Position numbers and translations under genes: made by a program. From NCBI GenBank assembly GCA_937937315.1, contig CALDCK010000115.1:1-35485 (forward strand): a DNA stretch of 35,485 nt, in the 5' to 3' direction. Of the stretch, positions 1 through 35,485 are shown piece by piece (position 1 is the stretch's first letter; the number at the start of each line of letters is the position of its first letter). Origin of the DNA: an uncultured bacterium. GTDB lineage: Bacteria; Myxococcota_A; UBA9160; SMWR01. Under the pieces are notes generated by a model. It saw only the letters and a program-made list of their open reading frames with translations, ran no database searches and was not told the origin of the DNA.

Positions 1-2559
1 CTGGTCGATGCCGAGGGCGGGGCGGAGCCCGAATGGTTCTTCCTCGAGGCGAACCCCCGCCTCCAGGTGGAGCACACGGTGACCGAGGAGATCACCGGGA
101 TCGATCTGGTCCAGACCCAGCTTCGCATCGCCCAGGGCGCATCCCTCGAAGAGCTCGGCCTGGGCGAGGGCGACATCCCCGCTCCTCGCGGCTACGCGCT
201 CCAGGCCCGGGTGAACATGGAGACCCTGGAAGAGGACGGCAGTGTCCGCCCCTCCGGCGGAACCTTCACGACCCACGAGGTACCCGGCGGCCCCGGCCTG
301 CGCGTCGATGGCTTCGCCCGGGCCGGCTACACGACGAACCCTCGCTTCGATTCGCTGCTGGCGAAGATGATTGCCCACTCTCCGTCTCGCGACTTCGCAC
401 AGGTGGTGCGACGGGCCGAGGGCGCGCTTGCGGAGTTCCGCATCGAGGGCGTCGCCACGAACCTGCCCTTCCTGCGCAGCCTGCTCGCCCATCCGGACGT
501 TCGCGCCAACCGCGTCACCACCCGCTTCGTCGATGTGCACCTCGTGGAGATCCTTCGCGGCACGGAGCGCTACGCCCCCTCCCCCTCGGCCGGCGATGGC
601 CGGGCCGGGGTGCGCCTCGGCAGCGACGACCCGCTCTCGGTGCTCGACTACGGCAAGAGTCCAACGTCGGTCTCGGCGCCAACCGCGTCACCCGCCTCGC
701 CTCGATCCGCACCGATCGCCGTCGGACCGCCGGGTACCGAGCCCGTGCTGGCACCATTGCAGGGGACCATCGTCGGGCTGGAGGTCGCGGTGGGCGACAC
801 CGTGAGAGCGGGCCAGCCGCTCCTCGTCATGGAGGCCATGAAGATGGAGCACGTCGTCGGGGCCGATCGCGCCGGCGTCGTCCGGGCCCTGGCCGTCGCC
901 GCAGGCGACACGGTCTTCGAGGCGAGCCCTCTCCTCTTCCTCGAGGAGACCGAGGTAGAGGGGGACTACATCGCCGCTCGGGAGGAGATCGATCCCGACC
1001 ACATCCGTCCCGACCTGGCCGAGGTGAGGGAGCGGATCGGCTTCGGCCTCGACCCCCAGCGACCCGACGCCGTGGCGCGCCGGCGCAAGACCGGGCAGCG
1101 CACCACGAGGGAGAACATCGCGGACCTCTGCGACCCGGACTCGTTCTCAGAGTACGGCTCGGTCGTGATCGCCGCGCAGCGGCGGCGTCGGACCCTCGAC
1201 GATCTCATGCGCTCGACGCCGGCCGACGGCCTGGTCGGGGGTGTCGGCACGGTCAACGCCTCGCTCTTCGGTTCCGAGGCCTCGCGTTGCGTCGCCCTGT
1301 CCTACGACTACACCGTCCTCGCCGGGACCCAGGGCCTCCAGAACCACCGCAAGAAGGACCGCTTGTTCGAGCTGGCCGAGCGGTGGAGGCTTCCCCTGGT
1401 TCTCTTCACCGAGGGTGGGGGCGGTCGCCCCGGCGACACCGACGGCGCGGGGGTGGCCGGCCTCGACTGCATGGCCTTCCACTTCTTCGGGCGCCTCTCC
1501 GGGCTGGTCCCCCTGGTCGGAATCAACTCCGGCCGCTGCTTCGCCGGCAACGCGGCGCTCCTCGGCTGCTGCGACGTCGTGATCGCCACGGCCAACTCGA
1601 ACATCGGCATGGGCGGCCCGGCCATGATCGAAGGGGGCGGCCTGGGAGTGTTCCGGCCGGAAGAGGTGGGCCCGATGGAGGTCCAGGTGCCGAACGGCGT
1701 CGTCGACCTCCCCGTCGAGGACGAGGCCGAGGCGGTGGAGGTGGCGAAGAAGTACCTCTCCTACTTCCAGGGCCCGACGCCCGAGTGGGAGTGCGCCGAC
1801 CAGCGCCTGCTTCGCAGCGCCATCCCCGAGAATCGGCTTCGGATCTACGACGTACGCCAGGTGATCGAGACCCTCGCCGACACGGACTCGGTCCTCGAGC
1901 TGCGTCGGGAGTTCGGACCCGGCATGGTCACGGCGCTCGCGCGCATCGCGGGGAAGCCCTTGGGCATCGTCGCCAACAACCCGACCCACCTGGCGGGTGC
2001 GATCGACACGCCGGGCGCCGATAAGGCGGCGCGCTTCATGCAGCTCTGCGATGCCTTCGACCTGCCGATCCTCTTCCTCTGCGACACGCCCGGGATCATG
2101 GTGGGCCCGGAGGTCGAGAAGACCGGCCTCGTGCGCCACGCCTCGAGGATGTTCGTGATCGGCGCGAGTCTGAGCGTGCCCTTCTTTACGATCGTGCTGC
2201 GCAAGGGCTACGGCCTCGGCGCCCAGGCGATGGCCGGTGGCAGCTTCAAGGCGCCCTTCTTCACCGTCTCATGGCCGACCGGCGAGTTCGGCGGCATGGG
2301 GCTCGAAGGAGCGGTAAAGCTCGGCTTCCGCAAGGAGCTGGCGGCCGAAAAGGACCCGGAGCAGCGCAAGGCCCTCTACGAAGAGATGGTGGCGCGCATG
2401 TACGAGCACGGAAAGGCTCTCAACATGGCCTCCCACTTCGAGATCGACGAGGTGATCGACCCCTTCGACTCCCGCCGCTGGATCCTTCGCGCACTCGACG
2501 CAACGCCTCCTCCCCCACCGCGCACGGGCAAGAAGCGCCCCTGCGTGGACACCTGGTAG
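1..2559 (+). CDS. Fused acyl-CoA carboxylase (BC C-terminus - BCCP - carboxyltransferase), 5' partial
   Basis: The frame is open from the first base, so the start lies upstream; 852 residues are visible. Residues 13-30 carry the biotin carboxylase signature FLEANPRLQVEHTVTE, followed by the BC C-terminal domain to about residue 200. A proline/alanine/serine-rich linker leads into a biotinyl domain with EAMKM at codons 832-846; Lys281 (codon 841-843) is the expected biotinylation site. Carboxyltransferase halves follow from about residue 320, with glycine-rich segments such as EGGGGRPGDTDG and GMGGPAMIEGGG and a late CDTPGIMVG. The family carboxylates acetyl-, propionyl- or longer acyl-CoA using biotin, ATP and bicarbonate. 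All three activities on one chain is a known but less common arrangement; most bacteria split them. Substrate cannot be read from sequence. The gene ends 69 bp before the PhyH start, so the two may be cotranscribed. Confidence 0.93.
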   Translation: MVDAEGGAEPEWFFLEANPRLQVEHTVTEEITGIDLVQTQLRIAQGASLEELGLGEGDIPAPRGYALQARVNMETLEEDGSVRPSGGTFTTHEVPGGPGLRVDGFARAGYTTNPRFDSLLAKMIAHSPSRDFAQVVRRAEGALAEFRIEGVATNLPFLRSLLAHPDVRANRVTTRFVDVHLVEILRGTERYAPSPSAGDGRAGVRLGSDDPLSVLDYGKSPTSVSAPTASPASPRSAPIAVGPPGTEPVLAPLQGTIVGLEVAVGDTVRAGQPLLVMEAMKMEHVVGADRAGVVRALAVAAGDTVFEASPLLFLEETEVEGDYIAAREEIDPDHIRPDLAEVRERIGFGLDPQRPDAVARRRKTGQRTTRENIADLCDPDSFSEYGSVVIAAQRRRRTLDDLMRSTPADGLVGGVGTVNASLFGSEASRCVALSYDYTVLAGTQGLQNHRKKDRLFELAERWRLPLVLFTEGGGGRPGDTDGAGVAGLDCMAFHFFGRLSGLVPLVGINSGRCFAGNAALLGCCDVVIATANSNIGMGGPAMIEGGGLGVFRPEEVGPMEVQVPNGVVDLPVEDEAEAVEVAKKYLSYFQGPTPEWECADQRLLRSAIPENRLRIYDVRQVIETLADTDSVLELRREFGPGMVTALARIAGKPLGIVANNPTHLAGAIDTPGADKAARFMQLCDAFDLPILFLCDTPGIMVGPEVEKTGLVRHASRMFVIGASLSVPFFTIVLRKGYGLGAQAMAGGSFKAPFFTVSWPTGEFGGMGLEGAVKLGFRKELAAEKDPEQRKALYEEMVARMYEHGKALNMASHFEIDEVIDPFDSRRWILRALDATPPPPPRTGKKRPCVDTW

Positions 2560-2628
2560 GCGGCGGTCGTCGCCTCGTCGGTGAGCCCTCGACTCGTCCC
2601 TTCGGAGTCTCGGGACCGAGGAAACGGC

Positions 2629-3411
2629 ATGGCCACGGAGACACAGCGCGCGCGATGGGAGCGCGACGGGTTCTTCCTGGTGCGGGGCTTCGCGGAACCC
2701 GACGTGAGCTCGGCCATGCTGGATCGGGTGGTCGAGGTCAGCCGCAGCGCGGCGGGATCGATCGTCCACGACGGCCACTTCGTGATGCCGGAGCAGAACC
2801 TGGCCGATCGCGTCGACGAATCCGCCGGGGCGGAGCTGCGCGTCTCGAAGATCTTCCGACTGCACCGCGACCCGGTCTTCCGCGCATTCATCGAGTCGGA
2901 GGCGGTGCTCGAGATCGGCCGCGCCCTCCTGGGGCCCCGCCTCGACTGCTTCCTCTCCCAGTTCATCTTCAAGAATCCCGGCGCCTGGGGACAGCCCTGG
3001 CACCAGGACGCCCACTACTTTCCCTTCGACCGGAGCCCCCAGGTCGGCCTGTGGCTCGCCGTCACCGAGGCGACCCCCGAGAACGGCTGCCTCTGGGTCC
3101 TTCCGGGCTCCCACACCGAGCCGGTGCACGAGCACGTCCCGGATCGCCGACCCAACGCCAACGTCGGTTACACCGAGATCGTCGACCACGACTTCGACGA
3201 CGAGGTGGCCGTGACGATGGCGCCGGGCGACCTGCTCGTGTTCCACAGCCATCTCATGCACCGCTCCCGGGACAACGAGTCGACGAGGCTGCGGGCAGCG
3301 ATGGTCTACCACCTTGCCGAGCACGGCACGATCGACCGGAGCGAGACCGCGAGCCCGGTGAACGACTGGCTGTGCCTGCCGGATCCCTCCGGCGCCAGGG
3401 AGTCCGGCTAG
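2629..3411 (+). CDS. Phytanoyl-CoA dioxygenase (PhyH) family protein
   Basis: This is a 260-residue Fe(II)/2-oxoglutarate-dependent oxygenase of the PhyH family. The iron-binding facial triad is visible: H125 and D127 in PWHQDAHYF, and distal H211 in FHSHLMHRS, with R220 as the likely 2-oxoglutarate contact. Members hydroxylate acyl-CoAs or small lipophilic compounds. The ATG at 2629 is preferred over an in-frame GTG at 2581 because GAGGAA lies 7 nt upstream and the protein then begins at the usual family position. The stop TAG shares the bases CTAG (3408-3411) with the stop of the convergent GST gene, leaving no room for a terminator between them. The substrate is unknown. Confidence 0.88.
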   Translation: MATETQRARWERDGFFLVRGFAEPDVSSAMLDRVVEVSRSAAGSIVHDGHFVMPEQNLADRVDESAGAELRVSKIFRLHRDPVFRAFIESEAVLEIGRALLGPRLDCFLSQFIFKNPGAWGQPWHQDAHYFPFDRSPQVGLWLAVTEATPENGCLWVLPGSHTEPVHEHVPDRRPNANVGYTEIVDHDFDDEVAVTMAPGDLLVFHSHLMHRSRDNESTRLRAAMVYHLAEHGTIDRSETASPVNDWLCLPDPSGARESG

Positions 3412-4208
3412 CCGCGGGTGAGGGGCTCCACCTCCGCCCAGACGGCCTCGCCCTGCTGGCGGAACAGCTCCAGCACCGGCGCCGCGAGCCAGGCCGAGAC
3501 GGCGACCTCGTAGGCGGGACGGGCCTTCACCCGCGCGAGCCAATCGGCCACGCGCGGTCGCGCCGACTCCGTGAGGAGTGGCTCCATGGCCAGGTGCTCG
3601 AGACGAAGCACGTAGGGGAGCGCCGACGCATCGGCGAGTCCGAAGCCCGCGCCCGAGAGCCAGCCACCGGGCGAGAGCGCCGCCTCCATGTCGTCGAGCA
3701 GTGCGACGAAACGGCCGATCGCCCCGGCGAACTCCGGCGCCTGCACACCGTGCTCGATCACGTTGCGACGCGCCTGGCGCCGCGCCGGATCCGGGATGGC
3801 CGCGAGGTTCGCCTCGCGCACCGCCTCGGGCTGCTGGAGCAGCATCGCCCGGGGTCCGATCGCGAAGGTGATGACGCCGGCGGCGGGATGCACCTTCTCG
3901 TCGATGCGCTTCACCCAGAGTCGCATCGCGTGTCGGTCTGCGGCATTCGCGGGTGCGAGGGGCGGCTCCGGGAAGGCCTCCTCCAGGTACTCGTCGATCA
4001 GGGACGACTCGATCAGCACACGCCCATCGTGGATCAGGGTCGGTACCACGTGGTTCGGATTGAGCTTCACGTAGTCTGGCGCGTGCTGCCCGCCACCGAT
4101 CAGATCCACCTCGTGGGAGGCGAAGTCGAGGCGTTTCTCGGCGAGGACCAGCCGCACCTTCTGGGAGCAGCTCGAGAAGGGATTGTGATAGAGCTCGAGG
4201 CCGGTCAT
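3408..4208 (-). CDS. Glutathione S-transferase family protein
   Basis: This 266-residue protein opens with a thioredoxin-like GST N-domain: LELYHNPFSSCSQKVR with S12/S13/C14 at the catalytic position, then HVVPTLIHDG and ESSLIDEYLEE, which are the cis-proline and glutathione gamma-Glu binding segments. An all-helical C-domain follows from about residue 95. The ATG at 4208 has GAAGGAA 8-9 nt upstream; the frame is open further upstream but that stretch is antisense-like sequence. It is the last gene of a leftward TetR - MDR remnant - GST operon, 28 bp after the MDR remnant stop, so it is probably controlled by that TetR. The likely role is glutathione conjugation or isomerisation in a degradation pathway; the substrate is unknown. 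Confidence 0.9.
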   Translation of the reverse strand: MTGLELYHNPFSSCSQKVRLVLAEKRLDFASHEVDLIGGGQHAPDYVKLNPNHVVPTLIHDGRVLIESSLIDEYLEEAFPEPPLAPANAADRHAMRLWVKRIDEKVHPAAGVITFAIGPRAMLLQQPEAVREANLAAIPDPARRQARRNVIEHGVQAPEFAGAIGRFVALLDDMEAALSPGGWLSGAGFGLADASALPYVLRLEHLAMEPLLTESARPRVADWLARVKARPAYEVAVSAWLAAPVLELFRQQGEAVWAEVEPLTRG

Positions 4209-4236
4209 GGATGTCGTTCCTTCCGGGGAGGGAGGC

Positions 4237-4518
4237 TCACAGCTCGAGGAGCTGCTTGCCGAAGTTCTCCCCATTGTAGAGGCGCACGAGCGTCTTCGGC
4301 GCGTTCTCGAAGCCGCACTGGACGTCCACGTCCCAGACCAGGCTCCCGTCGTCGACCCAGCCGCGCATGGCGGGCTCGAAGGCGAGCCAGCGCGCACGCA
4401 CGAGGGCCTGGGCCTCCTGGGGCTCGGGGACGGGCGTCTTACGCAGCTCGAAGCAGCCCTCCTCCACCCGGGCCTCCGGGCGTCGCACCAGCACCCACTG
4501 TCGATTCGACGCGCTCAT
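4237..4518 (-). CDS. Internally deleted MDR/curcumin-reductase-like protein (93 aa)
   Basis: Residues 1-60 match the N-terminus of zinc-independent NADP-dependent MDR oxidoreductases (CurA type): RQWVLVRRPEAR, then LAFEPAMRGWVDD. Residues 62-93 match the extreme C-terminus of the same family: GFENAPKTLVRLYNGENFGK. The family is usually about 335-345 residues, so roughly 245 residues, including the whole NADPH-binding Rossmann fold, are missing, yet the reading frame is intact. The apparent junction is near 4315-4340. The start overlaps the TetR stop as ATGA (4515-4518), implying translational coupling. It cannot be an active reductase. It may be a recent in-frame deletion still translated as part of the operon, a repurposed small protein, or an assembly error. 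The full-length ancestor would have reduced enone-type substrates next to the GST and hydratase genes. Confidence 0.8.
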   Translation of the reverse strand: MSASNRQWVLVRRPEARVEEGCFELRKTPVPEPQEAQALVRARWLAFEPAMRGWVDDGSLVWDVDVQCGFENAPKTLVRLYNGENFGKQLLEL

Positions 4519-5174
4519 TCCCCGCTCCCTCCCAGGCTCGGTTCGTCCTGGGCATCCGCGGGCCCGAGGAGCAGAGCCACGACGAAGCGGGCGTGCTCCT
4601 CGACGACCCGGGGATCGAAGGGATCGACCCCCGAGACCCGTTTGCACTCCTCCGCCTGATGGAAGATCAGGCCGGTGGCGCCGGCCAGGACGTAGAAGAA
4701 GTGCACCGGTGCGACGTCCATCGTCAGCAGCCGGCTCCCGCGCTCGAGCAGGGCCGTGATCGCCTCGTAGAGGGGCTTCACGTGGCGGTCCACGATCCAG
4801 CGCATGCGCGGACCCCGGCGCTTGCCCTCTTCGTGCATGAGGCGGACGAACTCGGGCCGTCGCGCCACGAAGTGGACGTGAGCGTGGATGATCCGGGCCG
4901 CGCGCTCGCGATCGCTCCCGATGGACGGATCCGCGAGGATCGCCTCGACGCCCGCTCCCAACCCACCGAAGGCGCGATCCACGGCGGCCTGCCAGAGCTT
5001 GAGCTTGGTGCCGAAGTAGTAGGGGATGAGGCCGTGGTTCACGCCCACCCGCGTCGCGATCTCCCGGGTCGAGGCCCCGTCGTACCCCTTCTCCGTGAAT
5101 GCCTGGAGGGCGGCCCGCAGGATCTGCTCGCGCGTCTCCCCCGAACCCGAAGCCGCCGCTGCTGCCCTGACCAT
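4515..5174 (-). CDS. TetR/AcrR family transcriptional regulator
   Basis: This 219-residue regulator has a TetR N-terminal helix-turn-helix at about residues 14-60 (TREQILRAALQAF, ASTREIATRVGVNHGLIPYYFGTKLKLW) and an all-helical ligand-binding domain. It heads the leftward operon with the MDR remnant and GST, whose translation is coupled through an ATGA overlap. It is divergent from the enoyl-CoA hydratase at 5286. Its promoter region (5199-5235) contains a pair of 16-bp dyads 25 bp upstream of its ATG, so autoregulation is likely. The same dyad pair occurs near 29.9 kb, which suggests that it also controls the SDR/FAD monooxygenase pair there. The ligand is probably an acyl-CoA or a pathway substrate, but nothing in the sequence identifies it. 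Confidence 0.92.
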   Translation of the reverse strand: MVRAAAAASGSGETREQILRAALQAFTEKGYDGASTREIATRVGVNHGLIPYYFGTKLKLWQAAVDRAFGGLGAGVEAILADPSIGSDRERAARIIHAHVHFVARRPEFVRLMHEEGKRRGPRMRWIVDRHVKPLYEAITALLERGSRLLTMDVAPVHFFYVLAGATGLIFHQAEECKRVSGVDPFDPRVVEEHARFVVALLLGPADAQDEPSLGGSGE

Positions 5175-5198
5175 CGCTCGAGACCTCGCCGTCGATGT

Positions 5199-5235
5199 TT
5201 ATTCGACCGTACAACATCATTGTCCAACTGTATAG
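5199..5235. promoter_or_regulatory. Paired 16-bp dyad operator, locus 1 (TetR / enoyl-CoA hydratase)
   Basis: Two imperfect palindromes, TTATTCGACCGTACAA (5199-5214) and TTGTCCAACTGTATAG (5220-5235), are separated by 5 bp, giving a centre-to-centre distance of 21 bp, two helical turns. Each fits TTRTNC-N4-GNAYAA, with one mismatch at the last base of the second. A leftward promoter for the TetR gene overlaps: TGGACA (5226-5221), 17 bp, AATAAA (5203-5198). The same layout recurs at 29879-29915 with 23 of 37 bases identical. Paired dyads at helical spacing beside a TetR gene are typical of TetR-family operators; assignment to this TetR is inference. Confidence 0.72.
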
Positions 5236-5262
5236 GCAGGCCAGCTGCGTTCTCCCCGGATT

Positions 5263-5278
5263 CCGGATCCGGTAGTCT
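5263..5278 (+). promoter_or_regulatory. Candidate -10 element of the enoyl-CoA hydratase with adjacent palindrome
   Basis: TAGTCT (5273-5278) lies 7 nt before the ATG at 5286, the distance expected for a leaderless transcript. The perfect palindrome CCGGATCCGG (5263-5272) abuts it on the upstream side and could be a separate binding site. The only Shine-Dalgarno-like string, CGAGG, is 2 nt from the ATG, too close to work normally. No good -35 element is visible. Confidence 0.4.
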
Positions 5279-5285
5279 CGAGGCC

Positions 5286-6083
5286 ATGAGCGACCCCGTC
5301 CTGCTGGAGGAGACCCGAGAGGGCGTCCGCTTCCTGCGCCTGAACCGACCGGAGCGGAAGAACGCCCTCAACAACGAGCTCGGCTGGGCGATCGTGGCGG
5401 CCTTCGAGCGCGCGGCGCACGACGACACGGTTCGCGTCGTCGGCGTGACCGGCCAGGGCGACGCGTTCTGCTCCGGTGCCGATCTCGGACGGGACGAGCC
5501 CTACACCCCGCTCTCGTCGGGCGACGCCGCGGTGGACGACCTGGGCTGGGTGGGACGCTTCCCCCTCGTGATCCGACTCCGCTGCGACAAGCCCGTGGTC
5601 GCGGGCGTGAACGGAGTCGCCGTCGGCGCCGGTCTGGCCCTGGCCCTGTGCGCCGACGTGAGGATTGCCAGCTCCGCAGCGCGTTTCCACCCGGGCTATG
5701 CGCGCGCGGGAACGTCCCCCGACGGCGGCCTGTCCTGGACGCTCCCCCAGGTTCTCGGCCACGAGGGCGCCATGCGATTCCTGCTCGAGCAGGAGATGAT
5801 CGACGCCCCGACCGCACTGGCCCTGGGAATGGTCGGCGAGATCGCCGAGGCATCGGAGTTTCAGGAGCGGTTTCGCGTCTATTGCGAGCGCCTCGCGGAG
5901 GTCGCGCCGATCGCCGCGCGCCAGACGAAGCGGTTGGTGACCCGGGTCGGACTGCCGCCGGATCTCGAGGCCCATCTACGCGAGGAGATGGCCTACGTCT
6001 ACCGTGGGCTCTCGAGCGAGGACGGCCGCGAGGCGGTGAGGGCGATCCTGGAGAAGCGGAAGCCCGAGTTCCGGGGCCGCTGA
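5286..6083 (+). CDS. Enoyl-CoA hydratase/isomerase (crotonase) family protein
   Basis: This 265-residue crotonase begins MSDPVLLEETREGVRFLRLN. The two oxyanion-hole segments are present: GQGDAFCSGADL (about residues 56-67) and NGVAVGAGLALALCADVRIA (about 109-128). The position of the second crotonase glutamate holds Asp146 in SPDGG, as is common in enoyl-CoA isomerases and in many uncharacterised hydratases, so the exact reaction (hydration, isomerisation or other acyl-CoA chemistry) is open. It acts in the cytoplasm on acyl-CoA thioesters. It is divergent from the TetR operon and downstream of the paired dyad operator, so control by that TetR is likely. The reading frame is open for 3 kb upstream only because GC-rich antisense sequence lacks stops; the ATG at 5286 is the sensible start. 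Confidence 0.9.
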   Translation: MSDPVLLEETREGVRFLRLNRPERKNALNNELGWAIVAAFERAAHDDTVRVVGVTGQGDAFCSGADLGRDEPYTPLSSGDAAVDDLGWVGRFPLVIRLRCDKPVVAGVNGVAVGAGLALALCADVRIASSAARFHPGYARAGTSPDGGLSWTLPQVLGHEGAMRFLLEQEMIDAPTALALGMVGEIAEASEFQERFRVYCERLAEVAPIAARQTKRLVTRVGLPPDLEAHLREEMAYVYRGLSSEDGREAVRAILEKRKPEFRGR

Positions 6084-6168
6084 CCCCCACTCACGGGAGA
6101 CGATTCCCGCCCTCTCGCGCGCCCCTGCGGCGTAGAATGCGGGTCCGGTGGGGGCCGGAGGAGAGTCC

Positions 6169-7590
6169 ATGCAACAGCTCACGGGAATGGACGCGTCCTT
6201 CCTCTACTTCGAGACGCGCAACGCGCCGACCCACATCGGCTCCTTCGCGATCTACGACCAGAGCACGGCGCCCGGCGGGCAGGTCACCTTCAAGGGGATC
6301 CTGGCCAACGTCGAGCGACGCCTCCACCTGGCGCGCTGCTTCCGCCAGAAGCTGGTGACGGTTCCCCTCGACCTCGACCACCCCTACTGGATCGAAGACC
6401 CGGACTTCGATCTCGAGTTCCACGTCCGCCACATCGCCCTGCCCCACCCGGGAGACTGGCGTCAGCTCTGCATCCAGGTCGCGCGGGTCCACTCGCGCCC
6501 CCTGGACCTCGCGCGTCCCCTCTGGGAGATGTACGTGATCGAGGGCCTCGACAACGTCGAAGGCGTCCCCCCCGGCGGCTTCGCCGTCCTCACGAAGATC
6601 CACCACGCCGCGATCGACGGCGTGTCCGGCGCCGAGCTCGCCGGCGCGATCCACGACACCGCCCCGGACGCGGAGCCCCCGCCGCCGGAAGACCGCTGGG
6701 TGCCCGAGCGCGAGCCCAGCTACCTGGAGCTGGCGGCGCGCACGACGCTGAACAACGTCCGCAATCCCTTCCGTTTCGTGCAGGCGCTCGGCCGCAGCGC
6801 CCCCGGGCTGATGAACGCCTTCCGGGATGTGGAGGAGCACGAGGTCGAGACCTCGGCATCCGTTCCGCGCACCCGCTTCAACGGAACCATCTCACCTCAT
6901 CGGGTGGTCGAGGGGCGCTCATTCTCGCTCCAGGACATCCGCGACATCCGCAAGCGCGTTCCCGGAGCGACGGTGAACGACGTGATCCTCACCGTCTGTT
7001 CGGGTGCCCTGCGAGCGTATCTCGCGCATCACGACGAGCTGCCCGAGGAGTCGCTGGTGGCCATGGCCCCGATCTCGGTGCGCACCGAGGAAGAGGAAGG
7101 GACCGCCGGCAACCGGATCTCCGCCATGTCGGTGACCCTCTACAGCGACGAGCCCGAGCCCCTCGAGCGTCTGCGCAAGGTCTACGTGGGCACCCAGGCC
7201 TCGAAAGCCACGGCCGAGGCCATCGGCGCGCGCACCATGACGGACATCACCCAGTTCATGCCCGGGGCGCTCGCCGGCCTGGCCGCCCGGCTCTACACGC
7301 GGCTCGGCCTCGCCAACGCGGTGAAGCCCTTCCTCAACACCGTCATCACCAATGTGCCCGGCCCGCGCATCCCGCTCTACTTCACCGGAGCCCGGATGGT
7401 CGGCCTCTACGGCATGGGGCCGGTGATGGACGGAATGGGCATCATCCATCCGGTCTTCAGCTGTGCCGGGCGCATCAGCATCTCGGTCACGGCCTGCCGC
7501 GCCATGCTGCCCGACCCGGGCTTCTACGCGGAGTGCCTCCAGAACGCCTTCGACGAGCTGCTGGCCGCCGCCAACGCACCGGCGCCCTGA
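6169..7590 (+). CDS. Wax ester synthase/diacylglycerol acyltransferase (WS/DGAT) family protein
   Basis: This 473-residue protein starts MQQLTGMDASFLYFE, the characteristic WS/DGAT opening, and has the catalytic HHxxxDG motif as HHAAIDG at residues 145-151. Later segments such as NDVILTVCSGALRAYL and the conserved N-V-P-G-P string near the C-terminus also fit. The family transfers acyl groups from acyl-CoA to fatty alcohols or diacylglycerol to make storage lipids. The ATG at 6169 has GGAGGAGAG 3 nt upstream. An in-frame GTG at 6148 lacks this. A possible -10 element TAGAAT lies at 6133-6138. The gene is monocistronic and convergent with the symporter. Whether it makes wax esters or triacylglycerol cannot be read from the sequence. 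Confidence 0.93.
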   Translation: MQQLTGMDASFLYFETRNAPTHIGSFAIYDQSTAPGGQVTFKGILANVERRLHLARCFRQKLVTVPLDLDHPYWIEDPDFDLEFHVRHIALPHPGDWRQLCIQVARVHSRPLDLARPLWEMYVIEGLDNVEGVPPGGFAVLTKIHHAAIDGVSGAELAGAIHDTAPDAEPPPPEDRWVPEREPSYLELAARTTLNNVRNPFRFVQALGRSAPGLMNAFRDVEEHEVETSASVPRTRFNGTISPHRVVEGRSFSLQDIRDIRKRVPGATVNDVILTVCSGALRAYLAHHDELPEESLVAMAPISVRTEEEEGTAGNRISAMSVTLYSDEPEPLERLRKVYVGTQASKATAEAIGARTMTDITQFMPGALAGLAARLYTRLGLANAVKPFLNTVITNVPGPRIPLYFTGARMVGLYGMGPVMDGMGIIHPVFSCAGRISISVTACRAMLPDPGFYAECLQNAFDELLAAANAPAP

Positions 7591-7648
7591 CCTCGCGTCG
7601 CAGACGGACCTCCTGGCAGGGCTCGGTCCGGCCTCGTGCGGCAACCTG

Positions 7649-9352
7649 CTAGGCGCGGATCTCGTGGGCCGGCCCGGCGCCCTTCGGGACGCGGATGTCG
7701 TCCACGAGCCGCTGGATCGCCTCGGGTGGCGGCGGCGTCAGCAGAGAGACGACGGTCGACACGAGGAAGTTGATGACCATGCCGACGGTCCCGATGCCTT
7801 CGGGAGAAATGCCGAGAAGCCAGCGGTCCGGCACGTTCGCCGCCGGATCGACGAACTTGAAGAACACGATGTAGGCAGCGGTGAAGACGATGCCCGAGAT
7901 CATGCCCGCGATGGCGCCCTCGCGGTTCATCCGCTTCCAGAAGATGCCGAGGATCAGGATCGGAAAGAACGAGGAGGCCGCCAGGCCGAAGGCGAAGGCG
8001 ACGACCTCGGCGACGAACCCCGGTGGGTCGATGCCGAGGTAGCCCGCCACGACGACGGCCACGGCCGCGCTCAGGCGCGCCGCGACCAGCTCGCCGCGCT
8101 CGGTGATGCCCGGCCGGAACGAACGTTTGAGCAGATCGTGGCTCACGGCCGACGAGACCACGAGCAGCAGGCCCGCGGCCGTCGAGAGAGCCGCCGCGAG
8201 ACCTCCCGCTGCGACCAGACCGATCACCCAGGCGGGAAGGTCCGCGATCTCGGGATTCGCCAGCACCATGATGTCGCGATCGATCGTGAGCTCGTTCTCC
8301 AGCGGCGAATTCGCTCCGACGTACTGGATGAGACCGTCGCCGTTGTGATCCTCGTAGGCGATGAGACCCGTGTCCTCCCAGGTCTCGAACCATTCCGGCA
8401 CCTCGGCGTAGGGCTGCTCGCTCACGGTGGCGAGCAGGTTCGTGCGCGCGAACACGGCGACGGCGGGCGCCGTGGTATAGAGGATCGCGATGAAGAGGAG
8501 CGCCCAGCCAACGCTGATGCGCGCATCCCGCACCCGGGGCACCGTGAAGAAGCGGATGAGGACGTGGGGCAGCCCCGCGGTTCCGACCATGAGCGCCGTG
8601 GTGATGGCGAACATGTCGAGGGTGCCCTTGCTGCCGGCGGTGTAGGGGGCGAATCCCAGCTCGGCGTGGAGCCCGTCCAGACGATCGAGGAGGTACTCGC
8701 CCGATCCGACGTCGACCGACCCGAATCCGAGCTGTGGCAGCGCACTGCCCGAGATCAGGAGCGAGATGAAGATCGCGGGCACGAGGTAGGCGAAGATCAA
8801 TACGCAGTACTGGGCGACCTGTGTGTAGGTGATCCCCTTCATGCCACCCAGCACCGCGTAGAAGAAGACGAGACCCATGCCGATCAGGACGCCAAAGGTG
8901 ATGTCGACCTCCAGGAACCGGCTGAAGACGATCCCCACTCCGCGCATCTGACCGGCCACGTAGGTGAAGGAGACGAAGATCGCGCACACCACGGCCACGA
9001 GCCGGGCGACCTGGGAGTAGTACCGATCGCCCACGAAGTCCGGGACGGTGTACTTCCCGAACTTGCGCAAATAGGGCGCGAGCAGGAGGGCGAGCAGGAC
9101 GTAGCCCCCGGTCCATCCCATGAGATAGACGGATCCGTCGTAGCCGAGGAAGGAGATGAGCCCGGCCATCGAGATGAAGGAGGCCGCCGACATCCAATCC
9201 GCCGCCGTGGCCAGCCCGTTCGCCACCGGGGACACCCCGACCCCCGCGACGTAGAACTCCTTCGTCGACGACGCCCGGGACCAGATCGCGACGCCGATGT
9301 AGAGCGCGAAGGAGAGCCCCACGATGACGAAGGTCCAGGCCTGAACGTTCAC
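7649..9352 (-). CDS. Sodium:solute symporter (SSS family, large subunit paired with DUF4212 protein)
   Basis: This 567-residue multi-spanning membrane protein is of the SSS family, with a typical beginning (FVIVGLSFALYIGVAIW, STKEFYVAGVGVSP, NGLATAADWMSAASF). It resembles the acetate/organic-acid permease branch that is found with a small DUF4212 subunit. A soluble insertion at about residues 305-370 contains an EF-hand-like loop, D335-H-N337-G-D339-G, probably outside the membrane. It starts with GTG at 9352, with GAGGAG lying inside the end of the preceding DUF4212 gene, and is separated from that gene's stop by 3 nt, so the two subunits are made together. The substrate is likely a short-chain organic acid, by family analogy only. 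Confidence 0.92.
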   Translation of the reverse strand: MNVQAWTFVIVGLSFALYIGVAIWSRASSTKEFYVAGVGVSPVANGLATAADWMSAASFISMAGLISFLGYDGSVYLMGWTGGYVLLALLLAPYLRKFGKYTVPDFVGDRYYSQVARLVAVVCAIFVSFTYVAGQMRGVGIVFSRFLEVDITFGVLIGMGLVFFYAVLGGMKGITYTQVAQYCVLIFAYLVPAIFISLLISGSALPQLGFGSVDVGSGEYLLDRLDGLHAELGFAPYTAGSKGTLDMFAITTALMVGTAGLPHVLIRFFTVPRVRDARISVGWALLFIAILYTTAPAVAVFARTNLLATVSEQPYAEVPEWFETWEDTGLIAYEDHNGDGLIQYVGANSPLENELTIDRDIMVLANPEIADLPAWVIGLVAAGGLAAALSTAAGLLLVVSSAVSHDLLKRSFRPGITERGELVAARLSAAVAVVVAGYLGIDPPGFVAEVVAFAFGLAASSFFPILILGIFWKRMNREGAIAGMISGIVFTAAYIVFFKFVDPAANVPDRWLLGISPEGIGTVGMVINFLVSTVVSLLTPPPPEAIQRLVDDIRVPKGAGPAHEIRA

Positions 9353-9355
9353 GGC

Positions 9356-9634
9356 CTACTCCTCGGCCACGCCGAACTCGGCATCGAGCCGGTTCATGCG
9401 CCAGACGTAGACGAAGATCAGGGCGACGAAGACATAGATCGAGCCCTGCTGCGCGAACCAGAAGCCCAGGGGAAAGCCGGTGCCCGGAATCCGGACCTGG
9501 TTCAGAACGTCGACGAGCAGGATTCCGAATCCGTAGGAGACGAGGAACCACACGCAGAGGAGTCGCAGGAGGAGGCGGACGTTCGCTCTCCAGTAGGCGC
9601 TGGCGTTGCGGCTCTCGGCGGTACTCCGGGCCAT
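9356..9634 (-). CDS. DUF4212 small membrane subunit of the sodium:solute symporter
   Basis: This 92-residue protein has two hydrophobic segments (about residues 22-45 and 60-78) and the family-typical strings GFWFAQQGSIYVFV and VYVWRMNRLDAEFG. DUF4212 proteins are nearly always encoded just upstream of an SSS transporter, as here, and are called the small symporter subunit. The ATG at 9634 is chosen because the protein then opens MARSTAESRNASAYWRANVR, the usual N-terminus; a longer frame to 9706 would run into the divergent kinase gene. The intergenic space to that gene's ATG is only 49 bp. Confidence 0.9.
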   Translation of the reverse strand: MARSTAESRNASAYWRANVRLLLRLLCVWFLVSYGFGILLVDVLNQVRIPGTGFPLGFWFAQQGSIYVFVALIFVYVWRMNRLDAEFGVAEE

Positions 9635-9670
9635 CGATCGGAATCCTCCGCGGAAGTGCCCTGAGCTTAG

Positions 9671-9683
9671 TACGCTGGGGGCG
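9671..9683 (+). promoter_or_regulatory. Candidate -10 element, leaderless start of fructosamine-kinase-like gene
   Basis: TACGCT (9671-9676) is followed by 7 nt and the ATG at 9684. The purine-rich run GGGGGCG directly before the ATG is a poor Shine-Dalgarno sequence. The position fits the TANNNT-6/7-nt-ATG pattern of leaderless genes. No clear -35 is visible. Confidence 0.35.
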
Positions 9684-10538
9684 ATGATCGACCTTCGAGA
9701 ACACATCGCCCGAGCCCTCGGACGCGATATCGCCGGGCTCGCACCGGTGAGGGGTGGCGACGTGGCCGATGCCTACAGGGTCCAGCTGGCCGACGGCGAG
9801 AGCGTCTTCGCGAAGACCCGCACCGGGGCGCCGCCCGGATTCTTCACCACCGAGGCCGCCGGCCTGGCGTGGCTACGCGAGGCCGGGACCGTACCGGTTC
9901 CCGAGGTGCTCCACGTCTCCGATGATCCGCCGGCGCTACTCCTCGAGTGGATCGAGCCCGGTGCTCCCGGGCCCGAGACCGAGGCCGATCTCGGGCGGGC
10001 CCTGGCCCGACTGCACGGGACCGGCGCCCCGAGCTTCGGCCGCGAGGACCGCCGCAGGACCGGAAGCCGCGGGCTCCCCAACGAGCCCTGTGAGACGTGG
10101 GCCCGGTTCTACGCGACCAATCGCCTGCGGCCCCTGGCCCGCCTCGCAGCCGATGCGAAGGCCCTGCCCCGGGACGCGATCCGGGACCTCGAAGCCATCG
10201 CCAGCCGACTCGCCGATCTCGGTGGACCGCCGGAGCCCCCGGCCCGGCTCCACGGCGATCTCTGGGGTGGAAACCGCATCGTGGGAAGCGGCGGTCGCAG
10301 CTGGCTGATCGACCCCGCCGCCCACGGCGGCCACCGCGAGTTCGACCTGGCGATGATGCGCCTCTTCGGCGGCTTCGGCGACGCGTGCTTCGCGGCCTAC
10401 CAGGAGATCGCCCCCCTCGCCGAGGGCTGGGCCGAGCGGGTCCCCCTCCACCAGCTCGCGCCCCTCACGGTCCACGCGATCAAGTTCGGCGGAGGCTACG
10501 TCGGCGCCACGCTCCGAGCGTTGGAGGCCCTGGGCTGA
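9684..10538 (+). CDS. Fructosamine kinase family protein
   Basis: This 284-residue protein has the length of the fructosamine/ketosamine kinase family. The phosphotransferase core is visible: FAKT with the ATP-binding lysine at residue 44, catalytic HGDLWGGN at residues 190-197 (D192), and metal-binding Asp210 in LIDPAAHGGHREFDLAMM. The C-terminal FGGFGDACFAAYQE and IKFGGGYVGATLR strings are also characteristic. Such enzymes phosphorylate sugars attached to protein lysines, leading to deglycation. Bacterial members may have other ribulosamine- or erythrulosamine-type substrates. The start at 9684 lacks a good ribosome-binding site and may be leaderless. It is divergent from the symporter operon. 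Confidence 0.88.
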   Translation: MIDLREHIARALGRDIAGLAPVRGGDVADAYRVQLADGESVFAKTRTGAPPGFFTTEAAGLAWLREAGTVPVPEVLHVSDDPPALLLEWIEPGAPGPETEADLGRALARLHGTGAPSFGREDRRRTGSRGLPNEPCETWARFYATNRLRPLARLAADAKALPRDAIRDLEAIASRLADLGGPPEPPARLHGDLWGGNRIVGSGGRSWLIDPAAHGGHREFDLAMMRLFGGFGDACFAAYQEIAPLAEGWAERVPLHQLAPLTVHAIKFGGGYVGATLRALEALG

Positions 10539-10595
10539 AGTGACGCCGCGAGATCGGAGGGGCCGGGCTCGCTACCCTCTCGGGAAAGGAGCCGG

Positions 10596-12293
10596 ATGAA
10601 GTTTCTCACTCCGCAGCTCGCCTATCTCCTGACCCAGCGCGAGACGAGGCAGAACCTCAGGTCCCTGGGCCGATACCTGGCCTTCCTCACCGGGACGGTC
10701 GCCCTGTATTCGGTCGTCTTCCACGCAATGATGGTGTGGGAGGGACAAGACCACTCCTGGATCACGGGGGTCTACTGGACGCTCACGGTCATGAGCACCC
10801 TGGGCTTCGGAGACATCACGTTCCACAGCGACGCGGGTCGCGCCTTCAGCATCCTGGTCCTGCTCTCCGGGATCGTGCTGCTGTTGATCGTCCTCCCCTT
10901 CGCCTTCATCCGCTTCTTCTATGCCCCCTGGCTCGAGGCCCAGCTCCGCCTGCGGGCGCCGAGAGAGGCGGCGTCGGGCGCGAGCGGCCACGTCATTCTC
11001 TGCCGCTACGACGAGATCGCGCGCGGCCTGATCGAACGCCTCGAGGATCAGGAGATCCCGTACTACGTGATCGAGCCGGATTCAACGAAGGCGGCTCAGA
11101 TGCACGCCGATGGGATCTCGGTCGTGTTCGGCGACGTGGACGCCGCCTCGACCTTCGCCGGCCTACGGGTCGCCGACGCTCGCCTGGTGGTCGCGAACGT
11201 CGACGACGCGACGAACACCATCATCACGTTGACCGTGCGGGAGCAGGCCACCCGCGTTCCGGTCGCCGCCCTCGCGGAGGACAAGGATGCAGTCGACGTC
11301 CTCGAGCTCAGCGGTGCCAACTCCGTCCTCCCCCTGAAGCACCGGCTCGGAGAACACCTTGCAGCGCGCGTGACCGTCGGAACGCACCAGGCTCATCCGG
11401 TGGGGCGCTTCAAGGACCTCGTGATCGCCGAGTTTCCCATCCACGGCACGCCCCTGGCGGGGCGGACGGTGGCGGACTCCCGACTGCGCGAGCTGACCGG
11501 CCTGAACATCATCGGCTGCTCCGAACGCGGCCAACTCGATGCGGCGCGCGCCGATACGGTGCTTCCCGACCACGGCATCGCCGTGCTCGTGGGCACCGAG
11601 TCCCAGATCGAGGCGCTCGACGCGATGTTCGTGATCTACGAGCCGAACGAGAACCCGGTCCTCGTGATCGGCGGAGGCAAGGTGGGTCGCGCCGTGCTCA
11701 GGGCGCTTCGCGCCCGTGACGTCGTGGCTCACGTCATCGAGCGGGACCCCTCCCTCGAGTCCCGACTCAACACGCTGGCGGATCGCGTCGTGATCGGCGA
11801 TGCCGCCGAGCTCCAGATCGTGATGGACGCCGGCATCGCCGATGCCCCCTCGGTGGTGCTCACCACCCACAATGACGCCGCCAACATCTTCCTGTCGATC
11901 TACTGTCGGCGCCTGAACCCCGACGCCGCGATCGTCTCGCGCCTCATCCTCGAGCGGAACGTCGAGTCCATGCACCGCGCCGGGGTCGACTCGGTACTGG
12001 GTGACTCCACGCTCGGGGTGAACTCCCTGCTCTCGCTGATCCACGGCCGGGAGCTGGTGCTCGCGGGCGAAGGCGTCGATCTCTTCGTCGTTCCCGTACC
12101 CATGAAGCTCGCGGGCAAGAGCCTCGTCGAGAGCGGGATCTCCAATGAGACGGGCCTCAATGTCGTCGCCCTGCAGAAGGCCGACAGCCCGGCCGTCAAT
12201 CCGAGCGCCTCCACCGTTCTCGAGGACTCCCAGGAGCTCGTCCTGCTGGGCACCGCGGCCCAGCGCGACGCCTTCCGGGCGGCCTTCGAGTAG
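10596..12293 (+). CDS. Potassium channel with tandem RCK (TrkA-type) domains
   Basis: This 565-residue protein has two membrane segments (about residues 28-50 and 88-112) flanking a pore helix and selectivity filter T68-L-G-F-G-D73, a GFG variant of GYG. Two cytoplasmic RCK units follow. The first starts near residue 131; its Rossmann motif reads C136-R-Y-D-E-I-A142, lacking the usual GxGxxG glycines. The second begins near residue 355 with intact GGGKVG (359-364). TrkA-C-like segments follow each unit. The family forms tetrameric K+ channels gated by ligands on the RCK ring. The ATG at 10596 has GGAAAGGAG 5 nt upstream. It is probably monocistronic; the next gene has its own ribosome-binding site 48 bp later. 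Confidence 0.92.
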   Translation: MKFLTPQLAYLLTQRETRQNLRSLGRYLAFLTGTVALYSVVFHAMMVWEGQDHSWITGVYWTLTVMSTLGFGDITFHSDAGRAFSILVLLSGIVLLLIVLPFAFIRFFYAPWLEAQLRLRAPREAASGASGHVILCRYDEIARGLIERLEDQEIPYYVIEPDSTKAAQMHADGISVVFGDVDAASTFAGLRVADARLVVANVDDATNTIITLTVREQATRVPVAALAEDKDAVDVLELSGANSVLPLKHRLGEHLAARVTVGTHQAHPVGRFKDLVIAEFPIHGTPLAGRTVADSRLRELTGLNIIGCSERGQLDAARADTVLPDHGIAVLVGTESQIEALDAMFVIYEPNENPVLVIGGGKVGRAVLRALRARDVVAHVIERDPSLESRLNTLADRVVIGDAAELQIVMDAGIADAPSVVLTTHNDAANIFLSIYCRRLNPDAAIVSRLILERNVESMHRAGVDSVLGDSTLGVNSLLSLIHGRELVLAGEGVDLFVVPVPMKLAGKSLVESGISNETGLNVVALQKADSPAVNPSASTVLEDSQELVLLGTAAQRDAFRAAFE

Positions 12294-12340
12294 CCGCACC
12301 CGGCGCTGCGAGGCCACAGCGCACCCGAGAGGAGACCTCA

Positions 12341-13195
12341 GTGAGAGAGGCCCGACCCGTCCTTCACATGTTCACCCGCTCCCACTTCAACGAGAAGGCG
12401 CGCTGGGCCCTCGACTGGAAAGGAGTGGAGCACCGGCGCCGGGCCCATCTGCCGGGCCCCCACGCCCTCGCGATCCGACGACTGAGCGGCCAGACCGCGA
12501 CCCCCGTCCTGGCCCTCGAAGACGAGGTGCTGGCGGGATCGGCGGCCATCATCGACTTCCTGGAACGCCTCCATCCGGATCCGCCCCTCTACCCCGAAGA
12601 CCCTGCCCTCCGAGAGACGGCGCTCTCGATCCAGCGGGAGTGGGACACGGAGGTGGGGCCGGCAGTCCGCACCGTGATCTTCTCCGAGATGATTCACGAG
12701 CCCGCCTACCTCTGCGCCACCTTCGCCGACTGCAAGCCCTGGGCGACCCGCGCCGCCTACCGGGCCGCCTTTCCCCTCGCCCGCAGCCTGATGGCTCGCG
12801 CCCACGCGACCGACGACCCCGAGGCCGTGAAGCGCGCCACCGAGACCACCCGGCGCGCCCTCGACTTCGTCGAGCAGAAGGTCGGGCCGAGCGGCCATCT
12901 CGTGGGCGACACATTCAGCGTGGCCGACCTGTGCTGCGCCGCGTTGCTCGGACCGCTCCTGCGCGACATTCCCCACCCGGACATGGCGAAGGCAGAGCCC
13001 ATCCCGGAACGCGTCGAGACCTTCCTGGCCCAGTGGAGCGAGCATCCCGCCGCCCACTGGGCGCGAGACCAGTACTCCCGCCACCGTCCTCCGTCGTCAG
13101 CCGTTCGCCGAGCTCAGCCGCTCGCCGAGGCCGCAGCCCGACCGGCCCGACGCCCGAAGAAGCAACCGTCGCCGAGAGAGATCCCGCTGTTGTAG
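12341..13195 (+). CDS. Glutathione S-transferase family protein with C-terminal extension
   Basis: This 284-residue protein has a GST N-domain (LHMFTRSHFNEKARWALDWKG, then TATPVLALEDEV and GSAAIIDFLERL) and a helical C-domain ending at about residue 250 (HLVGDTFSVADLCCAALL is the conserved GST C-domain core). It starts with GTG at 12341 after GAGAGGAGACCTCA. The last 27 residues, rich in Pro, Arg and Ala, are translated from bases antisense to the conserved C-terminus of the convergent flavoprotein gene. They look like an extension gained by loss of the original stop codon. No glutathione-binding Cys/Ser is certain at the active-site turn, so the chemistry is unclear. Confidence 0.85.
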   Translation: MREARPVLHMFTRSHFNEKARWALDWKGVEHRRRAHLPGPHALAIRRLSGQTATPVLALEDEVLAGSAAIIDFLERLHPDPPLYPEDPALRETALSIQREWDTEVGPAVRTVIFSEMIHEPAYLCATFADCKPWATRAAYRAAFPLARSLMARAHATDDPEAVKRATETTRRALDFVEQKVGPSGHLVGDTFSVADLCCAALLGPLLRDIPHPDMAKAEPIPERVETFLAQWSEHPAAHWARDQYSRHRPPSSAVRRAQPLAEAAARPARRPKKQPSPREIPLL

Positions 13196-14553
13196 CTCCC
13201 GACCGAGAGGCCCGAGGTCGCGCGGCCCGCGCCGTAGAGGCCGGGGATCGGGTCGCCCCCCGGGTCGAGCACGCGCCCGTCCACGTCGGTGCACAGACCG
13301 CCCAGGGTGAATGCTGCATAGATCGATCCCTCGACCGTGCAGTCGAAGGCGCCGAAGGGCGGCGTCGTGAGAGGTGTGACGGACTCAGGGAGCTTGTGGA
13401 AGACCGGATCTTCCCGGCGCTCTGCGTGCCGGTTGTAGAGCCCGAGAGTGGCCTCGAGGCTTCCCGCCGGGAGCCCGAGCTCCCTCTCGAGCTCCGCTGC
13501 GGTCTCGCCGACCGCGGCGACCTCGCGGGGATACGTCGGGCTCTCGAAGACCGCGTCGTCCACGATCAGCCAGGCGCGCCCGCCGCGGTGCAGGAGCGCC
13601 CACTCTCCCAGGCGGCCGTAGTAGGTGTCCTCGTTGATGAAGCGCTGACCCTGGGCGTCGATCAGGATCCCCCGCTTGAGCCCCCAGGGCTGGGTGGCGG
13701 GCAGCGAGATCGAGACCGCATCCATGTGCTGAACGTCGGCGCCGGCGGCCAGCCCCAGCTGGATGCCGCTCCCATCGTCGCCATCGGCGCCGACGCGCAC
13801 ACTGCACGCGCGTGCCAGGGGCGCGTGGGCGTCGAGCATCGCATCGTTATGGATGAAGCCGCCGGTGGTGAGGACGACCCCGCGCCGCGCCCGGAAGGCG
13901 CGCTCCTCGCCGAACACCGCGGCGACCACACCGATCACGCTGCCATCCGGCTCCTGGACCAGTGACGTAGCGCGATGATCGTTGGCGATCCGCGCCGGGC
14001 CGGACTCGACAGCGAGGACCAGCTTCTGCATGAGAAGCGGCCCGGCCTGGTGGGTCTTCGCCGGCACGTGGCCGCGGGGTGCGGGAGCCGCGATCTCGCG
14101 GAATGGGTGATGGCGCTCGGAGCCGGAGAAGACGAGTCCGTCATCGGTTGGAGGCTCGCCACTCACTCCGAAGTAGTGGGTCTCCTTGAAGGGCACTCCC
14201 CGGCCGAGCAGCCAATCGTAGAGCTCGACGCTGCCCTCGCAGTAGAGCCGCATCTTCGCCTCGTCGGGGCTCGGCCCGGAGGAGGCCATCAGGTAACGGA
14301 ACATCTCCTCGGCGGAGTCTTCGAAGCCGCAGGCCTTCTGCAGGCGCGTCCCGCCACCCAGGTAGAGGACACCACCCGACATGGCGGAGGTGCCGCCTCC
14401 GCCGCCAGCGCGTTCGAGCACGAGGGTGTCGGCGCCGCCGGCGGCGGCCTCGAGGGCCGCCGAGGCGCCCGCGACGCCAAGGCCGACCACGACCACGTCG
14501 GCCTCCTCGTCCCAGTGGGTCTGGCTCGCTGCCGGCCGGATGAGCCGCGACAT
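13114..14553 (-). CDS. FAD-binding oxidoreductase, 3-ketosteroid dehydrogenase/fumarate reductase type
   Basis: This 479-residue flavoprotein has an N-terminal dinucleotide motif GLGVAGA (residues 24-30) followed by the ERAGGGGGTSAMSGG cofactor loop. Its C-terminus, GLYGAGRATSG...YNSGISLGDGCFFGRRAG, is characteristic of the fumarate reductase/succinate dehydrogenase flavoprotein superfamily, in particular the KstD and 3-oxo-5alpha-steroid 4-dehydrogenase branches. These enzymes introduce or remove C=C bonds next to a carbonyl. The start is ATG 14553. It is divergent from an SDR at 14649 across a 95-bp control region, and it overlaps the GST gene by 82 bp tail to tail. A steroid or terpenoid substrate fits the nearby monooxygenases, but this is inference. 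Confidence 0.88.
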   Translation of the reverse strand: MSRLIRPAASQTHWDEEADVVVVGLGVAGASAALEAAAGGADTLVLERAGGGGGTSAMSGGVLYLGGGTRLQKACGFEDSAEEMFRYLMASSGPSPDEAKMRLYCEGSVELYDWLLGRGVPFKETHYFGVSGEPPTDDGLVFSGSERHHPFREIAAPAPRGHVPAKTHQAGPLLMQKLVLAVESGPARIANDHRATSLVQEPDGSVIGVVAAVFGEERAFRARRGVVLTTGGFIHNDAMLDAHAPLARACSVRVGADGDDGSGIQLGLAAGADVQHMDAVSISLPATQPWGLKRGILIDAQGQRFINEDTYYGRLGEWALLHRGGRAWLIVDDAVFESPTYPREVAAVGETAAELERELGLPAGSLEATLGLYNRHAERREDPVFHKLPESVTPLTTPPFGAFDCTVEGSIYAAFTLGGLCTDVDGRVLDPGGDPIPGLYGAGRATSGLSVGSYNSGISLGDGCFFGRRAGRAAASASG

Positions 14554-14648
14554 GGATGGCGCCTACCCCTTCGGTGCGCGGCGCCCTCGTCCGGCCCGCG
14601 TTCTGATACGTTACCAGCTCGGTGCAATCGGACGGAGGCTTCGCTTCG

Positions 14649-15428
14649 ATGATCCTCGAGAACAAGACCGTGCTCGTGTCGGGTGTGGGCGCAGGACTCG
14701 GCCGCGAAGTCGCGCGCCTGGCCCTGCGAGATGGCGCCCGCGTGGTGCTCGCCGCCCGCACCGAGTCGGTGCTCGCGGACACGGCGAAGGAGCTCGACCC
14801 CTCCGGCGAACGCGTCGCCTGGGCCCGGACCGACATCGGAGTCTCGGAGGACTGCGAAGCCTTCGCGGCCCTCGCCGTCGAGCGATTCGGCGGAATCGAC
14901 GCGCTGATCCAGGTCGCAGCCTACGAGAACGCCTTCGGCGGTCTCCAGGACACGGACTTCGACAACTGGCGGAAGGCCTACGACACGAACGTCGTCGGCA
15001 CGCTCACCCTGATCCGAGCCGTGGCGCCGCGCATGAAGGAGAGCGGAGGCGGCTCCCTCGTGCTGGTGGGGTCGCAATCCATGTACGAGCCCCAGCTCCC
15101 CCAGGCGGGCTACGCCGCCTCGAAGGGTGGCCTTCTCTCGGCCATGTACTACCTGGCCGACGAGCTGGGCCCGGATCGCATCCGGGTCAACATGGTCGTC
15201 CCCAGCTGGATGTGGGGCCCGCCGGTGCAGGCCTTCGTGAGGATGCGGGCGAAGGCGGAAGGGCTCGAGGAGCAGGCCGTCGTGAACGAGATCACCGCGA
15301 ACATCCCCCTCGGCGAGATCGTTCCCGACGAGGACGTAGCGGAGGCCGCCCTGCTCCTGGCGTCGGACCGGGCGCGGAGCATCACCGGCCAGAGTCTGCT
15401 GGTGAACGGCGGCGAGATGATGCGCTGA
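14649..15428 (+). CDS. Short-chain dehydrogenase/reductase (SDR) family oxidoreductase
   Basis: This 259-residue classical SDR has the cofactor motif SGVGAGLG (residues 11-18) and the catalytic set: S142 or S144 in VGSQSM, Y155 and K159 in YAASK. In the NNAG position it has QVAA instead. D62 in TDIG probably binds the adenine ring. The C-terminal ITGQSLLVNGGEMM is the standard end. It oxidises or reduces an alcohol/ketone with NAD(P). ATG 14649 is preferred over an upstream in-frame GTG at 14622; GGAGG lies 11 nt upstream. It is divergent from the KstD-like flavoprotein and 22 bp before the DapB-like dehydrogenase gene, probably in one operon. Confidence 0.9.
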   Translation: MILENKTVLVSGVGAGLGREVARLALRDGARVVLAARTESVLADTAKELDPSGERVAWARTDIGVSEDCEAFAALAVERFGGIDALIQVAAYENAFGGLQDTDFDNWRKAYDTNVVGTLTLIRAVAPRMKESGGGSLVLVGSQSMYEPQLPQAGYAASKGGLLSAMYYLADELGPDRIRVNMVVPSWMWGPPVQAFVRMRAKAEGLEEQAVVNEITANIPLGEIVPDEDVAEAALLLASDRARSITGQSLLVNGGEMMR

Positions 15429-15450
15429 GGCGCGCAGTGAGGATGGATCG

Positions 15451-16515
15451 ATGTCCCACCGAGTGATCGTCTGGGGAACCGGGTTCGTGGGAAAGATGGT
15501 GATCCGCGAGCTCGCGGATCATCCCGCCTTCGAGCTGGCGGGTGTGATCGTGAACGACCCGGAGAAGGACGGCTTGGATGCCGGCGAGATCGCCGGCATC
15601 GGCCCGATCGGCGTGATCGCCCGCACCGACGCCGCGTCGGTCCTCGCGGCAGGAGCCGACGCCCTCGCCTACTTCGGTCCGACGGCCGCCTACGCCGCCC
15701 AGAACATCGAGAACATGTCGATGGCGATGCGGGCAGGAATGGACGTCGTCTCCACCTCGATGACCCCCTTCGTGTATCCGAAGGCCTGCCCGCCGCACAT
15801 GATCGAGGGCATCGAGAAGACCTGCCAGGAGACCGGCAAGAGCTGCTTCACCACCGGCATCGATCCTGGCTTCGCGAACGACCTCCTTCCCATGACGCTG
15901 ATGGGGCTCTGCGGGCGCGTCGACCGCGTTCGGATCCAGGAGATCCTCGACTACTCCACCTACGCGGGCGACTACGCCGGACCGATGGGGCTCGGCGAGC
16001 CCATGGAGTTCGAGGCCCTCCTCCAGAACCCCAACGTGCTGATCTTCTCCTGGGGCCACACGGTGCCCATGATCGCCGATGCCATCGGTGTCGAGCTCGA
16101 GAAGATCGACACGATCTGGGAGAAGTGGGCCGCCACCGAGCGCATCGACTTCCCCCTCGGCTCCGTGGCAAAGGGCCACTGCGCCGCGATCCGCTTCGAG
16201 ATCCGCGGCTGGGTGGGCGGCGAGCCGCGCATCATCGTCGAGCACTGCAATCGCCTCACCACCGCGGCGGCACCCGACTGGCCCCGCCCGAAGATGAGAG
16301 AGGACGACGCCTACCGGGTGATCGTCGAGGGCAGCCCCAACATCGAACAGGAGACCGCCTTCCGCGGCGCCCTCGACGGAGACCCGAACTCCGGCGGCTG
16401 CCTCGCGAACGGGATGCGCGCGGTCAACGCCATCGAGGCGGTCATTGCGGCCCGGCCGGGCCTGCTCACCCCCCTCGACATCCCCCTCGTCCCGGGCGTG
16501 GGCACCATGCGCTGA
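15451..16515 (+). CDS. NAD(P)-dependent dehydrogenase, DapB-N-terminal-like
   Basis: This 354-residue protein begins with a Rossmann motif GTGFVG (residues 9-14) and has the fold pattern of the dihydrodipicolinate-reductase-like family, which includes 2,4-diaminopentanoate dehydrogenase and many uncharacterised proteins found in acyl-CoA and steroid catabolic clusters. ELAGVIVNDPEKDG matches the cofactor-specificity strand and TTGIDPGFANDLLPMTL the central conserved stretch. The ATG at 15451 follows GAGG with 8 nt spacing. It follows the SDR by 22 bp on the same strand, suggesting cotranscription. It ends 18 bp from the convergent flavin monooxygenase. The substrate is not known; lysine biosynthesis is unlikely given the length and context. 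Confidence 0.85.
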   Translation: MSHRVIVWGTGFVGKMVIRELADHPAFELAGVIVNDPEKDGLDAGEIAGIGPIGVIARTDAASVLAAGADALAYFGPTAAYAAQNIENMSMAMRAGMDVVSTSMTPFVYPKACPPHMIEGIEKTCQETGKSCFTTGIDPGFANDLLPMTLMGLCGRVDRVRIQEILDYSTYAGDYAGPMGLGEPMEFEALLQNPNVLIFSWGHTVPMIADAIGVELEKIDTIWEKWAATERIDFPLGSVAKGHCAAIRFEIRGWVGGEPRIIVEHCNRLTTAAAPDWPRPKMREDDAYRVIVEGSPNIEQETAFRGALDGDPNSGGCLANGMRAVNAIEAVIAARPGLLTPLDIPLVPGVGTMR

Positions 16516-16533
16516 ACGGACCCGAGGCTCGCC

Positions 16534-18036
16534 TCACCGCACCTCGTACTCGTGGATCCCACCCTCTTCGTGGAGCTTCTCGTAGGCCGCGAAGTTCCCC
16601 GGGAACAGGAACGGGGCGCGTCCCTCGGCATCCTGGTAGTAGCTCGTGCAGGAGGGGTGCCCCCAGGAGAAGAGCGGGAACTGCGTGAGCATCCAGTCGT
16701 TGTAGGCGCGGTGGACCTCGGGCTTGACTGCGATCGCGCGCGCGCCGGCCGCCTGCTTCTGCGCGAGAAGGCGAACGATGCTCTTCACGTTCCGCTCGAC
16801 GGTGATGAAGTAGGAGACGTTCAGGACGAGACCGTTGGGCCCTACGGCGAAGAAGTAGTTCGGGAAGCCCGGCGTCGCGATTCCCTTGTGGGTCTCGGGG
16901 GCCTTCTCCATCGCGCCCGCCAGCGACTGTCCGTCCTCGCCCACGATGTCGATACGGTCGAAGTCCTGGATCCGGTAGCCCGTGCAGTAGACGATGGCGT
17001 CCGCGTCGATCTCCCGACCGCTGGTCGTGGTGATCCCCTTCGGCCGCACGGATGCGAGCCCCTCGGGCACGAGCTCGACGTGGTCGAGCATCAGGGTCGG
17101 GTAGAAGCCGTCGGACACGAGGCCGCGCTTGCAGGCGTAGCGGCTCTTCGGTGTGAGCACCTCGCGCAGCTCGGGATCCGGCACGGTCGCGTCGATGAAC
17201 TTCATGACGCGCTTCTCGAAGTCGTCCATGCGCTTGTTCCCGAGGGTCGCCGCCTGGTGGACGAAGCCCATCAGAAAGCGCTGGAAACGCTGGGTCATGC
17301 GGATCAGGGCGGGCATGCGACGGAACCAGCGCCGGCGTGACTCGGAGTAGGTTTTTCGACCGCGCGGCATGATCCAGTTGGCGGTGCGCTGGAGCACCGT
17401 GAGGTGCGACACGACCTTCGCGACCTCGGGGACGATCTGCACCGCACTCGCCGCCGAACCCACGATCACGACTCGCTTGCCGGTCAGGTCGACGTCGTGA
17501 TTCCAGCGGGTGGCGTGCCAGCTGTCCCCCTCGAAGTCGTCCATCCCGGGCACGTCCGGGTAGAGAGGGGTGTGCTGATTGCCCATGCCGTTGATCACGA
17601 CGTCGCACTCGAAGCTCTCTCCCGAGTCGCTCGTGAGGCGCCAGGTGCCGTCGTCCTGGTAGCGCGCCGAAGCGATCCGCGTGTTCAGGCGGATATGAGG
17701 CTCGAGTCCAAACTCCCGCGCGCAGCGCTGGAGGTACGCCTCGATCTCGGGCTGCTCCACGAAGCTCGCCGACCAGTCGGGATTGGGGGCGTAGGAAAAG
17801 GTGTAGGAGTGAGCCCAGACGTCGCAGGCGAGGCCCGGATAGGTGTGGATGTGCCAGGTACCGCCGACCGCATCCGTGGCCTCGTAGATCGTGAAGTTCG
17901 TGAAGCCGCGCTCGAGGAGCTCGTGGCCCGTAGCCAGGCCCGAGGGGCCGGCGCCGATGACGGCGATGCGAAGAGACGCGTGATCTTCCAACGAGAGCTC
18001 CGGAGTGAGGAGGAGGCGAGCGCCGGAGTCTGCCAC
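16534..18036 (-). CDS. Flavin-containing monooxygenase, Baeyer-Villiger type
   Basis: This 500-residue flavoprotein from the chosen start has an FAD motif GAGPSG, a second Rossmann motif GSAASAVQ and the Baeyer-Villiger fingerprint FxGxxxHxxxW as FEGDSWHATRW, followed by Asn rather than the usual Pro or Asp. The class inserts oxygen next to a ketone or oxidises a heteroatom, using NADPH and O2. The start is uncertain because no ATG is available upstream of the FAD motif: GTG at 18036 has GGTGG 5 nt upstream and is used here. TTG at 17991 (GGAG 7 nt away) and TTG at 18090 are alternatives. It lies head to head with a P450 remnant and convergent with the SDR/DapB-like operon. Confidence 0.85.
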   Translation of the reverse strand: MADSGARLLLTPELSLEDHASLRIAVIGAGPSGLATGHELLERGFTNFTIYEATDAVGGTWHIHTYPGLACDVWAHSYTFSYAPNPDWSASFVEQPEIEAYLQRCAREFGLEPHIRLNTRIASARYQDDGTWRLTSDSGESFECDVVINGMGNQHTPLYPDVPGMDDFEGDSWHATRWNHDVDLTGKRVVIVGSAASAVQIVPEVAKVVSHLTVLQRTANWIMPRGRKTYSESRRRWFRRMPALIRMTQRFQRFLMGFVHQAATLGNKRMDDFEKRVMKFIDATVPDPELREVLTPKSRYACKRGLVSDGFYPTLMLDHVELVPEGLASVRPKGITTTSGREIDADAIVYCTGYRIQDFDRIDIVGEDGQSLAGAMEKAPETHKGIATPGFPNYFFAVGPNGLVLNVSYFITVERNVKSIVRLLAQKQAAGARAIAVKPEVHRAYNDWMLTQFPLFSWGHPSCTSYYQDAEGRAPFLFPGNFAAYEKLHEEGGIHEYEVR

Positions 18037-18089
18037 TTCGCCACCCGTTCGGCAGCACCCGGAGCGCCCCAGGTCTGCACAATGCCCCA

Positions 18090-18331
18090 ATGAGCGCCGC
18101 CTCCCTACCCGTCCGACGGCCTCCCCGCGCCCCGGGGGAAGCGCCCTGGCGATGGCGTCGGATCCCCTGGGCTTCCTCGTCGACCAGCACCGCCGACTCG
18201 GCCCGGTCTTCCGCGTGCACGCCGCCCACCTCGATCTGATCGTGCTCGCCGGTGAGGAAGCGAACGCCTACGTCCACGGCCCCGGCGCCGAGGACCTCTC
18301 GAACCGCGCCAGCCCGGTCTGCGGGGGGTGA
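18090..18331 (+). pseudogene. Cytochrome P450 5'-end remnant (frameshifted and truncated)
   Basis: In the frame starting at ATG 18090 the sequence reads MSAASLPVRRPPRAPGEAP, the proline-rich start typical of bacterial P450s. Near 18140-18150 it must shift frame to continue ALAMASDPLGFLVDQHRRLG, then PVFRVHAAHLDLIVLAGEEANAY. This is the usual N-terminal beta-1 region of P450s, where such sequences read DPLGF(L)..RRxGxVFRV...VLAGPEAN. The shift plausibly removed four or five codons between GAAGCGCCC and GCCCTGGCG. The frame ends at TGA 18329-18331 after about 80 of the usual 400-450 residues, and the heme-binding Cys region is absent. The neighbouring fatty-acid hydroxylase gene begins 20 bp later on the other strand. 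The match is from memory of the family, not a search. Confidence 0.68.
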
Positions 18332-18350
18332 GGCCGGGGCCCGGAATCCC

Positions 18351-18977
18351 TCACTCCGGGCGGCGATTGGCGAAGGCCGCCCGGGCGTCGGCCTCTCGCG
18401 TACGAGCGTCACGGTGAGCGCTGCCGACGAGCTCGTAGTCGTCCGCGTAGACTGGCCAGATATCGCCACACGCATCTACGAGCCAGGGCATCGCGAGCCG
18501 ACGGGGTACTCGTACCTTGTCGACCGAGAGCCGCGTCGAGAAGACCCGATCCCACAAGGGGCTCGTCACCCCCTGGGCACGGCGCGGATCCGTGAAGTGA
18601 TGGGCGAAGTGGTTGCGGCGACGCCAGCGACCATAGGCGCCACGCGGCGGATGCGTGTGGGCGCGGCGATGCAGAACCTCGTAGAGGAGGTACATGCCGA
18701 TGAAGCCGATCGTGAAGGCGAGACCTGCGGCGCCGCCGGCGACGACTCCGGCCAGAGGCCACACGACGGCCACGGCGGCCACGGCCGCAAGCGCCTTCTG
18801 CCACCAGGGCGCGAAGTAGTCTACCTGGGCGTGATGCCGTCGGTGCTCCGACGCGCCCAGTCGCCTGGCCGAGGCGCCGTGGAAGACGAAGCGGTGCAGC
18901 AGATACTCAGCGAGGGTCCACCCGAGCGCGCCGAGTACGAAGGATCCGACCCAAGGGATCGGGATCGGCATCTGCAC
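18351..18977 (-). CDS. Fatty-acid hydroxylase/sterol desaturase superfamily membrane protein
   Basis: This 208-residue integral membrane protein has a set of histidine boxes typical of the di-iron superfamily: HRFVFH, EHRRHHAQ, HRRAHTH and NHFAHHF. Hydrophobic segments lie at about residues 10-28, 65-85 and 85-105. Members hydroxylate or desaturate lipids, sterols or carotenoids using O2 and an electron donor. GTG at 18977 has GGGAGGG 8 nt upstream and is preferred; an ATG two codons later is possible. It is divergent from the glycosyltransferase at 19075. The substrate is unknown. The C-terminal ADARAAFANRRPE tail is hydrophilic. Confidence 0.85.
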   Translation of the reverse strand: MQMPIPIPWVGSFVLGALGWTLAEYLLHRFVFHGASARRLGASEHRRHHAQVDYFAPWWQKALAAVAAVAVVWPLAGVVAGGAAGLAFTIGFIGMYLLYEVLHRRAHTHPPRGAYGRWRRRNHFAHHFTDPRRAQGVTSPLWDRVFSTRLSVDKVRVPRRLAMPWLVDACGDIWPVYADDYELVGSAHRDARTREADARAAFANRRPE

Positions 18978-19074
18978 TGCGAAGCCCTCCCTGCGACCTC
19001 ACCCACCGGATCCCGAAGAGCCGCCGGGAGCCTTGATTTTGACAGAACGGCGCGTGAAGGGAACCCTTCGACCG

Positions 19075-20307
19075 ATGCTCGACGAGAGGATCCGCCAGGC
19101 AAGGGATGAGTTCGACCTGACCGACCCCGACCATCAGGTCAGCGTCGTCGCCCTCGCGGAAGCCCTCCTCGCCGATGGAGTGAGAACCGGCCCCGTCGAT
19201 CCCGAGTCGCCCATCGAGGCGAGGATCGCAGGGCTGCTCGCCGACTCGCGCCGCTGGCTCTCGCAGCAGACCTCTCCCCTCACGATCGGAGTGGTCTTCG
19301 CGATGTGGGGTGAGCAGAACCGGCTCCGGCCCCGATCCACTGAGAATCCTCACGGCGAGGACTCTCTCGCCACGAAGCTCCGTCAGCTCGACTGGGCGAT
19401 GCGCGACACACCGATCGACTGGCGTGTCTACGCGGTAGATGACGGCTGCCCCCACGGAAGCGCCCCGATCGCGGCGGAGATCGCTCACGCCCACCCCCTG
19501 GGAGATCGCGTCACGGTCCTTTCCCTCGCCGATCACCTCCCGGCCCCTTCCGGCCCGCTCCGACACCTCGAATCCCCGGAGGCATCGCGAAAGGGCGGCG
19601 CCATCACGCTAGGCGCCCTGCGGGCGATCGACGACGGCGCAGATGCCGTCGTCTACACCGACGCCGACAGCTCCGTCCACCTGGGCCAGCTGGGACTCCT
19701 GCTGCGCCCCTTCCTTCGCGAAGGAGCCGAGGTCGTCCTGGGAAGTCGGAAGCACCCGGCGGCGGTCCTCGTCAAGGATTCGGCGCGCTGGGGAATCGGC
19801 ATCAAGGTGCTGCGCCACATGCAGCGCATGGTCGGGAAGGCGATCTTCTCGCGCGGCATCCTCGACACCCAGGCCGCCTTCAAGCTCTACGAGAGCGGGG
19901 CGCTTCGCCGGATCCTCGCCGACGCCAGGATCTTCGACTTCTCCTTCGACACCGACTGGATCCTGGCGGCGCTCCAGAAGGGGTACACGATCGAGCAGGT
20001 CCCCTTCGCCTTCATCGACTCCGCCGCGGAGTCCGCCTCGATCGCCCAGGGACCGATGACGACCTGGGAATCGCTCCTCTTCGGCCTGGTTCGCGCGGTC
20101 AGGAGCCGAGGATTCGCCACCGGCGACGCCGCGGCCATGGCGGCCGTCATCGAGGAGGAGATCGACGGCTTCCGGGATCTGGAGCGCATCATCGACCGCC
20201 TCCCTCGGGAGCTGGCGGACGCCGAGGAGACGGATTTCGGCGACCCGGAGATCATGTCGCCGGAGGCACTTCGCGCCTGGCTTCGCACGGTCGGAACGGG
20301 CGGCTGA
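19075..20307 (+). CDS. Family 2 glycosyltransferase
   Basis: This 410-residue protein has a GT-A fold core from about residue 80: a nucleotide-binding strand (LTIGVVFAMWGEQN), YAVDDGCPHGS, and a metal-binding DxD as YTDADSS (Asp codons at 19660 and 19666), followed by LGSRKHP and a DTQAAFKLYE segment like that of dolichyl-phosphate sugar transferases. A leader of about 80 residues and a helical C-terminal tail lie outside the core, and there are no obvious membrane spans. It should transfer a sugar from a nucleotide donor; donor and acceptor are unknown. ATG 19075 is chosen, with AAGGGA 12 nt upstream. In-frame TTG 19033 and GTG 19054 are possible starts. Confidence 0.82.
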   Translation: MLDERIRQARDEFDLTDPDHQVSVVALAEALLADGVRTGPVDPESPIEARIAGLLADSRRWLSQQTSPLTIGVVFAMWGEQNRLRPRSTENPHGEDSLATKLRQLDWAMRDTPIDWRVYAVDDGCPHGSAPIAAEIAHAHPLGDRVTVLSLADHLPAPSGPLRHLESPEASRKGGAITLGALRAIDDGADAVVYTDADSSVHLGQLGLLLRPFLREGAEVVLGSRKHPAAVLVKDSARWGIGIKVLRHMQRMVGKAIFSRGILDTQAAFKLYESGALRRILADARIFDFSFDTDWILAALQKGYTIEQVPFAFIDSAAESASIAQGPMTTWESLLFGLVRAVRSRGFATGDAAAMAAVIEEEIDGFRDLERIIDRLPRELADAEETDFGDPEIMSPEALRAWLRTVGTGG

Positions 20308-20326
20308 GCGCCTCGATCCCCATGGG

Positions 20327-20359
20327 TTTGCCACTTTGCACTGCCGGTGCAATATTCTC
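20327..20359 (+). promoter_or_regulatory. Candidate promoter and dyad operator of the BVMO-TetR operon
   Basis: The dyad TTGCAC-TGCCG-GTGCAA (20336-20352) has perfect 6-bp arms with a 5-bp centre. It lies between a possible -35, TTGCCA (20328-20333), and a possible -10, AATATT (20351-20356), with a 17-bp spacer. This is a local AT-rich island in otherwise GC-rich sequence, 33 bp before the BVMO ATG. A TetR gene follows in the same operon, so the dyad is a natural candidate for its operator. Confidence 0.6.
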
Positions 20360-20384
20360 CTCTCGAAACGACGAGGAGAACGAG

Positions 20385-22223
20385 ATGGCGAACTCGGCGG
20401 ATACAGGCCCGGACGCCCCGAAGGCGACCGAGGATACGGCGGGGCTCGGCTTCGACCCGACGGCACTGCGACAGAAGTACCGGGAAGAGCGCGAGCGGCG
20501 CCTGCGCTCGGACGGGAACGAGCAGTACATCGAGGTCAAGGACGAGTTTGCCCACTTCCTCGATGACCCCTACGCCGAGCCCGGCTTCGAGCGCGCACCC
20601 CTGACCGACGAAGTCGAGGCCCTGATCATCGGCGGCGGCTTCGGTGGGCTCCTGGCCGGCGCCCGGCTGCGCCAGGCCGGCGTCGAAGACATCCGCATCG
20701 TCGATCCGGCGTCCGACTTCGGCGGCACCTGGTACTGGAACCGCTACCCGGGCATCGCCTGCGACGTCGAGTCCTACACCTATCTGCCGCTGCTCGAAGA
20801 GGTGGGCTACGTGCCCAAGGAGAAGTACTCCTTCGGCCGCGAAATCCTCGAGCACAGCCAGGCCATTGCCCGGAAGTACGACCTCTACCGGGACGTCTGC
20901 TTCCAGACCCGCGTGGAAGAGCTCCGCTGGGACGAGGACGAGGCCCGCTGGATCGTCACGACGAACCGGAACGACCGCATGAAGGCCCACTACCTGTGCC
21001 TCGCGACGGGCCCGCTCAACCGCCCGAAACTGCCGGGCATCCCCGGGATCGAGGACTTCGAGGGTCACACCTTCCACGCCAGCCGCTGGGACTACCGCTA
21101 CACCGGCGGTGACTCCGAGGGAAACCTCACCGGGCTCCAGGGCAAGCGCGTCGGCATCATCGGCACCGGAGCGACCTCCGTGCAGTGCGTCCCCCACGTG
21201 GGCGAGTGGGCCGAGCAGCTCTACGTCTTCCAGCGCACGCCTTCTTCGATCGACGTGAAGAAGAACCCCCCCACGGATCCCGAGTGGGCGAAGTCCCTGA
21301 AGCCGGGCTGGCACCAGCACCGCATGGACAACTTCAACGCCCTGGTCTCCGGGGTTCCCCAGGCCGAGGACCTCGTCGACGACGGCTGGACCGATCTGAT
21401 CGGCAAGCTCCTGGTGAGCATGCGGCAGGGAGCGACCTCGGATCTCTCTCCCGAAGGGATCGCGCGGGCCGTCGAGCTCGCGGATTTCGAGAAGATGGAG
21501 GAGATCCGGGCTCGGGTGGACTCCATCGTCAAGGACCCCGAGACCGCAGAGGCGCTCAAGCCCTACTACCGTCAGTTCTGCAAGCGTCCCTGCTTCCACA
21601 ACGAGTACCTGGAAGCCTTCAACCGCCCGAACGTCACCCTGGTCGACACGAAGGGCCGGGGCGTGGACCGGATCACGAAGAAGGGCGTCGTCGTCGACGG
21701 CCACGAGTACGAGGTGGACTGCCTGATCTACGCCAGCGGCTTCGAGGTGGGCACCGACTACTCGCGCCGTGCCGGCCTCCAGCTCTACGGGCGCGGTGGC
21801 CAGAGCCTGACGGAGAGGTGGGCGGACGGCGTTCGCTCGCTCCACGGCATGCACGTCCACGGCTTCCCGAACTGCTTCATCATGAGCAATCCCCAGGCGG
21901 GCTTCACGGCGAACTATCCCCACCTGCTCGACGAGCAGGCGAAGCACCTCGCCTACATCATCCAGACCGGGATCGAAAAGGGGCTGCGCAGGGTCGAGGT
22001 CACCGAGGAGGGCGAGGCCGCGTGGGTCGAGCAGTGTCTGTCCAAGGCTCAGCTCGGCACCGACTTCCTCGAGAACTGCACCCCGGGCTACTACAACAAC
22101 GAGGGCAAGACCTCGGAGCGCTCCGCCCAGGACGGCTTCTACGGCGGTGGCTCCATCGAGTTCTTCCAGATCCTCGAGGACTGGCGCAAGAAGGGCGAGC
22201 TCGAGAGAATGGACCTCTCCTAG
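20385..22223 (+). CDS. Type I Baeyer-Villiger monooxygenase (long N-terminal form)
   Basis: This 612-residue flavoprotein has an extra segment of about 80 residues before the FAD motif GGGFGG (83-88), as in the cyclopentadecanone/steroid monooxygenase-like group. DFGGTWYWNRYPGIACDVES is the conserved flavin-side stretch, and the fingerprint FEGHTFHASRWD is at residues 225-236. The NADPH motif GTGATSVQ follows. The class converts ketones, often cyclic or long-chain, to esters or lactones. ATG 20385 has GAGGAGAA 5 nt upstream. A TetR gene begins 4 nt after the stop, so the two are an operon, probably induced by the substrate through the dyad at 20336-20352. Confidence 0.93.
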   Translation: MANSADTGPDAPKATEDTAGLGFDPTALRQKYREERERRLRSDGNEQYIEVKDEFAHFLDDPYAEPGFERAPLTDEVEALIIGGGFGGLLAGARLRQAGVEDIRIVDPASDFGGTWYWNRYPGIACDVESYTYLPLLEEVGYVPKEKYSFGREILEHSQAIARKYDLYRDVCFQTRVEELRWDEDEARWIVTTNRNDRMKAHYLCLATGPLNRPKLPGIPGIEDFEGHTFHASRWDYRYTGGDSEGNLTGLQGKRVGIIGTGATSVQCVPHVGEWAEQLYVFQRTPSSIDVKKNPPTDPEWAKSLKPGWHQHRMDNFNALVSGVPQAEDLVDDGWTDLIGKLLVSMRQGATSDLSPEGIARAVELADFEKMEEIRARVDSIVKDPETAEALKPYYRQFCKRPCFHNEYLEAFNRPNVTLVDTKGRGVDRITKKGVVVDGHEYEVDCLIYASGFEVGTDYSRRAGLQLYGRGGQSLTERWADGVRSLHGMHVHGFPNCFIMSNPQAGFTANYPHLLDEQAKHLAYIIQTGIEKGLRRVEVTEEGEAAWVEQCLSKAQLGTDFLENCTPGYYNNEGKTSERSAQDGFYGGGSIEFFQILEDWRKKGELERMDLS

Positions 22224-22227
22224 ACCC

Positions 22228-22851
22228 ATGTCCCTGGAGGTCGTGGAAGCTGCGGACGGCCGACAGAGCCGCACCGCCCGATCCCGTCTGGCGATCTGCG
22301 AGGCGTGTCTCGATCTCGTGCAGGAGGGAGTGCTCCAGCCGAGCGCGGATCAGGTCGCCGAGCGGGCGGGACTGTCGCGCCGCTCGATCTTCAACCACTT
22401 CGCCGACCTCGCCGAGCTCTACGACGCCGTGGCGGCGGCCGGCATGGAGCGCTGCGCCCCTCTGCTCGAGGAGATCTCCGCCGAGGAGCCCGTTCGTCGC
22501 CGCGTCGAGCGGCTGGTCGAGATCCGCTCGAGGTTCCTCGAAGCCACGGCTCCCTTCACCCGCGCCCTGACGGCTCAGGCCCTGGTGGGGCCCGCCTCGG
22601 ATCAGGCTCTGCGAGTCTCCCGGGAGGCGGTTCGGCTCCAGGTCCGCGAGCTCGAGCAGCTCTTCCATCGAGAGCTCTCGAGCCTCCCCGGGCGGGAGCG
22701 GGGGGAGGTCGTCGAGGCCCTGTCGGCCGCGACGAGCCCGCTTCAGTGGGAGGTTCTCCGCAGGAGCCGCGAGCACTCCATCTCGCGGTCGCGAGGCATC
22801 ATGAAGCGCACCCTGACGGGGATCCTTCGGGACGCCGGGGCCGACGCGTAG
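22228..22851 (+). CDS. TetR/AcrR family transcriptional regulator
   Basis: This 207-residue regulator has a TetR-type N-terminal domain: ARSRLAICEACLDLV, then ADQVAERAGLSRRSIFNHFADLAELYDAV at about residues 41-69, with the usual recognition helix and the NHF motif. The C-terminal ligand domain is helical. ATG 22228 lies 4 nt after the BVMO stop; ribosomes could reinitiate there, as only weak purine-rich sequence precedes it. It most likely represses its own operon from the dyad at 20336-20352 and is released by a ketone or a downstream acyl compound; this is inference from placement. It is a different protein from the TetR at 4515-5174. Confidence 0.9.
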   Translation: MSLEVVEAADGRQSRTARSRLAICEACLDLVQEGVLQPSADQVAERAGLSRRSIFNHFADLAELYDAVAAAGMERCAPLLEEISAEEPVRRRVERLVEIRSRFLEATAPFTRALTAQALVGPASDQALRVSREAVRLQVRELEQLFHRELSSLPGRERGEVVEALSAATSPLQWEVLRRSREHSISRSRGIMKRTLTGILRDAGADA

Positions 22852-22871
22852 CCCGCCCGGAACGTTCCGAC

Positions 22872-23711
22872 CTATTGCGCCAGATCGGACAGTGAGTCCC
22901 CACCAACTCCTGCCGGCGGAGGTGTCGGCAGATCGTCCGGGATCCGATCGACGATCTCCTCACTGAGACCCACCTCGTCCACGAGGAAAGCCTCGCGCTC
23001 GCCCTCGGCGTCGATCTCGATTCGCTCGCCCCAGGCGATGCCGAGCACGCTGTCACTGCGATTGATCCGGACCGAGAGTGCGTAGTTGAAGGGGCCCCAG
23101 GCTCGCGTCGACTCGTGACGCTCGCGGATCTGCTCGGTGCTCGCGCCGATGACGTCGAGGCGACACTGAAGAGCCAGGGGCGCGAGGAGCGGACGAACCA
23201 CGAACCAGAACTTCCCGTCCTCGAAGCGCGCCGGCATTCCCCAGGCCGGGTGCTCGACCGCCGTCTCGCGATCCCTGCACAGGGGCAGCGGCTCGCCGTG
23301 GAGCATCGAGCTGTCGACGACGAGGCGATCGCCGCCGATATCCACGATCGTGCTGCCGTGATTCGGCGGGAGGTCCGGTGCGAAGGTGATCGTTGCGAGC
23401 ACGCGTTGCGCTCGAAAGCCGAGGGCTGCGAGAAGCGCCCACATCGCGCCGCTCTCGGCCCAGCAAGTGGCCCCTGTGCCGTGCTCGAGCCACGACTCGA
23501 AGAAGGAGGCGGGATCGTCCCCGGGCAGGGAGCCGGCGCCGCCGTTCCGCAGATGGATGAGCTTGCGTACGTTGTCGAAGGGAACGCGCCGACACCAGGC
23601 CGCGTAAAGATCTTCGACGCCCTCGCGGCTGATGTCCGGCGGGGCTTCGAGGCCGAGCCCCTCGAGGACTCGCTCGACGAGGGCCGGCGACAGACCGTGG
23701 GTGTCGGTCAC
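22872..23711 (-). CDS. Arylamine N-acetyltransferase-like protein
   Basis: This 279-residue protein has a candidate catalytic triad C83 (GATCWAESG), H118 (PNHGSTIVD) and D133 (LVVDSSM). The 15-residue His-Asp spacing equals that of known arylamine N-acetyltransferases. The usual RGGxCxE around the cysteine is changed to GATCWAE, so substrate or acyl donor may differ. Family members acetylate arylamines or hydrazines from acetyl-CoA, and relatives act as amide synthases in natural-product pathways. GTG 23711 overlaps the TGA of the CDF transporter gene as GTGA, implying translational coupling. The C-terminal third is less typical. Confidence 0.75.
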   Translation of the reverse strand: MTDTHGLSPALVERVLEGLGLEAPPDISREGVEDLYAAWCRRVPFDNVRKLIHLRNGGAGSLPGDDPASFFESWLEHGTGATCWAESGAMWALLAALGFRAQRVLATITFAPDLPPNHGSTIVDIGGDRLVVDSSMLHGEPLPLCRDRETAVEHPAWGMPARFEDGKFWFVVRPLLAPLALQCRLDVIGASTEQIRERHESTRAWGPFNYALSVRINRSDSVLGIAWGERIEIDAEGEREAFLVDEVGLSEEIVDRIPDDLPTPPPAGVGGDSLSDLAQ

Positions 23712-24643
23712 GCCTCGAGATCAGCCTGCCCGTGCTCTGGTTCGCCCAGGTCGGGCTCGAGATAGATCCGGACCTCGGCGGGGATCCGGGCACGCATGCG
23801 TTCCTGGACCGAGTCGATGGCGCGGGCCACCCCCTGGAAGTCGAGGCCGGGATCGAGCTCGATGCGGGCGCAGACGAGGATCTCCTCGGGGCCGAGGTGC
23901 TGTGTGCGAAGGTCGAGGAGGCGCCGCACCGAAGGCTCGGACTCGATCGCCGCCACCACCTCGCGTCGCCACTCCGGATTCGCCGCCTCCCCGATCAGCA
24001 GACTCTTCATCTCCACGGCGAGCACGACGGCGATCACGCCGAGCAATATGCCGATCGCCAGGCTGCCGAGGGCGTCGAAGCGCGGGTCGCCGGTGACCTC
24101 GGCGAGACCGACGCCGACCAGAGCGAAGATCAGCCCCACCAGAGCCCCCAAGTCCTCCAGCAGGATCACGGGGAGCTCCGGGCTCTTCGCCCGCCGAACG
24201 AAGGACAGGAAGGAGTGCCGACCGCGAACGCGGTTCGCCTCCTTGACCGCGGTCCGCAGGGCGAAGCCTTCGAAGACGACGGCGAGCAGCAGGACCCCGA
24301 TCGCCCAGCCCATCGAGCCGAGCTCGTGGGGGTGGCGGAGCTTCTCCGCGCCCTCGTAGATCGCGAAGAGAGAGCCCAGGGTGAAGAGCACGATCGACAC
24401 GACGAAGGCCCAGAAGTAACGCTCGCGGCCGTAGCCGAAGGGGTGCTCGGGCGTCGGATCCTTCTTCGCGCGCTCCCCACCCAGCAGCAGCAGGGCCTGA
24501 TTGCCGGTATCGGCCATCGAGTGGACCGCCTCCGCCAGCATCGAGGCGGCACCGGTGGCCGTCCAGGCCACGAACTTCGCGACGGCGATGCCCAGATTCG
24601 CGACCAGCGCCGTGACGACCGCCCTGCGACTTCCCTCCTGCAC
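23708..24643 (-). CDS. Cation diffusion facilitator (CDF) family transporter
   Basis: This 311-residue membrane protein has about six transmembrane segments and the CDF metal site HSMAD in the second (AEAVHSMADTG). The fifth carries LLEDLGALVGL, where classical members have HxxxD; the ED form is typical of the ZnT9-like branch. A cytoplasmic C-terminal domain of about 90 residues ends the protein. It exports or exchanges Zn2+, Mn2+ or similar cations. GTG 24643 is chosen because a near-perfect AAGGAGG lies 6 nt upstream; the frame is open to 24697 without such a site. It is coupled to the acetyltransferase gene through a GTGA overlap. Confidence 0.9.
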   Translation of the reverse strand: MQEGSRRAVVTALVANLGIAVAKFVAWTATGAASMLAEAVHSMADTGNQALLLLGGERAKKDPTPEHPFGYGRERYFWAFVVSIVLFTLGSLFAIYEGAEKLRHPHELGSMGWAIGVLLLAVVFEGFALRTAVKEANRVRGRHSFLSFVRRAKSPELPVILLEDLGALVGLIFALVGVGLAEVTGDPRFDALGSLAIGILLGVIAVVLAVEMKSLLIGEAANPEWRREVVAAIESEPSVRRLLDLRTQHLGPEEILVCARIELDPGLDFQGVARAIDSVQERMRARIPAEVRIYLEPDLGEPEHGQADLEA

Positions 24644-24751
24644 GATTCCCCTCCTTGGCGACCGGACCCCGGCCGCCAGCATTCTAACGCGACGCACGAA
24701 GTGCGGGCTGGCGGGTGTAGACTGAGCCAGCTCGCCTCAGGAGGTCAGTCC

Positions 24752-25939
24752 ATGTCCGGTCCGCTCAACGGCGTGAAGATCCTCGACGTCTCTGCCGTGG
24801 TCTCCGGCCCCCTCGCCACGATGATCCTGGCGGATCAGGGGGCCCAGGTCGTCAAGATCGAGCCCACCGGCACGGGCGAGGTGATGCGCCAGCGTCTCAA
24901 CCACCGCAACGGCATGTCCAGCTTCTTCGCCAACTGCAACCGGGGAAAGCGCTCCCTCGCCGTGGACCTCAAGCAGGAGCGAGGGATCGAGGTCGTGAGG
25001 CAGCTCGCGAGGCAGTCGGACGTGTTCGTCCAGAACTGGCGCCCGGGCGCCGCAGAGCGTCTCGGTCTGGGCGAGGAGGCGCTTCGGGAGCTGAGCCCGG
25101 ATCTCATCTACGCGTCCCTCTCGGGCTATGGCGACTCCGGTCCGTACCACGACCGCCCGGTCTACGACCCCATCATCCAGGGCCTCACAGGGCACGTGGC
25201 AATCCAGGAGAGTCCGGACATCCCGATCAAGGACCTGGTGCGAAACATCGTCTCGGACAAGTCGAGCGCGTACACCATGGCCCAGGCCATCACCGCGGCC
25301 CTCTTCGCGCGCGAGCGCGGTGCCGGCGGCCAGAACGTCCACGTGCCGATGATCGACGCCTCCCTCGCCTTCTTCTGGCCCGACGGCATGATGAAGCACA
25401 CCCTGCTCGAAGGGGACATCGAGAACCCGGGGGCGCTCTACGAGATCTACCGCATCTGGCCCACCGCCGACGGCCACCTGATCTACTTCGCAGCCTCCCC
25501 GAAGGAGACCCACGCGCTCTACCGTGCGCTCGGCCACCCGGAGTGGATCGAGGACGAACGATTCGTGCCCCCGGGCTCGCTGGTACAGGAGAACCGTGAG
25601 CTGCTGGGCCGCATGATCATGAGCGAGATCGAGAAACGGAACACCGCCGACCTGGTGGATGCGATGGTGAGGGAGGAGGTGCCGGTCGGTCCCGTCCACT
25701 CGATCGAGTCCATGCTCGAGGATCCCCAGGTGCGCCACAACGATCGGGTATACGAGGGCGAACACCCCACCTACGGACGCTTTCGCGCCGTGAAGCCGGC
25801 CGCACGCTTCAGCGCGACACCCCAGCGCGCCGGCGGCGCCGCCCCGCTGTTGGGCGAGCACACCGACGCGGTACTCGGCGAGCTGGGCTACGACGCCAGC
25901 GCCATCGCAGATCTTCGCGACGCCGGAGTGGTGGGGTAG
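24752..25939 (+). CDS. Class III CoA-transferase (CaiB/BaiF family)
   Basis: This 395-residue protein starts GPLNGVKILDVSAVVSGPLA and has AQVVKIEPTGTGE, the CoA-binding strand of the family. The catalytic aspartate that forms the acyl anhydride is probably D139 in VYDPIIQG. NRGKRSLAVDLKQERG is also conserved. It moves CoA between carboxylic acids and so activates substrates for beta-oxidation without ATP. ATG 24752 follows AGGAGGT with 7 nt spacing, and a possible -10 TAGACT lies at 24718-24723. It is divergent from the CDF operon and convergent with the ornithine-cyclodeaminase-like gene. Donor and acceptor are unknown. Confidence 0.93.
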   Translation: MSGPLNGVKILDVSAVVSGPLATMILADQGAQVVKIEPTGTGEVMRQRLNHRNGMSSFFANCNRGKRSLAVDLKQERGIEVVRQLARQSDVFVQNWRPGAAERLGLGEEALRELSPDLIYASLSGYGDSGPYHDRPVYDPIIQGLTGHVAIQESPDIPIKDLVRNIVSDKSSAYTMAQAITAALFARERGAGGQNVHVPMIDASLAFFWPDGMMKHTLLEGDIENPGALYEIYRIWPTADGHLIYFAASPKETHALYRALGHPEWIEDERFVPPGSLVQENRELLGRMIMSEIEKRNTADLVDAMVREEVPVGPVHSIESMLEDPQVRHNDRVYEGEHPTYGRFRAVKPAARFSATPQRAGGAAPLLGEHTDAVLGELGYDASAIADLRDAGVVG

Positions 25940-25999
25940 GCATCCCGCGGCGCGGTTCCTTCGATCGCTCCGTGTGAAAACGGCGCCAGCGGGTTCGCG

Positions 26000-26968
26000 C
26001 TAGCCGCTGCTCCTCGGATCGAGCGGGTCGTCGAGTGAGCGCTGGAGCGCGAGCCCGGCGAGGGCCAGGTCTCCCAGGGCCAGGCCGCGAAAGACGAACG
26101 CGCTCTTCTCCTCGTCGAGCCGCCGGCCCTCGACCTCACCCAGGACCAGGCTGCCGAGGTCTCCCACCACCAGCGAGGGCTGCACCATCGACTGCGGCAT
26201 TTTCGCCTCCTGCTCCAGGTCGTCGATTACGATGCGATCGAAGGCGGACATGCCCTCCCCGACCCAGGGAATCGCCCCATCGGTGATAGCGGCGAAGGCG
26301 CCCGGGGCGAGCCATCTCGCGTCGACGAAGGGATCGAGGCCCGGCGAGAAGCCGACCGAGCTGACGACCAGGTCGGCACGCTCCAACACCTCGCGCGCCG
26401 ACGTGCACACGGTCGCGGAAAGCCCTCTCGCCTCGGCCGCCCGGCACAGCGCATCCTGGTTGGCGCGCCCCCGCCCCAGGACGCGGATCTCTTCGAGGGG
26501 GAAGAGATCCGAAAAGGCGCGAAGATGGCTCCGCGCCTGGGCACCGCAGCCGATGAAGGCGACGATGCTCCCGTCGGGGCGCGCGAGGCGCTTCGCCGCC
26601 ACCGCGCTCAGGGCGGCCGTCCGAATCTCCGTGACCCAGTTGCCATCGATCACCGCGAGGGGCCGGGAGGTTTCTCCGTCGAGCACCGTCACCAGCGAGT
26701 TCATCAACGGCTCGCCGCGTTCCGGGTTGCGCGGGTTGAGCGCGAGCGACTTCACGACGACGAAGGGTGGGTCGTCCGACGCGGCGAGGGTCGACATCAG
26801 GAATCGACCATCCGGCAGGAAGAGCGCCGACTTCGGCGCGTTCCACATCCGCCCTTCGGCCCGCCTGCGGATCAGGTGCTCGATGCTCGCCACCGCGTCG
26901 TTCGTGGTGATCTCCAGGGCATCCAGCTCGCCGCGCGACAGATAGCGAGGGGCATCCTCATTCGTCAT
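26000..26968 (-). CDS. Ornithine cyclodeaminase/mu-crystallin family protein
   Basis: This 322-residue protein has the family NAD-binding core VAFIGCGAQARSHLRAF and the preceding VVKSLALNPRNPERG and VIDGNWVTEIRTAALSAVAAKRL segments. Members include ornithine cyclodeaminase, ketimine reductases and alanine dehydrogenases. The substrate is unclear; ketimine or imine reduction is as likely as ornithine cyclisation. ATG 26968 has GGAGGA 6 nt upstream. It lies 59 bp after the CoA transferase at 27028-28230 on the same strand and may be cotranscribed with it. Residues past 300 carry no known motif. Confidence 0.87.
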   Translation of the reverse strand: MTNEDAPRYLSRGELDALEITTNDAVASIEHLIRRRAEGRMWNAPKSALFLPDGRFLMSTLAASDDPPFVVVKSLALNPRNPERGEPLMNSLVTVLDGETSRPLAVIDGNWVTEIRTAALSAVAAKRLARPDGSIVAFIGCGAQARSHLRAFSDLFPLEEIRVLGRGRANQDALCRAAEARGLSATVCTSAREVLERADLVVSSVGFSPGLDPFVDARWLAPGAFAAITDGAIPWVGEGMSAFDRIVIDDLEQEAKMPQSMVQPSLVVGDLGSLVLGEVEGRRLDEEKSAFVFRGLALGDLALAGLALQRSLDDPLDPRSSG

Positions 26969-27027
26969 TCGGATTCCTCCGCCCAAAACGAGCCCGGATG
27001 GCATGGGTCAACCGGCTCGCCACGATC

Positions 27028-28230
27028 CTACGGCTCTCGGGCGAGAATGCCGTCCCTGCGAAGTGCGGCGATCTCGTCGTCGGACAGCTCCAGGTCTTCG
27101 CGGAGCACCTCGTCATTGTGCTCACCCAGGAGGGGAGCGGCTTGGATCGGCACCTCGCTCCCCGACATGCGCGTCGGGAAACCGAGCAGCGACACTTCGC
27201 CGAGATCGCGATGCTCGACGCGCTTGACGAAATCCCTCGCCACCAGATGCGGGTCGCGGTAGAGATCGGAGGTGTCGATGATTGCAGAGCACGGCACACC
27301 GGCGTCACCGAGCACTCGCATCACCTCGTACTTCTCGTGCTCGCGCGTCCAGGACGAGATCTCCTCGCGAAGTGGCGCATCGTTCAACGCCCTCTTGTCG
27401 CCGGTGTCGAAGCGCGGATCGATCGCGAGCTCGGGCCTTCCGATCGCCACGCACAGACAATCCCAGTGACGATCCGTCACGGTGATCAGGTACGCGAAGT
27501 CGTTCGGGCCGCCGCCGGCGCAGGAATAGAGGCCGGTGGGCGCCCCTCCCATCATGTTGCCGAGGCGCGGGACGGCCTGGTTCCCCCAGTCTCCCGCAAA
27601 CGCAATCCGAGTTCGCATGTAGTAGGTCATGGCCTCCTGCATGGAGAGCTCGATCAGCTGCCCCTCACCCGTGCGGAGCCGCTGCACATACGCCGCCAGC
27701 ACGGCCATTCCGGCCTGCATCCCCGTGCCCGAATCTCCGATCGTCGGGCCCGGGAGGATCGGGATGCCTCCGATCTCGCCCGTCGCCGAGAACGCCCCGG
27801 ACGCCGCCTGGGCGATCATGTCGTAGGCCTTGTAGTGCGCATACGGCCCGTCGTTGCCGAAGCCCTTGATGCGCAGGTAGATGAGCGCCGGATGGATCTC
27901 TCGCAGCGTTTCGTACTCGAGATCGAAGCGCTCGACGATGCCCGGCCCGTAGTTCTCGATGAAGATGTCGTAGCGCGGCAGCATGCGGAGCAGGAGATCG
28001 CGGCCGACCTTCTGCGTGAGGTCGAGCGTGACGCTTCGCTTGTTGGCGTTCCAGTTGCAGAAATAGGGGGAGTAATCGCCGCCGACGGCGAGAGAACGAC
28101 CCGGGTCTCCGCCCCGAGGAGGCTCGATCTTCACGACGTCGGCGCCGAGCCAGGCCAGCGCCTGGGTGCACGAAGGGCCCGCTTCGTACTGGGTCATGTC
28201 GAGGACGCGGATTCCGTCGAGGGCGGGCAT
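27028..28230 (-). CDS. Class III CoA-transferase (CaiB/BaiF family)
   Basis: This 400-residue protein opens MPALDGIRVLDMTQYEAGPS, then ADVVKIEPPRGGDPGR and NANKRSVTLDLTQKVG, all standard for class III CoA transferases. D137 in AYDMIAQAASG is the expected catalytic aspartate. It shares family, but little close similarity, with the CoA transferase at 24752-25939, so the two are not a recent duplication. ATG 28230 has GAGGAA 6 nt upstream, and TACGAT at 28256-28251 could be a -10. It probably activates a carboxylic acid for degradation; the partners are unknown. Confidence 0.93.
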   Translation of the reverse strand: MPALDGIRVLDMTQYEAGPSCTQALAWLGADVVKIEPPRGGDPGRSLAVGGDYSPYFCNWNANKRSVTLDLTQKVGRDLLLRMLPRYDIFIENYGPGIVERFDLEYETLREIHPALIYLRIKGFGNDGPYAHYKAYDMIAQAASGAFSATGEIGGIPILPGPTIGDSGTGMQAGMAVLAAYVQRLRTGEGQLIELSMQEAMTYYMRTRIAFAGDWGNQAVPRLGNMMGGAPTGLYSCAGGGPNDFAYLITVTDRHWDCLCVAIGRPELAIDPRFDTGDKRALNDAPLREEISSWTREHEKYEVMRVLGDAGVPCSAIIDTSDLYRDPHLVARDFVKRVEHRDLGEVSLLGFPTRMSGSEVPIQAAPLLGEHNDEVLREDLELSDDEIAALRRDGILAREP

Positions 28231-28298
28231 GGGGAGTTCCTCACACGCACCGATCGTACCACCCTCTCGCCGAACCAACGACCGCGCCCCCGGGGCGA

Positions 28299-28934
28299 CT
28301 ACTGCGCATCGGGGGTGCGAACTCCCGGTAGGACGCGGCGGGATCGCGCGATCTTTCCGAGGGCGTCGCGCTCGATCAGGAGACGGGAGTCGGAGCCGGC
28401 GACCACGTTCCACTTCGCGCCGTCGAAGTCGACCTCGAAGCGTTGCGGCCTCGACCAGCCGGCGAAGAGAGCCGTGAAGAATCCGCTATCGGGCGGTGCC
28501 AAGAGCGAGTAGGTGCCATCGGCGGCAACGGCGCTGAAGCGCAGCGATGCGCCGCGCTCGAAGCTGATCTCGAGCACGTAGCCCCCCAACTCGGCCGGCC
28601 CGACGTGCGCGGCGGGCTCCACGGCACCTGGCGTGCCGCGCTCGACCAGGACCTGATGGATGGCGGTGCCGGAGCGCACGATGAGCCGACCGCGATCGAC
28701 CCTGCCTGCCGCGTCGCTGGCGACCCGCTCGAGCACGATGCGATCCGAGAGGTAGTACTGCAGTGCGCGGAGCTCGGTCTCGCCGAGCTGGTAACGAATC
28801 CGCTGCGCCTCGGTGAATGGGACCATCTCGCCGCGGGTCGTCGTCTGACACGCTACCAAGGCCATCCCCAGGGTCAGGACCAGGGCGATCCAAACCGCTG
28901 CACCACGCCCGCGCAGCTCAACGGCCAGCATCAT
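28299..28934 (-). CDS. Hypothetical lipoprotein
   Basis: This 211-residue protein has a signal peptide with a hydrophobic core (AAVWIALVLTLGMAL) and a lipobox L26-V-A-C29, so it should be lipid-anchored after cleavage before Cys29. The mature part begins QTTTRGEMVPFTEAQRIRYQLGETELRALQYYLSDRIVLER and looks like a single mixed alpha/beta domain. I do not recognise the family. Two adjacent ATGs (28934 and 28931) are possible starts; GGGA lies just upstream. It sits between an SDR and a CoA transferase, all leftward, with gaps of 83 and 68 bp, so it need not share their promoter. Confidence 0.7.
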   Translation of the reverse strand: MMLAVELRGRGAAVWIALVLTLGMALVACQTTTRGEMVPFTEAQRIRYQLGETELRALQYYLSDRIVLERVASDAAGRVDRGRLIVRSGTAIHQVLVERGTPGAVEPAAHVGPAELGGYVLEISFERGASLRFSAVAADGTYSLLAPPDSGFFTALFAGWSRPQRFEVDFDGAKWNVVAGSDSRLLIERDALGKIARSRRVLPGVRTPDAQ

Positions 28935-29017
28935 TCCCGACGCTCGGATTCACCTGCGATCGCCCCCCGATCTGATCCGGAAGGGTAACCCACGTCGGGA
29001 GCGACTTCGCCCGATCT

Positions 29018-29842
29018 TCAGGACGACGCGGCGTCCTCGGCAGGGCCTCCCTGCGCCAATCCCCGAACGAGTCGGTCGATGACGAACTGCGGGGCCAGTC
29101 TCTTCAGCAGGGTGAGCGGCTTTGCCTTGTCCATCGGAACCCGGAGCGGCTTGCGGTCGAGGGTGATCACCTGGGCCACGCGCTTCGCAACCATCTCCGG
29201 GGTCAATCGGCTTGCGGCGGTGTCCCGGGCCATTCGCGCCACCATTTTATGGCTCGGAGAGCCCGCCTCGGCTCGCGTTACGACGTGGAGGTGGGCTCCC
29301 GTCGCCGGTCGGTCGATTGCCATGGCCACCGGCTGCATGATGACGACGTCGATCCCGTCGGACGCGACCTCGTGGTAGAGCGCCTCACTCAGGGCCTCGA
29401 GAGCGAACTTCGCCGACGTGTAGGCACTCATGTAGGGAACGGCCAGCAGGCCCCCGAGCGAGCTCATGTTGACGATCGTGCCCCCCCCCTGCCTCCGCAT
29501 CACCGGGATCACCTGCTGACAGATCTCGATCACCCCGAAGACGTTGGTCTCATAGAGGGCCCTTACCTCGTCGACGGTCTGCTCCTCGAAGGCGCCGATG
29601 ATCATCGCGTTCACACAGTTGACCAGGACGTCGATGCGCCCCTCTCGCGCGACGACATCGCGAACACAGGCCTCGACGGAGCCCGGCTCGGTCACGTCCA
29701 TCCGGAGCATCTCGAAGGGGTGCTCACCCCCTCGGTCCGGGAGCTGGCGCGAGGTTCCGTAGACGGTCATTCCCTGCCCGGCGAGGGTGTCACCCAGCAC
29801 GCTTCCGAAGCCGCCCGAGGCACCGGTGACCAGAACGATCAT
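29018..29842 (-). CDS. Short-chain dehydrogenase/reductase (SDR)
   Basis: This 274-residue classical SDR has a cofactor motif TGASGGFG directly after the N-terminus, D in RMDVTE for the adenine, NCVNAM in the NNAG position, and catalytic S and YxxxK in VNMSSLG...YTSAKFA. The long C-terminal region (about residues 190-274) resembles SDRs acting on bulky lipid or retinoid-like substrates. ATG 29842 has GGAGG 7 nt upstream. It is divergent from the FAD monooxygenase across a 95-bp region with a TetR-like operator pair and a strong sigma70-like promoter, so the two genes should be induced together. Confidence 0.9.
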   Translation of the reverse strand: MIVLVTGASGGFGSVLGDTLAGQGMTVYGTSRQLPDRGGEHPFEMLRMDVTEPGSVEACVRDVVAREGRIDVLVNCVNAMIIGAFEEQTVDEVRALYETNVFGVIEICQQVIPVMRRQGGGTIVNMSSLGGLLAVPYMSAYTSAKFALEALSEALYHEVASDGIDVVIMQPVAMAIDRPATGAHLHVVTRAEAGSPSHKMVARMARDTAASRLTPEMVAKRVAQVITLDRKPLRVPMDKAKPLTLLKRLAPQFVIDRLVRGLAQGGPAEDAASS

Positions 29843-29877
29843 GATCCATCCTCCAGCGCGCACCCGATTCGAGTCGC

Positions 29878-29906
29878 ATTATACGGTTGAATAACCCGCT
29901 TGTCCA
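29878..29906 (-). promoter_or_regulatory. Leftward promoter of the SDR gene
   Basis: On the minus strand, TGGACA (29906-29901), 17 bp and TATAAT (29883-29878) form a near-consensus sigma70-type promoter. The expected transcript start is near 29871, giving a leader of about 30 nt with the GGAGG site. It overlaps the opposed promoter for the FAD monooxygenase and both operator dyads. Confidence 0.65.
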
Positions 29907-29915
29907 CGCGTATAA
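29879..29915. promoter_or_regulatory. Paired 16-bp dyad operator, locus 2 (SDR / FAD monooxygenase)
   Basis: TTATACGGTTGAATAA (29879-29894) and TTGTCCACGCGTATAA (29900-29915) are imperfect palindromes with the half-site TTRTNC, separated by 5 bp. The length of each site, the gap and the order are identical to the pair at 5199-5235, and 23 of 37 bases match. The outer arms ATTATACG/CGTATAAT (29878-29885 and 29909-29916) also form an exact 8-bp inverted repeat. The regulator may be the TetR at 4515-5174; that is inference. Confidence 0.72.
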
Positions 29916-29916
29916 T
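29887..29916 (+). promoter_or_regulatory. Rightward promoter of the FAD monooxygenase gene
   Basis: TTGAAT (29887-29892), an 18-bp spacer and TATAAT (29911-29916) form a good sigma70-type promoter. The start would fall near 29923, leaving a short leader that contains GGGAGG, 7 nt before the ATG at 29938. It overlaps both dyads, so one bound regulator could block both directions. Confidence 0.6.
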
Positions 29917-29937
29917 CTTCGGCGGGGAGGCATCGCG

Positions 29938-31476
29938 ATGAAGTCGATGGGCGAGTTCGATGTTGCGATCGTCGGATACGGTCCCGTCGGGGCGTGCTGC
30001 GCACTCCAGCTCGCGGATGCTGGCCTGCGCGTCCTCGTCCTCGAGAGGTCGGCCGAGCTCGTCGAGCTTCCGCGGGCGATCGGCCTCGACGGCGAGTCCA
30101 TGCGCGGGTTCCAGCGCCTCGGACTCTCGAAGGCCGTCGATGGCATCCTCCAGCCGCGGCGCGAAAAGGACGAGTTCTGCTTCACCGACTCGAAGCGCAA
30201 CCGGCTCTTCGGCATCGAGCTGCCGGCGTCGGGGCCCAACGGCTGGCGAGACATCGCCTTCTTCGACCAGCCCGAGCTCGAGGCGCTGCTGCGCCGCGAG
30301 GTCGCGCGGAGCGATCGCATCGCAGTCGCGCTCGGCGTCGAGGTGACGGCGATCGAGTCGTCCCGGACCGAGGTGGCGCTTCGCGGGATCGCGGCGGAGG
30401 GAGAGGTCCAGGCGGCGGCCGAGTATGTCATCGGCTGCGACGGGGCCTCGAGCTTCGTCCGACGATCGATCGGGGCCGACTGGAAGAGCCTCGGCTACGA
30501 CCAGGACTGGCTCGTGATCGACATCGCGCTCCACCCCGGCGCCCTGCTGCCCGAGACGATGATGCAGGTCTGCGACCCGGCGCGCCTCACCACCTACGTC
30601 CCGTGCCGGGATCCGTATCGCCGCTGGGAGTTCCAGCTCGCCGAAGGAGACACCCGCGATCGAATGGAGCGCCCCGAGGAGATCGAGGCCCTGCTCGACT
30701 CGTGGCTGCCGCGCAGTGACTACGACATCCGGCGCGCGGCGGTCTATCAGTTCCATGCAGCGACCGCCTCCGAATGGCGGTCCGGTCGGGTCATGCTCGC
30801 GGGCGACGCGGCCCACCAGACACCGCCCTTCCTGGGCCAGGGTCTCAACTCGGGCCTGCGCGATGCGGTCTGCCTCGGCTGGAAGCTCCCTCTCGTGCTC
30901 TCGGGGGAGTGCGACGACAGTCTGCTCGACAGCTATCAGGAAGAGCGGGGCGCCCACTCCGTCGACCTCGTCGACCGCGCCGTCGGAATCGGACAGCTCA
31001 TGGAGACCCTGGCCGCGCGGGAGGCTGGACTACCCGATCCCTACGCGAGCGCCGCCGAGCGCGCGGCACCGTCGGACGGTCAGCTCGTTCCGATGCTTCG
31101 CGGCGGCACCCTCGTCGCAGAGCAGATCAAGGCGGGATCCGCCGTGGGTCGCCTGCTCTACCAGCCGACCGTGCGAACGGACGGCGGAAGCCCGGTCCGT
31201 CTCGACGAGCATCTGGGAAGGCACTTCGCGATCTTGGCGCGCACCAGAGCGGATCTGCAGCTGTCCGACGAGGCGCGCAGGCAGCTCGAGCGGCTCGGCG
31301 GCCGCGTCGTCTCCCTCGACGAGCTCGAGGTCGTCGAGGGCCGGTACGACCCGCTCTTCGAGCATCACCCGGCCGCCGTCGTCCGCCCGGATCGCTACGT
31401 CTTCGGCGTCGTGGATTCGGACCACGATCTCGAGGGGCTGATGCGCGAGCTCGCGAATCGCCTCCATCTTCGGTAG
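29938..31476 (+). CDS. FAD-dependent monooxygenase, PHBH/MhpA type (group A)
   Basis: This 512-residue flavoprotein hydroxylase has the GxGxxG motif GYGPVG (residues 13-18), the DG motif in IGCDGASSFVRRSIG, and the GD motif in MLAGDAAHQTPPFLGQGLNSGLRDA. These three define group A aromatic hydroxylases. The C-terminal thioredoxin-like domain (about residues 400-512) is like that of MhpA and related enzymes. It hydroxylates a phenolic or polycyclic substrate with NAD(P)H and O2; the substrate is not known. The ATG at 29938 has GGGAGG 7 nt upstream, and is preferred over TTG 29887, which lies inside the operator. It is divergent from an SDR under shared control. Confidence 0.92.
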   Translation: MKSMGEFDVAIVGYGPVGACCALQLADAGLRVLVLERSAELVELPRAIGLDGESMRGFQRLGLSKAVDGILQPRREKDEFCFTDSKRNRLFGIELPASGPNGWRDIAFFDQPELEALLRREVARSDRIAVALGVEVTAIESSRTEVALRGIAAEGEVQAAAEYVIGCDGASSFVRRSIGADWKSLGYDQDWLVIDIALHPGALLPETMMQVCDPARLTTYVPCRDPYRRWEFQLAEGDTRDRMERPEEIEALLDSWLPRSDYDIRRAAVYQFHAATASEWRSGRVMLAGDAAHQTPPFLGQGLNSGLRDAVCLGWKLPLVLSGECDDSLLDSYQEERGAHSVDLVDRAVGIGQLMETLAAREAGLPDPYASAAERAAPSDGQLVPMLRGGTLVAEQIKAGSAVGRLLYQPTVRTDGGSPVRLDEHLGRHFAILARTRADLQLSDEARRQLERLGGRVVSLDELEVVEGRYDPLFEHHPAAVVRPDRYVFGVVDSDHDLEGLMRELANRLHLR

Positions 31477-31600
31477 GGCTGCGGAGGCGCCGGCCCGGCT
31501 CCGATCTGGCGCCGGTGAGCCGGGGGATGGGATCATCGGACGGCTCCCCCGAGACCTGGTGGGCGACCGAGGCGAGACGCTCCGGGTACGTCGGCGGGTA

Positions 31601-31642
31601 GGATCTCGAGGCGACGCCCTGCACGCGCCGAGCTCGAGATCC
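31601..31642. repeat. Perfect 10-bp inverted repeat upstream of the second PhyH gene
   Basis: GGATCTCGAG (31601-31610) and CTCGAGATCC (31633-31642) are exact reverse complements separated by 22 bases. As RNA they would form a stem with a 22-nt loop. No T-run follows, so an intrinsic terminator for the FAD monooxygenase gene is unlikely; a regulator site or leader hairpin is possible. It lies 32 bp before the PhyH ATG. TAGGATCT occurs both here (31599) and at 31663. Confidence 0.5.
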
Positions 31643-31662
31643 GGAGGCGCGGGGGCATGGTG

Positions 31663-31674
31663 TAGGATCTACCC
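31663..31674 (+). promoter_or_regulatory. Candidate -10 element, leaderless start of second PhyH gene
   Basis: TAGGAT (31663-31668) is followed by 6 nt and the ATG at 31675. The spacing fits a leaderless transcript; the alternative is that the same AGGA acts as a weak ribosome-binding site with 8 nt spacing. Confidence 0.35.
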
Positions 31675-32589
31675 ATGGCCGCGAAGCCGCTGCGCCGAGT
31701 CACGACCGACGAGATCGCGGCCTTCGACCGCGACGGTGCCGTGCTGGTGCGAGCCATCCTGCCCCAGGAGTGGGTGGATCGGGCTCGCGCCGGACTGGAT
31801 TCCGCCATTGCCGCGCCGGATACCCTCTCCGAGAACCTCGGAACCCTCCGGGTCGATCAGTTTCCGGCTTCCCGATCTCCGGAGCTTCGCAGCATCATCG
31901 AGGAGTCGCCGGTCGCCGAGATCGTCGGGCGCGCCCTGGAGAGCCCAGTCCGCTTCTACATGGACCAGCTCTTCTACAAGCCGAAGGGCTTCGTCCCGGC
32001 GACGCCGTGGCATCAGGACACCTGCTACTACAACATCGCCGGCCACGACCTCATCCGCGCCTGGATCTCCCCGGATCCGGTTCCACGGAACGTGAGCCTG
32101 GAGGTCGTGCGAGGATCCCATCGCTGGAACGTGACCTACAGCCCCCTCGCGGGTCGCGACCCCGAGACCAGCACGCGGGCCCAGGCGATGCTCGAGAACG
32201 CACGCCTCGACCGGCCCATGCTCGGGGCCGACGCCTACGAGGACTGGACCTATTGGAGCGGAATCCGCGACAAGAGCCTGCCCCTCGTCCCGGACATCGA
32301 GGCCCATCGCGACTCATACGACATCCTCGGTTGGGACTACGAGCCCGGGGACGTTCTGCTCTTCCACGGCAACATCCTGCACGCGGCCCTCGGCGACGTG
32401 ACGTCGCCGAATCCGCGGCGCGCCCATGCCTCCCTCTGGGCCGGCCGCGACGTGCGCTACCTGCATCGCCTCGGCCAGGTGATCCCCGACCCGGTCGCAC
32501 TCTACGAGCACGAGCCGCGCTCGGGCCAACCCTTGAGCGACTTCCCGGAGGTGTTTCCGGTGCGCTGGTCACCGGAAACCGAAAGCTAG
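31675..32589 (+). CDS. Phytanoyl-CoA dioxygenase (PhyH) family protein
   Basis: This 304-residue Fe(II)/2-oxoglutarate oxygenase has H113 and D115 in PWHQDTCYYNIAG and distal H236 in FHGNILHAALG, with R249 or R250 a likely 2-oxoglutarate contact. It shares the PhyH fold with the gene at 2629-3411 but differs in length and lacks its CLWVLPGSH stretch, having LEVVRGSHRWN instead; the two are paralogues at best distantly. The protein starts at ATG 31675, with no strong ribosome-binding site. Its TAG stop overlaps that of the ThuA-like gene as CTAG (32586-32589). It is downstream of the FAD monooxygenase on the same strand, 198 bp away. Confidence 0.88.
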   Translation: MAAKPLRRVTTDEIAAFDRDGAVLVRAILPQEWVDRARAGLDSAIAAPDTLSENLGTLRVDQFPASRSPELRSIIEESPVAEIVGRALESPVRFYMDQLFYKPKGFVPATPWHQDTCYYNIAGHDLIRAWISPDPVPRNVSLEVVRGSHRWNVTYSPLAGRDPETSTRAQAMLENARLDRPMLGADAYEDWTYWSGIRDKSLPLVPDIEAHRDSYDILGWDYEPGDVLLFHGNILHAALGDVTSPNPRRAHASLWAGRDVRYLHRLGQVIPDPVALYEHEPRSGQPLSDFPEVFPVRWSPETES

Positions 32590-33326
32590 AGGGCCTTCTT
32601 CGCCCAGCGCAGGGCGCGGCGCAGGAGGTCGAGAACCACCGGGCTCTCCCACGAACCGCGCACCACCTCGGCGACCTTCTGAATGGGACGCATGTCGTAC
32701 TTCCCGCAGCAGTGCCCCAGGGTGAGATAGAGGACCTCGCCCTCTCCCACCGGGTGCGTATACGCCACGAGCCGCGGCTCGTCCTCGGGCCACTCGTTCT
32801 CGACATAGCCCGACTGGAAGGTGCCGGTGAAGCGGGTCTCCAGCAGCGGCTTCACCTCACCGTAGTACTCGCACAGATAGAGCTCGTCCGACACCTCGAA
32901 GGACGCCATCCCGCGCACGAGCGGGTGCTCGGGATCGGCGATCGTCACGGTGTAGGGCTGGAGCGGTGGATGGGCGATGAAGCGGCTCCCCAGTGTCTCC
33001 ATGAAGGTGACGTGATCGCGCGGGCAGTACATGCCCTTCGAGCCGATCTCCAGGATGGCGTTCGTCCCGTGAAGCGCGATCCAGCGCTTGCCCGATGCGA
33101 CGAAGTCGCGCAGGGCTTCGGCCTCGCGCTCCGACGGCCGCAGATCGCAGGTGTAGGTGATGAGGAAGTCCGACCCGGCGATGGAATCGAGGTCACCGAA
33201 GCTGTCTGCGACGCCCGTTCGGACCTCGGGATCCTCCGCCAGGAGCTTCAAGAGCTCGAGCCGCGCGAAGTCGGTGTCGTGATAACGGGCATTGGCCACG
33301 AGATAGGCGCGAATCGGGTCGGACAT
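32586..33326 (-). CDS. ThuA-like domain protein
   Basis: This 246-residue protein has a glutamine-amidotransferase-like fold of the ThuA (trehalose utilisation) group: IRAYLVANARYHDT at the start, LITYTCDLRPSEREAEALRDFVASGKRWIALHG, then PLQPYTVTIADPEHPLVRGM and VGEGEVLYLTLGHCCGKYD. The family is linked to sugar or glycoside metabolism in some bacteria, but no catalytic mechanism is settled. ATG 33326 lies 3 nt after the LLM oxidoreductase stop, so the two form an operon. The stop shares CTAG with the convergent PhyH gene. A role in sugar use is not supported by any neighbour here. Confidence 0.83.
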   Translation of the reverse strand: MSDPIRAYLVANARYHDTDFARLELLKLLAEDPEVRTGVADSFGDLDSIAGSDFLITYTCDLRPSEREAEALRDFVASGKRWIALHGTNAILEIGSKGMYCPRDHVTFMETLGSRFIAHPPLQPYTVTIADPEHPLVRGMASFEVSDELYLCEYYGEVKPLLETRFTGTFQSGYVENEWPEDEPRLVAYTHPVGEGEVLYLTLGHCCGKYDMRPIQKVAEVVRGSWESPVVLDLLRRALRWAKKAL

Positions 33327-33329
33327 CGG

Positions 33330-34208
33330 CTAGCCCTGACGTGCGTGGGGCGCCACCACCCGCTCCCCGAACTCCGAGAGACGGTCGAGGCCGTCGGGGC
33401 CGGCGAAGAAGAAGGCGGGGACCATGGCCCGCTCGACGCCGAGCGCAGCCATCTGCTCGGCTCGGGCCACGGGCTCCGCTATCTGGGGCCCGAGGATCGC
33501 GTGGACCCCGATCTCTTCGGGCTTCCGGCCCGCCCGATCCGCCGCGTCCCGAAGCTGACGGATCAGTCCAGCGAGGTCCTCCGGATCGGTAGTCCCGGGG
33601 AAGTAGCCGTCGGCCAGGCGCGCCGCTCGCCGGATCGCGGCAGACGTATCGCCCCCCACGAGTATGGGGATCGAGCCGTGCACGGGGCGCGGGCTGCAGG
33701 TCGCGGGCTCGAAGTCGACGAACTCACCGTGGAACTCCGCATGGGGTCCCGCCCAGAGGGCCCTCATGGCGGCCACGTACTCGTCGGTCCGCGCGCCGCG
33801 GCGCTCCCAGGGCACGCCCAACGCTCGGAACTCCTCCTCGAGCCAGCCGACGCCGATCCCCAGATCGACGCGTCCTCCGGAGAGGTGATCGAGGGTGGCC
33901 AGCTCCTTTGCCAGAACGACAGGGTTGCGCTGGGGCACGATCAGGATGCAGGTGCCGAGCCGCAGGCCAGGCGCCGCGGCCGCTACGTAGGCGAGCCAGA
34001 TGAGCGGATCCGGAATCGGCGTCTCGTCCTCACCGGGCATCACGCCATCCGCGGTATACGGATAGGACGACTCGATCCGACGAGGGCGAATCACGTGCTC
34101 GCCGCCCCAGACCGAATCGAACCCGGCTCGCTCGGCCCTGCGACAGACCTCGAGGGCTGATTCGGGGTCGGTGCCCATGCTACTCGCGAAGGCGAGTCCG
34201 AACTTCAC
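33330..34208 (-). CDS. LLM class flavin-dependent oxidoreductase (F420-type subfamily)
   Basis: This 292-residue luciferase-like TIM barrel has the family strings FGLAFASSMG, FDSVWGGEHVIRP, LRLGTCILIVPQRNPVVLAKELATLDHLSGGRVDLGIGVGW and PILVGGD. Many such proteins use coenzyme F420 and others use FMN; the sequence does not settle which. GTG 34208 is preferred to the longer frame (34235) because GAGGAGG lies 5 nt upstream and the family begins here. It is followed by the ThuA-like gene after 3 nt. The substrate is unknown. Confidence 0.88.
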   Translation of the reverse strand: MKFGLAFASSMGTDPESALEVCRRAERAGFDSVWGGEHVIRPRRIESSYPYTADGVMPGEDETPIPDPLIWLAYVAAAAPGLRLGTCILIVPQRNPVVLAKELATLDHLSGGRVDLGIGVGWLEEEFRALGVPWERRGARTDEYVAAMRALWAGPHAEFHGEFVDFEPATCSPRPVHGSIPILVGGDTSAAIRRAARLADGYFPGTTDPEDLAGLIRQLRDAADRAGRKPEEIGVHAILGPQIAEPVARAEQMAALGVERAMVPAFFFAGPDGLDRLSEFGERVVAPHARQG

Positions 34209-34258
34209 GGTGTCCTCCTCGAAGCTCCCCCTCATCCCGAGGCGAGCTGATGGGCGCC

Positions 34259-34264
34259 ACTATA
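34259..34264 (-). promoter_or_regulatory. Candidate -10 element of the LLM-ThuA operon
   Basis: TATAGT on the minus strand (34264-34259) is an AT-rich hexamer in GC-rich intergenic sequence, 50 bp before the GTG at 34208. A -35 is not clear: GCGATG lies at 17 bp spacing. The intergenic region 34209-34390 holds nothing else I can support. Confidence 0.35.
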
Positions 34265-34390
34265 CCCGGACGCAGGCGCTTCATCGCGCTCTCGAACGCA
34301 CTTCCCCACATCGGCTCGGCGCTCAGGCGGCCGGATGGCGGCTTGCCGATCCGAGATCGGACCCGCGATGCGCTCGCCTTCCGAGAGCCC

Positions 34391-35485
34391 CTACTCCTCG
34401 ATCTCGAAGGAGACGCCGGCGCTCTTCTGCAGGCGGTCGATCAGGACGTCGCCCATGGCGGAGGCAGGCGTCAGGAATCCGGCCGAGTCCTCGAGGGAGT
34501 CGAGGGCGAGGCAGACGGCGCTCTCGCCGAGCATCTTCGAGGTGGAGCCGTAGCCCGGATCGCGGTCGCCCCGCAGCCGCGCTCGCAGCGCTCCCGCCCC
34601 GCTGCCCGCCGGTGGAGCCGCCCAGAAGCGCAGATCCCAGTAGCCTCGTTCCTGCTCGTCCGGGGTCGGGCCCTCGCCCGGGGCCGGCATCCGTCGGCTG
34701 GCCAGCCGACGGATCGGGCCGATCGCCATGGCGCCCATGCCAGCGCCCATGCCGAAGGCGACGCTGCCGGCCTTGACTGCGCCGGCCGCGCCCTTCCCGG
34801 TGAGCATCGACTCCTCGTAGCGGAACTCGCTGCCGTAGAGGTCGCCGAGCAGGGCGCGGGAGCGGCGCACCACCCGGGTATTGATGCCAGCCATCACGAA
34901 GGGCGCGGTCCACTGCCCGAGATCCGCGTCGAAGGCCGGCCCGCGCGAGTCCGGCGATTCCTCGTGGCCGCGCCGACCGGCCGGGTCGATGGCATAGGGG
35001 TCGGCCATCACGCGCATCACGGCCGGGTCCTTGCCGGCCTCCTCCATCATGTTCAGCATGCTCGCGACGGTGCCACCGCTCATTCCCCCACTGAAGCCCG
35101 CCACGCCACACTTCACGTGGGGGCTCGGCGCACCTCTCCGCGCCCGCATCTCACGCTGGATGAAGAAGACGCCCAGATCCGAGGGGATCGAGTCGAAGCC
35201 ACAGGTCGGAACGATACGCGCACCGCTCTGCTCTGCCTCGCCCTGGTGAGCATCGATCATGCGGCGAATCCAATGGAGCTCCCCGGTGAGGTCGCAGTAA
35301 TGCGTGCCACCACGGGCGCAGGCCCCGACGAGCTTCGAGCCGTAGCGGGCGTAGGGGCCGACGGTGGTGCAGACGACGCGGGTCCGGCCGGCGAGAGAGA
35401 CGAGAGAGGCCTCGTCGTCGCCGTCGCCGAGCACGATCGGCAGCGCCGCCGCTCCCAGTCCGTCGCGCACGCTCTCGAGCTTCGC
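34391..35485 (-). CDS. Saccharopine dehydrogenase-like NAD(P)-binding protein, 5' partial
   Basis: The frame is open to the window edge; 364 residues are visible and the start lies beyond 35485. Strings such as RTRVVCTTVGPYARYGSKLVGACARGGTHYCDLTGE and ARIVPTCGFDSIPSDLGVFF are typical of the bacterial saccharopine-dehydrogenase-like family, including mycobacterial trans-acting enoyl reductases, which act on lipid intermediates, not lysine. The N-terminal GxGxxG is off the window. A glycine/alanine-rich stretch (about AFGMGAGMGAMAIGP) may contact a membrane. The C-terminus is complete. Its role is inferred only at family level. Confidence 0.83.
   Translation of the reverse strand, partial: AKLESVRDGLGAAALPIVLGDGDDEASLVSLAGRTRVVCTTVGPYARYGSKLVGACARGGTHYCDLTGELHWIRRMIDAHQGEAEQSGARIVPTCGFDSIPSDLGVFFIQREMRARRGAPSPHVKCGVAGFSGGMSGGTVASMLNMMEEAGKDPAVMRVMADPYAIDPAGRRGHEESPDSRGPAFDADLGQWTAPFVMAGINTRVVRRSRALLGDLYGSEFRYEESMLTGKGAAGAVKAGSVAFGMGAGMGAMAIGPIRRLASRRMPAPGEGPTPDEQERGYWDLRFWAAPPAGSGAGALRARLRGDRDPGYGSTSKMLGESAVCLALDSLEDSAGFLTPASAMGDVLIDRLQKSAGVSFEIEE

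Follow-up and report, generated by a model that had tools for sequence, protein, structure and literature searches.

In the TetR repressor of Tn10, Arg28 forms hydrogen bonds with G2 of the operator and Gln38 with A3. Contacts of both residues with operator bases have been described (PMC7102968). QacR and CprB place two dimers on one site of 22–32 bp, which the CprB dimers approach from opposite sides (PMC4150764), and RolR is one of several TetR-type regulators of aromatic catabolism (PMC3086911). PheR (PMC13273656) was considered as a further comparable regulator but dropped, as it belongs to the IclR family. In the open literature that we searched, no description of the TetR regulon treated here was found. 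According to our analysis of a 35,485-nt contig of an uncultured member of Myxococcota (the whole of this stretch is called the window below), one TetR-type repressor very probably controls its own gene together with two divergent oxidoreductase genes at another locus 25 kb away. At the level of sequence, this arrangement is repeated among members of an uncultivated Myxococcota order.

Geometry and Rarity of the Paired Dyads

Two predicted operators occupy intergenic regions of the window. The first (5199–5235, no strand assigned) reads TTATTCGACCGTACAA-CATCA-TTGTCCAACTGTATAG, with dyads at 5199–5214 and 5220–5235, and precedes the TetR start by approximately 25 bp and that of an enoyl-CoA hydratase/isomerase (ECH) gene by 50 bp. 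The second (29879–29915) reads TTATACGGTTGAATAA-CCCGC-TTGTCCACGCGTATAA, with dyads at 29879–29894 and 29900–29915, and is located between the starts of a short-chain dehydrogenase/reductase (SDR) gene (36 bp) and a monooxygenase gene (22 bp). Each module consists of two 16-bp inverted repeats with a 5-bp gap, the dyad starts being 21 bp apart, and 23 of the 37 bases are identical between the two. The original prediction had reported this shared module, and its coordinates, gap, step and identity were all recovered. Its description of the eight half-sites as close fits to TTRTNC proved equally accurate: seven match exactly, the remaining one has an initial C, and all eight agree in T, T, and C at bases 2, 4, and 6.

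The genome (4.26 Mb, 84.5% complete) was searched with the pattern TTRTNCN4GNAYAA-N5-TTRTNCN4GNAYAA at up to three mismatches, the reversed pattern serving as control. The two modules are the only matches in the whole genome, so that the paired dyad is not spread over many unrelated promoters; the control pattern gave no match in the 4.26 Mb, and none of 100 dinucleotide shuffles of the window contained one at this threshold. Single dyads are near background, with 38 matches versus 31 for the control at one mismatch and 186 versus 175 at two, and in some relatives exact single dyads are no more frequent than the control pattern. Searches with one dyad are therefore unspecific, and the signal resides in the pairing, the exact dyads, their position, and the gene context. 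A third, looser pair was observed elsewhere in the genome (G000:C136:11370-11407; L003:6371-6408). It reads TTAAACGATCGTATAA-N6-TTATACAGTCGATTAA, has a 22-bp step, and lies divergently between a set of FAH, VOC, and monooxygenase genes and a gene for a 258-aa protein, which is followed by an acyl-CoA dehydrogenase gene. This pair is probably another target of the same TetR regulator family; its His/Gln class (see below) is uncertain.

The TetR Gene and Its Neighbors

The regulator (219 aa; 4515–5174, minus strand) was assigned to the TetR family by its domains, by alignment, and by its position in a tree. It contains TetR_N (PF00440; 49.1 bits, cut-off 24) and the ligand-binding C-terminal domain TetR_C_29 (34 bits, cut-off 26.2), and its recognition helix reads N46-H47-G48-L49-I50. 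Among the NCBIfam equivalogs compared (RefZ, FasR, BetI, KstR, FadR, PsrA, and others), the best score, 50.8 bits, fell far short of the cut-off (180). The predicted operator at its own promoter is palindromic and is kept in relatives.

Two further genes follow in the same transcription unit. The first encodes a curcumin-reductase-like MDR oxidoreductase (4237–4518, minus strand) that overlaps the TetR stop and is internally deleted: its first 57 and last 36 residues are joined in frame, leaving an apparent gap of about 238 residues relative to four relatives, for which a real deletion and an assembly fault are alike possible. The third gene of the unit encodes a glutathione S-transferase (GST)-like protein (gene model 3408–4208, minus strand; Pfam assignment on the longer ORF 3408–4397). 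Its inclusion in the regulon, as originally predicted, is only partly supported, because TetR-MDR-GST operons do recur in relatives, yet most of their GSTs are only 31–40% identical to that of the window. The divergent ECH gene (5286–6083, plus strand) fared worse. It had been placed under control of TetR, but none of the 25 matches to it in relatives is accompanied by a convincing dyad or by TetR, and we consequently rejected it as a regulon member.

The SDR/Monooxygenase Locus

The SDR (274 aa; 29018–29842, minus strand) is encoded divergently from an FAD monooxygenase of 512 aa (29938–31476, plus strand). The latter had been labeled PHBH-type. It is better described as MhpA-like than as PHBH itself, since it exceeds the cut-off of NCBIfam NF004829 (477 bits, cut-off 390); it stays below the cut-offs of the equivalog models NF004831, NF004828, NF004827, and NF004830. 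Two sigma-70 promoters are predicted from consensus matches between the genes, one toward SDR (29878–29906, minus strand; TGGACA, 17 bp, TATAAT; 11/12) and one toward the monooxygenase (29887–29916, plus strand; TTGAAT, 18 bp, TATAAT; 10/12). Both sit back to back on the operator half-sites of 29879–29915, and promoter elements coincide with half-sites likewise in several relatives. A promoter scan gave no match in the module at 5199. The window also encodes a PtlE-like Baeyer-Villiger monooxygenase (20385–22223, plus strand) without a dyad in front; a protein 84% identical to it is encoded directly after TetR and monooxygenase in one relative (G045).

Conservation in Relatives

Proteins were searched in 60 relatives, most of them from the same order, and named genomes were scanned in addition. 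The TetR relatives reach 73% identity, the closest being found in metagenome assemblies of Myxococcota/Deltaproteobacteria. Those of 62–73% identity have the same dyads at their own promoter, and according to upstream scans most relatives of 45–73% identity have a dyad, often paired, just before the TetR start. Over the fetched loci the dyad-pair step was 21 bp 20 times, 22 bp five times, 23 bp three times, and 20 bp twice, with any other step occurring at most three times; this peak marks the exact spacing as a family trait. When the promoter stretch was used as a DNA query, no relative was recovered directly, as is explained by divergence of the DNA in which the dyads alone persist.

In four relatives, TetR is encoded directly beside SDR and/or monooxygenase orthologs with one common paired-dyad intergenic region. 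The two dyads separate SDR on one side from TetR, monooxygenase, and a Baeyer-Villiger monooxygenase on the other in G045 (L073), and SDR from TetR and monooxygenase in G046 (L075) and in a named genome (L098). In G032 (L077) they lie between TetR and a divergent monooxygenase-SDR unit, and in G042 (L072) dyads precede TetR and SDR, in this order. The second window locus looks like the layout of the relatives minus TetR, which lies 25 kb away and has an operator copy of its own; the direction of this change can only be inferred from the comparison. A TetR-less layout like that of the window also exists in G026, where the intergenic region has one degenerate dyad (score 10.0). In G004, near-identical dyads (TTATACRATTGGATAA) precede each of TetR, SDR, a VOC-monooxygenase operon, and an operon with a GST-like gene.

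A matrix trained exclusively on TetR promoters of the relatives, with the window and all SDR and monooxygenase sites left out, gave the four window dyads the four highest scores of the 35 kb (26.8, 24.8, 19.9, and 17.6; the fifth match scored 6.3). It also scored highly at SDR promoters away from TetR (26.8 in G056, 26.4 in G004, 25.9 in G050, and 22.3 in G025) and found no dyad at the SDR promoters of G019, G052, and G037, three of the 12 relatives with SDR. All 12 SDR carriers among the 60 relatives also encode TetR (P = 9e-8) and all 12 the monooxygenase, while TetR is present in 16 of the 18 monooxygenase carriers (P = 4e-9); neither P value is corrected for relatedness. The intergenic regions of relatives conserve the dyads at TetR, SDR, and monooxygenase promoters, and the link from TetR to SDR and monooxygenase that the original prediction had drawn is supported by the putatively autoregulatory dyads, the joint loci, the matrix ranks, and the co-occurrence.

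Operator Specificity and Residue 47

The TetR relatives were classed by the two residues before the Gly-Leu of the recognition helix as NH (the window protein), NQ, NL, or PL. Half-sites of the NH class, with His47, have C or A at base 5, which differs from T in 27 of 30 halves; in the NQ class, with Gln47, this base is T in 36 of 42. The NH type appears in at least three places of the tree, namely the window clade, L026 of G004 inside an NL clade, and a Pseudomonadota clade, and TTATCC half-sites occur with L026 and near three NH-type TetRs of Pseudomonadota, not always at the TetR start. These distant His-class proteins (L124, L126, and L127), with TTATCC-type dyads nearby, are encoded beside genes for proteins of 457–784 aa. 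In our own alignment, residue 47 corresponds without gaps to Gln38 of Tn10 TetR and the invariant Arg37 to Arg28. The base contacts of this pair should fall at base 5, which varies, and at C6, which is invariant.

We tentatively propose, at somewhat less than even odds, that in this TetR subfamily, which spans an uncultivated order of Myxococcota and has outlying members among Pseudomonadota, the choice of His or Gln at position 47 may act as a specificity switch for half-site base 5. Paralogs in one cell would then recognize different sets of paired operators that are alike in all other respects. In the His class, the half-sites would at the same time serve two overlapping divergent promoters as -35 and -10 elements, and the 21-bp spacing would thereby be fixed. 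Because TGGACA and TATAAT overlie the NH-class dyads, promoter selection could explain part of the base preference; the TTATCC half-sites near the outlying NH proteins argue against its being the whole explanation. A Gln-class paralog in the same genome, 55% identical to the window TetR, has a single matching dyad (TTATTCGATCGAATAG; G000:C283:3485-3500, L004) at its own promoter and adjoins a gene for a predicted metal-dependent hydrolase.

Alternative Explanations

If paralogous TetRs (those on C283, C13, and C366) shared one operator class, the SDR/monooxygenase module might be bound wholly or partly by a paralog, for example with one dyad each. The C283 protein with the dyad at its own promoter speaks for this, as does the better fit of dyad 1 of each module, taken alone, to the Gln-class matrix (by 5.6 and 1.8 bits), so that the C283 paralog could share the dyad 1 sites. 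Both modules as a whole, however, favor the NH class by 4.3 and 6.7 bits, whereas the C283 site disfavors it by 13; the second dyad of each begins with TTGTCC, a half-site recurrent at promoters of His-class TetRs, and in relatives it is the His-class TetR itself that adjoins SDR and/or monooxygenase. The window TetR is moreover the only His-class member among its four closest homologs found in its own genome, which at 84.5% completeness could be missing a further one. We consider binding by a paralog unlikely.

The similarity could also arise without any shared regulator if both modules were simply divergent sigma-70 promoters whose -35 and -10 elements form the dyads. The two strong promoter matches exactly on the half-sites of 29879–29915, repeated in several relatives, fit this idea, but it would have to accommodate that just two modules occur in 4.26 Mb, that C6 is nearly invariant (0.98) though located just outside the -10 hexamer, that the scan gave no promoter match in the 5199 module, and that other TetR classes retain dyads without one (L010, L016, and L048). 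It is accordingly given very little weight. Even less probable, to the point of being negligible, is a recent duplication or chance resemblance within one genome without conserved function: the modest identity of 23/37 would suit chance, but the flanks of the two modules show no visible similarity and several families of the order have the same dyads at orthologous promoters, those of TetR and SDR among them. The reading in which both modules serve the TetR at 4515–5174 as operators, through which it would block SDR and monooxygenase as well as tetR itself, is thus preferred as the whole explanation, with a probability of roughly 0.8, and binding of this TetR to both modules appears highly likely.

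Proposed Mode of Control

The operator unit would be the 16-bp inverted repeat TTRTNCR-NN-YGNAYAA, present twice per module with a 21-bp step. As 21 bp correspond to two helical turns, two TetR dimers should sit side by side, possibly cooperatively, on one and the same DNA face. At 29879–29915 the dyads fall on the -35 and -10 elements of the two predicted sigma-70 promoters that lie back to back there. Binding should therefore block both, and SDR and monooxygenase would be turned off together. At 5199–5235, TetR would repress tetR along with the MDR remnant and the GST behind it. Release of TetR might be triggered by a ligand, probably a substrate or intermediate of the pathway.

The original prediction had united hydratase, GST, SDR, and monooxygenase in one pathway. 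SDR and monooxygenase keep their place in this picture and GST does so in part, while the hydratase drops out; that the remaining enzymes serve a common pathway is still something we infer. Further enzymes encoded in the TetR operons of relatives are FAH-family hydrolases, extradiol-dioxygenase-like VOC proteins, curcumin-reductase-like MDR proteins, and GSTs, and these enzyme families suggest the oxidation of aromatic or other ring compounds. The MhpA-like hydroxylase, the SDR, and the curcumin-reductase-like MDR, together with the extradiol-dioxygenase-like VOC and FAH-family hydrolase seen in relatives and on C136, point to oxidative ring-compound breakdown, for which a pathway of the ring hydroxylation and cleavage type is plausible. 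Whether all of them form a single aromatic-type pathway is, on this genomic evidence, an even call.

Comparison with Known Regulators

For an uncultivated Myxococcota group, the analysis provides a concrete, testable regulon consisting of a regulator, an operator with exact geometry, and likely targets that are scattered over separate loci and recognizable through their common module. Since TetR autorepressors with scattered targets are already known, the predicted regulon would be a further example of ordinary bacterial control. The features worth testing are the non-overlapping 21-bp paired operator on two promoters and the relation between residue 47 and base 5; the paralogous TetRs, whose operators are nearly identical and whose recognition residue covaries with them, would allow a compact natural test of how paralogs keep their regulons apart.

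The proposed system shares with Tn10 TetR/tetO the TetR-fold helix-turn-helix and the match of His47, aligned with Gln38, to the varying half-site position and of Arg37, aligned with Arg28, to the invariant C/G. In contrast to tetO, the half-sites are one base pair further apart, the geometry is a 21-bp tandem, and the likely targets are oxidative enzymes instead of efflux. As with QacR and CprB, two dimers are expected per operator region. Those proteins, however, share one site of 22–32 bp, whereas here a total of 37 bp is taken up by two separate, non-overlapping 16-bp dyads whose starts are 21 bp apart, and the dimers are predicted to lie next to each other on one face. With RolR the likeness is one of analogy: both would be repressors of the TetR type that act on the oxidation of aromatic compounds.
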